Of a stretch of DNA of 64,000 nt, positions 1 through 64,000 are shown in pieces. A program made the position numbers and the translations under genes. Source of the stretch: Flaviramulus basaltis. GTDB lineage: Bacteria; Bacteroidota; Bacteroidia; Flavobacteriales; Flavobacteriaceae. The DNA is taken from the NCBI RefSeq assembly GCF_900114265.1, contig NZ_FPKV01000001.1, positions 558,001 through 622,000 of the forward strand, written 5' to 3'. Every line of letters starts with the position of its first letter. Positions within the stretch are counted from its first letter, which is position 1. The notes under the pieces are model-generated. The model did no database searches, was not told where the DNA came from, and saw only the letters and a program-made list of their open reading frames with translations.

Positions 1-1
1 A

Positions 2-745
2 ATTGACAATTTACACGCAAGTGTTGAGGACAAAAGCATTTTAAAAGGTATTAATCTTGAAGTAAAACCAGGTGAAGTACATGCTATAATGGGACCTAAC
101 GGTTCAGGAAAAAGCACACTTGCTTCAGTTATAGCTGGAAAAGAAGAGTATGAAGTTACAAAAGGTAACATTACTTTTGATGGTGAAGATATTGAAGAAT
201 TAGCTGCTGAAGAACGTGCACATAAAGGCATATTTTTATCATTCCAATATCCAATTGAAATTCCAGGCGTTTCAGTTACTAATTTTATTAAAACGGCTAT
301 TAACGAATCGCGTAAAGCAAAAGGATTAGAAGACATGCCTGCTAAAGACATGCTAAAACTTATTCGTGAGAAAGCAGATTTGTTAGAAATAGATAGAAAA
401 TTTTTATCACGCTCTTTAAATGAAGGCTTTTCTGGTGGAGAGAAAAAACGAAATGAAATTTTTCAAATGGCTATGCTAGATCCTAAATTAGCAATACTTG
501 ATGAAACCGATTCTGGGTTAGATATTGATGCACTTCGTATTGTAGCAAATGGTGTTAATAAACTAAAAAACAAAGACAATGCTGTTGTTGTAATTACGCA
601 CTACCAAAGGTTGTTAGACTATATTGTTCCAGATTTTGTTCACGTATTATATAATGGGCGAATTGTAAAATCTGGTGGTAAAGAATTAGCGCACGAACTT
701 GAAGAAAAAGGTTACGACTGGATTAAAGAAGAAGTGAACGCATAA
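2..745 (+). CDS. sufC: SufC, Fe-S cluster assembly ATPase (5' end cut by window)
   Basis: SufC is the cytoplasmic ATPase of the SufBCD scaffold, which builds Fe-S clusters on SufB. The open frame runs from the window edge, so the start codon lies upstream and only a few N-terminal residues are missing. Visible motifs in order are Walker A (GPNGSGKST, coded at 92-118), the ABC signature ([10 protein letters not shown], from about 428), Walker B ([11 protein letters not shown], about 491-523) and the switch histidine (VITHYQ, about 589-606). The signature and the D-loop are typical of SufC rather than of transport ATPases. It is followed by sufD 75 bases downstream, and sufB is expected just upstream of the window. 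Confidence 0.96.
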
Positions 746-820
746 ATTAGTAACCAGTTCTCAGTCCACAGTAAGTAACTAAACTGCAAACTGAAGACTG
801 CTTACTGAAGACTTAGAAAA
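746..820. repeat. Imperfect palindrome between sufC and sufD
   Basis: The gap holds an inverted repeat: 763-775 pairs with 801-813, 11 of 13 positions, with the core CAGTAAG (769-775) against CTTACTG (801-807). The loop is rich in CTGNA-type words (AACTGCAAACTGAAGACTG). There is no T-tract, so it does not look like a terminator. Similar short CAGT/ACTG-rich spacers are, from memory, common in Flavobacteriaceae; only this copy was noticed here. It may form a hairpin in the suf mRNA. Confidence 0.55.
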
Positions 821-2134
821 ATGGATTTAAAAGAAAAATTATTATCATCTTATTTAGTTTTTGAAGATCATGTAGATATGGATACTCATATTCACAATCT
901 TCGAAACGATGCTATAAAAATATTTGAAGAAAAAGGTTTTCCAACAAAAAAAGAAGAAGATTGGAAATACACCTCTTTAAATAAAATCTTAAAAGAAGAC
1001 TATAGTGTTTTTCCTAAACAAGAAAACGCCATAGAATATAACGACGTTAAAAAATATTTCATCCATGATATAGATTCTTATAAAATCGTGTTTATAGATG
1101 GAAAATACTCTTCTCACTTATCGCAAACCACTCATGATGGTATGGATATTTGTTTAATGTCCGCTGCTTTTACAAAACCTAAGTACCGTTTAGTTATAGA
1201 AAACTATTTTAATAAAGCGGCTAGCAAAGACAGTTTATCATCTTTAAACACAGCGTTTTCAAGCGAAGGTGCTTATATCCATATTCCTAAAAATAAATTG
1301 GTTGAAAAACCAATACAAATCATACATTTTTCAACAGGAAATGAAGCTGCAACCATGTTACAGCCTCGTAACTTAGTTGTTGTTGATGAGAACTCCCATG
1401 TTCAAATTATTGAGCGCCATCAAAGTTTAACAAGCAATGCTGTTTTAACAAATAGTGTTACCGAAATTTTCGCAAATAAGCGTGCTATTGTAGATTATTA
1501 CAAAATCCAAAACGATAATTCAAACGCCTCTTTAATTGATAATACCTTTATCAAACAAAAGCAAGAAAGTGTGGCATCTGTTCATACGTTTTCATTTGGA
1601 GGTAAATTAACACGTAATAATCTTAATTTTTATCAAGAAGGCGAACGTATAGATTCTACCTTAAAAGGAGTAACTATAATTGGAGATAATCAACATGTTG
1701 ATCACAATACTTTGGTGCATCATATCGAGCCAAATTGCGAAAGTCATCAAGATTACAAAGGTATTTTTGATGAAAATTCTACAGGTGTTTTTAATGGTAA
1801 AGTTGTTGTTGAAAAAGAAGCACAAAAAACCAATGCGTTTCAAGCAAATAACAATATTCTAATAAGCGATAAAGCAACCATTAATACCAAGCCACAACTA
1901 GAAATTTTTGCCGACGATGTAAAATGCTCTCATGGTTGTACCATTGGTCAATTAGACGAAAGCGCTTTATTTTACATGCAATCCAGAGGTATTCCTAAAA
2001 AGGAAGCCAAAGCACTTTTAATGTACGCCTTTAGTAACAATGTTTTAAATTCGGTTAAAATACCTGAAATGAAACAACGTATTACTAAAATTATTGCTAA
2101 TAAATTAGGCGTTAATTTAGGGTTTGATTTATAA
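821..2134 (+). CDS. sufD: SufD, Fe-S cluster assembly scaffold subunit
   Basis: SufD is the partner of SufB and SufC in the SufBC2D complex and is needed for iron entry during cluster assembly. The 437-residue length fits the family (about 420-440). The N-terminal helical part contains the usual EDWKYTSL motif (residues about 46-53). The middle is a beta-helix, and the C-terminus carries the conserved segment KCSHGCTIGQLDE followed by ALFYMQSRGI. The ATG at 821 follows the intercistronic palindrome. The order sufC-sufD-sufS is the standard Bacteroidota arrangement, and co-transcription is inferred from spacing and strand. Confidence 0.96.
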   Translation: MDLKEKLLSSYLVFEDHVDMDTHIHNLRNDAIKIFEEKGFPTKKEEDWKYTSLNKILKEDYSVFPKQENAIEYNDVKKYFIHDIDSYKIVFIDGKYSSHLSQTTHDGMDICLMSAAFTKPKYRLVIENYFNKAASKDSLSSLNTAFSSEGAYIHIPKNKLVEKPIQIIHFSTGNEAATMLQPRNLVVVDENSHVQIIERHQSLTSNAVLTNSVTEIFANKRAIVDYYKIQNDNSNASLIDNTFIKQKQESVASVHTFSFGGKLTRNNLNFYQEGERIDSTLKGVTIIGDNQHVDHNTLVHHIEPNCESHQDYKGIFDENSTGVFNGKVVVEKEAQKTNAFQANNNILISDKATINTKPQLEIFADDVKCSHGCTIGQLDESALFYMQSRGIPKKEAKALLMYAFSNNVLNSVKIPEMKQRITKIIANKLGVNLGFDL

Positions 2135-2146
2135 AAAAATTTGAAG

Positions 2147-2219
2147 CTATTTCCCGCTATTCACTATATCTTTTTTGCTAAAAAAAACAAAAAAGGATGC
2201 CGTTGCTATCGGGGCTAAA
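2147..2219 (+). repeat. Dispersed palindromic element, copy 1 (sufD/sufS gap)
   Basis: This stretch closely matches the reverse complement of about 29018-29095. Shared blocks are CTATATCTTTTTTG (2164-2177) and CAAAAAAGGATG (2188-2199), flanked by a similar CCCGCT-like left end and a GGGCTAAA right end (2212-2219). The two blocks are themselves inverted repeats (ATCTTTTTTG against CAAAAAAGGAT), so RNA from it would fold into a hairpin. It lies just upstream of the chosen sufS start and explains why an in-frame extension of sufS to 2175 looks unlike protein. Confidence 0.7.
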
Positions 2220-2228
2220 CACAAAGCT

Positions 2229-3443
2229 ATGTTTAAAGTACATGATATACGAAAAGACTTCCCTATACTTTCACGAAAAGTAAATGGCAAACCTCTAGTG
2301 TATTTTGATAATGCCGCAACCTCACAAACACCACAACAAGTTATTGATGTAATTGTAGATTATTATTCAAATTACAATGCCAATATTCATCGTGGTGTGC
2401 ATACTTTAAGTCAAGAAGCTACCGATTTATACGAACAAGCACGACAAAAAATACAAGCACACTTTAATGCTAAGTTTTCACATGAAATAATATTAACTTC
2501 TGGAACTACGCATAGTATAAACTTAGTCGCAAATGGCTTTTCTTCTATCTTAAAAAAAGATGATGAAATTATAGTTTCAGCTTTAGAACATCATAGTAAT
2601 ATTGTGCCTTGGCAAATGTTGTGTGAACGCACAGGAGCAACTTTAAAGGTTATACCAATGAATCAAGAAGGTGAATTGGTAATGACGGAATACGATAATT
2701 TACTTTCGGAAAAAACAAAACTGGTATTTGTAAATCACATTTCAAATGCACTAGGAACTATAAATCCAATTGAATCTATTATTGAAAAAGCTCACAAAAT
2801 TGGAGCTGCAGTTTTAATTGATGGTGCCCAATCTTGCCCTCACATAAAACCAGATGTTCAAAAATTAGACGTCGATTTTTATGTAGCTTCAGCACATAAA
2901 ATGTGTGGACCAACAGGCGTTGGTATGCTTTACGGAAAAGAAGAATGGCTTAATAAGCTTCCTCCTTATCAAGGTGGAGGTGAAATGATTGCAGAAGTAA
3001 CGTTTGAGAAAACGACTTATGCAGCATTACCCCATAAATTTGAAGCTGGAACACCAAATATTTGTGGTGGCATTGCTTTTGGAGCCGCAATAGATTACAT
3101 GAATACTATTGGTTTTGATGTTATTGCTTCTTACGAACATGACCTATTAGATTATGCTACTAAAAAACTTCTAGAAATAGATGGTTTAAAAATTTATGGT
3201 ACTTCTAAGAATAAAACCTCTGTTATATCCTTTAATCTAAAAGGGATTCATCCTTATGATGTTGGTACTATTTTAGATAAACTTGGTATTGCTGTTCGTA
3301 CTGGACACCACTGCGCACAACCTATTATGGATTACTTCAAAATTCCTGGAACAGTTAGAGCTTCCTTTTCTTTTTATAACACTAAATCTGAAATCGATAT
3401 TCTGGTTGAAGGTGTCAAGAAAGCAAAAATGATGCTTTCGTAA
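2229..3443 (+). CDS. sufS: SufS, cysteine desulfurase
   Basis: SufS is a PLP enzyme that removes sulfur from L-cysteine, giving alanine and an enzyme persulfide that is passed to SufE. The PLP lysine is K224 in SAHKMCGPTG, and the catalytic cysteine is C362 in RTGHHCAQP; both positions fit E. coli SufS. The frame is open back to a TTG at 2175. The ATG at 2229 (MFKVHDIRKDFP) is preferred because family members start there and the extra 18 codons come from the palindromic element. The protein is then 404 residues. It is the third gene of the suf operon; its partner sufE lies 1.8 kb downstream, beyond two unrelated genes. Confidence 0.95.
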   Translation: MFKVHDIRKDFPILSRKVNGKPLVYFDNAATSQTPQQVIDVIVDYYSNYNANIHRGVHTLSQEATDLYEQARQKIQAHFNAKFSHEIILTSGTTHSINLVANGFSSILKKDDEIIVSALEHHSNIVPWQMLCERTGATLKVIPMNQEGELVMTEYDNLLSEKTKLVFVNHISNALGTINPIESIIEKAHKIGAAVLIDGAQSCPHIKPDVQKLDVDFYVASAHKMCGPTGVGMLYGKEEWLNKLPPYQGGGEMIAEVTFEKTTYAALPHKFEAGTPNICGGIAFGAAIDYMNTIGFDVIASYEHDLLDYATKKLLEIDGLKIYGTSKNKTSVISFNLKGIHPYDVGTILDKLGIAVRTGHHCAQPIMDYFKIPGTVRASFSFYNTKSEIDILVEGVKKAKMMLS

Positions 3444-3476
3444 GGTTTTCGTTGTTTTATTAAATTTTTATTGTTT

Positions 3477-3515
3477 AATAATTAACTATTTGTAGTGTTT
3501 TGTCGAATAATTAAC
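3477..3515. promoter_or_regulatory. 10-bp direct repeat upstream of the M43 protease
   Basis: AATAATTAAC occurs twice, at 3477-3486 and 3506-3515, a 29-base period, in the 149-base gap before the protease gene. A paired site could bind a regulator. The sequence is AT-rich, so chance is possible. Confidence 0.3.
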
Positions 3516-3592
3516 ATTTTTTTGAAGATATGTAAGATATTTTCTAAAATAATTCTATCTTCAGCGTCGACTAATTCAAATTTATATTACAA

Positions 3593-4663
3593 ATGAAAAA
3601 ATTACTTTTAAGTATGGCAGCAATAGCCTTACTATTTACAGCATGTGATGATGAAAAAAACGAAATCGTTCAAGAGCAAGAAATTGACATGAGCGATTTT
3701 TATGTTTACACAGATTTCAATGAAGATTTAGGCTCCAAATCAGCCAATTCTAAAGAGAAATTCAAAACATGTTATTCCATGAATGTTCTTAATAAACAAC
3801 TTGATGCTAATCCCGGTTTAGCAAAAAAAATGTTTGATGTAGAATATCAAACAAGAAAATTTATAACCGCCAAAGGCAAACCAGGTGGTAATCCTGGAGG
3901 AGGCGGAAGTGGCGGCGGAGGATCTGATGTAGATGTATTACCAATAGAAGATGGTTTAGGAACTATAAATATTCCTGTGTATATACATATTGTTCTACCA
4001 AACGCTAATGATGTTTCTAACTCACAAATTCAATCACAAATAAGCGTATTGAATAACGATTTTAGCAGCACAAATACAAACTTACTTCCTTCTGGAGCAA
4101 CAGACTTTATAAATGATGCAACAACAACGGGTGTTAGCTTTTCTTTAGCTCAAACATTTAGATACAATAATTCTACTTCATCTTGGGGAACTAATGATTC
4201 CGTAAAATCAGCTTATCCTCCTATTACTCCTGAAACACATTTAAATATTTGGGTTTGTAATATTGGTGGTGGTATTTTAGGTTATGCTCAATTTCCTGGA
4301 GGAAATTTATCAACAGATGGTGTCGTTTTATTACACTCAAGTTTACCTGGTGGTTCTGCAGCTCCATATAATTTGGGAAGAACTGCAACTCACGAAGTAG
4401 GTCATTATTTAAACTTACGCCATATTTGGGGTGATGGAAGATGTAAACAAGACGATTTTGTTACAGACACGCCTTCTTCTAATGGTGCTAACTATGGTTG
4501 TCCATCATTTCCAACAGTTAATTGTAATACAACTGATATGACAATGAATTATATGGATTATACAGATGATGCCTGCATGTACATGTTTACAGATGGCCAA
4601 AGAAATAGAATGCGTGCTATTTTTGCATCTGGTGGAGCAAGAGACACAATGGCTGGAAACTAA
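3593..4663 (+). CDS. Secreted M43 (cytophagalysin/pappalysin-like) zinc metalloprotease lipoprotein
   Basis: This is a probable surface or secreted metalloprotease of family M43. The N-terminus is a lipoprotein signal with the lipobox LFTAC (Cys18). A pro-region follows, then a flexible linker GGGGSGGGGS at residues 102-111, then the catalytic domain. Zinc ligands are in HEVGHYLNLRH (H267, H271, H277), with E268 as the base and a Met-turn MNYMDY near residue 318, followed by FTDGQRNRM as in cytophagalysins. The length of 356 fits a single catalytic domain without a T9SS tail. It sits inside the suf gene run but has its own long upstream gap and a strong terminator after it, so it is likely a separate transcription unit. 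The substrate is unknown. Confidence 0.9.
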   Translation: MKKLLLSMAAIALLFTACDDEKNEIVQEQEIDMSDFYVYTDFNEDLGSKSANSKEKFKTCYSMNVLNKQLDANPGLAKKMFDVEYQTRKFITAKGKPGGNPGGGGSGGGGSDVDVLPIEDGLGTINIPVYIHIVLPNANDVSNSQIQSQISVLNNDFSSTNTNLLPSGATDFINDATTTGVSFSLAQTFRYNNSTSSWGTNDSVKSAYPPITPETHLNIWVCNIGGGILGYAQFPGGNLSTDGVVLLHSSLPGGSAAPYNLGRTATHEVGHYLNLRHIWGDGRCKQDDFVTDTPSSNGANYGCPSFPTVNCNTTDMTMNYMDYTDDACMYMFTDGQRNRMRAIFASGGARDTMAGN

Positions 4664-4685
4664 ATAAACTCACATAATAAAAATT

Positions 4686-4714
4686 AAAAAGGCGCCAACT
4701 TTGGCGTCTTTTTT
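4686..4714 (+). terminator. Rho-independent terminator after the M43 protease
   Basis: The stem CGCCA/TGGCG (within GGCGCCAACTTTGGCGTC) is followed by TTTTTT at 4709-4714. It lies 25 bases after the protease stop codon. Confidence 0.85.
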
Positions 4715-4748
4715 GTATTATTAATTATAAAAATAATCGATTAATTAA

Positions 4749-5177
4749 ATGAAATTTTTATTAATATTTTTATCTATAGTACTAATTGAAAAAGGCTGTA
4801 ACCAATCAAAAATAAATCAGGAAAATATTTCTGTTGAGTATACAGCATCGTCAAGAGGTATTTACAAACAAATAATAGTTGATAAAAAAACCATTTCAAC
4901 CTTACAAAAAAGGGGAGGCATTCCAACGACTAAAGTTTGTAATGAAACTTATTGGGATAACTTAATAAAAGTAATCAAATCTATTAATATTGACTCGATA
5001 TCATCATTACAAGCACCAAGTAAAGCGTTCCAGTATGATGGTGCTGCAATAGCAAATTTAAAAATAACTCATAATGGTAAAACCCATGAAACACCACCTT
5101 TCGATCACGGAAACCCACCAAAAAAAATAGCAGAACTTGTTAAAGAAATCCTATCAATTTCAGAAAATATTGAATAG
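4749..5177 (+). CDS. Small exported protein of unknown function
   Basis: I do not recognise this 142-residue protein. It starts with a short hydrophobic segment (KFLLIFLSIVLIE) ending at Cys17; the residues before the Cys (EKG) are a poor lipobox, so lipidation is uncertain. The rest is soluble and mixed alpha/beta, with a possible SVEYTASSRGIYKQI strand pair and a conserved-looking GNPP segment near the C-terminus. Codon use matches its neighbours. It follows the protease terminator by 35 bases and precedes sufE by 39, so it may be its own unit. Confidence 0.7.
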   Translation: MKFLLIFLSIVLIEKGCNQSKINQENISVEYTASSRGIYKQIIVDKKTISTLQKRGGIPTTKVCNETYWDNLIKVIKSINIDSISSLQAPSKAFQYDGAAIANLKITHNGKTHETPPFDHGNPPKKIAELVKEILSISENIE

Positions 5178-5192
5178 CAACTTTTGTTATTG

Positions 5193-5200
5193 TATTTTTG
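5193..5200 (+). promoter_or_regulatory. -7 promoter element for sufE
   Basis: TATTTTTG matches the Bacteroidota -7 consensus TAnnTTTG exactly. A TTG at 5170-5172 lies 20 bases upstream, the usual -33 spacing. Transcription would start around 5206, only a few bases before the GTG start codons, so sufE appears to have its own promoter and a very short leader. Confidence 0.6.
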
Positions 5201-5216
5201 TATAAAATATGTGCTT

Positions 5217-5639
5217 GTGACTATTGAAGATATCCAAAACGAAATTATAGATGAATTCTCAATGTTTGAAGATTGGGAAGAACGTTACCAATATATGATT
5301 GATTTAGGGAAAGATTTACCCCTAATTAACGACCAATACAAAACTGAAAGCAACATTATAAAAGGTTGCCAAAGTAAAGTTTGGGTACATGCCGAAATGA
5401 AAGATGATAAAATAGAATTTACTGCGGATAGTGATGCAATTATCACCAAAGGTATTATAGCTATTTTAATTCGTGCATTTTCAAATCAGCACCCAAAAGA
5501 TATTATTGATGCGAATACCGATTTTATTGATAAAATTGGGCTTAAAGAACATTTATCTCCAACACGAGCTAATGGCTTAGTAAGTATGATAAAACAACTT
5601 AAAATGTATGCTATAGCATACCAAACACAATTAAAATAA
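5217..5639 (+). CDS. sufE: SufE, sulfur acceptor for SufS
   Basis: SufE takes the persulfide sulfur from SufS and delivers it to the SufBCD scaffold. The acceptor cysteine is C51 in IIKGCQSKVW when the GTG at 5217 is used, which matches the E. coli numbering. The frame is open from a TTG at 5184, but residues before MTIEDIQNEI do not resemble SufE and the promoter lies there. GTG at 5211 is the alternative start. The protein is 140 residues, normal for the family. Its stop codon overlaps the next start by one base (TAATG), so translation with the DUF59 gene is probably coupled. Confidence 0.93.
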   Translation: MTIEDIQNEIIDEFSMFEDWEERYQYMIDLGKDLPLINDQYKTESNIIKGCQSKVWVHAEMKDDKIEFTADSDAIITKGIIAILIRAFSNQHPKDIIDANTDFIDKIGLKEHLSPTRANGLVSMIKQLKMYAIAYQTQLK

Positions 5640-5965
5640 TGAGCGATACAACAATAGATACTACCGAATTAGGTGAAAAAATAGTAAACGTTCTTAAAAC
5701 GATTTACGATCCAGAAATACCTGTAGACATTTACGAATTGGGGTTAATTTACGACGTATTTGTAAATGAAGATTACGATGTAAAAATATTAATGACATTA
5801 ACAACTCCTAACTGCCCTGTTGCCGAAACATTACCACTAGAAGTTGAAGAAAAAGTAAAATCGCTTAACGCTGTAAATAGTGCTGAAGTAGAAATTACTT
5901 TCGATCCGCCATGGACGCAAGAATTAATGAGTGAAGAAGCAAAGTTAGAGTTAGGAATGCTTTAA
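5639..5965 (+). CDS. sufT: SufT-like Fe-S assembly protein (DUF59/MIP18 family)
   Basis: Proteins of this family help in Fe-S cluster maturation or delivery in the cytoplasm. The 108-residue sequence carries the diagnostic YDPEIPVDIYELGLIYDV (residues about 23-40), the TTPNCPVAETLP segment with conserved C59, and the DPPWTQELMSEEAKLELGML C-terminus typical of the SUF-linked subgroup. It starts within the sufE stop codon and is followed by the DUF2480 gene after 7 bases, a tight operon. The symbol sufT is by family resemblance. Confidence 0.9.
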   Translation: MSDTTIDTTELGEKIVNVLKTIYDPEIPVDIYELGLIYDVFVNEDYDVKILMTLTTPNCPVAETLPLEVEEKVKSLNAVNSAEVEITFDPPWTQELMSEEAKLELGML

Positions 5966-5972
5966 TTTATTT

Positions 5973-6476
5973 ATGCAAGACGAAATTATAAATCGCGTAG
6001 CGAATAGCAAATTAGTTACTTTAAATCTTGAGGATTATTATCCTGAAGGAAGGCGTGTATTGTTTGATATTAAAGACTGGCTTTTTGAAGGTTTTGTATT
6101 GCGCGAAAAAGATTTTAGAAATCAAGTATCAGAATACGATTGGTCTCAATATAAAGGTAGCTATATAGCATTAACTTGTAGTAGTGATGCGATAATTCCT
6201 GGATGGGCTTTTATGCTTTTATCTATTCAACTAGAGCCTTATGTTAAAAAGACAATTATTGGCAATCTAGAAGCTCTAGAAACGTCTATATATCAAGATG
6301 TTTTAAATGATTTGGATGTAAGCACTTTTAAAGACAAACCTATTATCATAAAAGGCTGTTCAAAAAAACCTGTACCACAAAATGCCTATATCATGCTTGC
6401 AACAAAATTAAAACCTGTTGCTAGATCTATCATGTATGGAGAAGCGTGTTCTTCTGTTCCGCTGTTTAAAAAATAA
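5973..6476 (+). CDS. DUF2480 family protein
   Basis: This 167-residue cytoplasmic protein matches the DUF2480 family found next to suf genes in Bacteroidota. Recognisable parts are LNLEDYYPEGRRVLFDIKDW (residues about 18-37), SSDAIIPGWAFMLL in the middle, and a C-terminus with IKGCSKKPVP and GEACSSVP, each with a cysteine that could serve in redox or metal chemistry. Its function is unknown. Its 7-base spacing after sufT and constant company with suf genes suggest a role in Fe-S metabolism; that is inference. Confidence 0.88.
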   Translation: MQDEIINRVANSKLVTLNLEDYYPEGRRVLFDIKDWLFEGFVLREKDFRNQVSEYDWSQYKGSYIALTCSSDAIIPGWAFMLLSIQLEPYVKKTIIGNLEALETSIYQDVLNDLDVSTFKDKPIIIKGCSKKPVPQNAYIMLATKLKPVARSIMYGEACSSVPLFKK

Positions 6477-6577
6477 ATAATTTTTACTGTTTTTATTGTG
6501 ACTTAATTGCAAAAAAGGGTCTCAATAATAATCAACTTTGTGAATATAAATCATCATTTTTGAAAGAAAAATTGACT

Positions 6578-6585
6578 TATATTTG
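6578..6585 (+). promoter_or_regulatory. -7 promoter element for the DUF3078 gene
   Basis: TATATTTG is an exact TAnnTTTG match. The nearest TTTG upstream (6559-6562) is only 15 bases away, so the -33 element is weak. The predicted leader is about 20 bases, before ATG at 6613. Confidence 0.5.
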
Positions 6586-6612
6586 CACGCATTTTATTAA
6601 AAAATCATAAAA

Positions 6613-7557
6613 ATGAAAAAAACCTTATTATTATTCGCATTTATTATCGGAATCGCTTCGATGAACGCTCAAACTAAAGAAGAATTACATGCTCAAAAAG
6701 CGGAAAAACAAGCCATAGCAAATGCTGCTCAAGCTGAAGCTAACGCTTTACAAGCTCAAATTGATGCTTTACCAGGCTGGAGAAAAGGTGCATTTGGTAC
6801 TATTGGAGGAAGCATTTCTAACTTTAACAATTGGTATTCACAAGGTGCTCCAAATAACTCATCAGGTAATATTGGCTTTACTTTTAACGGTTATGCTAAT
6901 TTAATTGAAGATAAATTTTTCTGGAGAAACTCATTAAACACGAATTTAAACTGGGTAAAATTAGACAATAAAGATAATCCTGATGATGACGATAGTTTTA
7001 AACCAACAACAGATGTATTTAATATTTCGTCTTTATATGGTAGAAACCTTACTAAAACATTAGCTATTTCTAGTTTAATGGAATACAGAACAACATTATT
7101 AAACAACTTTAACGATCCTGGGTATTTAGATTTAGGTGTTGGTGCGACTTGGACACCAATTGAAAACTTAATAGTTGTTATTCACCCATTAAACTACAAC
7201 TTTGTTTTTGCTGATAATGATGCTATTTTTCAATCCTCTTTAGGTGCTAAAATTGTTGCAGATTACACTAGACAAATTGGTGCTATAAATTTTAAAACTA
7301 ATTTTTCAACCTTCCAAAGCTATGAAAGTGGTGATTTATCAAACTTTACATGGACTAACTCTTTTGGATATACATTATGGAAAATGATTGGTGTTGGTTT
7401 TGATTTTGGTTTAAGAAGTAACAAACAAGAAGCTTTAAAATATGCTTTAGGGCAGTTTGACCCAGTAGCAGTTCCTGCTCAAACTGAGCCTACATTTGAT
7501 AATGTGGATAATAAATTACAAACTTATTACACTGTTGGATTAAGCTATAAGTTTTAA
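6613..7557 (+). CDS. DUF3078 outer-membrane beta-barrel protein
   Basis: The protein has a clear signal peptide (MKKTLLLFAFIIGIASMNAQ, cleavage after residue 20). An alanine- and glutamine-rich helical segment follows (about 21-53) that could form a coiled coil. Then comes a series of amphipathic beta-strands ending in an aromatic terminus (VGLSYKF), as expected of an outer-membrane barrel. The start GWRKGAFGTIGGSISNFNNWYSQG fits DUF3078. Function is unknown. It has its own promoter and ends at a bidirectional terminator shared with the opposite gene. Confidence 0.85.
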   Translation: MKKTLLLFAFIIGIASMNAQTKEELHAQKAEKQAIANAAQAEANALQAQIDALPGWRKGAFGTIGGSISNFNNWYSQGAPNNSSGNIGFTFNGYANLIEDKFFWRNSLNTNLNWVKLDNKDNPDDDDSFKPTTDVFNISSLYGRNLTKTLAISSLMEYRTTLLNNFNDPGYLDLGVGATWTPIENLIVVIHPLNYNFVFADNDAIFQSSLGAKIVADYTRQIGAINFKTNFSTFQSYESGDLSNFTWTNSFGYTLWKMIGVGFDFGLRSNKQEALKYALGQFDPVAVPAQTEPTFDNVDNKLQTYYTVGLSYKF

Positions 7558-7570
7558 TTCTCAATAATAT

Positions 7571-7604
7571 AAAAAAAAGCACTTCAATTGAAGTGCTTTT
7601 TTTT
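7571..7604. terminator. Bidirectional terminator between DUF3078 gene and PBP1A gene
   Basis: The perfect palindrome AGCACTTCAATTGAAGTGCT (7579-7598) is flanked by A8 on the left and T8 on the right. It can therefore stop transcription from both converging genes. Confidence 0.92.
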
Positions 7605-7612
7605 GTCTTTTT

Positions 7613-9919
7613 TTACTCTGTTCCTTTAAAATCCTTAGTTTTATTCTTTTTACTAAACAGTCTTTTAAAAAACCCATCTCTCTTTTCTGGCTCACAATTT
7701 AAATCTTCTAAAACCTTTACTGTAGGACTTTCAAATTTAGATTTAGTAATGTTATTAAAGCTGCTGTCTGTATTTAGTTTTTGGTAAAATTTCGCAAAAA
7801 TTGGTAGTGCAGAATTTGCTCCTTGTCCTAAACCTGTTGTTCTAAAACCAATGGCTTGATTATCGTTACCAACCCAAGTAACTGTTACCAAATTGGGAGT
7901 TAAGGCAACAAACCAACCATCTTTATTGTCTTGTGTAGTCCCTGTTTTTCCTGCTATATCATTAGTAAGATTATAAGTAAATCTTAACCTTGAAGCTGTA
8001 CCTGAATTTACTGTAGATTTCATAATTTGTAGCATCACCTGTCTTGTATAATCAGTAAAAGCTTCATCTTTTTTAATTTGAGGTTTGAATGAAGCAATAA
8101 TATTACCCTTTTTATCTTCAATTTTGGTAATACAATATGGCATTACAGCATGACCTTTATTAAGAAAACTCGCATAAGCCCCTGTTAATTCTTTCAAATT
8201 TATTTCGGCAACTCCCAAAGCTAATGATGGCTGATTGGGTAATTCTTTAGAAATCCCCATTTTTTTCGCCTGTTCTAAAACTTTAGGAATTCCAACTTCA
8301 TTTAAAACTTTAACTGCTATGGTATTTATAGAATTACTTAATGCAGTCTCTAAATTATAATTTAAATAAGAATTTTCTTCATTGCTACCAGAATTACTTG
8401 GTGTCCAATTATCATAGTTTTTATACGTTACTTCACCCAAAGAAAAATAAGTACAAGGATTCATTCCATTTTCAATAGCCGCTGTATACACAAAAGGTTT
8501 AAAAGTAGAGCCAACTTGTCTTTCGCTTTGCGATACATGATCGTATTTAAAATACCTATAATCAATACCTCCTATATAAGTTTTTATTGCTCCCGTTTTA
8601 GGCTCTATAGACAACATTCCTGTATTTAAAAACTTTAAATAATACGATAAACTATCAATAGTAGACATGTTTTGAATGGTATCCCCTTTCCAATTAAAAA
8701 GTTCAATTTCATTTTTAAGTAATAGTGAATCCTTAATTTGCTTATCGGCTAAACCTTGTTTTTTATAAAATTTATATTTGTTCAGACTTTTAATAGCAGT
8801 TTCAAATATTTGTCCGTTAGTTTTCCAAGGTGTTTGTTTTCCAAAAGACGCTTCAAAATCACTTTGTAATTTATTAAGATGTTCTCTCATTGCAGTTTCT
8901 GCTAACTCCTGCATTTTGAAATCTAATGTGGTATGAACAATTAAACCATCTCTATATAAATCATAAGATTTGCCCTCATTTGTATTAATAGAATCTAATA
9001 TAACAGCTAATTCTTTTTTAACTTGTTCTCTAAAATACGGAGCAATACCAACATCATGATTAAAGGAACGATAATCTAAAACCAAATCTTGATTTTTATA
9101 AAACTCAAGCGAATCTTTTGAAAGGTATTCATATTTAACCATTTGATTAAAAACCACATCACGCCTGTCTTTACTGCGCTGTAAGTGTAATCTCGGATTA
9201 AAATAATTATTAGCCTTTAAAGTTCCTATTAAAGCAGCAGCTTCAGATCTTGTTAAATCATTCGTCGTTTTATTGAAGAATTTTTGCGCTGCACTTTCAA
9301 TCCCATAAGTGTTATCAGGAAACGTAACCGTGTTGAAGTAAAGCGTTAAAATTTCTTTTTTCGAATAGATTTCTTCTATCCGCTTAGCAATTATAGATTC
9401 TTTAAACTTATTGATTAGCATCCCAAAAACGGGGTAATCTTTTCGTCCAAATAAGTTTTTGGCTAATTGAAGTGTAATGGTGCTTCCTCCACCGGCAGAT
9501 TTATCTTGAAGAATAATATTTTTAAAAAAAACTCGTGCTAAACTTACATTATCAATGCCATCATGCTCATAAAAACGAGCATCTTCTGTAGCAATTAGGG
9601 CATCAATTAAGTGTTGAGGAAATTTATCGAAAGTTAGAGGTTGCCTATCATAAATATAATACTTACCAATTAAAGCACCATCTTTATCTAAAACCTGTGT
9701 AGCTTGTTCTTGTTTTATGGAACTTAAATCTTCCTTTGATGGTAACTTACCAAATAGTCCTAAATAAATACTAAAATATAATCCTATAAAAAAAACAAAA
9801 ACAGATACTCCAAAAATCAATCCCCATTTTACCCATTTTATCTTCAAAACTCTAAATAGCCAAATAAAAAAAGGCATATTCTTAAGTTTATCTAGCTGAA
9901 TATTATTCATTATCTTCAT
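7613..9919 (-). CDS. Bifunctional penicillin-binding protein 1A family (glycosyltransferase/transpeptidase)
   Basis: This enzyme polymerises lipid II and cross-links peptidoglycan on the outer face of the inner membrane. One membrane helix lies at about residues 30-55. The GT51 domain contains TEDARFYEHDG (catalytic E112) and KEILTLYFN (about 188-196). The transpeptidase domain has STFK (S471 nucleophile, K474), SNS (528-530) and KTGT (658-661), so both activities look intact. The length of 768 suits class A PBPs. Its start overlaps the hflX stop by 17 bases (8 if the ATG at 9910 is used), implying one transcript with hflX. The common name in this phylum is PBP1A or PbpA. Confidence 0.95.
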   Translation of the reverse strand: MKIMNNIQLDKLKNMPFFIWLFRVLKIKWVKWGLIFGVSVFVFFIGLYFSIYLGLFGKLPSKEDLSSIKQEQATQVLDKDGALIGKYYIYDRQPLTFDKFPQHLIDALIATEDARFYEHDGIDNVSLARVFFKNIILQDKSAGGGSTITLQLAKNLFGRKDYPVFGMLINKFKESIIAKRIEEIYSKKEILTLYFNTVTFPDNTYGIESAAQKFFNKTTNDLTRSEAAALIGTLKANNYFNPRLHLQRSKDRRDVVFNQMVKYEYLSKDSLEFYKNQDLVLDYRSFNHDVGIAPYFREQVKKELAVILDSINTNEGKSYDLYRDGLIVHTTLDFKMQELAETAMREHLNKLQSDFEASFGKQTPWKTNGQIFETAIKSLNKYKFYKKQGLADKQIKDSLLLKNEIELFNWKGDTIQNMSTIDSLSYYLKFLNTGMLSIEPKTGAIKTYIGGIDYRYFKYDHVSQSERQVGSTFKPFVYTAAIENGMNPCTYFSLGEVTYKNYDNWTPSNSGSNEENSYLNYNLETALSNSINTIAVKVLNEVGIPKVLEQAKKMGISKELPNQPSLALGVAEINLKELTGAYASFLNKGHAVMPYCITKIEDKKGNIIASFKPQIKKDEAFTDYTRQVMLQIMKSTVNSGTASRLRFTYNLTNDIAGKTGTTQDNKDGWFVALTPNLVTVTWVGNDNQAIGFRTTGLGQGANSALPIFAKFYQKLNTDSSFNNITKSKFESPTVKVLEDLNCEPEKRDGFFKRLFSKKNKTKDFKGTE

Positions 9920-11114
9920 AATCTGGATACAGAAAATGATTGTAAGGAAAACGAGTTACATGAATTTCTCTAACTTCATCATAAACACGTTTTTTAAAGT
10001 CTTCTAAATTTTCTTTATTTAATGCCGAAATAAATAAAGCATTATTGCCTACTTTACTCATCCATGTACTTTTCCATTCCTCTAAAGAGTAATGTCTTTC
10101 TGTTCTTTCTGTTTCTAAATCGTCATCATCTAAAGGTTCTGCTTCGTAAGCATCAATTTTATTGAAAACCATAATAGTTGGCTTATCACCACTTTTTATT
10201 TCTCCTAAAACTTTCTCTACAGAAGCAATGTGTTCTTCAAAATTAGGGTGTGAAATATCTACAACGTGCAGCAATAAATCGGCTTCACGAACCTCATCAA
10301 GTGTACTTTTAAAACTATCTACCAATTGAGTTGGTAATTTTCTAATAAACCCTACGGTATCACTTAATAAAAAGGGTAAGTTTTGAATAACCACCTTTCT
10401 AACCGTAGTGTCTAATGTTGCAAACAACTTATTTTCGGCAAAAACATCGCTTTTGCTTATCACGTTCATTAAAGTAGATTTTCCAACGTTTGTATAACCA
10501 ACTAATGCCACACGAACCATTTTACCACGGTTACCACGTTGTACAGCCATTTGTTTGTCAATAGTTTTTATACGCTCTTTTAAAAGGGATATTTTATCAC
10601 GTACAATACGTCTATCTGTTTCTATCTCGGTTTCACCAGGTCCGCGCATACCAATACCACCTTTTTGGCGCTCAAGGTGTGTCCACATACCTCTTAATCG
10701 AGGCAATAAATATTCGCATTGTGCTAATTCTACTTGCGTTCTCGCATAGCTAGTTTGTGCACGTTGAGCAAAAATATCTAGTATTAAATTGGTTCTATCT
10801 AATACTTTAACGTTAAGAATTTTACTAATATTTCGTTCTTGGGCCGATGATAATTCATCATCAAAAATTGCCGTACCAATATCATTATCTTCAATAAATT
10901 GGCGAACTTCTTCCATTTTACCTGTTCCTATAAATGTTTTAGGATTTGGCATGTCCATTTTTTGTGTAAAACGTTTCACCGCATAACCACCTGCAGTAAA
11001 GGTTAAAAACTCCAACTCATCTAAATATTCTTTAGATTTTACTTCGTCTTGATCTTTTGTTATAACGCCTATTAAAACTGCTTTCTCTAAAGCAATATCT
11101 TTCTTTTCAATCAT
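9903..11114 (-). CDS. hflX: GTPase HflX
   Basis: HflX is a ribosome-associated GTPase that splits or rescues stalled ribosomes after stress. The N-terminal HflX domain includes NPKTFIGTGKMEE, and the linker has GPGETEIETDRR (residues about 158-169). The G domain follows with G1 GYTNVGKS (206-213), G3 DTVG (252-255) and G4 NKID (318-321). The 403-residue length is normal. A -7 element sits four bases before the ATG, so the mRNA is probably leaderless. The gene overlaps the downstream PBP gene. Confidence 0.95.
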   Translation of the reverse strand: MIEKKDIALEKAVLIGVITKDQDEVKSKEYLDELEFLTFTAGGYAVKRFTQKMDMPNPKTFIGTGKMEEVRQFIEDNDIGTAIFDDELSSAQERNISKILNVKVLDRTNLILDIFAQRAQTSYARTQVELAQCEYLLPRLRGMWTHLERQKGGIGMRGPGETEIETDRRIVRDKISLLKERIKTIDKQMAVQRGNRGKMVRVALVGYTNVGKSTLMNVISKSDVFAENKLFATLDTTVRKVVIQNLPFLLSDTVGFIRKLPTQLVDSFKSTLDEVREADLLLHVVDISHPNFEEHIASVEKVLGEIKSGDKPTIMVFNKIDAYEAEPLDDDDLETERTERHYSLEEWKSTWMSKVGNNALFISALNKENLEDFKKRVYDEVREIHVTRFPYNHFLYPDYEDNE

Positions 11115-11118
11115 GTTA

Positions 11119-11126
11119 CAAAGTTA
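11119..11126 (-). promoter_or_regulatory. -7 promoter element for hflX
   Basis: On the minus strand the site reads TAACTTTG, an exact TAnnTTTG match. It ends 4 bases before the hflX ATG (11114), so transcription would start at or inside the start codon. No clear -33 TTG was found. Confidence 0.45.
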
Positions 11127-11164
11127 AACATTTGTAGCTATTATTATTTTTATATTTTTAAGCC

Positions 11165-11172
11165 TATTTTTG
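11165..11172 (+). promoter_or_regulatory. -7 promoter element for the first EEP gene
   Basis: TATTTTTG matches TAnnTTTG and ends 4 bases before ATG 11177, which predicts a leaderless transcript. It is divergent from the hflX element 40 bases away. Confidence 0.45.
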
Positions 11173-11176
11173 ATTT

Positions 11177-12145
11177 ATGGCAAACACTTTTGACGATATT
11201 CCTGTTCGTGACAATATGCAAACTATTGCATTTTATAATCTTGAAAATTTATTTGATTTAGTAGATGATCAATATACCAATGACAATGATTTTTTACCAA
11301 CATCAGTTAAAAAATGGACTCCTAAACGGTATGATAATAAACTTAGAAAGTTAGGTTTTGCTATTTCTAATATTGGAAAACATGAAACTGGAAAACATCC
11401 TGCTATTGTTGGATTAGCTGAAGTTGAAAACGCAAAAGTTATTGAAGATTTAATAGCTTCAAAACATCTAGATGATTGTAATTATAATTATGTTCACTAT
11501 GATTCTTTAGATGAACGTGGTATTGATGTTGCCTTACTGTATGACACTAATGCTTTTGTAGTTTTACATTCTGAAGCTTTTACTGTAGAGTTATTTAACA
11601 ATCAAGGTCTCCCAGATTATACACGAGATATTTTGTTAGTATCAGGTTTGCTTGATGGCGAAAATGTAAATATTATTGTAAACCATTGGTCGTCTAGACG
11701 TGAGGGAGAAAAAGAAACCGAGCATAAGCGTATTGCTTCTTCTGATAAAGTTGGTGAGATTATTTCATCATTACGACTTGTAAATCCAGATGCCAAAATT
11801 ATTATTATTGGTGATTTTAATGACGACCCAAGTAGTAATAGTATAAAACGTTTGGTTGAAGCTTACAGTTTACACAACTCTATGGAAACTTTACGTTCTT
11901 ATAACAGAGGAACATCAAACCATAACCGCCAATGGAATTTATTTGATCAAATTTTAATTTCTTCCAACTTTTTTAAAACCTCAGATCATTTATTTGAATA
12001 TAGTTCTGCTAATATTTTTGATGAAGATTTCTTAAAACTTTTTAACGGAAAATATAAAGGCACGCCTTTTAGAACCTATGTTGGTAAAAAATACAAAGGT
12101 GGTTATAGCGATCATTTTCCTGTTTATGCTGTTTTTAAGAAGTGA
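11177..12145 (+). CDS. Endonuclease/exonuclease/phosphatase (EEP) family protein, no signal peptide
   Basis: This is a metal-dependent phosphodiesterase or nuclease of the DNase I-like EEP fold. Catalytic-site motifs are all present: N21 in FYNLENLFD, E82 in GLAEVEN, N169-H170 in VNHW, D213 and N215 in GDFND, and D312-H313 in SDHFPVY. The 322-residue protein lacks a signal peptide, so it should be cytoplasmic. Its nearest relative in the window is the exported EEP protein at 17011-18057, with which it shares all blocks. Its substrate could be DNA, RNA or a phosphoester and is not decided by the sequence. Confidence 0.9.
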   Translation: MANTFDDIPVRDNMQTIAFYNLENLFDLVDDQYTNDNDFLPTSVKKWTPKRYDNKLRKLGFAISNIGKHETGKHPAIVGLAEVENAKVIEDLIASKHLDDCNYNYVHYDSLDERGIDVALLYDTNAFVVLHSEAFTVELFNNQGLPDYTRDILLVSGLLDGENVNIIVNHWSSRREGEKETEHKRIASSDKVGEIISSLRLVNPDAKIIIIGDFNDDPSSNSIKRLVEAYSLHNSMETLRSYNRGTSNHNRQWNLFDQILISSNFFKTSDHLFEYSSANIFDEDFLKLFNGKYKGTPFRTYVGKKYKGGYSDHFPVYAVFKK

Positions 12146-12171
12146 TCATTTATTGTAGTAAAGAAAAGTTT

Positions 12172-12248
12172 GTCATTCTGAATTTATTTCAGAATCACAT
12201 CACACATTACTATACTTTTATGAGACCCTGAAACAAGTTCAGTGTGAC
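12172..12248. repeat. Long imperfect palindrome (REP-like) after the first EEP gene
   Basis: The arm at 12172-12196 pairs with 12224-12248 at 19 of 25 positions, around a 27-base loop. The words TCATTCTGAA and TTTCAG on the left and CTGAAA and TTCAG on the right resemble an intergenic element that I recall as frequent in Flavobacteriaceae genomes. It lies between convergent genes and could fold as a terminator-like hairpin, although no T-tract follows. Confidence 0.7.
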
Positions 12249-12256
12249 GACAGCTT

Positions 12257-12634
12257 TTAAACTGCTTGAAAAAGAACAAAAGTAAGTCCCAAAATCACAA
12301 CAGGTAAGAACCAAAGCAACCAAATATTATAAGTCAGTTTTCTGTTTTTAATCATTTTTGCGTTTAGTACTTTTCGTTTTCTACCGCCATATTGCATCCA
12401 GTTTTTGAAGTATATGAAAATAACAATCAAAACGAAAAGTGTCCATGCTTTACTTGCAGACATGGTATCCATATGCATTTGCCTAAAAAACTTTGCAAAA
12501 AACACACCTAACAATAAAAGCAAACTACATTGTAGAACAGTAATATAAAACGTAGCAATGCTATTGGCTTTCTTACTTTTTTTGTTTTTATAATATTGGA
12601 AAAAGTGAAAAAACAGGATGTCGAATGTTGTCAT
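12257..12634 (-). CDS. Small membrane protein of unknown function
   Basis: I do not recognise this 125-residue protein. Three hydrophobic helices are visible, at about residues 27-47 (IATFYITVLQCSLLLLLGVFF), 63-78 (WTLFVLIVIFIYFK) and 103-122 (IWLLWFLPVVILGLTFVLF), with basic loops (KNKKSKK near 17-23; GGRKRKV near 83-89). It lies 18 bases downstream of the DUF5689 gene on the same strand and could be the last gene of that operon. A role in the neighbouring uptake locus is only a guess. Confidence 0.75.
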   Translation of the reverse strand: MTTFDILFFHFFQYYKNKKSKKANSIATFYITVLQCSLLLLLGVFFAKFFRQMHMDTMSASKAWTLFVLIVIFIYFKNWMQYGGRKRKVLNAKMIKNRKLTYNIWLLWFLPVVILGLTFVLFQAV

Positions 12635-12652
12635 TTGGCTAATTTATGGTTA

Positions 12653-14086
12653 CTAAGGCACATAATCAACACTAATTTCATCCAACTCATAAATACCATC
12701 AAAAGTATCTTGTCCGCTTCCAGTATATTTAAATGCAATATGCATAATTCCTAAGGCGCAAGATAAATCGACAGTTCCAGAATTAAACCACGGCACAAAA
12801 GAATCGGTGTCTTTTACAACATAAGCCGCAGATAATACACCCCACGTTGCGGATAGTATATTTTCTTCAGTTCCGTCCCAATCTAAAGAATATAAAACCT
12901 CCATAAAACTACTATCGGCAAGACTGTTAGAGGTTTTAAAACGTAATGTTTCACCATCTTGAGCATCTAAATTAATTGCAGGCGTTATTAACCAACCTAT
13001 ATTACTATCATCACCAGAACTAGCAGATTGAAATCTTGCAGACCGACCTAAAGACGCATTAGATGATGTTGAAGAATAACCTTCCCAAGCTTCTACACCA
13101 GCTTCAATATAATTAGTCCATCCATCAATTTCAATCGGTCTATTATTTCGTTGTGGTTGAAAATTTTCATATAATAAATTATTTGAACCTACACTTTCTG
13201 CTAATCCACAAGTTAATTCCATTGGGTCACAACGTTCGTCACTATCAAAATTTATATCAGCAGAACTGTTAAGGATAAGCACATTAAAATCATCACCGAA
13301 ATCTCTACTAAAAATACCTGTAACTATTCCATTTCCTTGTGGAACAATTAAAGATTTAAAATCGGAAAAAGTACTTGTTTCTAAAATCATTGAAATTCTC
13401 GAATCGCAACTTTCAAGCAAACGATGTCCATCAAATTCATCAAAAGATTCACTTGCAAATGTTGACCCCAATTCAAATCTATTTAATTGCATATTATTAA
13501 GCTGAATTATGGTGTTTTTATCAGCTTCTGTTAAATCTGCTAAACCTGAAACTTTAGGGATTATAGTTGCTATCTCGTTACTTCTAATAATGATGTCTTG
13601 ATATTCCGCAGCTTGAATTTGTTTTACAGATACAGCATCTCCTTTACCTATTGTAATAACACCGCTTGTTTCTCCAATAGTTAAACCATTTAATTTTATG
13701 TATACTTTTTGCCCAAATTGATATGTATCTGATAAGTTGCTTACATTTATACTTACTCTAAAACCTAGTCTTGGATCGTTATCTGGATTACTATCATCCA
13801 CTTTATTTTGAATAATTAACTCCTCAAAAAAGTTTCCCGATTTATCTGAAGACACAACATAACCTTGAATATATAAATCGTTTTCATCATCAATAATTAC
13901 CGTTGTATTATCATTATTTATAGCCTGTTCATAAAGTGATTTAACAGCTCTAAAAGTGGTGATTTGTTCTTGTAGAATATTTGGTTCTGTTATTGATATA
14001 TCTGGTAGACTATAATCATCATCTTTTACACATGATGAGATAAGAAACATTGCCGATATTACTAATAACACTAGTTTTATTTTCAT
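12653..14086 (-). CDS. DUF5689 domain lipoprotein with C-terminal choice-of-anchor J-like domain
   Basis: This surface lipoprotein is paired with a TonB-dependent receptor. The lipobox is ISSC (Cys19) if translation starts at 14086; an in-frame ATG at 14110 would overlap the receptor gene and gives a poor signal peptide. The N-terminal half (about 60-280) looks like DUF5689, an OB-fold-like module: YIQGYVVSSDKSGNFFEELI, then QKVYIKLNGL and TSGVITIG. The C-terminal part (about 300-477) resembles a choice-of-anchor J beta-sandwich, with WTNYIEAG, WLITPAINL and HIAFKYTGSG. It starts 10 bases after the receptor gene, a clear operon. It probably captures or handles a substrate at the cell surface. 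Confidence 0.85.
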   Translation of the reverse strand: MKIKLVLLVISAMFLISSCVKDDDYSLPDISITEPNILQEQITTFRAVKSLYEQAINNDNTTVIIDDENDLYIQGYVVSSDKSGNFFEELIIQNKVDDSNPDNDPRLGFRVSINVSNLSDTYQFGQKVYIKLNGLTIGETSGVITIGKGDAVSVKQIQAAEYQDIIIRSNEIATIIPKVSGLADLTEADKNTIIQLNNMQLNRFELGSTFASESFDEFDGHRLLESCDSRISMILETSTFSDFKSLIVPQGNGIVTGIFSRDFGDDFNVLILNSSADINFDSDERCDPMELTCGLAESVGSNNLLYENFQPQRNNRPIEIDGWTNYIEAGVEAWEGYSSTSSNASLGRSARFQSASSGDDSNIGWLITPAINLDAQDGETLRFKTSNSLADSSFMEVLYSLDWDGTEENILSATWGVLSAAYVVKDTDSFVPWFNSGTVDLSCALGIMHIAFKYTGSGQDTFDGIYELDEISVDYVP

Positions 14087-14096
14087 AACAATTAAT

Positions 14097-16901
14097 TTAA
14101 AATCTAACATTTAAATTCAAGAAATAGGTTGTGCCTCTTCCGTACCAATATTTTGATCCAAAAACAGGAGTGTCTAATGCTTTATCATCTCTCAGTTCTC
14201 TGTAATTGGCATTTCTACCTTGTTCAAAACCCCCTGTTTTATAAACTTCATCTAAAAGGTTATTAATACTTGCAAAAAGTCCGACATAGTATTTACCTAA
14301 CTTCCAGGATTTCCCTCCAACTAAATTAACCGACATATAATCATCAAAACGTTCTTGCCTTAATAATTCTCGAGCTAAATCTTCGTCATAATCATTAAAC
14401 TCATTACCATCAAAATCTGTGGTAAAATTGGTTGATCTTGTTAATGGACTTACATCTATATAAATATTACTAAAAAAATTCGCAGTAGCACCAAACCACC
14501 AAAAATCGGGATCGCGATATTCAAATCCTATTGAGTAAGCATTTTGCGGACCAGAGGCCAGCTTATAATTTTTCAAATTTGATTGTCCAAAATCTTTAAA
14601 TCCATTTACAAACCCAGCATCTAAGGACTCTTCATCGGGTTCGGTTGAAAGAAATAAATTTGGATTATTATCATAAGTAAATTGCCCCATTGCTGCGACA
14701 CCTTTCAATTTAATAGTAGGGGTTACTTGAGCTTCAACACCCAACTCTAATCCTATATGTTTTTTGTTAATTCCCTGTAAAATCTCTTGTACAAATGCTG
14801 TATTATCACCACCAATGCCATCAGCAAAAAAGAATGATATTTCACTGGCATCATTAATTTTGGTATAATATGCGGTGAGTTTTGATTTAATTATTGACGA
14901 CCGAAAAATATAACTAGCGTCGATTGATGTTATTTTTTCTACAGAGATATTAGGCACCACATTATGATTTTCTCTAGAATTTGAAAATGTGTTTTGTATA
15001 GAAGGTGCTCTAGAAATATAACCTGCGTTAACATCGAACACATGTTTTCCTGTTATTTTATAGGTGAAGCCTCCCTTTACACCAATTCCAGTAAAACTTA
15101 ACTTGTTACCTTTTCCTAAGGAATTATCTGGAAATCCACCATTTTGATAAATGCCTTCTCTTTGATATGTTGTGTTTTTTATACTTGTAGCAGCATAAAA
15201 ATCTATCTTGTTATAGATAAATTGTGTTTGTGCATAACCACTTAACTCATTTGAAAAAATATTATAATCGTATTTAAATTTATCCCCTTCACCAACTATT
15301 CTATTTGGGTTTGTTAAATCGTTTTGAGCTTCGTCAATATTAGTCGCAAAACCATCAATATCTAAATAGGTTGACGCTCCTAAAAGATCTAAAACCTGTG
15401 CATAATTTTCAGATTTTAAAGTTTTATAATTTATCCCTACATTCAGAATAAGATTATTGCTTATTTCTTTATTTATAAGAGAATTCACCGTCAATTGCTT
15501 GTCATTTACAATGTCTTCATATAAAGCATAAATAGCATTGCCTCCGTTTTGTGAATTATTAATATTGGAACTATACATGGCATTCCAATCTATTTGTCCG
15601 TCATTTTGAAACGCTTTTAATGCACCATAAGCAAACTGTAAATCGTTTGGAAAATTACGTTCAAAATAACTTGGCAGTTTTTGATAATACGTTGGACTCG
15701 GATTTGAGCCACCGCCTTGTGGAAAACCATCAACTAAGTCTGTACCATTATAATCTAATCTGCTATTTCCCATTTTACCAAATTGATAGCCAATATTGGT
15801 ATTTAATGTTGTTTTACTATTTATGCTCCAAAAATGGTTTAACATAACAATTGGCTCATTTACTTCCTTAATTCTTGAGTTACGCTTTTCGCCATCTTGA
15901 AAACCCCAATATTCGTTATATTTTATTCCTTTTAAATCATAAATTTCTTGAGTATTTGGTGATGATTTTCCTCTTCGGTTTGGTGTATAAATCGCTGAAA
16001 AACTTAGACTATGTTTATCATTAATAATTTTTTCTACGGATGTAAAAAAGGAATTAGAACTGTAACTTGTTGCTTCTTGATAACCTTCATTACCCCAACG
16101 CCTACCTACAGAAACTGTATAAGCCCAATTATTTTTCAACAATCCTGACACATAAGTTCCCATAAAACGGTTAGTATAACTTCTGTTTGAAGATGAATAC
16201 GTTAAACGAGAACCTGGTCTAGCTTGTGATGCTCTTATATTAATATTTGTTGTGCCTAAAACACCTCCAAAAGTATAATTTGATGGTGTTAATCCTGATG
16301 TTAATTCTTGATTTCTCAATACATCATTTATACCTCCCCAATTACTCCATTGTGGCCGACCATTATAAACTTTATTCATTTCAATACCATTGATTAGAAC
16401 TGAACTGTTATTTGAATCTAACCCTCGCACTCTAAAAAAAGAAGAACTAAACTCAAAAGCTGCTGTTCTTTGAAAAATATCGAGTGAAGATGCTAATAAA
16501 CCCGAAATATTATCGGCGCCACTAGTATCGTCGTTAAGTTCATCATCAGATAAAGTAATGGTAAATAAATCGGCAGTACTTGAAACATCTCTATCTAAAG
16601 TCATATCCATAATATTTACCGTTTTTCCTTCATTTACAATAATTGGATAGCGTTTAGAAATGTATCCTGTTTTCGAAATTCGAAGAATTTGTTCACCTAA
16701 AGGCACGTTTTTATTAAAAATAAATTCACCAAAAATATTTGTTAATAAATACTGTTTTGTTTCCTCAATGGTAACCGTTACACTTTCAATAGGCTCAAAA
16801 GAAAGCGCATCTTTAACACTACCTTTAATAATTGTTTCTTGGGCGAGGGATATGTAAACTGATAAAATTGCAACTAAAAAAAGTAGTAAATTTCTATTCA
16901 T
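14097..16901 (-). CDS. TonB-dependent outer-membrane receptor with carboxypeptidase-regulatory-like N-domain
   Basis: This is a ligand-gated outer-membrane channel energised by TonB. A signal peptide occupies residues 1-20 (ending SLAQ). A CarboxypepD_reg-like domain follows (about 24-105, IKGSVKDALSFEPIESVTV), then a plug with FRVRGLDSNNSSVLINGIEMN (about 157-177). A long barrel ends in the aromatic terminus FLNLNVRF. The 934 residues are typical. The gene is followed by the DUF5689 lipoprotein gene and faces the exported EEP gene across a 109-base divergent gap. This context suggests import of nucleic-acid breakdown products or phosphate esters; the substrate is inferred, not shown. Confidence 0.92.
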   Translation of the reverse strand: MNRNLLLFLVAILSVYISLAQETIIKGSVKDALSFEPIESVTVTIEETKQYLLTNIFGEFIFNKNVPLGEQILRISKTGYISKRYPIIVNEGKTVNIMDMTLDRDVSSTADLFTITLSDDELNDDTSGADNISGLLASSLDIFQRTAAFEFSSSFFRVRGLDSNNSSVLINGIEMNKVYNGRPQWSNWGGINDVLRNQELTSGLTPSNYTFGGVLGTTNINIRASQARPGSRLTYSSSNRSYTNRFMGTYVSGLLKNNWAYTVSVGRRWGNEGYQEATSYSSNSFFTSVEKIINDKHSLSFSAIYTPNRRGKSSPNTQEIYDLKGIKYNEYWGFQDGEKRNSRIKEVNEPIVMLNHFWSINSKTTLNTNIGYQFGKMGNSRLDYNGTDLVDGFPQGGGSNPSPTYYQKLPSYFERNFPNDLQFAYGALKAFQNDGQIDWNAMYSSNINNSQNGGNAIYALYEDIVNDKQLTVNSLINKEISNNLILNVGINYKTLKSENYAQVLDLLGASTYLDIDGFATNIDEAQNDLTNPNRIVGEGDKFKYDYNIFSNELSGYAQTQFIYNKIDFYAATSIKNTTYQREGIYQNGGFPDNSLGKGNKLSFTGIGVKGGFTYKITGKHVFDVNAGYISRAPSIQNTFSNSRENHNVVPNISVEKITSIDASYIFRSSIIKSKLTAYYTKINDASEISFFFADGIGGDNTAFVQEILQGINKKHIGLELGVEAQVTPTIKLKGVAAMGQFTYDNNPNLFLSTEPDEESLDAGFVNGFKDFGQSNLKNYKLASGPQNAYSIGFEYRDPDFWWFGATANFFSNIYIDVSPLTRSTNFTTDFDGNEFNDYDEDLARELLRQERFDDYMSVNLVGGKSWKLGKYYVGLFASINNLLDEVYKTGGFEQGRNANYRELRDDKALDTPVFGSKYWYGRGTTYFLNLNVRF

Positions 16902-16958
16902 TATTTAGATTAGAGTCGGCATAAAAATTTAAATCTAACTATTTTATATTAAAATACC

Positions 16959-16966
16959 TACATTTG
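16959..16966 (+). promoter_or_regulatory. -7 promoter element for the exported EEP gene
   Basis: TACATTTG is an exact TAnnTTTG match, giving a predicted leader of about 40 bases before ATG 17011. It lies in the gap shared with the divergent TonB receptor gene. Confidence 0.45.
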
Positions 16967-17010
16967 AGATAAGTATTATATTTCAAATACTAAATAACAC
17001 TCTATTATTA

Positions 17011-18057
17011 ATGAAGTATTTAACTCTTTATATTTTATTTTTTTGCTTTTGCTCACTTATAAATGGACAAGAGAAAAAGACCTTTAAAATTCATACAGTA
17101 GCCTTTTATAATCTTGAAAATTTATTTGATACCATAAATGATCCTACAAAATTTGATGAAGCCAGCCCTATTATGGAAATAAAGGCTAATCGGCAAGATA
17201 TTTATAGAAAGAAGATTAGTAATATGGCTCGAGTTATATCTGACATAGGATTGGATGTAACAAATAATTCGCCTGCTATTATTGGTGTTTCGGAAATTGA
17301 AAATAGAGAAGTATTAGAAGATCTTGTTAATGATTCCTTATTAATAAATAGAGATTATGGTATTGTTCATTATGATTCGCCAGATGTTCGTGGTATAGAT
17401 GTGGCATTACTTTATCAAAAAAAATTATTTACACCAACGTCTAGCAGCAGTCATGAATTAAAAATCTATGACGATGAAAATCATAAAAGAATTTATACCA
17501 GAAACCAATTATTAGTAAGTGGTAAACTTGATGGTGATTTTATACATATTATTGTAAACCATTGGCCATCAAGACGTGGCGGAGAAGCCAAAAGTAGGCC
17601 AAAACGTATTGCTGCAGCTAAACTAAATAAACACCTTGTTGATTCGCTTCAAGTTATTAATCCATATACCAAAATTTTTATTATGGGCGATTTAAATGAC
17701 AACCCAAATAATGCTAGTATAAAAAATGTTTTAAAGGCACAAAAAAATAAAAGAAAAGTAGGTTTAAAAGGTATCTATAATCCCTTTATAGCGTTTTATA
17801 AAAATGGCTTAGGCACAACAGCTTATCGCGATTCTTGGAGTTTATTCGACCAAATTATGATAACTAAATCTTTACTTGAAAAAGATTATTCGTCTTTTAG
17901 GTTTTATAAAGCAGGAATTTTTAATAAGCAATATTTAATTCAACCTACTGGCACTTACAAAGGCTACCCTTTTAGAAGTTGGTCTAATGGTGGTTTTAGC
18001 AATGGCTTTAGCGACCATTTTCCTGTATATGTCTATATTATTAAAGAAGTTAATTAA
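17011..18057 (+). CDS. Exported endonuclease/exonuclease/phosphatase (EEP) family protein
   Basis: This paralogue of the protein at 11177 carries a signal peptide (LTLYILFFCFCSLINGQ, cleavage near residue 19), so it acts in the periplasm or outside. Catalytic motifs are intact: N35 in FYNLENLFD, E95 in GVSEIEN, N183-H184 in VNHWPSRRGG, D227 and N229 in GDLND, and D335-H336 in SDHFPVY. The NHWPSRRGG form is typical of predicted extracellular nucleases of this family. The 348-residue protein is transcribed divergently from the TonB receptor. Together they fit a nuclease plus transporter unit. Phosphodiesterase action on other substrates is the alternative. Confidence 0.9.
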   Translation: MKYLTLYILFFCFCSLINGQEKKTFKIHTVAFYNLENLFDTINDPTKFDEASPIMEIKANRQDIYRKKISNMARVISDIGLDVTNNSPAIIGVSEIENREVLEDLVNDSLLINRDYGIVHYDSPDVRGIDVALLYQKKLFTPTSSSSHELKIYDDENHKRIYTRNQLLVSGKLDGDFIHIIVNHWPSRRGGEAKSRPKRIAAAKLNKHLVDSLQVINPYTKIFIMGDLNDNPNNASIKNVLKAQKNKRKVGLKGIYNPFIAFYKNGLGTTAYRDSWSLFDQIMITKSLLEKDYSSFRFYKAGIFNKQYLIQPTGTYKGYPFRSWSNGGFSNGFSDHFPVYVYIIKEVN

Positions 18058-18064
18058 TCTCTTT

Positions 18065-18505
18065 TTAACCTAACCAAGTACTCCAAGGAATTCTTGATAA
18101 AAACAAGACTAAGGCGATTGAATAAAATATAGCTATTGTTTTTAATTTACCGTTAGAAGTTAATTTCTTCTTATGTTTAGAGTAACCAATAGTTATTAAA
18201 GCTACAGCTATTATGTTTATTAAAGGGTGTTCTACTAAATATAACCTATTTACAGAATCTTTCATGATTTCACCCATACCTATCTCGCTAAACAGTTGTA
18301 ATCTAGGAGATACAAAGTATAAAACCAATCCTATTAATAACTGAATATGTGATACTATTAATGTGAATAATCCCTTTCTAAAATCACTAGCTTCATATTC
18401 TTTATCTCCTAGCGTTTTTATAATAGCATTTACGGTAGCAATTATTAAAACTAAAAGCACTAAATATGCCCAATATGAATGAAGAGTTTTTACGATTCCG
18501 TACAT
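18065..18505 (-). CDS. Four-helix membrane protein (often annotated cytochrome b-like)
   Basis: The 146-residue integral membrane protein has four hydrophobic segments at about 11-29, 46-66, 92-107 and 121-138. A histidine in the first segment's flank (TLHSYWAY, H9) and others at H53 (VSHIQLL) and H93 (VEHPLIN) could bind haem, which is why similar proteins are sometimes labelled cytochrome b-like. I see no firm haem motif, so the function is open. It is convergent with the exported EEP gene (7-base gap) and has its own -7 element. Confidence 0.8.
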   Translation of the reverse strand: MYGIVKTLHSYWAYLVLLVLIIATVNAIIKTLGDKEYEASDFRKGLFTLIVSHIQLLIGLVLYFVSPRLQLFSEIGMGEIMKDSVNRLYLVEHPLINIIAVALITIGYSKHKKKLTSNGKLKTIAIFYSIALVLFLSRIPWSTWLG

Positions 18506-18531
18506 GATTATTTTGTTTTATTTTTATTTAA

Positions 18532-18539
18532 CAAATGTA
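18532..18539 (-). promoter_or_regulatory. -7 promoter element for the four-helix membrane protein
   Basis: On the minus strand this reads TACATTTG, an exact TAnnTTTG match. It lies 26 bases upstream of ATG 18505 and just downstream of the preceding gene's terminator. Confidence 0.45.
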
Positions 18540-18553
18540 ATAATTAAAAGCAT

Positions 18554-18583
18554 AAAAAAACCGCTTCAAGCTGAAGCGGTTTT
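18554..18583 (-). terminator. Terminator after the repeat lipoprotein gene
   Basis: The stem CCGCTTCA/TGAAGCGG (18561-18568 with 18572-18579), extended by A/T pairs, has loop AGC. Read on the minus strand it is followed by seven T. It lies 31 bases past the lipoprotein stop. Confidence 0.9.
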
Positions 18584-18613
18584 AAATATTATAAGGAAAA
18601 TATTATAGGAGTT

Positions 18614-20263
18614 TTAGTAAACTACCCATTCTCCATCTGTTTTAATTAAAGTTATAGTAAATTCTGAAAGTCCTCCAGCATAAACTAAATAGCTTAATTG
18701 ATATTTTTGTCCTTCAACAGCATTTGGATCTAGATAATCCAATAATACACCTAAAGAATAAATAATATCATCTTGACTCCAACTAGAATCATAATCTGCA
18801 TAATTTAAAAGTGTAGCAACTTTACTTGAATAATTTGGATCATCAGACAATGTCTCACCCATATAAGTATAATCAGCATCTGTAAGTGAATACTTTATAG
18901 TATTATCTGGAATCCAAATACCATTTTCTAAACCAAATTGTAATGTAGTAGAAATAGTAGATTGATAAGCCACCCAAACTCCGTTAGTATAAGTATATAA
19001 GTTACCTCTAGTTTGTGTTGCATTAGCCGAACTTGAATAGTATTTATAAATTACTATTATCTCATCTTCTTCTTGAGCATAAGGATTATTTATTCCTAAG
19101 AAAGTACTAATATAAGTATCTGCTGGAATAGAACTACTAAAGTTGTTGTAACGTCCTGGTTGTCCAGAAGCTTCACCCATAGAGTCATAATCGTTAGAAG
19201 TTAAGTAATAAACACCTGATGATAATTCCCAAGCACTACCAGTATATGTATAATATACCTCATTAGCAACAGTTTCTCCTTCTACTCCTGGAACTTTAAC
19301 TAATACATTTTCTATTTCCCATGTAGCCCCAATAGTTAAATCAGATTCATATTTAAAAGCAATATGAATTGTTTCTCCTTCATAAGCTGAAAAATCAACA
19401 TCCTCTGATGTTACTGCAGTCCAGCTACTTCCATCTGGCACAGGAGTTACATCAATAGTATCCCAAGTAGCAGTTGCTACATCACCATCATAATCGGTAG
19501 AAACCATAATATTATAATAATCTGATGCATTTGTATATCTAAGAACTTGAGTTAGTTGAAATAAAGGGTTTACTTGAGCTGTTAAATCAATTTCTGGAGA
19601 AACTAACCAATCTTCATTCACAAAATAGTTTGGATATTCTGAACCATTAATAGTTGCACCATATTGTGTTCCTGACCATACTTGAGTACCAGTAATATTA
19701 AAAGGAGTCCAATCTAAAAGAGATTGAGCTGTTTTAAAATCGGCACTAACAAGATTAGAAATCCCTTCTACAGGCACTTCTACATATGTGTTATATTGTA
19801 CTAATACTGATTGTCCTTCTGTTGGAGATGTGTATTGAGCAGTAAGAATATCACTCATGAAATCTTCTGCATCTTCATTAGGATAAAATCCTGAAGCATT
19901 TAAATTTCCTTGAGGATAATCTGCATTAGCCAATGCATAAACATCTGCACCAGTATAATCACTTACTCCTTCTGCAGACCCAATATATAAAAGGTATTCA
20001 ACCTTTGCTGAAGATCCATCAGATAGATAAGGGTATTTATCTGTTAAGAAAGCTGGTAATGCAGCTTTAGCATCGTCTTCTGAGCTAAAACTTCCAAAGC
20101 TAAGATCTAAGTCATCATAATCATCATCAGTTAACGTAAACTCGACATCTTGAACTACACCACCTTTGTTTGCATTAATATCATCATGAATATCTTCCAT
20201 AGGATTACAACCAACTATGGTTGTTCCTAATAAAATTGCGAATAAATAAAATATTTTTTTCAT
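18614..20263 (-). CDS. Receptor-linked lipoprotein with a choice-of-anchor J domain and four internal repeats
   Basis: The N-terminus is a lipoprotein signal (lipobox IVGC, Cys19). A choice-of-anchor J-like beta-sandwich spans about 170-325 (NEDWLVSPEIDL, YNIMVSTDYDGD, IHIAFKYES). Around it are four copies of a module that opens with a motif like Y-x-L-T-x-x-D-Y-x-x-M-G: residues 41-52, 108-119, about 352-363 and 457-469. Each is followed by a helix and a strand pair ending near an aromatic-rich GxWVxY or VEYLLY segment. The 549-residue protein is encoded 9 bases after the TonB receptor gene, so it is likely its surface partner. It does not look like SusD (no TPR helices). The ligand is unknown. 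Confidence 0.82.
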   Translation of the reverse strand: MKKIFYLFAILLGTTIVGCNPMEDIHDDINANKGGVVQDVEFTLTDDDYDDLDLSFGSFSSEDDAKAALPAFLTDKYPYLSDGSSAKVEYLLYIGSAEGVSDYTGADVYALANADYPQGNLNASGFYPNEDAEDFMSDILTAQYTSPTEGQSVLVQYNTYVEVPVEGISNLVSADFKTAQSLLDWTPFNITGTQVWSGTQYGATINGSEYPNYFVNEDWLVSPEIDLTAQVNPLFQLTQVLRYTNASDYYNIMVSTDYDGDVATATWDTIDVTPVPDGSSWTAVTSEDVDFSAYEGETIHIAFKYESDLTIGATWEIENVLVKVPGVEGETVANEVYYTYTGSAWELSSGVYYLTSNDYDSMGEASGQPGRYNNFSSSIPADTYISTFLGINNPYAQEEDEIIVIYKYYSSSANATQTRGNLYTYTNGVWVAYQSTISTTLQFGLENGIWIPDNTIKYSLTDADYTYMGETLSDDPNYSSKVATLLNYADYDSSWSQDDIIYSLGVLLDYLDPNAVEGQKYQLSYLVYAGGLSEFTITLIKTDGEWVVY

Positions 20264-20272
20264 AACTTTTTT

Positions 20273-22816
20273 TTAAAATTTAATTTTTAATCCAACACTA
20301 TATGTTCTACCTGCTCCATAATATACTAAAGCAGAAGCAGATGTTCCGTCAGTATCATTAGCATCCGAAATATATTCAGTGTTAAATACATTGTTTACTT
20401 TACCATTTAAAACAGCTTCAAAAGATCCCATTTCAAATGTATGGCTTAAACCTGCATCAAATAAACCGTATGATGGTGTTTTCCATGTATCTGGAAGATC
20501 AGCACTACCTCTATCTGTAACGAAATAAGATGAGAACATATCTCCTGCGTAATTATAATCTACATAAATTTTAGATTTTTCTGCGATTTTATAATTAGCC
20601 CCTAAAGCAAAAGTAGTTTGAGCTGCATCACCAACTTTTAAATCTTTAGCATAAACATCAACAACATCTACTTCATCGCCATCTTGGTTTCTAACACTTG
20701 CAGATACATCACTTTTCCATTGCCAATCTCCAATAGATGCCATACCTGTTAATGTAAGCTCATCTGAAAACTTATATCTAAAATCTACTTCAATACCTTG
20801 ATGTAAAGCATCCATACCAAGTAAGTTATAGTATACTCTTTCAGACTCTGGTGTTGGTCCAGGATAAGATCCAGAAATAGACTTATCTAACCAACTTGTA
20901 CGGTAAAGGTTTACATTAGCGTATAATTTATCACTTCTATAACCATAACCCAATTCTACACTAAATACTTTTTCGTTTTCAGCACCTTCATTTAATTCTA
21001 AAGTGTCTTCATTTAAAAATACACTAGTTAAGAATGGTGCTTTTGAAAAGTATCCTACATTTACAAATACATTATTATTTGAATCTAAATTGTAGTTACC
21101 ACCACCTTTTATACCATATCCTAAAAAATTGATATCAGCAGAAGTTCTACTTCCAATGATTTCATTATTCATAAATTCTTCTTTCTTGTAATTTGTGTTA
21201 GAAATATCTGTAGCCACAAATAAGTTAAAAGATTCATTAACTTGATATTCAGCTTGAGCAAAAAGTCCTGATCTGAATACAATACCATCATAATCCTTGT
21301 TGTAACGATCACCTACTTTTAATGGATTACCAAAAGCAAAAGTATCAGTTTCATTATCTAAGAAGAATTCTCCTCCTAATAAATCATCAACTTGATACCA
21401 GTGAGATCCTACATAAGATCTAGCATCTAAACCTCCTGAAATTGTTAATTTATCGCTTATAGTATTTTTATAAGATGATAAAACACCAAACCACTGATGT
21501 GAATTTCTTGAAGATGAAATTATATCTGTTGAGCCTCCTGCTCCATTTGCTATATTCTCTTCAACAACAGCGTCAAAATCAATTGGTTGTAAACCTGAAG
21601 AACCTATTCTGTAGTCGCTTGACCCAATTTTAGAACCTTCATCTCTACGTCCACCTCCGCTTCCAAAAGATGCATAAAGTGCTGTTGATAAAACTGAGCT
21701 GTCATTAATTTCCCATAAATGATTTAAAGAAATTTGAGGTTTATGATAGAAGTTATAAGATTGATGGTAAACTTGTCCGTTTTTATAACCCCAATCTTTA
21801 TTAGCTTTTTGTGGACCTGAATCTGTATCTAATAATTCTGAAATAGTAGAACGATTAAAACGTTGTCCATGTGTTTGTTGAGCTCCAAAAGCACTAAATG
21901 ATAATCTGTGAGAATCACTTAATTGTTGTGATAAACTTATAAAGTAATTATATCCTGAAAACTCAGTTCCATCAACATATCCGTCTCCAGTAATTTTTGA
22001 TGCACTAACTGTTGCTGCAAAACCTTTTTCTGATAATCCTGTAGAATAGGTCATTCCATATTTCAAGTATCCATCGTTACCAATTCCGGTAAAAATATTT
22101 CCACCTTGTTCTGCATCAGTTGTTTTAGTAATAATGTTTACTGTTCCACCTACTGATGGTACAGCTACCTTAGAAGCTCCAAGACCTCTTTGTACTTGCA
22201 ATGAAGATGTTACATCTCCTAATCCTGCCCAGTTAGACCAATAAACAGCTCCGTTTTCCATATCGTTAACTGGTACTCCATTAATCATTACTGCAACATT
22301 TTCAGAGCCAAAACCTCTTAATGAAATTCTACCATCACCATAACCACCACCTGCTCTAGTTGCGTATACTCCTGGTGTAGATTTTAAAATCTCTGGAAAT
22401 TCTTGTGTACTTAATTTTAAAGCTATTTCCTCTGATTTAATTGTTGATACTGCTACTGGAGTTTTTCTATCTACAGCAACAGAAGCAATAATTTGAACTT
22501 CTTGCAAACCTACTTGGCTTGATTCTAAAAATACATTTCCTAAAGTTGCGTTTCCTGAAAAAGAAACTGTTTTTGAAGTGTAACCTACATAAGTAATTAC
22601 AATTTCTCCTGAACTTCCTTTTGTGTTAAGCGTAAAATTTCCATCAAAATCTGTAACGACTCCATTGGACGTCCCTTTCTCAACAATGTTTGCACCCGGA
22701 AGTGGCATGTTTATTCCTGCTTCCAATACTATACCGCTAACAGTACTTTGTGCCATAATAACAGTAGTAAACAAAAATGCTACTGCCATTAATAAACTTT
22801 GAGTAATTTTTCTCAT
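20273..22816 (-). CDS. TonB-dependent outer-membrane receptor (SusC-like N-domain)
   Basis: The signal peptide ends near residue 22 (TTVIMAQ). The CarboxypepD_reg-like domain (about 25-105) includes GIVLEAGINMPLPGANIVEKG. The plug has the motif RISLRGFGSENVAVMINGVP (about 163-182) and then VNDMENGAVYWSNWAGLGD. The barrel ends in SVGLKIKF. The 847-residue length is normal. It is the first gene of a two-gene operon with the repeat lipoprotein. A perfect inverted repeat and a -7 element lie upstream. The transported ligand is not evident from sequence. Confidence 0.92.
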   Translation of the reverse strand: MRKITQSLLMAVAFLFTTVIMAQSTVSGIVLEAGINMPLPGANIVEKGTSNGVVTDFDGNFTLNTKGSSGEIVITYVGYTSKTVSFSGNATLGNVFLESSQVGLQEVQIIASVAVDRKTPVAVSTIKSEEIALKLSTQEFPEILKSTPGVYATRAGGGYGDGRISLRGFGSENVAVMINGVPVNDMENGAVYWSNWAGLGDVTSSLQVQRGLGASKVAVPSVGGTVNIITKTTDAEQGGNIFTGIGNDGYLKYGMTYSTGLSEKGFAATVSASKITGDGYVDGTEFSGYNYFISLSQQLSDSHRLSFSAFGAQQTHGQRFNRSTISELLDTDSGPQKANKDWGYKNGQVYHQSYNFYHKPQISLNHLWEINDSSVLSTALYASFGSGGGRRDEGSKIGSSDYRIGSSGLQPIDFDAVVEENIANGAGGSTDIISSSRNSHQWFGVLSSYKNTISDKLTISGGLDARSYVGSHWYQVDDLLGGEFFLDNETDTFAFGNPLKVGDRYNKDYDGIVFRSGLFAQAEYQVNESFNLFVATDISNTNYKKEEFMNNEIIGSRTSADINFLGYGIKGGGNYNLDSNNNVFVNVGYFSKAPFLTSVFLNEDTLELNEGAENEKVFSVELGYGYRSDKLYANVNLYRTSWLDKSISGSYPGPTPESERVYYNLLGMDALHQGIEVDFRYKFSDELTLTGMASIGDWQWKSDVSASVRNQDGDEVDVVDVYAKDLKVGDAAQTTFALGANYKIAEKSKIYVDYNYAGDMFSSYFVTDRGSADLPDTWKTPSYGLFDAGLSHTFEMGSFEAVLNGKVNNVFNTEYISDANDTDGTSASALVYYGAGRTYSVGLKIKF

Positions 22817-22861
22817 AATTTTTAAAAAGATTAATTATTTAATTTTTGAAATTAGTCGATG

Positions 22862-22869
22862 CAAAAATA
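22862..22869 (-). promoter_or_regulatory. -7 promoter element for the TonB receptor operon
   Basis: On the minus strand this reads TATTTTTG (TAnnTTTG), 45 bases upstream of ATG 22816. The leader would be about 40 bases. Confidence 0.5.
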
Positions 22870-22895
22870 CGGATAATTAATGTTCTAATATTACC

Positions 22896-22920
22896 CAATT
22901 GTTAAGAAATTTAACAATTG
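22896..22920. promoter_or_regulatory. Perfect inverted repeat upstream of the TonB receptor operon
   Basis: CAATTGTTAA (22896-22905) pairs perfectly with TTAACAATTG (22911-22920) around a 5-base spacer. It is placed about 26 bases upstream of the -7 element, over the expected -33 region, as an operator would be. No T-tract follows on the minus strand, so it is a poor terminator for pgi. Confidence 0.5.
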
Positions 22921-22994
22921 TTGATAAATAAAGTGGTTTTTGTTTTAAAAATTATCACCCCTTTTGATTATTTCACTAAGAATATTTCTGAGTT

Positions 22995-24614
22995 TTATGA
23001 AAAATCCTTATAATAATTCAATAAATTATGAGTTGAAGAATCATGTGTATTAACGGCTGTATTGTTAAATTCTTGTAAAATTTTACTAGCTAGTTGCTTT
23101 CCTAATTCTACACCAAATTGGTCATAGCTAAAAATATTCCATATAACTCCTTGCACAAATATTTTATGCTCGTACATTGCTATTAATTTACCTAAACTTT
23201 CTGGTGACAATTTGTTGATAAAAATCGTATTTGTAGGCTTATTTCCTTCAAATACTTTAAAAGGAACAATCTCTTTTTGAGTTCCTTCTGCAATAACCTC
23301 AGATTCTGTTTTACCATTTAGTAAAGCTTCAGTTTGTGCTAAAAAATTAGAAATCAATTTGTCTTGATGATCTTGATTTGCGTGTAATGATTTTGTAAAC
23401 CCTATAAAATCTGCCGGTATTAGCTTTGTTCCTTGATGTATTAATTGAAAAAAGGCATGTTGTGAATTAGTTCCTGGCTCTCCCCAAATAATAGTTCCTG
23501 TTTGATAATCTATTGGATTACCATTTCTATCAACACTCTTTCCATTACTTTCCATAATACCTTGTTGTAAATAGGTCGCAAATTGGTTTAAATATTGAGA
23601 ATAGGGAATAATAGCCTCTGTTTCCGCTTTAAAAAAGTTGTTATACCACACACTTATTAATGCTAAAACTACTGGTATATTGGTTTTAAAATCTTCATTT
23701 TTAAAATGCTCATCCATTTTATGAGCACCTTGTAATAAGTTGTCAAAATTATTATAACCTACTGCTAAACTAATAGTTAAACCCACGGCACTCCAAAGCG
23801 AAAAACGTCCACCAACCCAATCCCACATTGGAAAAATATTGTTTTCGTCTATTCCAAAAGCTTTTACATTTTTAATATTAGTAGAAACTGCTACAAAATG
23901 TTTTGCAATATCATTTTCATCAGCCGATTTTAAAAACCATGATTTGATTGTATTTGCATTTGAAAGCGTTTCCTGAGTTGTAAATGTTTTTGAAACTATT
24001 ACAAATAATGTTGTTTCTGGATTCAGTTTTTTAATAACCTCATTAACATGATCGCCATCTACATTACTTACAAAATGTGTAGTTAAATGATTTTTATAAT
24101 ATTGAAGTGAATCTACCACCATTGCGGGACCAAGATCTGAACCTCCAATACCAATATTTACAATATCTGTAAATGTTTCTCCCGTATATCCTTTTCTATG
24201 TCCATTAACAACTTCATTAGTAAAACTTTCTATTTTTTCTTTTACTTGATGTATTTCTGGCATAACATTAACACCATCAACAGTAATTTCAGAGCTTTTT
24301 GGAGCACGTAAAGCTGTATGCATAACAGCTCTTCCTTCTGTTTCATTTATTACTTCTCCTGAAAACTGACTTTTGATTGCCTCCTTTAGTTTAACCTCAT
24401 CAGCTAACCCTAATAAAAATTTTAAAGTCTCTTCAGTAATTCTATTTTTTGAAAAATCTACATAAAAATCATCCCATTTAATAGTAAATTTATTTGCTCT
24501 ATCTAAATCTTGAGCAAACAAATCTTTCATATGAACCTCTTTAACTTCTTTAAAATGTTCTTGTAATTTTTTCCAAGAATTTGTAGTTGTAGGATTTATA
24601 TTTGGTAAAGACAT
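22995..24614 (-). CDS. pgi: Glucose-6-phosphate isomerase
   Basis: This enzyme interconverts glucose-6-phosphate and fructose-6-phosphate in glycolysis and gluconeogenesis. SIS-domain signatures are clear: [14 protein letters not shown] (about 151-164) and [17 protein letters not shown] (about 204-220). The catalytic loop is [20 protein letters not shown] (about 376-395). The 539-residue length fits the long bacterial or eukaryotic-type PGI. Its start is one base from the end of the M23 peptidase gene, so the two are likely co-transcribed. No metabolic link between these neighbours is obvious. Confidence 0.97.
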
Positions 24615-24615
24615 A

Positions 24616-25941
24616 TTATGAAGTTGCTTGAGTTATTACTGTTTGTTCTGGTTGCTTGTTTTCTTTAATTTCTGGCTTAAAGAATGTATTATCTAGCTTA
24701 TATTTAATTGGTTTTATAAACTCTAAATATTCTATTTTTAAGGAATCTGAAATTGGTTTTGCTTCAGGAAGTTTTTGTTTAAAAGGATCTACTTGTTTTC
24801 CATTTTTCCAAAAACGATAACATACATGCGGTCCGCCTGTATTACCCGTCATACCTACCCAACCAATAACATCGCCTTGTTTTACAAATTGCCCCACTTT
24901 TGATTTACGTTTACTCATATGTAAATATTGGGTCTCATAAGTTGCATTATGGCGTATTTTCACATAATTACCGTTACCTCCTCTTCTTTTAGATTCTGTA
25001 ACAGTACCATTTGCAGTTGCCATAATAGGCGTACCAATTGGTGCTGCAAAATCGGTTCCTTTGTGAGGACGTACTTTATAACCATAAACAGCGATTCTTC
25101 GTTTTAAATTATAACGAGAAGAAATACGACTAAACTTAACAGGTGCTTTTAAGAAGGCGCGTCTCAAATTTTTAGCTTCTTCGTTAAAATAATCAACAAT
25201 ACCTTTTACTGAGTCTGTCTCAAAGCGAAATGCATAAAAAGGCTCATTATTATGCTCAAAGTAAGCCGCTTTAACATCGTGAATACCTGTATAAATAGTA
25301 TCATCAATATATTTATCAGTATAAATCACTTTAAAACGATCCCCTTTTTGTAAACGTCTAAAATCAATAGTCCATGCGTAAATTTCGTCTGCAAGTTTAT
25401 TAGTCAATACGGCGCTAACTCCCTGTTCATCTAAAGTTTCAGAAATACTACTAGTAATAATACCCGTTACTGTTTTCTCAATATATCTAATTGGTTTTCT
25501 ACTTTTGTAAGCATGTATAGAATCATTAAAATTAATCACCACATACTCTTCTAAACTAGGCTGATATATAAAACATTTAGGTGTTTCTAGTGAATCTTTT
25601 GCACAAAGAAGTGTGTATGGCTTACCCTTTTGAAAAAATCTGGCAATGTTATAAGTTTCTTTAGCTTTTTCTGCAATGTAAAAGATTTTGGGATAACCTA
25701 CATTGTTTCGTTCTAAAACTCCCCCAAAGCTTTCCCCCGCTTTTACAGTATCTCTTTTTACTATGTAATCGTTTAATTTAAAACCAAATTCAAAAACATC
25801 CTTTGGCTCTTCAACCGCTGCTAATTCTTCTTTTACTATTACAGGTTTTTCCTCATCTTTTTTACAACCTATAAAACACATTGCTAGTGCTAGTATTGTT
25901 ATATATCTGTTCCCCAAGTTTCTTTTTCTTTTTCTGTCCAT
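24616..25941 (-). CDS. M23 family peptidoglycan DD-endopeptidase-like lipoprotein
   Basis: The protein resembles LytM-type cell-wall endopeptidases. A lipoprotein signal with a basic n-region ends at the lipobox FIGC (Cys26). A middle region (about 40-280) precedes the M23 domain, which has [14 protein letters not shown] with H292 and D296 as zinc ligands. The usual HxH near the end reads PHVCYRFW, so the second histidine, normally a zinc ligand, is a cysteine. I recall this variant in Bacteroidota relatives, so it may be a family trait. The ATG at 25941 overlaps the tryptophan dioxygenase gene by 43 bases. A TTG at 25917 is an alternative that keeps the signal peptide core. Confidence 0.88.
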
Positions 25942-26816
25942 AAATCCGGAAAAAATATTCTTTTTTGATATTTAGGGTGCATGTATTTTACCCATTCACT
26001 TCCCCCTGTTGCTTCGGCTGTTTTGCCGTTAATATTTAAATAATGGTTTGCTGTATTATAATGCGCCATAACCCATTTTATATTAACCGTATAATCATAA
26101 TGGCGCATAGCATTTATTAACTCTTTATTGGATTGAGCGCTTTTAGGCAATGCCTTAAACTTTGTCCATAAATTGTTGTTTTTATAAAACTTTGTAAATC
26201 TAATAAATTCATCTTTATATCGCTCTTCAAAAGCAGATAATGTATACGTTTTTTTACCAGTTTTATAATCTTTACCTGCGGCTTGCCAATATAAATGTTC
26301 AAAAGCATGCTCGTAAGACGAATTACTATCAATACTATCTCTAAATCTTTTATCAATTAAATTATTAAGCTCCGTCGATGCAAATTCTATTTTCCTGTAT
26401 TGCGCACTTTGAAAACCACTAGCTGGTGTTAATGTGGTTCTAAATTTATTATATTGATCTAAATCCATTCCATCTTTCATAATACTGAAAGAAGATGTAA
26501 GTACATCAAAATAACGACTAATACGCATTATTTTATCTGTAAATACTTCGGTGGTTAACTTATCGTTTTTCGCAACTTGTTCAATTTCACTAAGAATCAT
26601 TTTGAACAAAAGTTCTGAAATTTGATGATACATGATAAACACTTTCTCATCAGGAAAAACTGTACGTTGCACTTGAAGACTTAATAAAGCATCTGTTTGG
26701 ATGTAATCCCAATAATTTATGGGTTTACTGTGTAATAATCCTTCTAAATGCGCCTCAACATCTTGGTCTATAGCTTCGTATTTTTCTTTAAGTTGATTGG
26801 TTATTTTGGAGCTCAA
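25899..26816 (-). CDS. Tryptophan 2,3-dioxygenase family protein
   Basis: This haem enzyme opens the indole ring of tryptophan to give N-formylkynurenine, the first step of kynurenine catabolism. Family motifs are MYHQISELLFKMILSEIEQV (about 82-101), with the active-site histidine H84, and TTLTPASGFQSAQYRKIEF (about 129-147). The haem-ligand histidine should lie in the WVMAHYNTANHYL region (about 233-245). The 305-residue length is normal. The gene starts 6 bases after the DUF3108 gene and overlaps the M23 gene. No kynureninase or formamidase gene is visible nearby. The symbol kynA is possible, but the flavobacterial branch is divergent. Confidence 0.88.
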   Translation of the reverse strand: MSSKITNQLKEKYEAIDQDVEAHLEGLLHSKPINYWDYIQTDALLSLQVQRTVFPDEKVFIMYHQISELLFKMILSEIEQVAKNDKLTTEVFTDKIMRISRYFDVLTSSFSIMKDGMDLDQYNKFRTTLTPASGFQSAQYRKIEFASTELNNLIDKRFRDSIDSNSSYEHAFEHLYWQAAGKDYKTGKKTYTLSAFEERYKDEFIRFTKFYKNNNLWTKFKALPKSAQSNKELINAMRHYDYTVNIKWVMAHYNTANHYLNINGKTAEATGGSEWVKYMHPKYQKRIFFPDLWTEKEKETWGTDI

Positions 26817-26822
26817 AATTTC

Positions 26823-27605
26823 TTAATTATTAACAACTATTCTAAATGGGTGTTTTAATCCTTTAAAAGCTTCTAAGTCGGCCCTAAGTGACCCTACAGC
26901 CAAATCTGCTTTAATACGTAAAGGTACTTTATTTTTGTCTTTTGAAACCCAAAGTGTTAAACTTTCTTCTTCTTTAAAAACACGTCCTGCCATAACATAA
27001 GGGCGAAATTTTAATGACTCAATTTCGCCAAAATCTGTTTTAATAGTTTCTTCACCAAGGTATTTTAATTTAAATCCATAGTTTTCTTCATCAAAAAACA
27101 TATCTATTTTTACTTCATCACCTACTTTCAACTTACTTATATCCAAATTATTTCTAAGATAATAGAACGTTGATACCATATCTTGAATATTAGGTTTGGT
27201 ATCTATTATTTTTTTTGTGTTGTTTTTTTTATCGTTTATGTGCGCTTTATTATTTGCCTGATCAAAATCGATTTCTAAATCTTTTGTGTGACCTCCTTCA
27301 TCAATATTTCTAACAAATTTATAAGGCATGATTGTTTTTTTATCAAAATAGCTTTCATACCTATCTTTTACTTTAAAAAACCATTTTATCATACCTGTTG
27401 TCCAGCCTTTTCCAACTACATGATATACTTCTTTGTCTTCTAATTTAGCATCTTTTACAGTAAGTGTAGCATTTCCTGCTTTTAGCCAATTACTATAACT
27501 CATTTTGAATTTAAACCATTCGCCATCACCAAATGCAGATTCTTTTTGCGCATAAGATGTTTGCAGCGATATTATTGCGATTATAATAAGTAGTGATTTT
27601 TTCAT
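26823..27605 (-). CDS. DUF3108 domain exported protein
   Basis: The 260-residue protein starts with a signal peptide (KKSLLIIIAIISLQTSYAQ). The remainder is beta-rich and matches the DUF3108 pattern: GEWFKFKMSYSNWLKAGNAT at the mature start, DRYESYFDKKTIMPYKFVRN (about 82-101), TFYYLRNNLDISKLKVGD (about 146-163), and a C-terminal LTLWVSKDKNKVPLRIKADL. Function is unknown; the fold suggests a periplasmic lipid- or glycan-handling role. Its leader contains nested inverted repeats, and a -7 element lies at 27682. The dioxygenase gene follows after 6 bases. Confidence 0.85.
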   Translation of the reverse strand: MKKSLLIIIAIISLQTSYAQKESAFGDGEWFKFKMSYSNWLKAGNATLTVKDAKLEDKEVYHVVGKGWTTGMIKWFFKVKDRYESYFDKKTIMPYKFVRNIDEGGHTKDLEIDFDQANNKAHINDKKNNTKKIIDTKPNIQDMVSTFYYLRNNLDISKLKVGDEVKIDMFFDEENYGFKLKYLGEETIKTDFGEIESLKFRPYVMAGRVFKEEESLTLWVSKDKNKVPLRIKADLAVGSLRADLEAFKGLKHPFRIVVNN

Positions 27606-27615
27606 CTTTATTTGG

Positions 27616-27676
27616 GTAATTGTATTGTAACTCTTGTTACTCTACTTTATTGTTATAGCTTTGAAATTACAATTAC
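27616..27676 (-). promoter_or_regulatory. Nested inverted repeats in the leader of the DUF3108 gene
   Basis: GTAATTGTA (27616-27624) pairs with TACAATTAC (27668-27676), enclosing GTAAC (27627-27631) and GTTAC (27636-27640). They lie between the predicted start of transcription (about 27676) and ATG 27605, so they would be in the 5' leader RNA. Confidence 0.35.
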
Positions 27677-27681
27677 TGTTC

Positions 27682-27689
27682 CAAAAATA
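27682..27689 (-). promoter_or_regulatory. -7 promoter element for the DUF3108 gene
   Basis: On the minus strand this reads TATTTTTG (TAnnTTTG), 76 bases before ATG 27605. Confidence 0.4.
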
Positions 27690-27752
27690 TAAAAAATCTT
27701 CAGACAGCTTGTAACTATAAGAAGTTCTTAACGTTAATTTATTACAAAAACC

Positions 27753-27782
27753 AAAAAACTCCATCATTACTGATGGAGTTTT
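27753..27782 (-). terminator. Terminator after hppD
   Basis: AAAACTCCATCA (27755-27766) pairs with TGATGGAGTTTT (27771-27782) around TTAC. On the minus strand a T6 run follows, 18 bases past the hppD stop. Confidence 0.9.
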
Positions 27783-27799
27783 TTATGTTTAAAGAAAAA

Positions 27800-28960
27800 C
27801 TAAAGTGTCCCTCTATTTGCTTGTTCTCTTTCTATAGATTCAAAAAGCGCTTTAAAGTTTCCAGCTCCAAAACCTCTTGCTCCCATACGTTGAATAATTT
27901 CAAAAAACAATGTTGGTCTATCTTCAACTGGTTTTGTGAAAATTTGAAGTAAGTAGCCTTCTTCATCGGCATCAATCATTATCCCTAAGCCTTTAAGGGT
28001 TTCAATGTCTTCTCTTAATTCATGGCTATATTCTTCTAACCTACCAGGAACAGCTTTATAATATGCTTCTGGCGGAGTTGATAAAAATTCTACACCACTA
28101 GATTTTAACTGGCTTACTGTACTTATGATATCATCTGTTGCAACTGCTATGTGTTGCACGCCTGCCCCTTCATAAAAATCTAAATATTCTTCTATTTGAG
28201 ATCGTTTTTTCCCTTTTGCAGGTTCGTTTATAGGAAATTTTATGCGTCCATTACCATTACTCATCACCTTACTCATAAGCGCCGAATATTCAGTATGAAT
28301 TTGTTTATCATCAAAAGACAAGAAATTTTCAAAACCCATAACATCTTCATACCATTTTACCCAAGTATTCATTTGCCCCCAGCCTACATTACCAACCATA
28401 TGATCAATATATTTTAAGCCTGCTGGCTTGGGGTTATAATCTGATTTCCACTCACGAAAACCAGGTAAAAATGAACCGTTATAGTTTTTACGCTCAACAA
28501 ACATATGTACAGTTTCTCCATAAGTATAAATCCCCGCTCTAACCACTTCTCCATGTTCATCTTTTTCAACAACTGGTTCCATGTAGGATTTCGCTCCTCT
28601 GCTTGTAGTTTCTTGATATGCTTTTCTGGCATCTTCTACCCAAAGCGCTACTACTTTTACACCATCGCCATGTTTTACGATATGATCATTTATAGGTGAT
28701 TTACTAGTAAGTGGTGTTGTTAAAACTAACTTTATTTTATCTTGCTTAAGCACATAGCTTACTGCGTCTTTGGAGCCTGTTTCCAAACCTTTATAGGCGT
28801 AAGACTGAAAGCCAAATGCTGTTTTGTAAAAGTGAGCAGATTGTTTTGCGTTACCTACATAGAATTCTACATAGTCTGTTCCTATAAGGGGCAAAAAATC
28901 TTGTGCGCCTTCGAATATTTTTTCTAAACCGTAGTTTACTGATTTTATGTCTTTACTCAT
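27800..28960 (-). CDS. hppD: 4-Hydroxyphenylpyruvate dioxygenase
   Basis: This Fe(II) enzyme converts 4-hydroxyphenylpyruvate to homogentisate in tyrosine degradation. It has two VOC-type domains. Iron ligands are H187 (YIDHMVGNV), H270 (VQHIAVAT) and E354 (LFFEIIQRMG), and the C-terminal helix segment GFGAGNFKALFESIE is characteristic. The frame is open to 29041, but those extra residues come from the palindromic element; ATG 28960 (MSKDIKSVNYG) gives a normal 386-residue enzyme. It follows hmgA on the same strand, so the two consecutive tyrosine-pathway enzymes are probably in one operon. Confidence 0.96.
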   Translation of the reverse strand: MSKDIKSVNYGLEKIFEGAQDFLPLIGTDYVEFYVGNAKQSAHFYKTAFGFQSYAYKGLETGSKDAVSYVLKQDKIKLVLTTPLTSKSPINDHIVKHGDGVKVVALWVEDARKAYQETTSRGAKSYMEPVVEKDEHGEVVRAGIYTYGETVHMFVERKNYNGSFLPGFREWKSDYNPKPAGLKYIDHMVGNVGWGQMNTWVKWYEDVMGFENFLSFDDKQIHTEYSALMSKVMSNGNGRIKFPINEPAKGKKRSQIEEYLDFYEGAGVQHIAVATDDIISTVSQLKSSGVEFLSTPPEAYYKAVPGRLEEYSHELREDIETLKGLGIMIDADEEGYLLQIFTKPVEDRPTLFFEIIQRMGARGFGAGNFKALFESIEREQANRGTL

Positions 28961-29017
28961 GATTAATTTTTTGTTTGTTGATTTATTAAATCGTTTAGTT
29001 GATAAGGAAAACGTCTT

Positions 29018-29095
29018 TTTTAGCCCTGATTGAAGCGACATCCTTTTTTGATTTTTCTCAAAAAAGATATAGCGGAAAGCAGGAAGTCGCTTCTA
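29018..29095 (-). repeat. Dispersed palindromic element, copy 2 (hmgA/hppD gap)
   Basis: Read on the minus strand this copy matches 2147-2219. It has CTATATCTTTTTTG, a short AT-rich loop, CAAAAAAGGATG and then GGGCTAAAAA. As in copy 1 it sits between two co-directional genes of one pathway and in the same orientation relative to transcription. About 60 bases separate it from the hppD start. Confidence 0.7.
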
Positions 29096-29104
29096 ATAAA
29101 AAGC

Positions 29105-30262
29105 TTACTCTAACCAAGATTTATGGTAGCTGTCGTCGGCAATTTTCATAGCTTCTTCTGTAACCTTAAGCGGCTTAAAGGTATCTACCATTACGGCTAA
29201 TTCATCGGTTTTAGTTTTACCAATACTTCGTTCTGTTGCTCCAGGGTGTGGGCCGTGTGGAATCCCTGCTGGATGTAATGAAATATGCCCCGCTTCAATA
29301 TCATTTCTACTCATAAAATCGCCATCTACATAATATAACACCTCATCGCTATCTATGTTGCTATGATTGTATGGCGCTGGTATGGATTGTGGATGATAAT
29401 CGTAAAGTCTTGGTACAAAACTGCACACCACAAAAGCATCTGTTTCAAAAGTTTGATGAACTGGTGGCGGTTGATGTATACGACCGGTTATGGGCTCGAA
29501 GTCGTGAATTGAAAAAGCATAGGGATAGTTGTAACCATCATACCCCACAACATCAAAAGGATGCGAAGCATAAACCATTTCAATAATATCGTCTTGCTTT
29601 TTTACTTTTATTAAAAATTCGCCGCTTTCATTATTTGTTTCTAATTCATATGGCCTGCGGATATCTCGCTCGCAAAATGGTGAATGTTCTAGTAATTGCC
29701 CAAACCAATTACGGTAGCGTTTTGGCGTATAAATTGGTCGGCGAGATTCGACAATAAATAGTCTATTATCTTCCGTATCAAAATCTATTTTATAAATAAT
29801 TCCTCTTGGAATTAACAGATAATCACCGTATTTAAAATCTAAATTCCCTAAATGTGTTCTTAACTTACCGCTGCCTTTATGTATAAAAATAAGTTCGTCG
29901 GCATCTGTATTTTTATAAAAATAATCTTGAGTTGATTGCTTTGGAGCCGCCAAAATAATAGCACAATCACTATTTATTAAAACTGTTTTTCGGCTTTCTA
30001 AAAAATCGTTTTCTGGCTTAACTTGAAATCCTTTTAAACGGTAGGATTGTATATTATTTGCTTTTGCAATTTTTGGTGCTACACTGTATTGTTTTTTAAT
30101 TTCTTTAACTTGTGTAGGTCGTTGCTCGTGGTAACTGTTTGTAGACATACCGTCAAAACCAATAGTACCAAATAGTTGCTCGTAATACAAATTACCATCT
30201 GGTTTTCTAAATTGAGTATGACGCTTATGCGGTATATTTCCTAATTTATGATAAAAAGGCAT
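29105..30262 (-). CDS. hmgA: Homogentisate 1,2-dioxygenase
   Basis: The enzyme cleaves the ring of homogentisate to maleylacetoacetate, the step after HppD. The cupin-type C-terminal part contains the likely iron site: PPPVHQTFETDAFVVCSF (His and Glu, residues about 267-284) and HISLHPAGIPHGPHPGATE (about 332-350). The 385-residue protein is shorter than human HGD (445) but in the range of bacterial members. The start MPFYHKLGNIPHKRHTQFRK is typical. Maleylacetoacetate isomerase and fumarylacetoacetase genes are not in this window. Confidence 0.95.
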   Translation of the reverse strand: MPFYHKLGNIPHKRHTQFRKPDGNLYYEQLFGTIGFDGMSTNSYHEQRPTQVKEIKKQYSVAPKIAKANNIQSYRLKGFQVKPENDFLESRKTVLINSDCAIILAAPKQSTQDYFYKNTDADELIFIHKGSGKLRTHLGNLDFKYGDYLLIPRGIIYKIDFDTEDNRLFIVESRRPIYTPKRYRNWFGQLLEHSPFCERDIRRPYELETNNESGEFLIKVKKQDDIIEMVYASHPFDVVGYDGYNYPYAFSIHDFEPITGRIHQPPPVHQTFETDAFVVCSFVPRLYDYHPQSIPAPYNHSNIDSDEVLYYVDGDFMSRNDIEAGHISLHPAGIPHGPHPGATERSIGKTKTDELAVMVDTFKPLKVTEEAMKIADDSYHKSWLE

Positions 30263-30496
30263 TGCTTTAAAGTTTAAAAATTAGATATTGAAAGTAATCC
30301 TTGAAATTAGTTTTAGGATAACTTATTTGTTTAGTAATTATAAAGATACAATAAAAACTGACCGATTACTCAGGATTTCTCTTGATGAGATAGTGTAGAA
30401 ATGATAATAAGTCTTCCCAAAAAAGTTTCATAGTCTTACAAATATCGTAATTAATTTAAGAGAACGCAAAAAGACATTTATATTAACAGTATTTTA

Positions 30497-32740
30497 CTAA
30501 AACCAAAACCCAATATTAAAAAACCATGTGCTTTGTTTTTGCTCTGGTGAATAACTATATTTTGCTTGTATAGGACCTATAAACGTATCTATTGCATAAC
30601 CTAAAGCATATCCTCTATAGTCCGGTAATGTAAACCATTCGCCTGTATCAAAAATATTGTCTTCTATGTTAGCCCAATTCGCTTCTGCAGTAATGTGTTG
30701 GTTTTTATAAATTTCATAATCGGCTGTAATTGATGCTTTAACATAGCTGTTTCCTGTGAGCGAAATAAAATCGTACCCAACAAATGGCACAAAATTATTA
30801 ATCAAATTATTTCCATAACCTCCTAATGCAAAATCTAATGTTCTGGTAGTATCTTCGCCAATTTTAAAACCTCCATGAGCTTGTAAATTAAAAGCTAGCT
30901 TGTCTAAAAGACTGAAAGCGTAACCTATATCTGCTTTTGCTATTGAAAAATTTTCAAAGTCTTTATTAAAATTTGAAGCGTACAAATACATGTGTAAATC
31001 GCTATTAAAGTAAACTCCTTTCGTTGGGAAGTATTTATTATCGTAAGTATCTAGTCTTAAATTACCAAAAAGACTTAAATAATCTGTTTTTTCAAAGAAA
31101 AACTCATCTTCAGGATTATTTCCTGAAATTGTTTCAGATTTCACTTCTAACCTTTTATGCTCTGCTCCAATACTTAATGCAAAATCTCTTCTAAATAAGG
31201 TTTGTAGATAAAACTGATTGGTTTGATCTTTAAGTTTTGCATCAATTTTATTTAATCCATTGGTTGCTATTTGGTCATCATCTAACAACAGTTGTGCATT
31301 AATATTTCTATTAAATTGATTGTATCTAGAATTTAATCCTATACTCCAATAAAAGCCTTTATCAATTAAATACTCGAAATTATATCGCACATTATCACCC
31401 AAAATTAAATCTAAAGAAGCCAAATCATTATTAAATAACACCCTTTTTTTTGTTATGTTTAAAAGTGCTGCACTTTTATATAAATCGTCATAATGTACTC
31501 CTAATTTTAAAAATGTATTTATTTGAGATTCTTTTAAATTAGCAATAAGATCATAACCTTCTTTATCCTTTGTGTTTTTTAATTGGTATTCAAAAGATTT
31601 GAAATTATTTGTAGCTACAAGATTATTAATGCCTTTATTAAAATCATCATAACTTATTTTTTCATCGTTTTTTAATTTAAGTTTTCCTAAAATATAAGCT
31701 CTTGTATATTTTTCATTCCCCTCAACAGATATCTCATTAATAACTAAGCTATCTATAGGCTGTGGTCTTATTTTTGGCTTAACATCGTATTCATCATATG
31801 ATGCTAATTTTCTAAAAATATTCAGTTTAGATAATGCAGCAATTTTGCCTGCTTCTATAATTTTGGTTCCTTCATTAAATGAAACAACGCTGTATGGCTT
31901 TATATTTGGCTTAATGTAAACATCAGTTTTTTCAACTTTTATTTTCATATCGTTGATTGTCCTGAAGTTGTTAATTTGAAACAAAACATCTGTGGCTGAT
32001 GTTAATTCTTCACGATTAGATAATCCATCTTGAACATCAACACCAATAATAATATCCACGCCTTTAGCACGTAACTCATCAATAGGATAGTTATTCACAA
32101 CTCCCCCGTCAATTAAAATATCTCCATTAATAACAACCGGCTGAAATAATGATGGTAAGGCCCCACTTGCCATCATAGATTGTGTTAAATTACCTTTATC
32201 TAAAACAACTTGTTTTCCCGTTTCTATATTAGTTGCAATACAAAAAAAAGGAATGGGTAATTCACTAAAATCTTTTACTTGGTTAACATGTAGCGTTAAT
32301 TTTAAGAATAAACTATAAGTGTTATTTCCTCTTGAAAGTGCTGATGGTAACTTTACTTTATAATTATCAAATGGCAATTTCACAGCATATTTCTCCATGT
32401 TATCACGTTGATCAAAAGCTGTAGAAGTTCTTGGTAACTCATCATTAATAATATTATCAAAATCTACTCCTTGGAAAATAGAATCTAGCTGATTTCCAGA
32501 ATAACCAGATGCATATAATGCGCCAATTATAGCGCCCATACTAGTTCCTGCGACATAATCTACTTTTACGCCTAAACTATCTATAACTTTTAAAACACCA
32601 ATATGTGCCAAACCCTTTGCGCCACCGCCACTTAAAACTAATCCTACTTTTGGCGTATGTTTTTCTTGTGTTTCATTTTGCGCTTTCGCGGAAAGAGAAA
32701 CCACTAAGCATAAAGTTAATATGATGGTTTTAAAATTCAA
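30497..32740 (-). CDS. Patatin-like phospholipase fused to an outer-membrane beta-barrel (PlpD/type Vd-like)
   Basis: A signal peptide (to about residue 20) leads into a patatin domain: oxyanion loop GGGAKG (38-43), nucleophile S67 in GTSMG, and D211 in DGGVVNNYP. A POTRA-like segment follows (about 325-400, INEISVEGNEKYTRAYILGKL), and then a 16-strand-type barrel of the Omp85/surface antigen D15 kind ending in FFNIGFWF. This order is the type Vd (PlpD/FplA) layout, in which the barrel brings the lipase to the surface. The 747-residue length fits. The gene begins 15 bases after uvrC, so they may share a transcript. Confidence 0.9.
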   Translation of the reverse strand: MNFKTIILTLCLVVSLSAKAQNETQEKHTPKVGLVLSGGGAKGLAHIGVLKVIDSLGVKVDYVAGTSMGAIIGALYASGYSGNQLDSIFQGVDFDNIINDELPRTSTAFDQRDNMEKYAVKLPFDNYKVKLPSALSRGNNTYSLFLKLTLHVNQVKDFSELPIPFFCIATNIETGKQVVLDKGNLTQSMMASGALPSLFQPVVINGDILIDGGVVNNYPIDELRAKGVDIIIGVDVQDGLSNREELTSATDVLFQINNFRTINDMKIKVEKTDVYIKPNIKPYSVVSFNEGTKIIEAGKIAALSKLNIFRKLASYDEYDVKPKIRPQPIDSLVINEISVEGNEKYTRAYILGKLKLKNDEKISYDDFNKGINNLVATNNFKSFEYQLKNTKDKEGYDLIANLKESQINTFLKLGVHYDDLYKSAALLNITKKRVLFNNDLASLDLILGDNVRYNFEYLIDKGFYWSIGLNSRYNQFNRNINAQLLLDDDQIATNGLNKIDAKLKDQTNQFYLQTLFRRDFALSIGAEHKRLEVKSETISGNNPEDEFFFEKTDYLSLFGNLRLDTYDNKYFPTKGVYFNSDLHMYLYASNFNKDFENFSIAKADIGYAFSLLDKLAFNLQAHGGFKIGEDTTRTLDFALGGYGNNLINNFVPFVGYDFISLTGNSYVKASITADYEIYKNQHITAEANWANIEDNIFDTGEWFTLPDYRGYALGYAIDTFIGPIQAKYSYSPEQKQSTWFFNIGFWF

Positions 32741-32755
32741 ATTGATTATTATAAA

Positions 32756-34549
32756 CTATTTATCATGATAAAAATTATAAACTTTCTCTGCTCGTGAAAC
32801 ACCTACAACAGCTTCCAACTCATCTAACTTAGCATTGGCAACACGTTTTGCAGATTTAAAATGCTTTAGCAATTCTACAATGGTTTTTTCTCCCACACCT
32901 TGTATGGTTTCAAGCTCTGTATTTAACGCACTTTTACTTCGTCTATTTCGATGATGTTCAATACCAAAACGATGCGCTTCATTACGCAACTGCTGTATAA
33001 TTTTTAAGGTTTCGCTTTTTTTATCTAAATATAAGGGAATTGGATCGTTTGGGTAGAATAATTCTTCTAAACGTTTTGCTATTCCAATAATCGCTATTTT
33101 CCCTCTTAAATTTAAAGCATCTAAACTTTTTAACGCAGATGATAATTGCCCTTTTCCGCCATCAATTATAATAAGCTGTGGCAATGGCTGTTCTTCTTCA
33201 ACCAAACGTTTGTATCTACGATATACGACCTCTTCCATTGAGGCAAAATCGTCTGGACCTTCAACGGTTTTTATATTAAAATGTCTGTAATCTTTTTTGC
33301 TAGGTTTTCCATTTTTAAACACTACACAAGCTGCAACTGGGTTTGTTCCTTGAATATTAGAATTATCAAAACACTCAATATGTCTTGGTTCTTCAGAAAG
33401 TCTTAAATCGGCTTTCATTTGTGCCATAATTCTGTTTACATGCCTGTCTGGATCAACTATTTTTATCTGTTTAAAACGCTCCATTCTAAAATACTTCGCG
33501 TTTCTAAGCGATAAATCTAAAATGTGTTTTTTATCACCTAATTGTGGCACAGTAACTTTAATATTTTCACCTAAATCTACCTTAAAAGGCACATAAATTT
33601 CTTTTGAATTGGAATTAAAACGTTGCCTAATTTCGGTTATAGCTAATTCTAATAATTCCTTATCAGTTTCATCCAATTTCTTTTTTATTTCTAAGGTATG
33701 TGAACGAATTATAGAACCGTAAGACAATTGTAAAAAATTAATATAACCATAACTTTCGTCACTCATTATAGAAAACACATCAACATTGCTGATTTTAGGA
33801 TTTACAATGGTAGATTTTGCTTGGTAATTTTCTAAAACTTCTACTTTTTCCTTTATCTTTTGCGCTTCTTCATACTGCATATCATCTGCTAAGTCTCTCA
33901 TTTGCTTTTTAAACTGAGATAGCGAATCTTTAAAATTTCCTTTTAAAATTTCTTTTATAGCCTTAATATTATCGATGTATTCCGCTTCAGTTTCTAATCC
34001 TTCACAAGGACCTTTGCAATTTCCTAAATGGTACTCTAAACATACTTTATATTTTCCCGCTTGTATTTTTTCTTCAGCTAAATCATAATTACAAGTTCGT
34101 AAAGAATACAGCCCTTTTATTAGACTTAATAGCGTTGAAACGGTTTTCATACTAGTATATGGCCCGTAATAATCACCGCCATTTTTAAATACACGTCTAG
34201 TAGAAAAAACTCTTGGAAAACGTTCGTTTTTTATACAAATCCAAGGATACGATTTATCGTCCTTCAACAATACATTATATCGTGGTTTGTGTTTTTTTAT
34301 TAAGTTGTTTTCTAACAATAAAGCATCTGTTTCTGTTTCAACAACTATATGTCTTATGCTTGCAATTTTTTTTACTAGCACTCGGGTTTTACCATTATCA
34401 TGGGTTTTGGTAAAATAAGAACTTACTCGTTTTTTTAAATTCTTAGCTTTTCCAACGTAAATAATAGTACCCTCTTTATCGAAGTATTGATAAACGCCAG
34501 GTTGATTTGGTAAGGTTTGTAATTGTATTTCTAAAGCAGGAATATCCAT
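32756..34549 (-). CDS. uvrC: UvrABC excinuclease subunit C
   Basis: UvrC makes both incisions in nucleotide excision repair. The N-terminal GIY-YIG domain includes LPNQPGVYQYFDKEGTIIYVG (about 13-33). A UvrB-binding (UVR) segment lies near 205-240. The RNase H-like endonuclease domain has HIECFDNSNIQGT (about 387-399) and IIIDGGKGQLSSA. C-terminal helix-hairpin-helix motifs include ETIQGVGEKTIVELLKHF. The 597 residues match the family. A -7 element lies five bases before the ATG, which predicts a leaderless mRNA. Confidence 0.97.
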   Translation of the reverse strand: MDIPALEIQLQTLPNQPGVYQYFDKEGTIIYVGKAKNLKKRVSSYFTKTHDNGKTRVLVKKIASIRHIVVETETDALLLENNLIKKHKPRYNVLLKDDKSYPWICIKNERFPRVFSTRRVFKNGGDYYGPYTSMKTVSTLLSLIKGLYSLRTCNYDLAEEKIQAGKYKVCLEYHLGNCKGPCEGLETEAEYIDNIKAIKEILKGNFKDSLSQFKKQMRDLADDMQYEEAQKIKEKVEVLENYQAKSTIVNPKISNVDVFSIMSDESYGYINFLQLSYGSIIRSHTLEIKKKLDETDKELLELAITEIRQRFNSNSKEIYVPFKVDLGENIKVTVPQLGDKKHILDLSLRNAKYFRMERFKQIKIVDPDRHVNRIMAQMKADLRLSEEPRHIECFDNSNIQGTNPVAACVVFKNGKPSKKDYRHFNIKTVEGPDDFASMEEVVYRRYKRLVEEEQPLPQLIIIDGGKGQLSSALKSLDALNLRGKIAIIGIAKRLEELFYPNDPIPLYLDKKSETLKIIQQLRNEAHRFGIEHHRNRRSKSALNTELETIQGVGEKTIVELLKHFKSAKRVANAKLDELEAVVGVSRAEKVYNFYHDK

Positions 34550-34554
34550 TAAAC

Positions 34555-34562
34555 CAAAGGTA
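34555..34562 (-). promoter_or_regulatory. -7 promoter element for uvrC
   Basis: On the minus strand this reads TACCTTTG, an exact TAnnTTTG match, 5 bases from ATG 34549. Confidence 0.45.
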
Positions 34563-34606
34563 TATTAAATTCTAGATATTGTAAAAATTCGCTTTCCTTA
34601 TTTTAG

Positions 34607-34614
34607 TACCTTGC
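34607..34614 (+). promoter_or_regulatory. TACCTTGC element before the VOC protein gene
   Basis: TACCTTGC resembles the -7 consensus with one T missing. The same octamer precedes the genes at 35219 and 56660 (minus). It lies 40 bases before ATG 34655. Confidence 0.35.
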
Positions 34615-34654
34615 ACATAAGTTATTCATATTTAACATCTTTTTAAAAAATAAA

Positions 34655-35116
34655 ATGAAAAAATTAATCCTTCTTTTTGTACTCGTAATGTTTTCGAAAT
34701 TTATAAATGCACAAGAAAATCTAGATTTTTCTATGAGTTTTGATCACTTGGCACTATCGGTAAATGATGTTGATGTTGCTGCAGAATTTTATAATTCTAT
34801 TTTAAATTTAAATGAAATCACTAACAAAACAAAGGTTGATGGTATTCGATGGTTTTCGTTAGGAGATAATAAAGAACTTCATTTAATTTCCATAGTTGCA
34901 GGCGAAATTAAGCTCAACAAAGCTGTACATTTTGCCGTTACTACATCAAGCTTTGATACTTTTATTAAAAGATTAACATCAATGAATATTAATTATTCTA
35001 GTTGGGCAGGAGAAGAACAAAAAATAACTATAAGAGCTGATGGTGTTAAACAAGTTTATGTACAAGATCCAGATGGTTATTGGATAGAAGTAAATAGCGT
35101 GAAGCAAAAAGCTTAA
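34655..35116 (+). CDS. Exported VOC (glyoxalase/dioxygenase-fold) family protein
   Basis: The 153-residue protein has a signal peptide (MKKLILLFVLVMFSKFINAQ) and then one VOC module: FDHLALSVNDVDVAAEFYNS (about 29-48) and a C-terminal YVQDPDGYWIEVNS. Candidate metal ligands are H31, H56 or H69 and E of WIEVNS. Export is unusual for cytoplasmic glyoxalase I, so a periplasmic role with another substrate is likely; I cannot name it. It is the first of a run of plus-strand genes but has its own upstream element. Confidence 0.82.
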   Translation: MKKLILLFVLVMFSKFINAQENLDFSMSFDHLALSVNDVDVAAEFYNSILNLNEITNKTKVDGIRWFSLGDNKELHLISIVAGEIKLNKAVHFAVTTSSFDTFIKRLTSMNINYSSWAGEEQKITIRADGVKQVYVQDPDGYWIEVNSVKQKA

Positions 35117-35119
35117 AAA

Positions 35120-35136
35120 TCCTTTAATTTAAAGGA
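35120..35136. other. Short hairpin after the VOC gene
   Basis: TCCTTTAATTTAAAGGA is a perfect odd palindrome just after the stop codon. No T-tract follows, so termination is doubtful. Confidence 0.35.
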
Positions 35137-35190
35137 GATTACCATAAGTTTTTATAAGCTAATTTCTACATAATTAATCTTTTAATTTCC

Positions 35191-35198
35191 TACCTTGC
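35191..35198 (+). promoter_or_regulatory. TACCTTGC element before the RimB-like gene
   Basis: This is the second copy of TACCTTGC, 20 bases before ATG 35219, at the spacing expected for a -7 element. Confidence 0.35.
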
Positions 35199-35218
35199 GC
35201 CTCTTTTTAAAATAACAA

Positions 35219-35662
35219 ATGAGTAAAAAAACAATTGGTAGGGTTGATAAAATTGACTTCCCAAAACTAGGTTTATTCAATATAAATGTGAAAATTGATA
35301 CAGGTGCTTATACATCTGCTATTCATTGTTCTGAAATTATTGAAGAAAACAATGGGCTACGTTGTGTTTTTAATAGTGATGTTCACCAAAACTTTGGCAA
35401 AACCGAAATTTTTTTTGACACGTATACAAACACAAACGTAAAAAGCAGTAACGGATACAGAGAAAACAGATATAAAGTGAAATCTGAAGTTATATTTTTT
35501 GGAAAAACATACAAGATTAACTTAACTTTAAGCACTAGAGACGACATGAGGTTTCCTGTTCTAATTGGCAGGCAGTTTTTAAAACAAAAATTTATAGTAG
35601 ACGTAGATTTAGAAAACGTTTCTTTTTATAAAAAAAACAATGAACATAGTAATTCTATCTAG
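35219..35662 (+). CDS. RimB-like ATP-dependent zinc protease (retropepsin-fold)
   Basis: The protein belongs to the small aspartic-protease-like family often labelled ATP-dependent zinc protease (DUF785) and called RimB next to RimK. The active-site-like motif is [13 protein letters not shown] with D27-T28-G29, and a second block is [13 protein letters not shown] near the C-terminus (about 117-129). The 147-residue length is typical. The rimK start overlaps its end by 23 bases, so they are translated together. RimB in Pseudomonas modifies or trims glutamylated ribosomal protein S6; a similar role is inferred here. Confidence 0.85.
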
Positions 35663-36515
35663 AAATCGAGAATTATACTCGACAGAACGCCTTATTGAAG
35701 AAGGTGAAAAAAAAGGACATAAAGTAGAGGTTATAGATCCATTAAAATGTGATATTATAATCGAAAAAGAAAAGCCTACTATTTATTATAAAGATAGATA
35801 TTTAGACTATGTTGATGCTATTATTCCTAGAATTGGTGCGTCTGTAACTTTTTACGGTTGCGCTGTGGTAAGACAATTTGAAATGATGGGTGTTTTTACC
35901 ATTGTAACATCAGATGCTATTCAACGTTCCAGAGATAAACTGCGTAGTTTACAGCGTTTAAGTAAAGCGGGGATTGGCATGCCAAAAACAGTTTTTACTA
36001 ACTACTCAAGAGATGTTGAAGAGGTTATAGAACATGTAGGCGGAACCCCTGTTATTATTAAACTATTAGAAGGCACACAAGGTTTAGGTGTTGTTTTAGC
36101 TGAAACAAAAAATGCAGCAGAATCGGTTTTAGAAGCCTTTAATGGTTTACAAGCTCGTGTTATTGTTCAAGAATTCATTAAAGAAGCCAAAGGTGCAGAC
36201 CTTAGGGCTTTAGTTGTAGATGGTCAAGTAGTTGGTGCCATGAAACGCCAAGGTAAGGAAGGCGAATTTCGTTCTAATTTACACCGTGGTGGTTCTGCTA
36301 ATATTATAAAACTAGATCATGATGAACTTAAGCTAGCAATGAACGCATCTAAAGCATTAAAACTTCCTGTTTGTGGGGTAGATATGTTACAATCTGCAAG
36401 AGGGCCTTTGCTTTTAGAGGTGAATTCAACTCCTGGTTTAGAAGGTATTGAGGGCGCTACTGGTCGTAATATTGCTAAAAGTATCATTAGTTATATTGAA
36501 CGCAACACACAATAA
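35640..36515 (+). CDS. rimK: RimK, ribosomal protein S6 glutamate ligase (ATP-grasp)
   Basis: RimK adds glutamate residues to the C-terminus of ribosomal protein S6, or makes poly-glutamate. The N-terminal part starts [18 protein letters not shown]. The ATP-grasp domain includes [17 protein letters not shown] (about 138-154), [20 protein letters not shown] (about 177-196), and the metal-binding [15 protein letters not shown] (about 257-271). The 291-residue length fits. It overlaps the RimB-like gene and abuts the aspartoacylase-like gene with no gap, so the three are one operon. Confidence 0.93.
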
Positions 36516-37490
36516 ATGCCAGAAACAAAAAATAACATTCTAACCATTTTAGGTGAGCAAATAAAATTAGGAGAAAGTAAAGAAGTTAATTTTGATGTGG
36601 CGAATTTGCATACCTCATCTTCTGTAAATGTTCCTGTAATTATAGAACGTTCAAAAAGACCTGGACCAACAGTTTTATTTACTGCGGGTATTCATGGTGA
36701 TGAAGTTAATGGTGTTGAAATTGTTAGACAACTTATTGCAAAAGGCATAAACAAACCCAAATGTGGTACTATTATTTGCATGCCCGTTATTAATGTTTTT
36801 GGATTTATAAATTTAAAACGAGAGTTTCCAGATGGTCGTGATTTAAATCGAGTTTTTCCTGGAAGTCCTACGGGGTCTTTAGCCGGCAGGGTTGCCTATA
36901 AATTAATGCAAGATATTATACCTAATGTAGATTTTATTATTGATTTTCATACAGGTGGTTCTGGCAGATTTAACGCACCTCAATTACGCTATTCAAAAGA
37001 CAACATTAAACTAAATGATTTAGCTAAAGCCTTTGGGGCACCCTTTGTTTTATATTCTAAAAATTTATCAAAATCGTTTAGATCTTCATGTTTTAAATTA
37101 GGTAAACCTTTATTGCTTTTTGAAGGTGGAAAGTCTTTTCATATAGACGAAGCTGTAACAAATTCTGGCGTTAATGGTTCTAAACGTATTTTGAATCACT
37201 TAAACATGTTGTCCACTAAATTTAAAGCATCTGCACCAAAAAAAGAATGTGTTTTTATAAATGAAAGCAAATGGATTCGGGCTAACTTTTCGGGTATGTT
37301 TAAAGCCTCAACTTTAATAGGAACAGCAGTAAAAAAAGGAGATGTTTTAGGTAATATTACAGATCCTTACGGGAAACTAAATTTTGCTGTAAAAGCACAA
37401 AATTCTGGTTATATTATCAATTTGAATGAATCGCCTATTGTTTATCAAGGTGATGCGCTGTTTCACATTTCCACAAAACTTAAAAAGTAA
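36516..37490 (+). CDS. Succinylglutamate desuccinylase/aspartoacylase family zinc amidohydrolase
   Basis: The 324-residue protein is an M14-like zinc hydrolase. Zinc ligands are H60 and E63 in AGIHGDEVNG, and H145 in IDFHTGG; the substrate-binding block DLNRVFPG is at about 109-116. A C-terminal beta domain (about 245-320) is typical of the group. It begins directly after the rimK stop. Such an enzyme could remove an acyl or glutamyl group, which would make the cluster a write-and-erase pair with RimK. That pairing is an inference from gene order. Confidence 0.9.
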   Translation: MPETKNNILTILGEQIKLGESKEVNFDVANLHTSSSVNVPVIIERSKRPGPTVLFTAGIHGDEVNGVEIVRQLIAKGINKPKCGTIICMPVINVFGFINLKREFPDGRDLNRVFPGSPTGSLAGRVAYKLMQDIIPNVDFIIDFHTGGSGRFNAPQLRYSKDNIKLNDLAKAFGAPFVLYSKNLSKSFRSSCFKLGKPLLLFEGGKSFHIDEAVTNSGVNGSKRILNHLNMLSTKFKASAPKKECVFINESKWIRANFSGMFKASTLIGTAVKKGDVLGNITDPYGKLNFAVKAQNSGYIINLNESPIVYQGDALFHISTKLKK

Positions 37491-37496
37491 TTTGCA

Positions 37497-38060
37497 ATGA
37501 CAAAAACTGAATTACGAAAAACATATAAAAACCTTCGTAATAAACTGTCTCAAAATCAAATTGAAGATTTTAGTTTAGCTATTTCTAACCAGCTTTTAAA
37601 ACTTCCTGTTTGGGATTATTCTTTTTATCATATTTTCCTTTCCATAGAAGAACACAATGAGGTTAATACCGATTATATTTTGAATATTTTATCGGGAAAA
37701 GACAAAAATATTCTTATTTCTAAAAGTGATTTTGAAACCGGTGATATGATTCATTATCTATTAACCGACAATACCGTTATTAAAAAAAATACGTATAATA
37801 TTCCTGAACCTATTGATGGTATTGAGATTACTGATGATAAAATTGAAGTTGTTTTTATTCCCCTTTTGGCATTTGACAAGCAAGGTAATCGTGTTGGTTA
37901 TGGTAAAGGGTTTTACGACCGTTTTTTATCTAAATGTAATACCGAAACTATTAAAATAGGCCTTTCTTTTTTTGAAGCTGAAAATATTATTTTAGATACT
38001 ATTGAAAGTGATGTGAAATTGGATTATTGTGTAACACCTAAAAAAGTTTATGAGTTTTAA
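37497..38060 (+). CDS. 5-Formyltetrahydrofolate cyclo-ligase
   Basis: This enzyme (5,10-methenyl-THF synthetase, YgfA/MTHFS family) uses ATP to recycle 5-formyl-THF. The N-terminus TKTELRKTYKNLRNKLS is typical, and the ATP/phosphate signature is VGYGKGFYDRFLSK (about 136-149), with VFIPLLAFDKQGNRVGYG before it. The 187-residue length is normal. It lies 6 bases after the aspartoacylase-like gene, ending the plus-strand run. It is convergent with the next gene, with a 3-base gap and no visible terminator. Confidence 0.95.
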   Translation: MTKTELRKTYKNLRNKLSQNQIEDFSLAISNQLLKLPVWDYSFYHIFLSIEEHNEVNTDYILNILSGKDKNILISKSDFETGDMIHYLLTDNTVIKKNTYNIPEPIDGIEITDDKIEVVFIPLLAFDKQGNRVGYGKGFYDRFLSKCNTETIKIGLSFFEAENIILDTIESDVKLDYCVTPKKVYEF

Positions 38061-38063
38061 TTA

Positions 38064-39947
38064 TTATTGGCAGCTTTCACAATACGTTTCCCGTAAATAC
38101 TCATCTTCCAATAGCTGAAAAGTTACTCCACCAGCATCTATATAATTAAATAACTTACAAAAACGCTCCGCATTCACGTTAATGGCATTAAGCATCACTG
38201 TTCTGTAATTAGGATCTTTTGTAAGTTGTTTGTTAATAATTGTTAAGTTCAAATAATAAAATAACAAATCTTCATCAATATCAATGCTCCTTGCTTTACT
38301 TTCAAGCAAGTCTATTGCTAACTTATCATTACTATAGTAACTAAAAAACTGAGCCAAGCTTAAATAATCGTAATCAGTTAAAGTTAACTTTTTATAACTT
38401 TTATTTATTAATTCGACCGATTTATCTTTATTATCAAAATCTCTGTTTTTCATAAATTTTTCACAAATAATCATGTGAAAATTTACAATCATTTTTAAAA
38501 TCAAAGATTTATCTATGTCATATTTTTTTAACAAATTAATCTCTCTTAATAATTCAACATCATCTATATCTATAGCATTAGAACTCCAAAGCTTAATTTT
38601 TACAGCTACTAAATTGTATTTAATCTCTCCAGCTTTTGGTACAAGCTTTTCAATTTCTAATAACTCATTATATGACACTAATGCTTGCCTTTCATCTAAC
38701 ATATACCTAAAAGCAGCATTTTTGTTCATTATTTTAGCAAATATTTCCTTTTTAGGTATCTCCATTTTTTGCAAAATATGTAAAGATGTTTCCTCGAACT
38801 TAAGCTTTTCGAAAATTGAGTTTTGAATTTCTTTAGCGTTTTCTAAATTATAAACCTCTATTGCCGAGTTAAATCGCTTTAAAAGCACATCTGCCATTTC
38901 ACTGCTATACTTATCCTTTTTAACTAGTTCTAATTCTACAACAGCTTTTCTGTGGTTTTTAAAAATAGGCTCCATTTGCTTAGATATACTTCCTGCTATT
39001 TTTTCTTTAATTTCATTTTTAGTTAGTAATGACAAGTATTTATATGGCGTATTTTCAATATCATTAAACAATTCTACCCAGTTCTCTAAACTAGAAACAT
39101 TAGTCTCAATTGTTGGCTTTTGAAAAGATTGTAAAGCGGCTACAATACTTTTACCTCGTAGCTTTTGCAATTCTATGTTCCTACTTTCAATCCCTTCTAT
39201 AGAAGAATAGGCTTTAATATTTATAGCTTTAATATTAAAATCTGTTAATTTTAGAGAATCATAAATTGGTTTTATATCAGCCTGAGAATACTCAGATTTA
39301 TTCTTTTTAAAAGGGATTACAAACTTCAAGGTTTTACGCCTTATAAAATCACCTTCATTTTTGATAGATTTTATTTTTTTTGTACTATAAGTTAAGGAGT
39401 CTAAATACATACCCATATCCAACAAATCTGATTCATAAGAATCTAAATCATATAGCACGTTATAAAGGCACAAGTTTTTATTACCAAGAAATAAAATGTT
39501 ATATTCCAAATCTTTGTTAAGCAAACTAACAGGAACTTCACCAACGTTTACACTGTAGATATTATCACCTTTACTTTTTAATCCTTTTTTTAATGCTTCA
39601 GAATAAATTGGTTTAAGTAAATAACCCTTTATTTGAGTTTTCTCAATTTCTTCTAATTTACAATCATATCTATCTTTTGAAACGATATCAATAGCCAGTC
39701 CATCATCTTGATTTTGAAACAATAAATCAAACCAATGCTTATCATTTATTTCAAAATAAAGCGTTTTATTTTGTCTTATAATTGAAAACTTTACTTCAAC
39801 AGGTTTTTTGCTATACGTTTTTAAGCATTCTTTACAATTTTGTTTTCTATCACTATCTGAGAAAACAATATCGTAAGTGCTTTGAGAAGAAACAATTTTA
39901 ACCGAAAAGAGAATAAATAAAATTATAAAGAGGGATTTATCTTTCAT
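38064..39947 (-). CDS. Exported OmpA-like/CxxC protein, paralogue A (family not recognised)
   Basis: I do not recognise this family. The 627-residue protein has a signal peptide (to about residue 21, SSQ). Near the mature N-terminus is a CxxC (C38, C41), and at the extreme C-terminus another (C623, C626); C96, C160 and C597 complete seven cysteines shared by position with its neighbour. Residues about 205-275 look OmpA-like: LKFVIPFKKNKSEYSQADI, then INIKAYSSIEG and a RNIELQKLRGKSIVAAL helix. Residues about 320-600 are helical, perhaps TPR-like. No transmembrane helix follows the signal. It may be a periplasmic, peptidoglycan-linked protein with disulfides or bound metal; this is inference. 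Confidence 0.8.
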   Translation of the reverse strand: MKDKSLFIILFILFSVKIVSSQSTYDIVFSDSDRKQNCKECLKTYSKKPVEVKFSIIRQNKTLYFEINDKHWFDLLFQNQDDGLAIDIVSKDRYDCKLEEIEKTQIKGYLLKPIYSEALKKGLKSKGDNIYSVNVGEVPVSLLNKDLEYNILFLGNKNLCLYNVLYDLDSYESDLLDMGMYLDSLTYSTKKIKSIKNEGDFIRRKTLKFVIPFKKNKSEYSQADIKPIYDSLKLTDFNIKAINIKAYSSIEGIESRNIELQKLRGKSIVAALQSFQKPTIETNVSSLENWVELFNDIENTPYKYLSLLTKNEIKEKIAGSISKQMEPIFKNHRKAVVELELVKKDKYSSEMADVLLKRFNSAIEVYNLENAKEIQNSIFEKLKFEETSLHILQKMEIPKKEIFAKIMNKNAAFRYMLDERQALVSYNELLEIEKLVPKAGEIKYNLVAVKIKLWSSNAIDIDDVELLREINLLKKYDIDKSLILKMIVNFHMIICEKFMKNRDFDNKDKSVELINKSYKKLTLTDYDYLSLAQFFSYYSNDKLAIDLLESKARSIDIDEDLLFYYLNLTIINKQLTKDPNYRTVMLNAINVNAERFCKLFNYIDAGGVTFQLLEDEYLRETYCESCQ

Positions 39948-40149
39948 TTAATTGAGAGACATTAAATTATGGTTTAGTTGATATATAAAAATAACAAAAA
40001 TTATTGAGGTAATAAATACGTAGAAGTACTTATTTTTAAATCACTATTCATTGAATAACACCTTCTTAATTAATGCATTAAATCCCTTACCTATAGCTAT
40101 ATAGATAATATTAAAATGAATCTGAAAAAACTAAAATATTTGCCTCCAT

Positions 40150-40174
40150 AAAAAAGGAAGCCACTAAAAGGCTT
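40150..40174 (-). terminator. Probable terminator after paralogue B
   Basis: AAGCC (40158-40162) pairs with GGCTT (40170-40174). On the minus strand the hairpin is followed by CCTTTTTTAT. The stem is short, so confidence is moderate. Confidence 0.5.
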
Positions 40175-40201
40175 ATTAAATTTGTTTAGTCTGGTTTTAA
40201 T

Positions 40202-42094
40202 TTACTGCTCAGTATTACAACTTTCACAGTACGTTTCTCTTAAATACGCATCTTCTAATAGCTGAAATGTTACGCCTCCTTTTTCAATTGAATTGAATAA
40301 TTTACAATAGCGCTCTTTATTCATATTAATAGCATTTAGCATAATTATTCTGTAATTAGAATCGTGAGTTAAATTTCTATTAACTAGAGTTAAATTTAAA
40401 TAGTAGAATAATAAATCTTCATCAATATCTATACTTTTAGCTTTATTTTCTAAAAGTTTTACAGAAAAGCTTGGGTTTGCATAATAGCTAAAAAATTGAG
40501 CTAAGCTTAAATAATCGTAATCTGATAATGGAAATTCTTTATAATTATTGTTAATGTATGAAACCGACTTGTCTTTATTAACATAATCTCTTTTTCGCAT
40601 TAAATTTTCGGCTTTAATAACATGAAAATTCACCATCATTCTTGAAATAAGTGAGGCCTCAATACCATAGTTTTTCAAAGCATTTATTTCGTTTTTTAAT
40701 TTTGTTTCATCAACATCAATAGCATTAAAACGCCAAAGTTTTATTTTTATAGCAGCTATATTATACTTCACCTCTCCATCTTTAGGTACTAATTTTTCTA
40801 AATCTAATAATGCATTATAAACAATTAAACCATCTCTAATATTTAACATATATCTATAAGCAGAGTTCTTGTTAAATATTTTTGCAAACTTTACTTGTTT
40901 TGGTATTTGCATTTTTCTTAAAAAATCTGGAGAAACCTCTTTTTCTTTAAGTTTTTCAAAAATTGAATTTTGTATTTCTCTTGCTTCTTTTAGATTTTCT
41001 TCTCCTATTGCTGAATTAAACTTAGTTAATAACTCATCTGCAGACATACTTTTGTACTTATCTTTCTTTTCTAATTCTAATTCTAAAACGGCTTTTCTAT
41101 GCTTCGTTAAAATTGGTTCTATTTCATTGGAAAGATCCCCTACAAGTTTTGCTTTAACTTCCTCTTTACTTAATTCTGCTAAACTTTCATATTTAGTCCC
41201 GTTAATATCATTTAAAAATTCTACCCAATTTTCGGAAGATGAAATACTAGTTCTTATAGTTGGTTTTTGAAAGGCTTGTAATGCTTTAACTATACTATTT
41301 GCGCGTTGTTCTTGCAACTCAATATTACGCTCTAAACGGCCTTCAATAGATGAATAGGCTCTTATATTTATTGCTTTTATATTAAAATCGGTTAATCTTA
41401 AAGAATCGTAAATAGGTTTTATATCCTCCTGAGAGTATTCTGCTTTATTTTTTTTAAAGGGTATTTTGAATTTTAAAGTTTTGTTTTTTAATATGTATCC
41501 TTCTTTCGCTGATACTTTTATTTGTTTTGCATCATAAGTTAAAGAGTCTAAATACATCCCCATATCTAACAAATCCCATGGGTAAGATTCTAAGTCATAA
41601 ATAACATAATAATTACATAAATTCTTATTGCTTAAGAATAGAATATTGTATTCTAATTCGTCATTCAAAAAAGCTTCTGGAACTCTGCCAACATGTACTC
41701 TGTATATATTTTCTCCGTTAGGTTTTAATCCACTTTTTAGCTTCTGTGAATAAACAGGCTTTAATAGTAACCCTCTAATTTGTGTATCATTAACATATTC
41801 ATATTCACAAGAATATCTATCTTTCACAACAACGTCAACAGCAATACCATCTCCTGCATTTTTAAACAATAAATTGAACCATTTTTTATCGTTTACTTCA
41901 AAATAAAGGTTGTCTTTTTCTCGCTTAATTGAAAATTGAACTTCTTTTGGTTTTTGGTTAAATATTTGAAAACATTGCTGACATTTTTGTTCTCTATCAT
42001 TCCGCGGAAAAATTATATCAAAAGTATTTTGAGAAAAAGTTATGTTTGAAACGAAGAATAAGAATGAAATTAAGAATAGAAATTTACCTTTCAT
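40202..42094 (-). CDS. Exported OmpA-like/CxxC protein, paralogue B (family not recognised)
   Basis: This is the tandem paralogue of the preceding entry; the two align over their full length with almost no gaps. ATG 42094 is chosen over an in-frame ATG at 42124 because it gives a normal signal peptide (MKGKFLFLISFLFFVSNITFS) and a 630-residue protein. The seven cysteines then fall at the same residue numbers as in paralogue A: 38, 41, 96, 160, 597, 623, 626. The OmpA-like segment (about 205-275) has LKFKIPFKKNKAEYSQEDI and RNIELQEQRANSIVKAL. The two genes are 254 bases apart, with a probable terminator between, so they are likely expressed separately. Confidence 0.82.
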   Translation of the reverse strand: MKGKFLFLISFLFFVSNITFSQNTFDIIFPRNDREQKCQQCFQIFNQKPKEVQFSIKREKDNLYFEVNDKKWFNLLFKNAGDGIAVDVVVKDRYSCEYEYVNDTQIRGLLLKPVYSQKLKSGLKPNGENIYRVHVGRVPEAFLNDELEYNILFLSNKNLCNYYVIYDLESYPWDLLDMGMYLDSLTYDAKQIKVSAKEGYILKNKTLKFKIPFKKNKAEYSQEDIKPIYDSLRLTDFNIKAINIRAYSSIEGRLERNIELQEQRANSIVKALQAFQKPTIRTSISSSENWVEFLNDINGTKYESLAELSKEEVKAKLVGDLSNEIEPILTKHRKAVLELELEKKDKYKSMSADELLTKFNSAIGEENLKEAREIQNSIFEKLKEKEVSPDFLRKMQIPKQVKFAKIFNKNSAYRYMLNIRDGLIVYNALLDLEKLVPKDGEVKYNIAAIKIKLWRFNAIDVDETKLKNEINALKNYGIEASLISRMMVNFHVIKAENLMRKRDYVNKDKSVSYINNNYKEFPLSDYDYLSLAQFFSYYANPSFSVKLLENKAKSIDIDEDLLFYYLNLTLVNRNLTHDSNYRIIMLNAINMNKERYCKLFNSIEKGGVTFQLLEDAYLRETYCESCNTEQ

Positions 42095-42178
42095 TAATTG
42101 AGGGTTTAAGTTAATGTCTTCCAAAAACTTAAATATAGCAAATACTATTAAAGTAGAAAATACTTACTTATACTTAGT

Positions 42179-42814
42179 TTAATTTATGCTTTCCTCTTTT
42201 TTAGAAAAAGCTTTTTTATTAAACACTATAAGCATTATAAACCCCGTACTAATTGCCATATCAGCTACATTAAATACAGGTTCGAAGAAATTAAAACGCT
42301 TGCCACCATATAAAGGAAACCACTGAGGCAAGTCTATTTCAAATAAAGGGAAATACAGCATATCTACAACCTTACCGTGTAATAAACCATCATAACCACC
42401 TGTATGTGGTAAAAAGGTAGCTACTTGGTTTGCGCTATCTTCAAACAAAATACCATAAAATACAGAGTCAATAATATTACCTAAAGCACCCGCAAATATT
42501 AATGCAATGGCAATAATTAACACTTTAGAACTTTGCTTTTTTGTAGTATCATAAAGCCAATACCCAATACCAAAAATAGCAACCACTCTAAATAAAGTTA
42601 GTACTACTTTTGCTGTTCTATCTGATATAAAAGACACAAAATCACTGATTTTTGTACCCCAAGCCATACCATCATTCTCAATAAAGTATATTTTAAACCA
42701 ACTAAAAACACTTATACTTTCATGAAGTGCAAAATGGGTTTTGATATAAATTTTACTAATCTGATCAATTAGCAAAATTAGAACGATAAGGATTATGGAT
42801 TTTTTTAATGACAT
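42179..42814 (-). CDS. lspA: Lipoprotein signal peptidase (signal peptidase II)
   Basis: LspA removes signal peptides from prolipoproteins in the inner membrane, which matters here because many window genes encode lipoproteins. Four membrane helices are visible. The catalytic aspartates are D116 (GALGNIIDSVFYG) and D185 (NVADMAISTG). At 211 residues it is longer than E. coli LspA (164); the extra residues lie between the two aspartates (about 120-175), as in other Bacteroidota. A terminator separates it from the upstream dksA-like/ileS unit. Confidence 0.95.
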   Translation of the reverse strand: MSLKKSIILIVLILLIDQISKIYIKTHFALHESISVFSWFKIYFIENDGMAWGTKISDFVSFISDRTAKVVLTLFRVVAIFGIGYWLYDTTKKQSSKVLIIAIALIFAGALGNIIDSVFYGILFEDSANQVATFLPHTGGYDGLLHGKVVDMLYFPLFEIDLPQWFPLYGGKRFNFFEPVFNVADMAISTGFIMLIVFNKKAFSKKEESIN

Positions 42815-42842
42815 TTAAAAGTATACTTCAAGATTATTTTCG

Positions 42843-42862
42843 ATTCCAGAATTTGCAGGAAT
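42843..42862. other. Short palindromic fragment upstream of lspA
   Basis: ATTCCAGAATTTGCAGGAAT has matching ends (ATTCC/GGAAT) and resembles pieces of palindromic spacer elements known from Flavobacteriaceae. It may be a remnant. Support is weak. Confidence 0.3.
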
Positions 42863-42869
42863 AACAAAT

Positions 42870-42900
42870 AAAAAACGCCTCGTTTTAAATCGAGACGTTT
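42870..42900 (-). terminator. Terminator after the dksA-like gene
   Basis: AAACGCCTCG (42873-42882) pairs with CGAGACGTTT (42891-42900) with one mismatch and an 8-base loop. On the minus strand a T6 run follows. Confidence 0.85.
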
Positions 42901-42921
42901 CAAATATATAATTAATAAATA

Positions 42922-43302
42922 TTATTGCATATTTTTTGCTTCAATACTTAAGGTTGCATGTGGCACAAGCTTTAAACGTTCTTTGTTTATTAGCTTTCCT
43001 GTTACACGACAAATGCCATAAGTTTTGTTTTCAATTCTGATTAAAGCGTTTTTTAAATCACGGATAAATTTTTCTTGGCGGATAGCTAAAGCAGAGTTAG
43101 ACTCTTTGCTCATTACCTCACTACCTTCATCAAACGCTTTAAACGTTGGTGAGGTATCATCTGTACCATTATTATGGTCGTTCATATAGGCGCTTTTAAT
43201 AAGCTCTAAATCGTGTTGTGCTTTTTTTATTTTATCTTGAATAAGCTCTTTAAATTCTCCTAAATCTTTATCTGAGAATCTTACTGTATTTTCAATAGCC
43301 AT
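42922..43302 (-). CDS. DksA/TraR-type protein with a degenerate zinc finger
   Basis: DksA/TraR proteins bind RNA polymerase and modulate transcription. The 126-residue protein has the long coiled-coil region (about 11-90) and the C-terminal block YGICRVTGKLINKERLKLVPHA. Only one cysteine (C98) of the four zinc ligands remains, the usual state of this Bacteroidota subgroup as I recall. The residues D48-D49 near the expected hairpin tip (GTDDTSP) could mimic the DksA acidic tip; this is uncertain. It begins 4 bases after the ileS stop, so it is co-transcribed with ileS. Confidence 0.87.
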   Translation of the reverse strand: MAIENTVRFSDKDLGEFKELIQDKIKKAQHDLELIKSAYMNDHNNGTDDTSPTFKAFDEGSEVMSKESNSALAIRQEKFIRDLKNALIRIENKTYGICRVTGKLINKERLKLVPHATLSIEAKNMQ

Positions 43303-43306
43303 AATT

Positions 43307-46300
43307 TCAATGTTTTTGTATAAACAATTTGGTATTTACATCATCAAAAGCAATTTCTATACCATTGTCTAGTTTATCAATAATTTCAAGTTCGTTTGTT
43401 AATGTTTCCGATTTGATATAAGTCAAATTAGCATCTACTGCATTTACAATATGTTCATCTTTTTGAAGGGTAACATTAATTCTATCTGTTACTTCAAACC
43501 CTGAATCTTTACGTAAATTTTGAATACGATTAATTAACTCACGGGCTATTCCTTCTTTTCGTAAATCATCAGTAATAGTTACATCTAAAGCTACGGTTAA
43601 AGCACCTTCATTTGCAACAAGCCATCCCTCAATATCTTGTGATGTAATTTCTACATCTTCGCGTTCTAAAGTAATATTTTTTCCGTTCACTTCAACGACT
43701 AAATTGCCATTTTGCTCTATTTTGTTAATATCTTCTGCTGTAAAGTTAATTACAACATTGGCAATGGCTTTCATATCTTTTCCAAAACGGGGACCGAGCG
43801 CTTTAAAATTTGGTTTTATTTGTTTTACTAAAATATCTGAAGCATCCTCTAAAAGTTCCACCTCTTTTATGTTAACCTCATGTTTTATAAGGTCTGAAAC
43901 CGCTAAAATTTCTTCTTTTTGTTGTTTACTATCAACAGGAATCATAATTTTTTGAAGCGGTTGACGCACTTTTATCTTTTCTTTAGCACGTAACGATAAA
44001 ACTAAAGATGATATTGTTTGCGCACTTTCCATTTTGCGTTCAAGAGACTTATCAACAAAATTTTCGTCAAAAACAGGGAAATTTGCTAAATGTACACTTT
44101 CAAAATCTTCTTTTTTGGTAACTGCATTTAAATCTAAATACAATTTATCCATAAAAAACGGTGCAATTGGCGCTCCCAACTTAGCAATTGTTAACATACA
44201 CGTATAAAGTGTTTGGTATGCCGAAATTTTATCTTGTTGGTAATCGCCTTTCCAAAAACGTCTTCTACTTAAACGCACAAACCAGTTACTCACGTAGTCT
44301 TGTGTGAAATCTGAAATAGCTCGCGCTGCTTTAGTAGGCTCATAATCGGCATAAAAAGTATCAACTTTCTGAATTAAAGTGTGTAATTCTGAAAGTATCC
44401 AACGGTCTAATTCTGGTCGTTCTGCTAAAGGTATATCTGCTTCAGCATAACTAAATTTATCTAAATTAGTATATAAACTAAAAAATGAATAGGTATTGTA
44501 AAGTGTTCCGAAGAATTTACGTTTTACTTCTTCTATGCCTTCTAAATCGAATTTTAAATTATCCCATGGATTTGCATTACTAATCATGTACCAGCGTGTC
44601 GCATCAGCACCATAATTTCCTAAGGTTTCAAAAGGATCAACAGCATTTCCTAGACGTTTAGACATTTTTTGTCCGTTTTTATCCAATACCAATCCGTTAG
44701 ACACTACATTTTTATATGCTACAGAATCAAAAACCATTGTTCCAATAGCATGAAGTGTATAAAACCATCCACGTGTTTGGTCTACACCTTCTGCGATAAA
44801 ATCGGCTGGATAAGACTCATGATTATCAATTTTTTCTTTATTCTCAAACGGGTAATGCCATTGTGCATAAGGCATAGAACCAGAATCGAACCAAACATCA
44901 ATTAAATCGCTTTCGCGGAACATTTTTTGCCCTGAAGGAGATACTAATATAATATCGTCAACAATGTTTTTATGTAAGTCGATTTTAGCATAGTTTTCTT
45001 CTGAATTGTTTCCAACTTCAAATTCTGCAAAAATATCTTCTGCCAAAACACCTGCTTGAACAGCTTTTTGCATTTCAGCTTTTAATTCTTCAACCGAGCC
45101 TACACAAATTTCTTCTTTACCATCTTCAGTTCTCCAAATTGGCAATGGAATACCCCAATAACGAGAACGCGATAAATTCCAATCGTTTGCATTAGCTAAC
45201 CAATTACCAAAACGACCAGTTCCTGTAGATTTTGGTTTCCAATTAATGGTTTCATTAAGCTCGAACATTCTGTCTTTAACATCTGTTACTTTAATGAACC
45301 AAGAATCTAATGGGTAGTATAAAATTGGCTTATCTGTTCTCCAACAATTTGGATAACTGTGTTTATATTTTTCAACCTTAAAGGCTTTGTTTTCTTCTTT
45401 TAATTTAATGGCTAGTTCTACATCTATAGAACGTTCTGGTGCTTCACCATCATTATAGTATTCATTCTTTACATATTTACCAGCATATTCTCCCATTTCT
45501 GGACGAAATTTACCTTGTAAATCTACCAATGGAACCAAGTTTCCATTCTCATCTTTTACCAACATTGGTGGTATTTCTGGTATTGCTTGTTTTGCAACCA
45601 AAGCATCATCTGCTCCAAAAGTTGGTGCTGTATGTACTATTCCCGTACCGTCTTCAGTTGTTACAAAATCTCCAGAAATAACTCTAAAAGCATCTTCTGG
45701 ATTATCGTTTGGTAAGGCATATTGTAAAAGTTGTTCATATTTTATTCCAACTAAATCTTTACCTATAAATTCTTTTACAACAAAAAACGGAATTTTTTTA
45801 TCTCCAGATTTATATGCTAATAATTCTGATTTTTCTTCAACTTTATTAAACTTCCCAGAAAACTGATAGTTAACTAATTTCTTAGCTAAAATAACGTTGA
45901 TTGGCTCAAAAGTATATTGATTATAAGTTTCAACCAATACATAATCGATTTTAGACCCAACGGTTAACGCTGTATTACTTGGTAATGTCCAAGGTGTCGT
46001 TGTCCAAGCTAAAAAGTAAATATCTCCTTCATTTTGTAAAAAACTTGGAAGTGTATTTTCAATGGCTTTAAACTGAGCTACAACGGTAGTATCTGTTACA
46101 TCTTGATACGTTCCTGGTTGATTTAACTCGTGAGAACTTAAACCTGTACCTGCTTTTGGCGAATATGGTTGAATAGTATAGCCTTTGTAAAGTAAACTTT
46201 TATTATAAATCTGTTTTAACAACCACCAAACAGACTCCATGTATTTAGGCTCGTAGGTGATGTATGGATCGTCCATATCTACCCAATATCCCATTTTTTG

Positions 46301-46711
46301 AGTAAGGTCATTCCAAACATCTGTATAACGCATTACCGCTTTACGGCAAGCGGCATTATAATCTTCAACCGAAATGGTTTTACCAATATCTTCCTTAGTA
46401 ATTCCTAATTCTTTTTCAACACCCAACTCAATAGGTAAGCCATGAGTATCCCAACCAGCTTTACGCTTTACTTGGTAACCTTTCATGGTTTTATAGCGCG
46501 GAAAAATATCTTTAATAGCACGTGCTAAAACGTGATGTACACCTGGAAGCCCGTTTGCAGAAGGCGGTCCTTCAAAAAATACAAAAGGCTCGCTACCCTC
46601 TCTTGTAGTTACACTTTTTTCAAATATGTTATTTTCCTGCCAATAGTTTAAGATTTCATCTGCTACTTTTGGTAAGTCAAGTCCTTTATATTCAGGGAAT
46701 TTCGCGCTCAT
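43307..46711 (-). CDS. ileS: Isoleucyl-tRNA synthetase, type 2 (IleRS2), with GVHH signature
   Basis: The enzyme charges tRNA-Ile with isoleucine. The 1134-residue length and general layout match the long, eukaryote-like IleRS2 type. The KMSKR loop is intact (GQKMSKRLGNAV), and the editing domain is present (TTTPWTLPSNTALTV region, about 235-250). The class I signature that normally reads HxGH reads G57-V58-H59-H60 within GLPGVHHVLARA (codons 46543-46532), a swap of the first and third positions. Some IleRS2 enzymes with this GxHH form are reported to be extremely resistant to mupirocin. It is the first gene of a unit with the dksA-like gene. Confidence 0.96.
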   Translation of the reverse strand: MSAKFPEYKGLDLPKVADEILNYWQENNIFEKSVTTREGSEPFVFFEGPPSANGLPGVHHVLARAIKDIFPRYKTMKGYQVKRKAGWDTHGLPIELGVEKELGITKEDIGKTISVEDYNAACRKAVMRYTDVWNDLTQKMGYWVDMDDPYITYEPKYMESVWWLLKQIYNKSLLYKGYTIQPYSPKAGTGLSSHELNQPGTYQDVTDTTVVAQFKAIENTLPSFLQNEGDIYFLAWTTTPWTLPSNTALTVGSKIDYVLVETYNQYTFEPINVILAKKLVNYQFSGKFNKVEEKSELLAYKSGDKKIPFFVVKEFIGKDLVGIKYEQLLQYALPNDNPEDAFRVISGDFVTTEDGTGIVHTAPTFGADDALVAKQAIPEIPPMLVKDENGNLVPLVDLQGKFRPEMGEYAGKYVKNEYYNDGEAPERSIDVELAIKLKEENKAFKVEKYKHSYPNCWRTDKPILYYPLDSWFIKVTDVKDRMFELNETINWKPKSTGTGRFGNWLANANDWNLSRSRYWGIPLPIWRTEDGKEEICVGSVEELKAEMQKAVQAGVLAEDIFAEFEVGNNSEENYAKIDLHKNIVDDIILVSPSGQKMFRESDLIDVWFDSGSMPYAQWHYPFENKEKIDNHESYPADFIAEGVDQTRGWFYTLHAIGTMVFDSVAYKNVVSNGLVLDKNGQKMSKRLGNAVDPFETLGNYGADATRWYMISNANPWDNLKFDLEGIEEVKRKFFGTLYNTYSFFSLYTNLDKFSYAEADIPLAERPELDRWILSELHTLIQKVDTFYADYEPTKAARAISDFTQDYVSNWFVRLSRRRFWKGDYQQDKISAYQTLYTCMLTIAKLGAPIAPFFMDKLYLDLNAVTKKEDFESVHLANFPVFDENFVDKSLERKMESAQTISSLVLSLRAKEKIKVRQPLQKIMIPVDSKQQKEEILAVSDLIKHEVNIKEVELLEDASDILVKQIKPNFKALGPRFGKDMKAIANVVINFTAEDINKIEQNGNLVVEVNGKNITLEREDVEITSQDIEGWLVANEGALTVALDVTITDDLRKEGIARELINRIQNLRKDSGFEVTDRINVTLQKDEHIVNAVDANLTYIKSETLTNELEIIDKLDNGIEIAFDDVNTKLFIQKH

Positions 46712-46887
46712 TTACTCGTTAATCTTTTAAGTTCGCGAATTTAAGGAATTTTGATAAAAACATCCCCCGTTTTAAAGGAAAAGAGTGAACATTTTAAACG
46801 AGTTAATAATTTTAGGGTATCAGACAAGAGAATCAACTTAATACTCCAATATTTGTATTATTATTCATTTCATTAAGCCATTCTAAC

Positions 46888-47316
46888 ATGAAAACTATAT
46901 ATAAATTTTTCACTTTAACACTATTGTTTTTTGCTTTTAGTTGCAACCAAACTGCAAGTAGTCAAGCTCCTGAAGCCGTTAAAAAAACTTTTCAAGAAAA
47001 ATATCCAGGTGAAAATGATCCCGATTGGCATAAAGATGCTCATGGAAATTTTGAGTCGCATTTTAAAATAGATGGCATTAAATATAGAGCCGATTTTAAT
47101 GCTGATGGCTCTTGGATTGAAACTGAAACTAGTATTGACAAAAAAAATTTACCAAAAGCTATTAGAGAAAAAATTAAAAATAATTTTGATGGAGATATTA
47201 CCGAAATTGAAAAGGTTGACCATTACTCAAAAGGTGTATTCTATGATGTTGAGTTTAAACAAAAAGGAAAAAATAAAGATATAGAGTTTAAAGCTAATGG
47301 TGATATTATCAACTAA
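46888..47316 (+). CDS. PepSY-like domain lipoprotein
   Basis: The 142-residue protein starts with a lipoprotein signal (lipobox AFSC, Cys19). Two PepSY-like (DUF2874-type) units follow: VKKTFQEKYPGENDPDWHKD then YRADFNADGSWIETET (about 31-82), and IREKIKNNFDGDITEIEKVD then YDVEFKQKGKNKDIEFKANG (about 91-141). Such proteins are periplasmic and sometimes described as beta-lactamase-inhibitor-like; function here is unknown. It is divergent from ileS, with 176 bases between, and ends at a strong terminator. Confidence 0.85.
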   Translation: MKTIYKFFTLTLLFFAFSCNQTASSQAPEAVKKTFQEKYPGENDPDWHKDAHGNFESHFKIDGIKYRADFNADGSWIETETSIDKKNLPKAIREKIKNNFDGDITEIEKVDHYSKGVFYDVEFKQKGKNKDIEFKANGDIIN

Positions 47317-47324
47317 ATTTTATT

Positions 47325-47354
47325 AAAAAGCCAAAACAAATGTTTTGGCTTTTT
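47325..47354 (+). terminator. Terminator after the PepSY-like gene
   Basis: AAAAAGCCAAAACA (47325-47338) pairs with TGTTTTGGCTTTTT (47341-47354). The A-run and T-run flanks allow use in both directions, serving the convergent gene that ends at 47379 as well. Confidence 0.9.
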
Positions 47355-47378
47355 ATGTGTTTTAAAGTTCTATTAATA

Positions 47379-48317
47379 TTAATTAACTAGTATTTTCTTT
47401 GTTAAAACTAAATTTTTATCTGTATGAATCAATACAGCATACGCATTTGCCACTAAATTATTAAAAGAAATACCTGCCTCTAATGTATCTTTAGATAGAT
47501 TATTATATTCTAGTATTTTCTGCCCATGCATATTTAGCAAAACTAATTTTTTCACCATACTTTTTAATTGTTTTGCATGAAACTTTTTTGTTTTTGCTTG
47601 ATAATACACATATTTCATATCATATTGAGCATCATTAGTACTTAAACTTTTTGCTCCTACACTTGTCTCTGGTTGAAATGCCAGCTCAAAACGGTCATTA
47701 AAACTACCTTTGTCTGACATAAATTGGTATGCTTCTCCAGTCGACAAATCGAAATAGCTACCCGTAATCTTGTCTCTTAAAAAAATGGGTTGTGATTCAT
47801 CAATATTTTCTAGTTCTGTTATTTTTATTGAAAAAGTGTTTTCTCCTGATGAATTATGTTTTAGTTGCACTATTTTTTCTGGTACCAATGCTGCATAAGC
47901 TTGAATACTCATATTCATGCCTTTTAAATCTAAATGTAGATCATTTTCATAAGCTTCATTAACCTGGGCATCATATCCATAATCATAATCATCAGTTGTA
48001 TCCTCACTAAAACCTAGTAATAATTCTCGTTTTACTAACGATCCCTGTATGCCATTAAATTCAAGTCTAATTGTTTGAAAAATAGAGCCGTTTGTTCTTC
48101 TCACTATAGGTTTAGAAGAGGTTTTTGATGTACTTTTATAATGATATGACTCTTTATTCTGTTGAGTTTTACTCTCAATTTCGTCTCCGATAGACCGATA
48201 AGAGCTAACTGCCCCTAACTTGTTATTTACTTGTGCTTTAAGACTAAATGCTAGTATACATTGTAAAATTATTATACTGAAGGTCAAGCTGTAGGTTTTG
48301 GGGCATTTTATTCTCAA
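47379..48317 (-). CDS. Exported T9SS-type C-terminal-module protein (small paralogue)
   Basis: The 312-residue protein has a signal peptide (to about residue 29, SLKAQ) and then a module that is strongly similar to the last ~270 residues of the 1686-residue protein next door. Shared segments are IRLEFNGIQGSLVKRELLLGF, DYDYGYDAQVNEAYENDLHL, LRDKITGSYFDL and NDRFELAFQPE. It ends in a type A sorting-like tail (LLNMHGQKILEY, then VLIHTDKNLVLTKKILVN), so it should be sent out by the T9SS. It probably arose by duplication and loss of the large N-terminal part. Function is unknown. Confidence 0.82.
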   Translation of the reverse strand: MRIKCPKTYSLTFSIIILQCILAFSLKAQVNNKLGAVSSYRSIGDEIESKTQQNKESYHYKSTSKTSSKPIVRRTNGSIFQTIRLEFNGIQGSLVKRELLLGFSEDTTDDYDYGYDAQVNEAYENDLHLDLKGMNMSIQAYAALVPEKIVQLKHNSSGENTFSIKITELENIDESQPIFLRDKITGSYFDLSTGEAYQFMSDKGSFNDRFELAFQPETSVGAKSLSTNDAQYDMKYVYYQAKTKKFHAKQLKSMVKKLVLLNMHGQKILEYNNLSKDTLEAGISFNNLVANAYAVLIHTDKNLVLTKKILVN

Positions 48318-48458
48318 ATCTTAAAAATTTTGGATTAACTAATAATAAGAACTCAGATATATTATTAATTTGGGCTAATCATATAAATGGTATTCTAATT
48401 TTGGGTTAAAATTAAAACTTTTATAAGAAAAAGATCTCAAAAATAATTTTTATTCACT

Positions 48459-48506
48459 TTTAATCTATAAAAAATGTTTTTAATCGGTTATTTAATACCT
48501 TTAATC
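48459..48506. promoter_or_regulatory. Three TTTAATC direct repeats, about 2 helical turns apart
   Basis: TTTAATC occurs at 48459-48465, 48479-48485 and 48500-48506, periods 20 and 21. They lie 142-189 bases upstream of the small paralogue (minus strand). Same-face spacing is what a regulator-binding array would show, but the words are short and AT-rich. Confidence 0.25.
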
Positions 48507-48618
48507 TGTATTTGAACAACATTGAGTTCGAAAAAAACATGAAACATAATAAAAGAAAAACGGATACTATTGTACTTATAGAGTATTAAATTTTACTTAC
48601 TAGCCATTTAAAACAAAA

Positions 48619-48647
48619 AAAACCAGTGAAGTTACTTCACTGGTTTT
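48619..48647 (-). terminator. Terminator after the large T9SS protein
   Basis: AAAACCAGTGAAG (48619-48631) pairs with CTTCACTGGTTTT (48635-48647) around TTA. On the minus strand more T residues follow. Confidence 0.9.
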
Positions 48648-48674
48648 TTAAAAATTTATTTGTTTCTACTATTT

Positions 48675-51600
48675 TTATTTGATAATCACCTTTTTTGTTA
48701 AGACTTCGTTAGATGCCGTTCGCAAACAAACCACATAAGCACCAGTTGCCATATTATCAAAACGTATTCCATTCTCTAAACTTTGTGTAGACACATTTTC
48801 TAACTCCATTATCCTTTGTCCTCGCATATTAATTAACGCTAAGTTCTTAACCTCGCTGTTTAATTTTTTAGCATAAAAAGTTTTGGTCGTATTTTGATAG
48901 TACATATAGTTTGCTGTAGCTAGTGACTCTTCTGTACTCAATGTTTTTTGTTCAGATTGAAAAACAATCTCAAAGCGCTCGTTAAACTTCCCTTGTGCAG
49001 AAGTGAAACTATAAGCCGTCTCTTGTGTTAAATCAAAATAAGTCCCTGTAAGATTATCTCTTAAGTAAATCTCTTGATCTTCTGCAATATTATCTAATTC
49101 TGATATTCTAATCTCAAAAGTGTTATTCCCTGATGATTTGAAGTTTAATGGCACTGCTTTATCTGCTGTGATTTCACTATAAGCTTGCATGTTCATATTC
49201 TCGCCTTTTAAATTCAAATTCATATCGTTATTATTCGATTCTGTACATCGAGCATCATAACCATAATCATAAGCATCACTAGTATAATCACTAAAACCTA
49301 ACACTAACTCGCGTCTGGTTGCTGGTCCAGATACAGAACTAAAATCTAATCGGATTTTTTGCATGCTATCTTTTTCTTCATTAGTTGTGCTTTCTTTTGA
49401 TGCTGTTCCTTTTGAAGATTTACTGTTGCTAGATTTAGAAAATACTGAACCATTATAAAAGCTACCATCAGCATCAGCTTCTTTTATAAACACTCGCTGA
49501 TCATTATTAAACTCTACATTGCCATCTGCTATTATTTCTGTAATAAAGCCTTGCCCAACCGGAAGGTATTTTGATGGTACAATGGTGCCATCTAATGCGC
49601 CAAGATTTATACCATCAATACCCACGAATTGATATGCTCTTACATAGCTTAGCAAATTTACTTGTGCATAACCACCATTATACTCATTAAGGTTATGTGA
49701 GCTTCCGCTCCATTGCTGCCATAGTTGTATAGTACCATCTATTACACCCTGGTTATCAATTATAAATTTATGAATATTCAATGCTGATGCATACGGGTTC
49801 CCTAAAAGAAATTCTGTTTTAGAAACATTAGGAATAGATCCTAGTCCACCTTTATCCTTTACACTAACTAAAATGGTTCCATTATTAGGCTTACCTTCAA
49901 AGATGTATTGCTGTTCTGAGGCTGGAATGCCTGTTCCTTTTTGGGTATAACCTACACCTGGACTTAACCCTGCTGATGTATTTATTTGTGCCCAATCCCA
50001 ATATGTTAAGCCGTTGATATAAGAATATAACCAATAGGTACTAATACTGCCATTACCAGTAAAGTTTGATGTAAATTGAAAATCAAGACCTAAATCATCT
50101 TTTAGCATATTTAAACTAAAATCTGAATTATTAATATTGTTTGTTGTAGCATTATTATTTATTAAACTTGTTGCACCTTTTACACCTACTGGAGAACCCC
50201 AATAGTTATACCAATACGCACTAGCTGTGCCTTCTTGACGCCTTAAAATCTCACCTTCTGCAGAGGTCACTAAATCACTGTTAATAGTTTGTATTAATTG
50301 AGAATCTGCTAATAAATCTAAAGTTCCATTCAATTCAAAATACCAATTATTTTCAACTAGATGATCACCTTGTATAGTCAACGTATTCCCAGAATCTATT
50401 ATTAATCCTGATGTTATTATGTCATGACTCGCTGTAACATCACTTGATATTTTCACAATACTCCAGTCTTTATTGGTTGCGGTATTCCCAATATCCCAAA
50501 CATTGCCATATAACCAAGTACTTGAACTAACCCAAGAACCACTATTTGTTGTAACATATGGTAGTGGCGCTGTTTGCTCTTCCACAACTTCTATATTCAT
50601 TAAATTTATAGTCCTATTGTAACTCGAATAATCTGAAGTTATATTTTTCAAAATATCCTTCATAGGATAGTAGGCTATTAAATTATCCCAAGATACAGGA
50701 TTATTTGTTGCTGTATCTTCAATATCCTTTGCTACAATAGTTCCTTTGACATTACCTAAATTATTTTCTATTTCTTGATAAACCGTTTTCTGTATTTGAC
50801 TATCTGTTAAAGCAATATCAAAAACACGAACCTCATCTATATCTCCTTTAAAATACTTGTCGTCTGTTAGTGAATTTGAAAATCTACCAATTTCAAATGT
50901 ATTATTTGCATCACTTCTAGATTCAATAGGAGCGCCTGCTAATAGAATATTAAAAGTATCTACTAAATCACCATCAACATATAACCTGATTAACCCTGTT
51001 GCGCTTGAATATGTACCCGCTAAATGGTGCCACTCATCATAGTTAATTGTAATACTAGGGCTATTACCAGCTTGTTTTATAGACATCCCTAATGGTTTAA
51101 TTGTGAACGCAGGTCTATTTCCATTATTTAGAGATAGTTGACATCCAACATCTTCTCCTAGAATAACCATGTTTGTTGAATTACCAGAATCAGACTTTAC
51201 CCAGGCCATAACAGTAACATCATTTAATCCATTAATAAAAGAAGGTCTTGTTAAATAATCATCTCCGCCGTCAAAATATATAGATGCATTTGCTGGAGGG
51301 TTTATATTAAATGAATCTCTATAATCTAAATCTCCACCAGATGACAAATCTCTATCAGTATCTGGCAAAACCGATAAATCCATTGGGTTTTCTATGTCTT
51401 CATTAACATCCCAAACACTATCGTTGCTACCATTAGTTTCGAAAGTATTTGATAATCCATCATTGTCATCATCGACATTTATAGAACTATTTGTCATTCC
51501 ATTTTCTTCAATATCTGGAACACCATCATTATCTGAATCTAAATCTAAATAATCAGGGATTCCATCTCCGTCTGTATCTTCAATAGTATTTAATACAGAT

Positions 51601-53735
51601 TCATAATTATCATCAATACCATTATTATTAGAATCGGCCATTAATGCTCCGTATCCACTTGGCGCAATATAACCATCTGTTTTTTGAGCCTCCACATTAT
51701 CTGGTATTCCATCACCATCACTGTCTATATCCAAATAATTTAAAACAAAATCTGAATCTTCTAAACTTTCTGAAACAACATAATTAACAGTTCCAATATC
51801 TGCTGAGATTTGAACAGCATCTGGAATACCATCTGCCCCTACAACATTACTTACTACTCCATTTGTATTGCTCTGTCCATGACCAGCTTCATCAGCATCA
51901 AAAATGCCATCATTATCACTATCAAGGTCAAATAAATTTGCAATACCATCTCCATCATTATCAAGATGAGAATTGGTTGCTTTCACAGATCCTTGATCAA
52001 AATTACCAAAGTCTGACATTGTAATAACAAATGAATATATTCCTGGACTTAACGTAACTGTGCCTTGTACCAAAGTCCAAGGAGTTGCTTTTGATGAGCC
52101 ATTCTGAACTGGTATTGCTATTGTTCCTGTATCTGTAACTAAAGTAGCTCCTGTATTATTATTTCCAGTTCCAGAATAAATTGCAAGTTTGGCAGTTGCT
52201 GAATTACTATTATCTCTTGGAGAAAAATAACCTGAATAAGTTATATCTGTTGTTGAAGTAATTTTAAAAGATTGGTAAACATCTGCATTACCATTTAGAT
52301 CAAGATAGTGCTGGCTAAAACCAACAAAATTAGTGTTAGGATCGGCATCGAATGGTGGACCACCATTTCCATAATTATAAACATCCCCATTTACCTGAAC
52401 GATATTAGCTGTACCTCCAGATCCTAAACCTCCTGGTATAACAACCCATGGTAAAATGGTAGATGAATTAACACCCTGCCCACCTTGATTGTTACCATTG
52501 TTTGGAACCGGTAAAAATTCAAACCCACCATAACTTAGAATATTATCTTCTTGTTCATCTAATATTCCATCATTATCATCATCTAAATCTACATCATCAT
52601 CAATTCCATCACTATCATTGTCTAGACTTAATGCGATGCTACTAGCACTTTTAGCTGAAGAAAAAGCAATTTTATAATCTTCTATTTCCCCTGCCTTATA
52701 CTTGAAATCACACGAAGTAAAATCAGTGTCACTCCCAGACACAAAACCAACTCTCATAATAGAGCTTCCTGATTGAGCTGAACTAGGCACAGGTATTGTA
52801 ATAGGTACGTTTATCGTTTTATTTCCACTTGTATTATTATTATCTACTACTGTAAATAAAAATCGCTCACCAATATCTTCAAAATCATCATCGCTAGCTT
52901 CATTAAAATTCATCCATACTGCCAAAGTATTAACCTCATTATTCCAGCCATCTAATGTTATTGTAACATCGCCTGTAATTGTTTCTCCAACATTTATATC
53001 GATTTCGGGTAAAGAGGAATAGGAAGTATAACTTCCTGTTACTTTTGAACTAGAATTATTAACACTTTTAAATGCAACATTAGATATATAATTAGTATTA
53101 TAAGTACCTATATTAATTGGAACACAAAAGCTAGGTTCTCCATCTTCAAGATCTGGCTGTGGAGTTGAACTTCCCTCTGATATAAAGTTAATATTATAAT
53201 CTTCTACCTCTCCTGTTTTGTAATTATAATTACAAGATGTAAACCCAGAAGTAGCATCTATAAAACCAATTCTCATTCTAGCATCTCCTGCCTGTGCTGT
53301 TTCTGGCACTAGAATACTTATTGGTACGTTTACTTTTTTATCACCTCCTTTATTCTTACTATCTTGGAAAGTAAATAGAAACTTTTCTCCACTATCCTCA
53401 AAGTCATCATTATCATTTGTGTTAAAATTCATCCAAACAACTACTGCACTTGTATTTGTATTCCAACCATCAATAGTTACAGATACTGTACCATTAATTG
53501 TTTCCCCAGCTATAACATCCATGGGTGATATCGAGGAATAATATGTATATCCTCCGGTTACTCCTGAACTAGAATTGTTAATACTTCCAAATTTAACTTT
53601 GGATATATAATTAGTATTATAGGTGTTTATGTTAGATGGAACACAATACTGAGCGTTAAGGCTTGTAATTGATAAGAATTCAAAAACAAAAAACAATAAA
53701 ACTCCATAATATGGAATAGCACACGTACTTTTCAT
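48675..53735 (-). CDS. Giant T9SS-secreted surface protein (GEVED, calcium-repeat and LamG domains)
   Basis: The 1686-residue protein has a signal peptide (ending near SLNAQ, residue 29). Two GEVED-type domains follow (about 30-185 and 205-360, each ending GE(V/I)EDY). Then come Asp/Asn-rich calcium-binding (thrombospondin type 3-like) repeats of the DxDxDG form, at about 372-397 and 590-790 (DNDGDGIANLFDLDSDNDG). A LamG/concanavalin-like domain sits at about 860-1000 (SIYFDGGDDYLTRPSF, then WVKSD and EWHHLAGTY). A further beta-rich region precedes the C-terminal module and type A sorting tail (about 1610-1686, LINMRGQRIMELEN). It is likely a surface adhesin or sugar-binding protein. It lies next to a small copy of its own C-terminal module. 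Confidence 0.9.
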   Translation of the reverse strand: MKSTCAIPYYGVLLFFVFEFLSITSLNAQYCVPSNINTYNTNYISKVKFGSINNSSSGVTGGYTYYSSISPMDVIAGETINGTVSVTIDGWNTNTSAVVVWMNFNTNDNDDFEDSGEKFLFTFQDSKNKGGDKKVNVPISILVPETAQAGDARMRIGFIDATSGFTSCNYNYKTGEVEDYNINFISEGSSTPQPDLEDGEPSFCVPINIGTYNTNYISNVAFKSVNNSSSKVTGSYTSYSSLPEIDINVGETITGDVTITLDGWNNEVNTLAVWMNFNEASDDDFEDIGERFLFTVVDNNNTSGNKTINVPITIPVPSSAQSGSSIMRVGFVSGSDTDFTSCDFKYKAGEIEDYKIAFSSAKSASSIALSLDNDSDGIDDDVDLDDDNDGILDEQEDNILSYGGFEFLPVPNNGNNQGGQGVNSSTILPWVVIPGGLGSGGTANIVQVNGDVYNYGNGGPPFDADPNTNFVGFSQHYLDLNGNADVYQSFKITSTTDITYSGYFSPRDNSNSATAKLAIYSGTGNNNTGATLVTDTGTIAIPVQNGSSKATPWTLVQGTVTLSPGIYSFVITMSDFGNFDQGSVKATNSHLDNDGDGIANLFDLDSDNDGIFDADEAGHGQSNTNGVVSNVVGADGIPDAVQISADIGTVNYVVSESLEDSDFVLNYLDIDSDGDGIPDNVEAQKTDGYIAPSGYGALMADSNNNGIDDNYESVLNTIEDTDGDGIPDYLDLDSDNDGVPDIEENGMTNSSINVDDDNDGLSNTFETNGSNDSVWDVNEDIENPMDLSVLPDTDRDLSSGGDLDYRDSFNINPPANASIYFDGGDDYLTRPSFINGLNDVTVMAWVKSDSGNSTNMVILGEDVGCQLSLNNGNRPAFTIKPLGMSIKQAGNSPSITINYDEWHHLAGTYSSATGLIRLYVDGDLVDTFNILLAGAPIESRSDANNTFEIGRFSNSLTDDKYFKGDIDEVRVFDIALTDSQIQKTVYQEIENNLGNVKGTIVAKDIEDTATNNPVSWDNLIAYYPMKDILKNITSDYSSYNRTINLMNIEVVEEQTAPLPYVTTNSGSWVSSSTWLYGNVWDIGNTATNKDWSIVKISSDVTASHDIITSGLIIDSGNTLTIQGDHLVENNWYFELNGTLDLLADSQLIQTINSDLVTSAEGEILRRQEGTASAYWYNYWGSPVGVKGATSLINNNATTNNINNSDFSLNMLKDDLGLDFQFTSNFTGNGSISTYWLYSYINGLTYWDWAQINTSAGLSPGVGYTQKGTGIPASEQQYIFEGKPNNGTILVSVKDKGGLGSIPNVSKTEFLLGNPYASALNIHKFIIDNQGVIDGTIQLWQQWSGSSHNLNEYNGGYAQVNLLSYVRAYQFVGIDGINLGALDGTIVPSKYLPVGQGFITEIIADGNVEFNNDQRVFIKEADADGSFYNGSVFSKSSNSKSSKGTASKESTTNEEKDSMQKIRLDFSSVSGPATRRELVLGFSDYTSDAYDYGYDARCTESNNNDMNLNLKGENMNMQAYSEITADKAVPLNFKSSGNNTFEIRISELDNIAEDQEIYLRDNLTGTYFDLTQETAYSFTSAQGKFNERFEIVFQSEQKTLSTEESLATANYMYYQNTTKTFYAKKLNSEVKNLALINMRGQRIMELENVSTQSLENGIRFDNMATGAYVVCLRTASNEVLTKKVIIK

Positions 53736-54150
53736 AGGTTAAAATTTAATAGTTTGGGACCATTTAACTTTTTATAATACTAACGTAAATTTTAGTAAAA
53801 TAGATTTAAAAAACTTTGAGGGAAGTTTAATTATTAATTACAAAATACAATATGTAGCTTGAAATCAATTATTCTGCAATATTAAAACTTATTATTTTCG
53901 ATTAAAAAAAAGATTAATCCTTTTCGATAAAATCATTTAAAAAAGCCATAAAATACCCACAAAACAAATTAAATGCATAATAAAGGGATGAATTACATTT
54001 TTTTTAAATAAAAATTTAATGTTTAATTTATTATTAATATTCTAAAACAGTGACAATACTAATTCAAAAAATCGACAAAACCTAATAAAAATCAGATTAA
54101 ATGCTTGATTTTTGCGACGAACTGTAAATTAGCTAAGAAAATTGAGCTTT
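53736..54150. other. Gene-free stretch of 415 bases
   Basis: It lies downstream of radA and upstream of the large T9SS gene, so it must hold that gene's promoter. The sequence is very AT-rich with many A and T runs. No TAnnTTTG on the minus strand near the start, no hairpin with a T-tract for radA, no ORF and no RNA gene were recognised. Confidence 0.6.
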
Positions 54151-55509
54151 TTAAATTAATTCTGTAACCAAATCTTCAATTTTAGAAATCAACTGAACTT
54201 TAATTACTGTTTTTTTTAGTGAAATTTTATTGTATTTAGAAACAAAGATGGTTGAAAAGCCTAATTTTTCAGCTTCCAAAATACGTTGTTCCACGCGTTG
54301 AACAGGGCGAATTTCTCCCGATAAACCAACCTCGGCAGCAAAACAAATATCTTTTTGTAGTGCGACATCTTCATTTGAAGATAAAATAGATGCTACAACT
54401 GCCAAATCTATTGCTGGGTCATCCACATTAATTCCACCTGTGATATTTAAAAAAACATCTTTAGCTCCTAAGCGGAAACCTGCACGCTTTTCTAAAACAG
54501 CTAATAACATATTTAAACGTTTGGCGTTAAAACCTGTTGCACTACGCTGCGGTGTACCATAAACTGCTGTACTTACTAAAGCCTGAACTTCTATCATTAA
54601 CGGACGCATGCCTTCTAAAGTTGCAGCAATAGCATTACCTGATAGTTCTTCATCTTTTTTAGATATTAATATTTCTGATGGATTAGATACTTCTCGTAAA
54701 CCAGAACCTTGCATTTCATAAATTCCCAATTCATTTGTAGACCCAAATCGGTTTTTATGTGCTCTCAAAATCCTAAAAACATGATTACGATCGCCCTCAA
54801 ACTGCAAAACCGTATCTACCATGTGTTCCAAAATCTTTGGACCAGCAATATTGCCATCTTTTGTTATATGTCCAATTAATAAAACCGGTGTAGCGGTTTC
54901 TTTTGCGAATTTTATAAGCTCTGTGGTGCATTCCTTTATTTGTGAAATGCTTCCTGAAGATGATTCTATATAATCACTATGAAGTGTTTGAATAGAATCA
55001 ATAATAACAATATCGGGTTCTAAAGCTTCAATTTGTTTAAATATGTTTTGAGTTTTAGTCTCGGTAAGAATGTAACAATTATTGTTTTCTGGATTAATAC
55101 GTTCTGCCCGCATTTTTATTTGCTTTTGGCTTTCTTCACCAGAAACATATAAGGTTTTATAAGGTAGTTTTAAGGATATTTGAAGTAATAAAGTGCTTTT
55201 TCCAATTCCTGGTTCTCCTCCTAAAAGTGTTAATGATCCTGGAACAATTCCGCCGCCTAAAACACGATTAAACTCACCATCAAAAGTATCTAAACGAGCT
55301 TCTTTTGAGTTGTCAATTTCATTTATTCTTAATGGTACTGATGTACGCTTTGTTGGTGATGTTGGTGATTTCCAATCACTTTTTTCAGGTTTCTGAATAA
55401 CCTCTTCAACAATTGTATTCCACTCTTTACATGCATTACATTGCCCTTGCCATTTTGCATATTGTGTGCCGCAATTTTGGCAGAAAAACGTTGTTTTAAC
55501 TTTTGCCAT
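54151..55509 (-). CDS. radA: DNA repair protein RadA (Sms)
   Basis: RadA is a hexameric RecA-like helicase that promotes branch migration in recombination. The N-terminal C4 zinc finger is intact (C10, C13, C24, C27 in FCQNCGTQYAKWQGQCNAC). Walker A is GGEPGIGKST (about 97-106). The RadA-specific KNRFGSTNELG motif lies near residue 258. The C-terminal Lon-protease-like domain has GGINVDDPAIDLA, without Lon catalytic residues as usual. The 452 residues are normal. Its start overlaps the stop of the upstream esterase-like gene by one base. Confidence 0.97.
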   Translation of the reverse strand: MAKVKTTFFCQNCGTQYAKWQGQCNACKEWNTIVEEVIQKPEKSDWKSPTSPTKRTSVPLRINEIDNSKEARLDTFDGEFNRVLGGGIVPGSLTLLGGEPGIGKSTLLLQISLKLPYKTLYVSGEESQKQIKMRAERINPENNNCYILTETKTQNIFKQIEALEPDIVIIDSIQTLHSDYIESSSGSISQIKECTTELIKFAKETATPVLLIGHITKDGNIAGPKILEHMVDTVLQFEGDRNHVFRILRAHKNRFGSTNELGIYEMQGSGLREVSNPSEILISKKDEELSGNAIAATLEGMRPLMIEVQALVSTAVYGTPQRSATGFNAKRLNMLLAVLEKRAGFRLGAKDVFLNITGGINVDDPAIDLAVVASILSSNEDVALQKDICFAAEVGLSGEIRPVQRVEQRILEAEKLGFSTIFVSKYNKISLKKTVIKVQLISKIEDLVTELI

Positions 55510-56660
55510 TAATACCCAAAATCTTCTTTTATAGAGTCTGCCTTTTCTAAAACAATGTCTTTCGTAATACCTGCAATTTCTTTTAAAGTGTAAGCAGATT
55601 GATATGTACGCATTGCTTTTTTAGTCTCACCTGTTTCTTCATAAAAACGCGCTAAATAGTAACCTCCTAACAGTGTTTCTGGATATTCTTTTCTAGCAAT
55701 TTTACCTAAATCCTCATAATACTCAAAAGTTTCATTTTTTTCTATGGCTGCAGAAATAGCTTTAAAATCATTAATTAAAATTTGTTTTTCAATACCAAAT
55801 AAATCATAAATAGTTTGATATTTTTCTTCAAGATAAACCACAGGAGAGTTTTCTAACTCCAAAATAACCTCTTTGTACTCTTTTTTAGAAATAGGCTGAA
55901 AAACTTTAAACATGCCTTCTATTGCATTTGGTAAAGCGTGAGTTGGCACAGAATAATGTGATGGTCCTACAAAGCTATCAAAATCATAAAATAAATTTTT
56001 ATTATCTATTGCAGCAATATCTGTATTTAAGGCATTTGTCATGTCCTTTATAGATGAATCATCATTGTTAGTGTTCGCTAAATAGTAAAATGTTTTGGTT
56101 TCAATTTTCCTTAATATTTCCGGAATATAATCAATCATATTAGGTGCTAATTCTGGACTAATTGCTATATAACCTTGAAATATAGGATCTGGTTTTAGTA
56201 AATAGTAATTAATAAAATTAGCTGTTTCACCATGTCCAACAGCAACTCTAAAACGACCTGTTTTATATGTTTTTTCAATATAAGGGATGAGTTCCATTCC
56301 TATAAACTCAAAAAAAGCTGCACCTGTTTCTATTGGTAATGAATTTTGTGCAGAATACATGCAATCGTCAAACCGTTTATCAAATTGATTTACACCAACA
56401 ACAATAGCTTCTGGCATATCTTCCCAGTAAGAATAATAATCTACGTTTCCCGCCACGGCTTCAAACATATAATCACCATCTAATACAATAAATAATGGAT
56501 AAGTTTTATCTTCATTTGAATTATATCCTCTTGGTAATTGAATTTTTAATTGGCGTTCACCATCTAATTTTGAAGATTGAAAAACTTCATATTTAACTTG
56601 TGCTTTAACTAGTGTGAAAGAACAAGATAAGAATAGCAATAAAATGATTGATTTTTTCAT
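55509..56660 (-). CDS. Exported alpha/beta-hydrolase (esterase D/IroE-like) with missing nucleophile
   Basis: The 383-residue protein has a signal peptide (to about residue 20, LVKA) and a putative-esterase fold: QLPRGYNSNEDKTYPLFIVL (about 41-60), DGDYMFEAVA and VVGVNQFDKRFDDC. At the nucleophile elbow the sequence is VAVGHGETANF, so the expected serine is G144 and the glycine two residues on is T146. A histidine remains in GPSHYSVP. The C-terminal ~110 residues are helical and TPR-like (EETGETKKAMRTYQSAYTLK). It is probably not a hydrolase and may bind rather than cleave. It overlaps radA by one base, so the two share a transcript. Confidence 0.85.
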   Translation of the reverse strand: MKKSIILLLFLSCSFTLVKAQVKYEVFQSSKLDGERQLKIQLPRGYNSNEDKTYPLFIVLDGDYMFEAVAGNVDYYSYWEDMPEAIVVGVNQFDKRFDDCMYSAQNSLPIETGAAFFEFIGMELIPYIEKTYKTGRFRVAVGHGETANFINYYLLKPDPIFQGYIAISPELAPNMIDYIPEILRKIETKTFYYLANTNNDDSSIKDMTNALNTDIAAIDNKNLFYDFDSFVGPSHYSVPTHALPNAIEGMFKVFQPISKKEYKEVILELENSPVVYLEEKYQTIYDLFGIEKQILINDFKAISAAIEKNETFEYYEDLGKIARKEYPETLLGGYYLARFYEETGETKKAMRTYQSAYTLKEIAGITKDIVLEKADSIKEDFGY

Positions 56661-56687
56661 TTTAAAATGATTTGAGATTTAATAGTG

Positions 56688-56695
56688 GCAAGGTA
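56688..56695 (-). promoter_or_regulatory. TACCTTGC element before the esterase-like gene
   Basis: On the minus strand the octamer is the same as at 34607 and 35191. It lies 27 bases before ATG 56660. Confidence 0.35.
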
Positions 56696-56764
56696 ATAAA
56701 TTAACTAAGACATTAAAAGCAAAGTTTTACACTCTCTAAATAAGTTTTAAACTTTTTATTTAGC

Positions 56765-57715
56765 CTATTTTCTATTAAAAATAGGCAGGTAAATAAGTGA
56801 TAAACCCCCAAAAATAATGACCATTACGGTTTGTGATGTCCACATAATCCAACCAAAAGCACGACTAGGATCTTCGGGAATACTAAATAATAAAAATGCT
56901 AAAACAACTGCCTCTGGGTAAGAGCCAATCCCTCCGTTTGTTGCCGCAATACTAAAACTAGCGGCTATAAAACCTATTAAAATGGCAGCAAAAGGGATGC
57001 TACTTGTTTGTTCAAGTGAAAATGAAGTAACATAAAACATAAGGACATACATTGCCCAAATAAAAAGGGTGTGAAATATAAAAGCCCATTTCTTTTTCAT
57101 TTTAAAAATACTAAATGCGCCTTCTATTAAACCGTTTACAAAATCTTTAATTTTTAATGCTAATTTAGATTTTCCCTTTTTTATAAATCTTAAAGCAAAA
57201 ACAAATAAAACAATAGCCAATCCTAAGGCTATTATTAGTTTTGTTGGATTAAATTTTTCAATTAAAAAACCATAGATAAAATCAAATTCTAGAAAAAGTG
57301 TGATAGCAATAATAACTAGCATAACTATCATGTCTGCAATACGTTCTGCTACAATAGTTCCAAAACCTTTTTCAAAAGGCACTCCTTCGTAATTAGTTAG
57401 TATAGATGCTCTAGCAACTTCGCCAGCTCTGGGAATTGTGTAATTAATTAAATAGGTAGCAAATACTGCCATGATACTATTTCCTAATTTAATTTTATAG
57501 CCTAATGGCTCTAGTTGAAAACGCCAACGGTAAGCGCGTGATAAATGGCTCAAAAAACCTAAAAAAAGACCTAAAAAAACCCAAGTATAATCTGCTTTTT
57601 TAAAATACTCAACCAACTCATCTATTGAAATTTGAGACAGCGAATACCAGACCAAAAAAACTCCCAATAATAATGGGAGTGAAATTTTAAGTATGCTTGT
57701 TATTTTGAGTTTCAA
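56765..57715 (-). CDS. Flippase-like integral membrane protein (LPG synthase TM / UPF0104 family)
   Basis: The 316-residue protein has about eight hydrophobic helices and the family pattern of lysylphosphatidylglycerol-synthetase transmembrane regions: SRAYRWRFQLEPLGY (about 59-73), NYTIPRAGEVARASILTNYEGVPFEKGFGTIVAERIADM (split by loops, about 91-129), and ATNGGIGSYPEAVVLAFLL near 258-276. It has no synthetase domain, so it is more likely a lipid or polyprenyl-linked substrate translocase. The gene starts 4 bases after panD, so it belongs to the panC-panD operon, although no functional link to pantothenate is known to me. Confidence 0.88.
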   Translation of the reverse strand: MKLKITSILKISLPLLLGVFLVWYSLSQISIDELVEYFKKADYTWVFLGLFLGFLSHLSRAYRWRFQLEPLGYKIKLGNSIMAVFATYLINYTIPRAGEVARASILTNYEGVPFEKGFGTIVAERIADMIVMLVIIAITLFLEFDFIYGFLIEKFNPTKLIIALGLAIVLFVFALRFIKKGKSKLALKIKDFVNGLIEGAFSIFKMKKKWAFIFHTLFIWAMYVLMFYVTSFSLEQTSSIPFAAILIGFIAASFSIAATNGGIGSYPEAVVLAFLLFSIPEDPSRAFGWIMWTSQTVMVIIFGGLSLIYLPIFNRK

Positions 57716-57719
57716 AAGT

Positions 57720-58070
57720 TTATTTTAATAAATTTGTGGCTTCGTCTGGAAAGACTAAAGATGGTTTAAAAACTTTTGCTTTTTCTATATCCATAAAAGC
57801 ATAAGTTATTAATATTAAGGTATCTCCTACTGAAACTTTTCTTGCTGCAGCACCGTTAAGAGTGATTTCCCCACTATTTCGTGGTCCTGGAATACAATAA
57901 GTTTCTAAACGCTCTCCATTATCGTTATTTACGATTTGAACTTTTTCGCCTTGTATAATATTAGCAGCATCCATTAAGTCTTCGTCAATGGTTATACTAC
58001 CTATATAGTTGAGTTCTGCACCTGTGCATTTAACTCTATGAATTTTAGATTTTACTACTTGAATTTGCAT
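57720..58070 (-). CDS. panD: Aspartate 1-decarboxylase
   Basis: PanD makes beta-alanine for pantothenate and CoA. The pro-enzyme cleaves itself between G24 and S25 ([10 protein letters not shown]) to form the pyruvoyl group. The 116-residue length is normal, and the block [20 protein letters not shown] is typical. It lies 13 bases after panC, whose product joins the beta-alanine to pantoate. Confidence 0.97.
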
Positions 58071-58083
58071 GTGGCAAAGATAA

Positions 58084-58935
58084 TTAATTTAGAGCGATAT
58101 TATCAATTAGTCTAATATCATCTGCATATACTGCAATAAACGCTCTGTATGATTTTTTGTTTGATTTTCTATTAACTGGTTTTAAGGTTTCGGATTCTGC
58201 TATGATAAAATATTCCAATTCTAATAAATCATGCTTAGAAAACTGTTTTTCAACCCATTCCGATACTTTATTAGCACTTTTTGTACCAAAATGCTTTTTG
58301 GCAGTTTTTAATGTTTTATAAATAAAAGGCGCTCCTTTTTTATACTCTGGTTTTAGCCGTGTGTTACGCGAACTCATGGCTAAGCCATTAGTTTCACGGT
58401 GTATTTTACAACCTACAACATTAACTGGAATGTTATATTTTTCTACTAGTTTTTTAATGATTGCTAATTGCTGGAAATCTTTTTCGCCAAAATAAGCATT
58501 ATTAGGCTTTACAATCTCGAAAAAACGTTTTACAATAGTACCTACACCATCAAAATGTCCATGTCTAAATTTGCCTTCCATTTCAAACTCCAAGCCATCA
58601 AAATCAAATTCTTTAGACACTGTGTTGCCTTCATAAACATCTTCTACAGTTGGCGCATAAACCAATATGCTTGTTGCGCTTACAGTTTTCAATAAAGCAA
58701 CATCGTTTTCTAAAGTTCTTGGATATTTTACCAAGTCTTCTTTATTATCAAACTGTGTGGGATTTACAAAAATACTAACTACCACTTTATCGTTGTTTGC
58801 TAGAGCTTTTTTAACTAATTGTAAATGCCCTTCATGCAATGCACCCATAGTAGGAACCAAGCCTATTGTTTGATTTTTAGCTTTTAAAGCTTCAATCGTT
58901 GCTATAATTTGCTGTTTTTCTGAGTAAACTTCCAC
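58084..58935 (-). CDS. panC: Pantothenate synthetase (pantoate-beta-alanine ligase)
   Basis: PanC joins pantoate and beta-alanine with ATP to give pantothenate. The HxGH-type motif is HEGH (34-37, [16 protein letters not shown]). Also present are [20 protein letters not shown] (about 57-76), [16 protein letters not shown] (about 149-164) and the KMSK-like SSRNTRL loop. The 283-residue length is normal. A -7 element lies upstream. It is divergent from the starch-synthase-like gene. Confidence 0.97.
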
Positions 58936-58959
58936 CTTTTAATAAAAAATTAACGCGTG

Positions 58960-58967
58960 CAAACTTA
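58960..58967 (-). promoter_or_regulatory. -7 promoter element for panC
   Basis: On the minus strand this reads TAAGTTTG (TAnnTTTG), 24 bases before ATG 58935. Confidence 0.5.
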
Positions 58968-58998
58968 AGATTTTACAATCAATTTGCATAAAATTTTG

Positions 58999-59006
58999 TA
59001 CTTTTG
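58999..59006 (+). promoter_or_regulatory. -7 promoter element for the starch-synthase-like gene
   Basis: TACTTTTG is an exact TAnnTTTG match, back to back with the panC element. The leader would be about 120 bases, unusually long for this window. Confidence 0.5.
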
Positions 59007-59134
59007 CGTGTTTTTTATTTTGAATTTTAAAAAGTAGAACCTTTATATAGTAAGCTTTACAGAAATTTTATTTAAAAAATAAATCAGTGATTGCTATTCT
59101 AGAATGCCATTATTAAGTCAACAAAAACAAACAT

Positions 59135-59944
59135 ATGAAAGATAAGAGGATATTGTATGTATCATCTGAAGTAGTGCCTTATTTACCTGAAACCGAAATT
59201 TCTTCAATGTCTTTTGAAGCACCAAGATTGGTGAATCAACAAGGCGGACAAATAAGAATTTTCATGCCACGATACGGTAATATTAATGAACGAAGACATC
59301 AATTACATGAAGTTATAAGACTATCTGGTATAAATTTAGTGATTAATGATTTGGATATGCCACTTATTATTAAAGTAGCATCTATTCCAAAAGAACGTAT
59401 TCAAGTTTACTTTATTGATAACGACGAATATTTTAAGCGTAAAGCAACTTTAACCGACGAAGATGGTAATTTGTTTTCTGATAATGATGAACGCGCTATT
59501 TTCTTTGCAAAAGGTGTGATTGAAACAGTTAAGAAATTAAACTGGTCTCCAGATATTATTCATGTTCACGGTTGGTTAGCCTCTTTACTACCTGTTTATT
59601 TGAAAGAATACTATAAAGACGAACCTTTATTTAACGAAAGCAAGATTGTTACTTCAATTTACAATCAAAGTTTTAACAATACTTTAAATAAAGACATGGT
59701 TAATAAGATTAAATTTGACAACATTAATGATGATGCTATTAAATTACTTAAAGAACCATCTTATAACAACTTAATGAAAGTTGCTATTGATTATTCTGAT
59801 GCATTAATTGTTGGGTCTGAAAACATTCCTGATGATTTAAATGATTATTTAAAAGCATCTAATAAACCTATTTTAGAATATAAAAGTAAAGATGAATTTG
59901 GTGAAGCTTACACAACATTTTTTAATAATACCGTTTTAAGCTAA
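59135..59944 (+). CDS. Truncated glycogen/starch synthase-like protein (GT5 N-terminal domain only)
   Basis: The 269-residue protein resembles the N-terminal Rossmann half of GT5 glycogen synthases: RILYVSSEVVPYLP at the start, IRIFMPRYGNINERR (about 36-50) and the DIIHVHGWLASLLP block (about 142-155). Full-length enzymes have about 470 residues, and the C-terminal nucleotide-sugar half is absent. The ADP-glucose motif KxGGL expected after the first strand is replaced by TEISSMSFEAPRL. It is therefore unlikely to make glycogen. No frameshift or continuing ORF is seen; the next gene follows after 25 bases. Close relatives in Flavobacteriaceae share this short form as I recall, next to DUF4270. 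Confidence 0.85.
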   Translation: MKDKRILYVSSEVVPYLPETEISSMSFEAPRLVNQQGGQIRIFMPRYGNINERRHQLHEVIRLSGINLVINDLDMPLIIKVASIPKERIQVYFIDNDEYFKRKATLTDEDGNLFSDNDERAIFFAKGVIETVKKLNWSPDIIHVHGWLASLLPVYLKEYYKDEPLFNESKIVTSIYNQSFNNTLNKDMVNKIKFDNINDDAIKLLKEPSYNNLMKVAIDYSDALIVGSENIPDDLNDYLKASNKPILEYKSKDEFGEAYTTFFNNTVLS

Positions 59945-59969
59945 ACTATTACATTCATTAAATATATAT

Positions 59970-61673
59970 ATGAAAAAGACGATTAAAGCCCTTAAATTCT
60001 CTGCTGCTTTTCTACTTATTGTTTCATCTTTTATTGCTTGCGATAAAGATTTTAATGTTATAGAAAGTGATGTTCTAGGAACAGAAAATTCAAATTTCAC
60101 GACTGATAATGCTGTTTATCCTATTTCAGCTTACAACAGAAAACTAAATTCTTTACAAATAAATAATTTGGCTTCTAACTTACTTGGTGTTTTTAATGAT
60201 CCTGCTTATGGTAAAACCACTGCCAGTATTATAACTCAAGTAACACCCACATCTTTTAACCCGGATTTTGGTGAAAACACTGTAATTGATTCAGTTGTTA
60301 TAAACATCCCTTACTTTAATACAGTAGTAGGAACTGATGATGATGGCTATTCAAAATATGCTTTAGATTCCTTATACGGAAATCCCGAAGCACCAATTAA
60401 GCTTTCAATTTATCAAAATAATTATTTTTTAAGAGATTTTGATCCAAATTCAACACTTAATAATACTCAAAACTATTACTCTAATGCGAGTAGCACATTA
60501 AACTCTGCATTTACAAGTACTAGTGAAATAAATTTTGATGACCATATAGCAGCAACAATTTATGAGGAAGATATTTTTACTCCAAGCAAAAATGCTATAA
60601 AGACCACTATAGGCGAAGGTGATGATGCTGTTACAACAAGAACTACACCAGCATTTAGAGTCGTTTTTAACCAAGCAGATTATGCAGATGAACTTACATT
60701 CTGGAAAGAAACTATAATTGACAAACAAGATGATCCTGTTTTAAGCAATGCTAATAACTTTAAAGATTACTTTAGAGGCTTATATTTTAAAGCAGAGTCT
60801 ATAGGAAGTGACGGTAACATGTTTTTAATTAATCTAGCTTCTACAGCTGCTAATATTACTATTTACTATTCAAAAGATTCAAGTGTAGAAGGAGAAACAA
60901 TACAATCTACTTATGTATTAAATTTCACAGGAAACAAAATAAATACTTTTATTAATGATTACAACCTAGTAACGTTGCAAAATGGAGATAAAGATTTAGG
61001 TGATGAAAAACTTTATTTAAAAGGCGCCGAAGGATCTATGGCTGTTATTGACTTATTTGGAAACGAAGACACAAATAACAATGAGATAGCAGATGCCCTT
61101 GAAGATTTTATTAATGAATATAGACAAACTGATGACAATGGCGAATTCATTAAAAACAAGACAACAGGTAATTTTCTTTTAAAAAAACTTATAAATGACG
61201 CGCATTTAGAAATTTATGAAGACGAAACTATGCCAACACTTCCTGTAGATGAAAATGGAGACGCGTATCATAAATATGATCGTATTTATGCTTACGACAT
61301 TAAGAATAACACCCCTACTATTGATTATCTGATAGATGCAACTGAAAATTCTCAAAGCGCGTTTAGTTCTAAAATTATTAGCCTAAGTCAAAGAGATACC
61401 GTTTTAGGAAGATATAAAATACGTCTAACAGAACATTTAAATAGTATTTTACTTAGAGATTCTACTAATACTAAAATAGGGTTAGTATTATCAACCAATG
61501 TGAATTATACTAATAATGCTAAAATTTTACAAAGTAATGATGCTGTTACTGCAGTTCCTGCTGCTTCTTTATTAACACCAAGAGGAACTATTTTATATGG
61601 TAGCAACGAGAACGTTTCAGAAGGTAAAAGATTAAAATTAAAGGTGTTTTTTACTGAGCCTAAACAAGATTAA
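59970..61673 (+). CDS. DUF4270 domain lipoprotein
   Basis: The N-terminus is a lipoprotein signal (lipobox FIAC, Cys24). The following sequence fits DUF4270: SNFTTDNAVYPISAYNRKLNSLQINN (split across residues about 42-67), LLGVFNDPAYGKTTASIITQ (about 72-91), and VIDSVVINIPYFNT. The 567-residue protein is beta-rich, probably on the cell surface, with long insertions. Function is unknown. It starts 25 bases after the short starch-synthase-like gene, so the two form a likely operon. Confidence 0.88.
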   Translation: MKKTIKALKFSAAFLLIVSSFIACDKDFNVIESDVLGTENSNFTTDNAVYPISAYNRKLNSLQINNLASNLLGVFNDPAYGKTTASIITQVTPTSFNPDFGENTVIDSVVINIPYFNTVVGTDDDGYSKYALDSLYGNPEAPIKLSIYQNNYFLRDFDPNSTLNNTQNYYSNASSTLNSAFTSTSEINFDDHIAATIYEEDIFTPSKNAIKTTIGEGDDAVTTRTTPAFRVVFNQADYADELTFWKETIIDKQDDPVLSNANNFKDYFRGLYFKAESIGSDGNMFLINLASTAANITIYYSKDSSVEGETIQSTYVLNFTGNKINTFINDYNLVTLQNGDKDLGDEKLYLKGAEGSMAVIDLFGNEDTNNNEIADALEDFINEYRQTDDNGEFIKNKTTGNFLLKKLINDAHLEIYEDETMPTLPVDENGDAYHKYDRIYAYDIKNNTPTIDYLIDATENSQSAFSSKIISLSQRDTVLGRYKIRLTEHLNSILLRDSTNTKIGLVLSTNVNYTNNAKILQSNDAVTAVPAASLLTPRGTILYGSNENVSEGKRLKLKVFFTEPKQD

Positions 61674-61821
61674 CGATTTAACTCATTTGTTTTTCAAAAT
61701 ATTTTTTTTCTAATTGAGAAAAATGACTTCCATCGTGTAAACAAGAAATTCATATAATAATTTATCGTAAATATGTGAAATATTTACTATGAATTTAACC
61801 ACTAAATTAATCAAATAAACT

Positions 61822-63675
61822 ATGTGTGGAATTGTAGGATATATTGGCCACAGAGAGGCTTACCCAATTATAATAGAAGGTCTTAAGCGCTTAGAATACA
61901 GGGGCTATGACAGTGCTGGCATTGCGCTTTTTGATGGTAAAAACCTTAAAGTTTCTAAAACAAAAGGTAAGGTTGCAGATTTAGAAAATCGTATTGAAAA
62001 GGAAATCACAAAAACAGGTAATGTTGGTATTGGTCATACACGTTGGGCTACTCATGGTGTTCCTAACGATGTAAATTCACATCCTCATATTTCAAACTCT
62101 GGCGATTTAGTTATTATTCATAATGGTATTATAGAAAATTATGAATCTCTTAAACAGGAATTGATTTCAAGAGGTTATACTTTTCAATCGGATACAGATA
62201 CAGAGGTCTTAATTAACTTAATTGAAGACGTAAAAAAACAAGAAAACGTAAAACTCGGTAAAGCCGTTCAAGTTGCACTAAACCAGGTTGTTGGAGCTTA
62301 TGCTATTGCTGTTTTCGATAAAAACAAACCAGAAGAAGTTGTTGTTGCTCGTTTAGGAAGTCCTCTTGCTATTGGTATTGGTGAGAACGAAGATGAGTTT
62401 TTTATTGCTAGTGATGCTTCTCCATTTTTAGAATACACTAAAAATGCTATTTATTTAGAAGATGAAGAAATGGCAATTATTAGACGTCATAAAGGCGTGA
62501 AAATAAGAAAAATTAAAGATGACTCTTTAGTAGATACTTATGTTCAAGAATTACAACTTAATTTAGAGCAAATAGAAAAAGGAGGGTTTGAGCATTTCAT
62601 GCTAAAAGAAATTTTCGAGCAACCAAAAGCAATAACTGATACCTATAGAGGAAGATTATTAAGAAATGAGGCTATTATTAAAATGGCCGGTGTTGAGGAC
62701 AACATGAAAAAATTTCTTAATGCTAACCGTATTATTATAGTTGCATGTGGTACATCTTGGCATGCAGGCTTAGTTGCTGAATATATTTTTGAAGACTTAG
62801 CAAGAGTACCTGTAGAAGTAGAATATGCTTCAGAATTTAGATATAGAAATCCTGTAATTACTGAAAACGATGTAATTATTGCTATTTCGCAATCCGGTGA
62901 AACAGCAGATACACTTGCAGCAATAAAATTAGCAAAATCTAAAGGCGCTTTTGTTTTTGGCGTATGCAATGTTGTGGGATCTTCCATAGCTAGAGAAACT
63001 CATGCTGGAGCTTATACACATGCAGGTCCAGAAATTGGTGTAGCATCTACCAAAGCATTTACAACTCAAATTACAATTTTAACATTAATTGCGTTAAGGC
63101 TAGCTCGTGCTAAAGGCACTATTAGTAGTTCCGATTTTCGTCATCATTTACTGGAATTAGAAATGATTCCTAAAAAAGTAGAAAAAGCTTTAGAAGCTGA
63201 TGATAAAATTAAATTGATTGCAGATATCTATAAAGATGTTAATAATTTTCTTTACTTAGGTAGAGGCTATAATTTTCCTGTAGCCTTAGAAGGTGCTCTT
63301 AAGCTAAAAGAAATTTCATATATCCATGCAGAAGGTTATCCAGCAGCAGAAATGAAACATGGCCCAATTGCACTAATAGATGAGAATATGCCAATTGTTG
63401 TTATCGCTACTAAAAAAGGCCATTATGAAAAAGTAGTTAGTAATATACAAGAAATTAAGTCAAGAAAAGGAAAAATTATTGGTATAGTTACTGAAGGAGA
63501 TGTTCAAGTTAAAGCACTTGCAGATCATATTATTGAAGTTCCAGAAACTATAGAATCCCTTTCTCCTTTACTTACTACAATTCCACTTCAATTACTATCT
63601 TACCATATAGCTGTTCTGTTAAATAAAAATGTAGATCAACCACGTAATTTAGCAAAATCTGTTACTGTAGAGTAA
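61822..63675 (+). CDS. glmS: Glutamine-fructose-6-phosphate aminotransferase (isomerizing)
   Basis: GlmS makes glucosamine-6-phosphate for peptidoglycan and lipopolysaccharide. The N-terminal glutaminase starts MCGIVGYIG with catalytic Cys2 (Cys1 after Met removal), followed by IGHTRWATHG (about 74-83). Two SIS domains follow (AISQSGETADTLAAI, about 354-368; then SYIHAEGYPAAEMKHGPIAL, about 506-525). The C-terminus KSVTVE is as in E. coli. The 617-residue length fits. No glmS riboswitch was recognised upstream. Confidence 0.98.
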   Translation: MCGIVGYIGHREAYPIIIEGLKRLEYRGYDSAGIALFDGKNLKVSKTKGKVADLENRIEKEITKTGNVGIGHTRWATHGVPNDVNSHPHISNSGDLVIIHNGIIENYESLKQELISRGYTFQSDTDTEVLINLIEDVKKQENVKLGKAVQVALNQVVGAYAIAVFDKNKPEEVVVARLGSPLAIGIGENEDEFFIASDASPFLEYTKNAIYLEDEEMAIIRRHKGVKIRKIKDDSLVDTYVQELQLNLEQIEKGGFEHFMLKEIFEQPKAITDTYRGRLLRNEAIIKMAGVEDNMKKFLNANRIIIVACGTSWHAGLVAEYIFEDLARVPVEVEYASEFRYRNPVITENDVIIAISQSGETADTLAAIKLAKSKGAFVFGVCNVVGSSIARETHAGAYTHAGPEIGVASTKAFTTQITILTLIALRLARAKGTISSSDFRHHLLELEMIPKKVEKALEADDKIKLIADIYKDVNNFLYLGRGYNFPVALEGALKLKEISYIHAEGYPAAEMKHGPIALIDENMPIVVIATKKGHYEKVVSNIQEIKSRKGKIIGIVTEGDVQVKALADHIIEVPETIESLSPLLTTIPLQLLSYHIAVLLNKNVDQPRNLAKSVTVE

Positions 63676-63802
63676 AAATATTAGCCATTTATATATAAAC
63701 CCTAAGCCGTAATACTTCTTTCAAAAACATTGTAATTATCATTTTTAAAGCTTATTTTTAAATATATTGTAATTTTTAAGCCTGTTTTTTGCCAAAGACT
63801 AC

Positions 63803-63814
63803 TATGCATGCATA
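63803..63814. promoter_or_regulatory. 12-bp perfect palindrome upstream of the last gene
   Basis: TATGCATGCATA lies 78 bases before ATG 63892. It could be an operator for the receptor gene, but may be chance. Confidence 0.25.
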
Positions 63815-63891
63815 ATTTTTTTGCGTTTTTATTCGTAAGTAATCTATTATATACATATATTGCCAAACTAAAATTAAACTAATTCAAATAA

Positions 63892-64000
63892 ATGAAAACA
63901 ATTCTCCCATTTTTATTGTTGCTTTTCTGTGGATTTTCCTATTCCCAAACAACAATTACTGGTTCTGTTGTTGATGATAATAATCAACCCATTCCAGGAG
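63892..64000 (+). CDS. Start of a TonB-dependent receptor or CarboxypepD_reg-like protein (3' end cut)
   Basis: Only 36 codons are visible. They code for a signal peptide (KTILPFLLLLFCGFSYSQ) and the beginning of a CarboxypepD_reg-like domain (TTITGSVVDDNNQPIPG). This N-terminus is typical of SusC-like or other TonB-dependent receptors of Bacteroidota. It could also be another protein with this domain, so the rest of the gene is needed. Confidence 0.75.
   Translation, partial: MKTILPFLLLLFCGFSYSQTTITGSVVDDNNQPIPG

Follow-up and report, generated by a model that had tools for sequence, protein, structure and literature searches.

Two tandem, apparently exported proteins of Flaviramulus basaltis with a mid-chain OmpA-like domain, a helical solenoid and six constant cysteines that may close the chain by disulfides

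The OmpA protein of A. baumannii binds diaminopimelate through the couple of residues Asp271 and Arg286 (as described in PMC5974059). Another described system, PG1058 (PorE), is a predicted lipoprotein that combines TPR, beta-propeller and regulatory-like domains with an OmpA domain at its C terminus (PMC5053529). The two proteins reported here use known domains with a proposed unusual closure, and they do not constitute a categorically new system. They belong to a real and widespread family for which the searched libraries contain no curated name; we define it by its sequence, predicted structure and cysteine pattern, and it is relevant to the biology of the Bacteroidota envelope.

The window (the whole stretch of 64,000 nucleotides that was analysed, contig NZ_FPKV01000001.1, positions 558,001 to 622,000, from the first letter of which all coordinates below are counted) harbors a pair of paralogues that was confirmed as full-length, with both genes on the minus strand:

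38064-39947, minus strand: P0001, 627 aa, downstream copy in the tandem.
40202-42094, minus strand: P0002, 630 aa, upstream copy in the tandem.
42029-42094, minus strand: P0002 residues 1-22, a putative signal peptide judged by eye.

P0001 and P0002 are 64% identical, and the genome of 4.19 Mb contains no third match at E up to 0.001. Both start with an apparent signal peptide (by eye) without a lipobox cysteine, which P0002 lacks because its first cysteine occurs only at residue 38. The initial annotation had assigned the two proteins to no named family, and this was borne out: no curated model names P0001 or P0002 in Pfam, NCBIfam, PHROGs or PADLOC. The PF00691 (OmpA) scores of P0001 and P0002, 14.3 and 20.5 bits, do not reach the gathering cut-off of 27.2 (E 0.052 for P0001, under the cut-off); the remaining Pfam names are at chance level, and up to E 1 Pfam matched neither a CAP domain (PF00188) nor a TPR in the window proteins. 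The OmpA-lipoprotein models of NCBIfam match P0002 only, and weakly, PHROGs yielded a single weak match to a PHROG of unknown function, and PADLOC matched nothing in the window proteins. Of the two proteins, only P0001 matched the PDB sequences, once and at chance level (E 0.89), and the family profile matched OmpA domains. In the literature searched, the family is not named in the titles or abstract openings.

The AlphaFold2 model of P0002 (mean pLDDT 88.5; pTM 0.83) presents a beta-rich domain, an OmpA-like domain and a run of helices, in that order:

41606-41935, minus strand: N-terminal beta-rich domain of P0002 (residues 54-163; from the model).
41066-41485, minus strand: OmpA-like domain of P0002 (residues 204-343; from the fold match).
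38919-39338, minus strand: OmpA-like domain of P0001 (residues 204-343 in the numbering shared with P0002; ends set by homology).
40220-41041, minus strand: TPR-like helical solenoid of P0002 (residues 352-625; from the model and the fold match).
40217-40228, minus strand: C-terminal CxxC of P0002 (C623 and C626; from conservation across rows).

An OmpA-like segment had initially been placed at about residues 205-275; the OmpA fold is indeed present, but its true extent is about 204-343 (VIA-align against 4rha_B: Z 12.1, rmsd 2.6 over 118 residues; Foldseek top E 5.6e-4). Likewise, the statement that the rest of the protein is helical holds for residues 352-625, but not for residues 54-163, which are beta-rich in the model. 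This N-terminal domain includes C96 and C160 and is preceded by C38. When folded separately it reached a pLDDT of 80.9; compared with the PDB it gave nothing in Foldseek at E<=1e-3, and its structure matches were chiefly Ig-like and FnIII sandwiches (best Z 5.1). As for the helices, about residues 343-599 match TPR chains with Z up to 9.7 (VIA-align), a score also attained by common helical repeats. The solenoid also resembles LbcA (8sxf), described as a spiral TPR protein that partners the protease CtpA (Z 9.6, rmsd 3.9, 161 residues). This is a resemblance of fold only; common helical repeats attain the same Z level.

As in PorE (PMC5053529), TPR-like and OmpA-like domains occur together in one envelope protein of a Bacteroidota host, and the profile weakly matches the OmpA domain of PorE (6top; E 0.069, Foldseek E 6e-3). 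We nevertheless regard it as highly improbable that they are PorE-like components of the type IX secretion system. Compared with PG1058 as described there, they differ in domain order, with the OmpA-like domain mid-chain, and have neither a lipobox cysteine nor a beta-propeller; moreover, the window's type proper occurs in just 26 of 149 genomes of its taxonomic family.

Similarly to the OmpA C-terminal-like domains of Salmonella OmpA (4rha) and PA0833 (6jfw), residues 204-343 combine the characteristic fold with the N-x2-L motif and the binding arginine. Unlike these domains, the copy of the window's family sits mid-chain, before the solenoid, has a Pfam score below the cut-off, and carries a serine instead of the aspartate of the site. 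The HMMER alignment places the Tyr-Ser-Ser-(Ile/Val)-Glu-Gly sequence of the family against the motif Tyr/Phe-Thr-Asp that OmpA and PA0833 carry. In the 167-row alignment of the wider family, used for all counts at this site, position 249 (the Asp site of OmpA) is Ser in 164 rows, Pro in the other 3 and never Asp; Arg264 is present in 159 rows, and residue 251, two positions after the altered one, is Glu in 153 rows and Asp in 7. Hence, the arginine of the diaminopimelate couple is kept and the aspartate is replaced, which makes the earlier qualification of the segment as peptidoglycan-binding doubtful. That P0001 and P0002 are ordinary peptidoglycan anchors, with the OmpA-like domain binding diaminopimelate like OmpA or Pal and the rest acting as a spacer, would agree with the OmpA fold and the conserved Arg264, but it is unlikely in view of the replaced aspartate. 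The membrane anchor of the OmpA/Pal type is also lacking in the window proteins, which have no lipobox cysteine, and no outer-membrane beta barrel is formed by the strands in the secondary structure of the P0002 model.

Both P0001 and P0002 possess cysteines at positions 38, 41, 96, 160, 597, 623 and 626, as had been reported, and P0001 has an eighth one at 495. In the close alignment (69 rows, comprising P0002 and its homologues of 51-78% identity), 69 of the 630 positions never vary where a residue is present, including six of the shared cysteines. C38, C96, C160 and C597 occur in 69/69 rows each; for C623 and C626 the counts are 68 and 66, the remainder being gaps from trimmed match ends (the trimmed rows L010, L045 and L059 do finish in YCENC). 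C41 occurs in 60 rows, and is replaced by Phe (6 rows) or Tyr (3 rows). The wide alignment omitted 14 named loci with a repeated or partial gene (including L064), ORFs shorter than 480 aa and identical sequences; its rows retain C38 in 159/162, C96 in 133/165, C160 in 164/167, C597 in 163/166, and C41 in 107/162, the latter with 11 changes on the wide tree. In 16 members the core contains exactly the six constant cysteines. The constant set is C38, C96, C160, C597, C623 and C626, and the conservation of six of the seven shared cysteines is beyond chance. Among the seven cysteines once described as invariant, C41 is the one that is not, and the idea of matching CxxC pairs at both ends does not stand either, as C41 drops out repeatedly and the N-terminal CxxC therefore varies. 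A metal or cofactor site made by joining the two terminal CxxC pairs, as had been suggested, would suit the presence of both pairs in both window proteins; it is unsupported, and we consider it most improbable, because C41 is lost from 9/69 close rows and absent from 55/162 wider rows, the other cysteines mostly staying.

The constant cysteines are lost in characteristic combinations. First, C96 is replaced in 32 of the 167 rows, 30 of which have one cysteine after residue 600 (the two others are L185, with two tail cysteines, and L090, with none); the 133 rows with C96 have two tail cysteines in 116 cases, three in 15, and one in 2. Second, in these two single-tail rows (L141 and L150), C597 and C626 are both missing, lost together. 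Third, both C38 and C160 are replaced in L169 and L175. Fourth, an extra couple, C169 and C606, confined to one identical set of 14 rows, appears once again to connect the front with the tail. On the tree, the 30 C96-less rows, L141/L150, and L169/L175 each lie on one side of a single branch, and the independent-pairs test of the cysteine couples had no power. The simplest reading of these joint losses is a C38-C160 bond, with the two tail cysteines divided between C96 and C597. Because C96 and C597 would each pair with a different tail cysteine, the C-terminal CxxC probably acts as a staple between the N-terminal domain and the end of the solenoid, with every pairing deduced from one event.

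Several rows run counter to this scheme. Concerning C38-C160, L090 has an alanine at 38 while the cysteine at 160 remains, and four rows are gapped at 38, yet have a cysteine at 160. Concerning the bond between C96 and the tail, L185 has a serine at 96 with an intact tail CxxC. In addition, the C96-less clade has further cysteines at 449, 510 and often 569, which have no assigned partners, and C41, which most close rows possess, has no partner in the scheme. The initial annotation had also proposed that the terminal pairs bridge the two ends by disulfides: a bridge fits the joint losses (one event each), but not as a match of two pairs, C41 being variable. The retention of the tail CxxC in 133 of the 167 rows could instead indicate a thiol-redox protein with this CxxC as its redox-active pair. 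We find this improbable, as the tail cysteines go singly, each with a different distant cysteine (one event each), and the CxxC is located where the solenoid ends, outside any recognised redox domain.

From the conserved cysteines, the predicted fold and the altered OmpA-like site, we propose that P0001 and P0002 are scaffold proteins of the periplasm (or otherwise exported), soluble, not lipidated and closed by disulfides. This proposal is tentative, and we place it somewhat short of an even chance because each joint loss represents a single event. The C38-C160 bond would close the N-terminal domain; of the two cysteines in the C-terminal CxxC, one would be bonded to C96, and the other to C597 near the end of the solenoid, and these two tail bonds would shut the chain into a compact clamp. 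Judging from the folds, the solenoid may bind another protein or a peptide as its partner. The OmpA-like pocket, which retains the arginine and has a serine and a nearby glutamate instead of the aspartate, may likewise bind a ligand other than diaminopimelate, or diaminopimelate in a different manner. Most of the distant relatives scanned have the same body behind an N-terminal CAP domain that is absent from the window proteins. It is possible, though we lean against it, that covalently closed envelope clamps of this kind occur across the window's class, with a rebuilt OmpA site and the end of the solenoid stapled to a head with or without CAP. To this same joint reading, and equally doubtful, belongs the view that the rebuilt diaminopimelate site, mostly Tyr-Ser-Ser-Ile/Val-Glu-Gly, has another ligand. 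Two predictions follow, namely the presence of three disulfides and the loss of ordinary peptidoglycan binding.

The relatives of P0002 amount to 66 loci, which belong to Flavobacteriaceae wherever the family is given. Matches occur in 29 of the 149 genomes of the window's taxonomic family, three of which (G100, G045 and G017) match through distant relatives only. In the phylum draw, a single-protein query matched 6/247 genomes, all of the window's class (Flavobacteriia in the NCBI taxonomy, Bacteroidia under the GTDB classification that the genome set follows). Within the class, a profile search at E up to 1e-3 (three candidates scored per genome) matched at least 212 of 396 genomes, many of the matches covering the OmpA part only; weak matches confined to about residues 200-300, which probably represent other OmpA domains, were set aside. 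In the phylum, the profile of the wider family at 1e-12 (two candidates scored per genome) matched at least 33 of 392 genomes; the matches reached the core in at least nine genomes, all in the window's class, and beyond this class they covered the CAP part only. The core is found solely within the window's class in both phylum draws (247 and 392 genomes).

The distant relatives are mostly about 760-930 aa long, with an N-terminal domain of the CAP superfamily, the bacterial roles of which are poorly known; the family ties such CAP domains to a body made of an OmpA-like domain and a solenoid. CAP matches have E values of 6e-13 to 3e-9 in L085-L088, and they were found in 48 of the 60 wider members scanned (a random draw out of 86), which also comprise 24 members with OmpA at E up to 0.01 and 19 with the NCBIfam YkwD model. 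L099, from another family of the class, has 631 aa and no CAP match, and L100-L102 are close to it in length (633-662 aa). Across 299 genomes of the window's taxonomic family, a CAP-type query identified four CAP-type genes, including a broken one (G017), and the phylum profile search added a fifth genome, G914. The CAP domain carried by the majority of the distant relatives scanned was absent from the initial annotation.

As in the window, lspA lies beside the gene in 37 of the 66 loci; the neighbours at other loci (among 11 listed) we take to be rpoN/asnS, ligA or pnp/rpsO. The genomic place looks inherited rather than indicative of a functional link. As regards the distant relatives (among those listed for 26 loci), a WYL regulator adjoins the gene in L086-L088; L194 and L195 share what is presumably a transporter-like gene next door, and L198 and L204 a presumed thioredoxin-like gene a few genes off. 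No widely recurring partner gene was found in the neighbourhoods of the 66 loci and the 26 distant loci listed, and for this reason the proposed scaffold role is read from the fold alone.

The intergenic region of the tandem presents the following feature:

40142-40174, minus strand: two terminator-like hairpins that overlap, in the interval separating P0002 from P0001.

In the region 37900-42900, both strands included, there are 5 terminator-like sites versus 1.3 expected; the intergenic hairpins may mean that P0002 and P0001 are transcribed separately. Further tandem pairs are found in L005, L010 and G757. Because P0001 clusters on the tree with the copies of Wocania, Confluentibacter and Mariniflexile (support 92), the data weakly suggest an old tandem duplication with later losses.

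The surroundings of CAP-type genes, which encode distant family members with an N-terminal CAP domain (PF00188), were compared in five Flavobacteriaceae genomes (loci L085, L086, L087, L088 and L244; coordinates are counted within each locus). A WYL-domain regulator directly adjoins the CAP-type gene in three of them:

L086, 5647-12450: CAP-type gene and WYL-domain regulator; RtcB and RlaP close by
L087, 5378-14796: CAP-type gene and WYL-domain regulator; RtcB close by (BLAST)
L088, 1-8967: CAP-type gene and WYL-domain regulator; polynucleotide kinase-phosphatase and T4-type RNA ligase close by

RtcB, RlaP, the polynucleotide kinase-phosphatase and the T4-type RNA ligase are RNA-repair genes, and the CAP-type gene that lies in these surroundings encodes a putative secreted protein. 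Around the CAP-type genes of L085 and L244, neither a WYL-domain regulator nor those RNA-repair genes were found.

At L087, the CAP-type relative (7104-9391) is split over two frames, into a CAP part of 214 aa and a remainder of 503 aa, and a PhyH dioxygenase domain shares one frame with the WYL regulator (5378-7096). At L244, a small CAP-like ORF (8299-8817; 173 aa) stands immediately upstream of the full CAP-type relative (8892-11336; 815 aa), an arrangement that looks like a duplication of the CAP part.

Beyond the six constant family cysteines, cysteines 169 and 606 (numbered as in P0002, the 630-residue paralogue) co-occur in 14 relatives (L159-L161, L165 and L167-L176), 12 of which are 826-909 aa long.

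Finally, a caspase-domain protein with many TPRs (L090, 9642-12941) adjoins a very divergent relative, which matches OmpA at E 2.5e-4 and CAP only at E 0.11.
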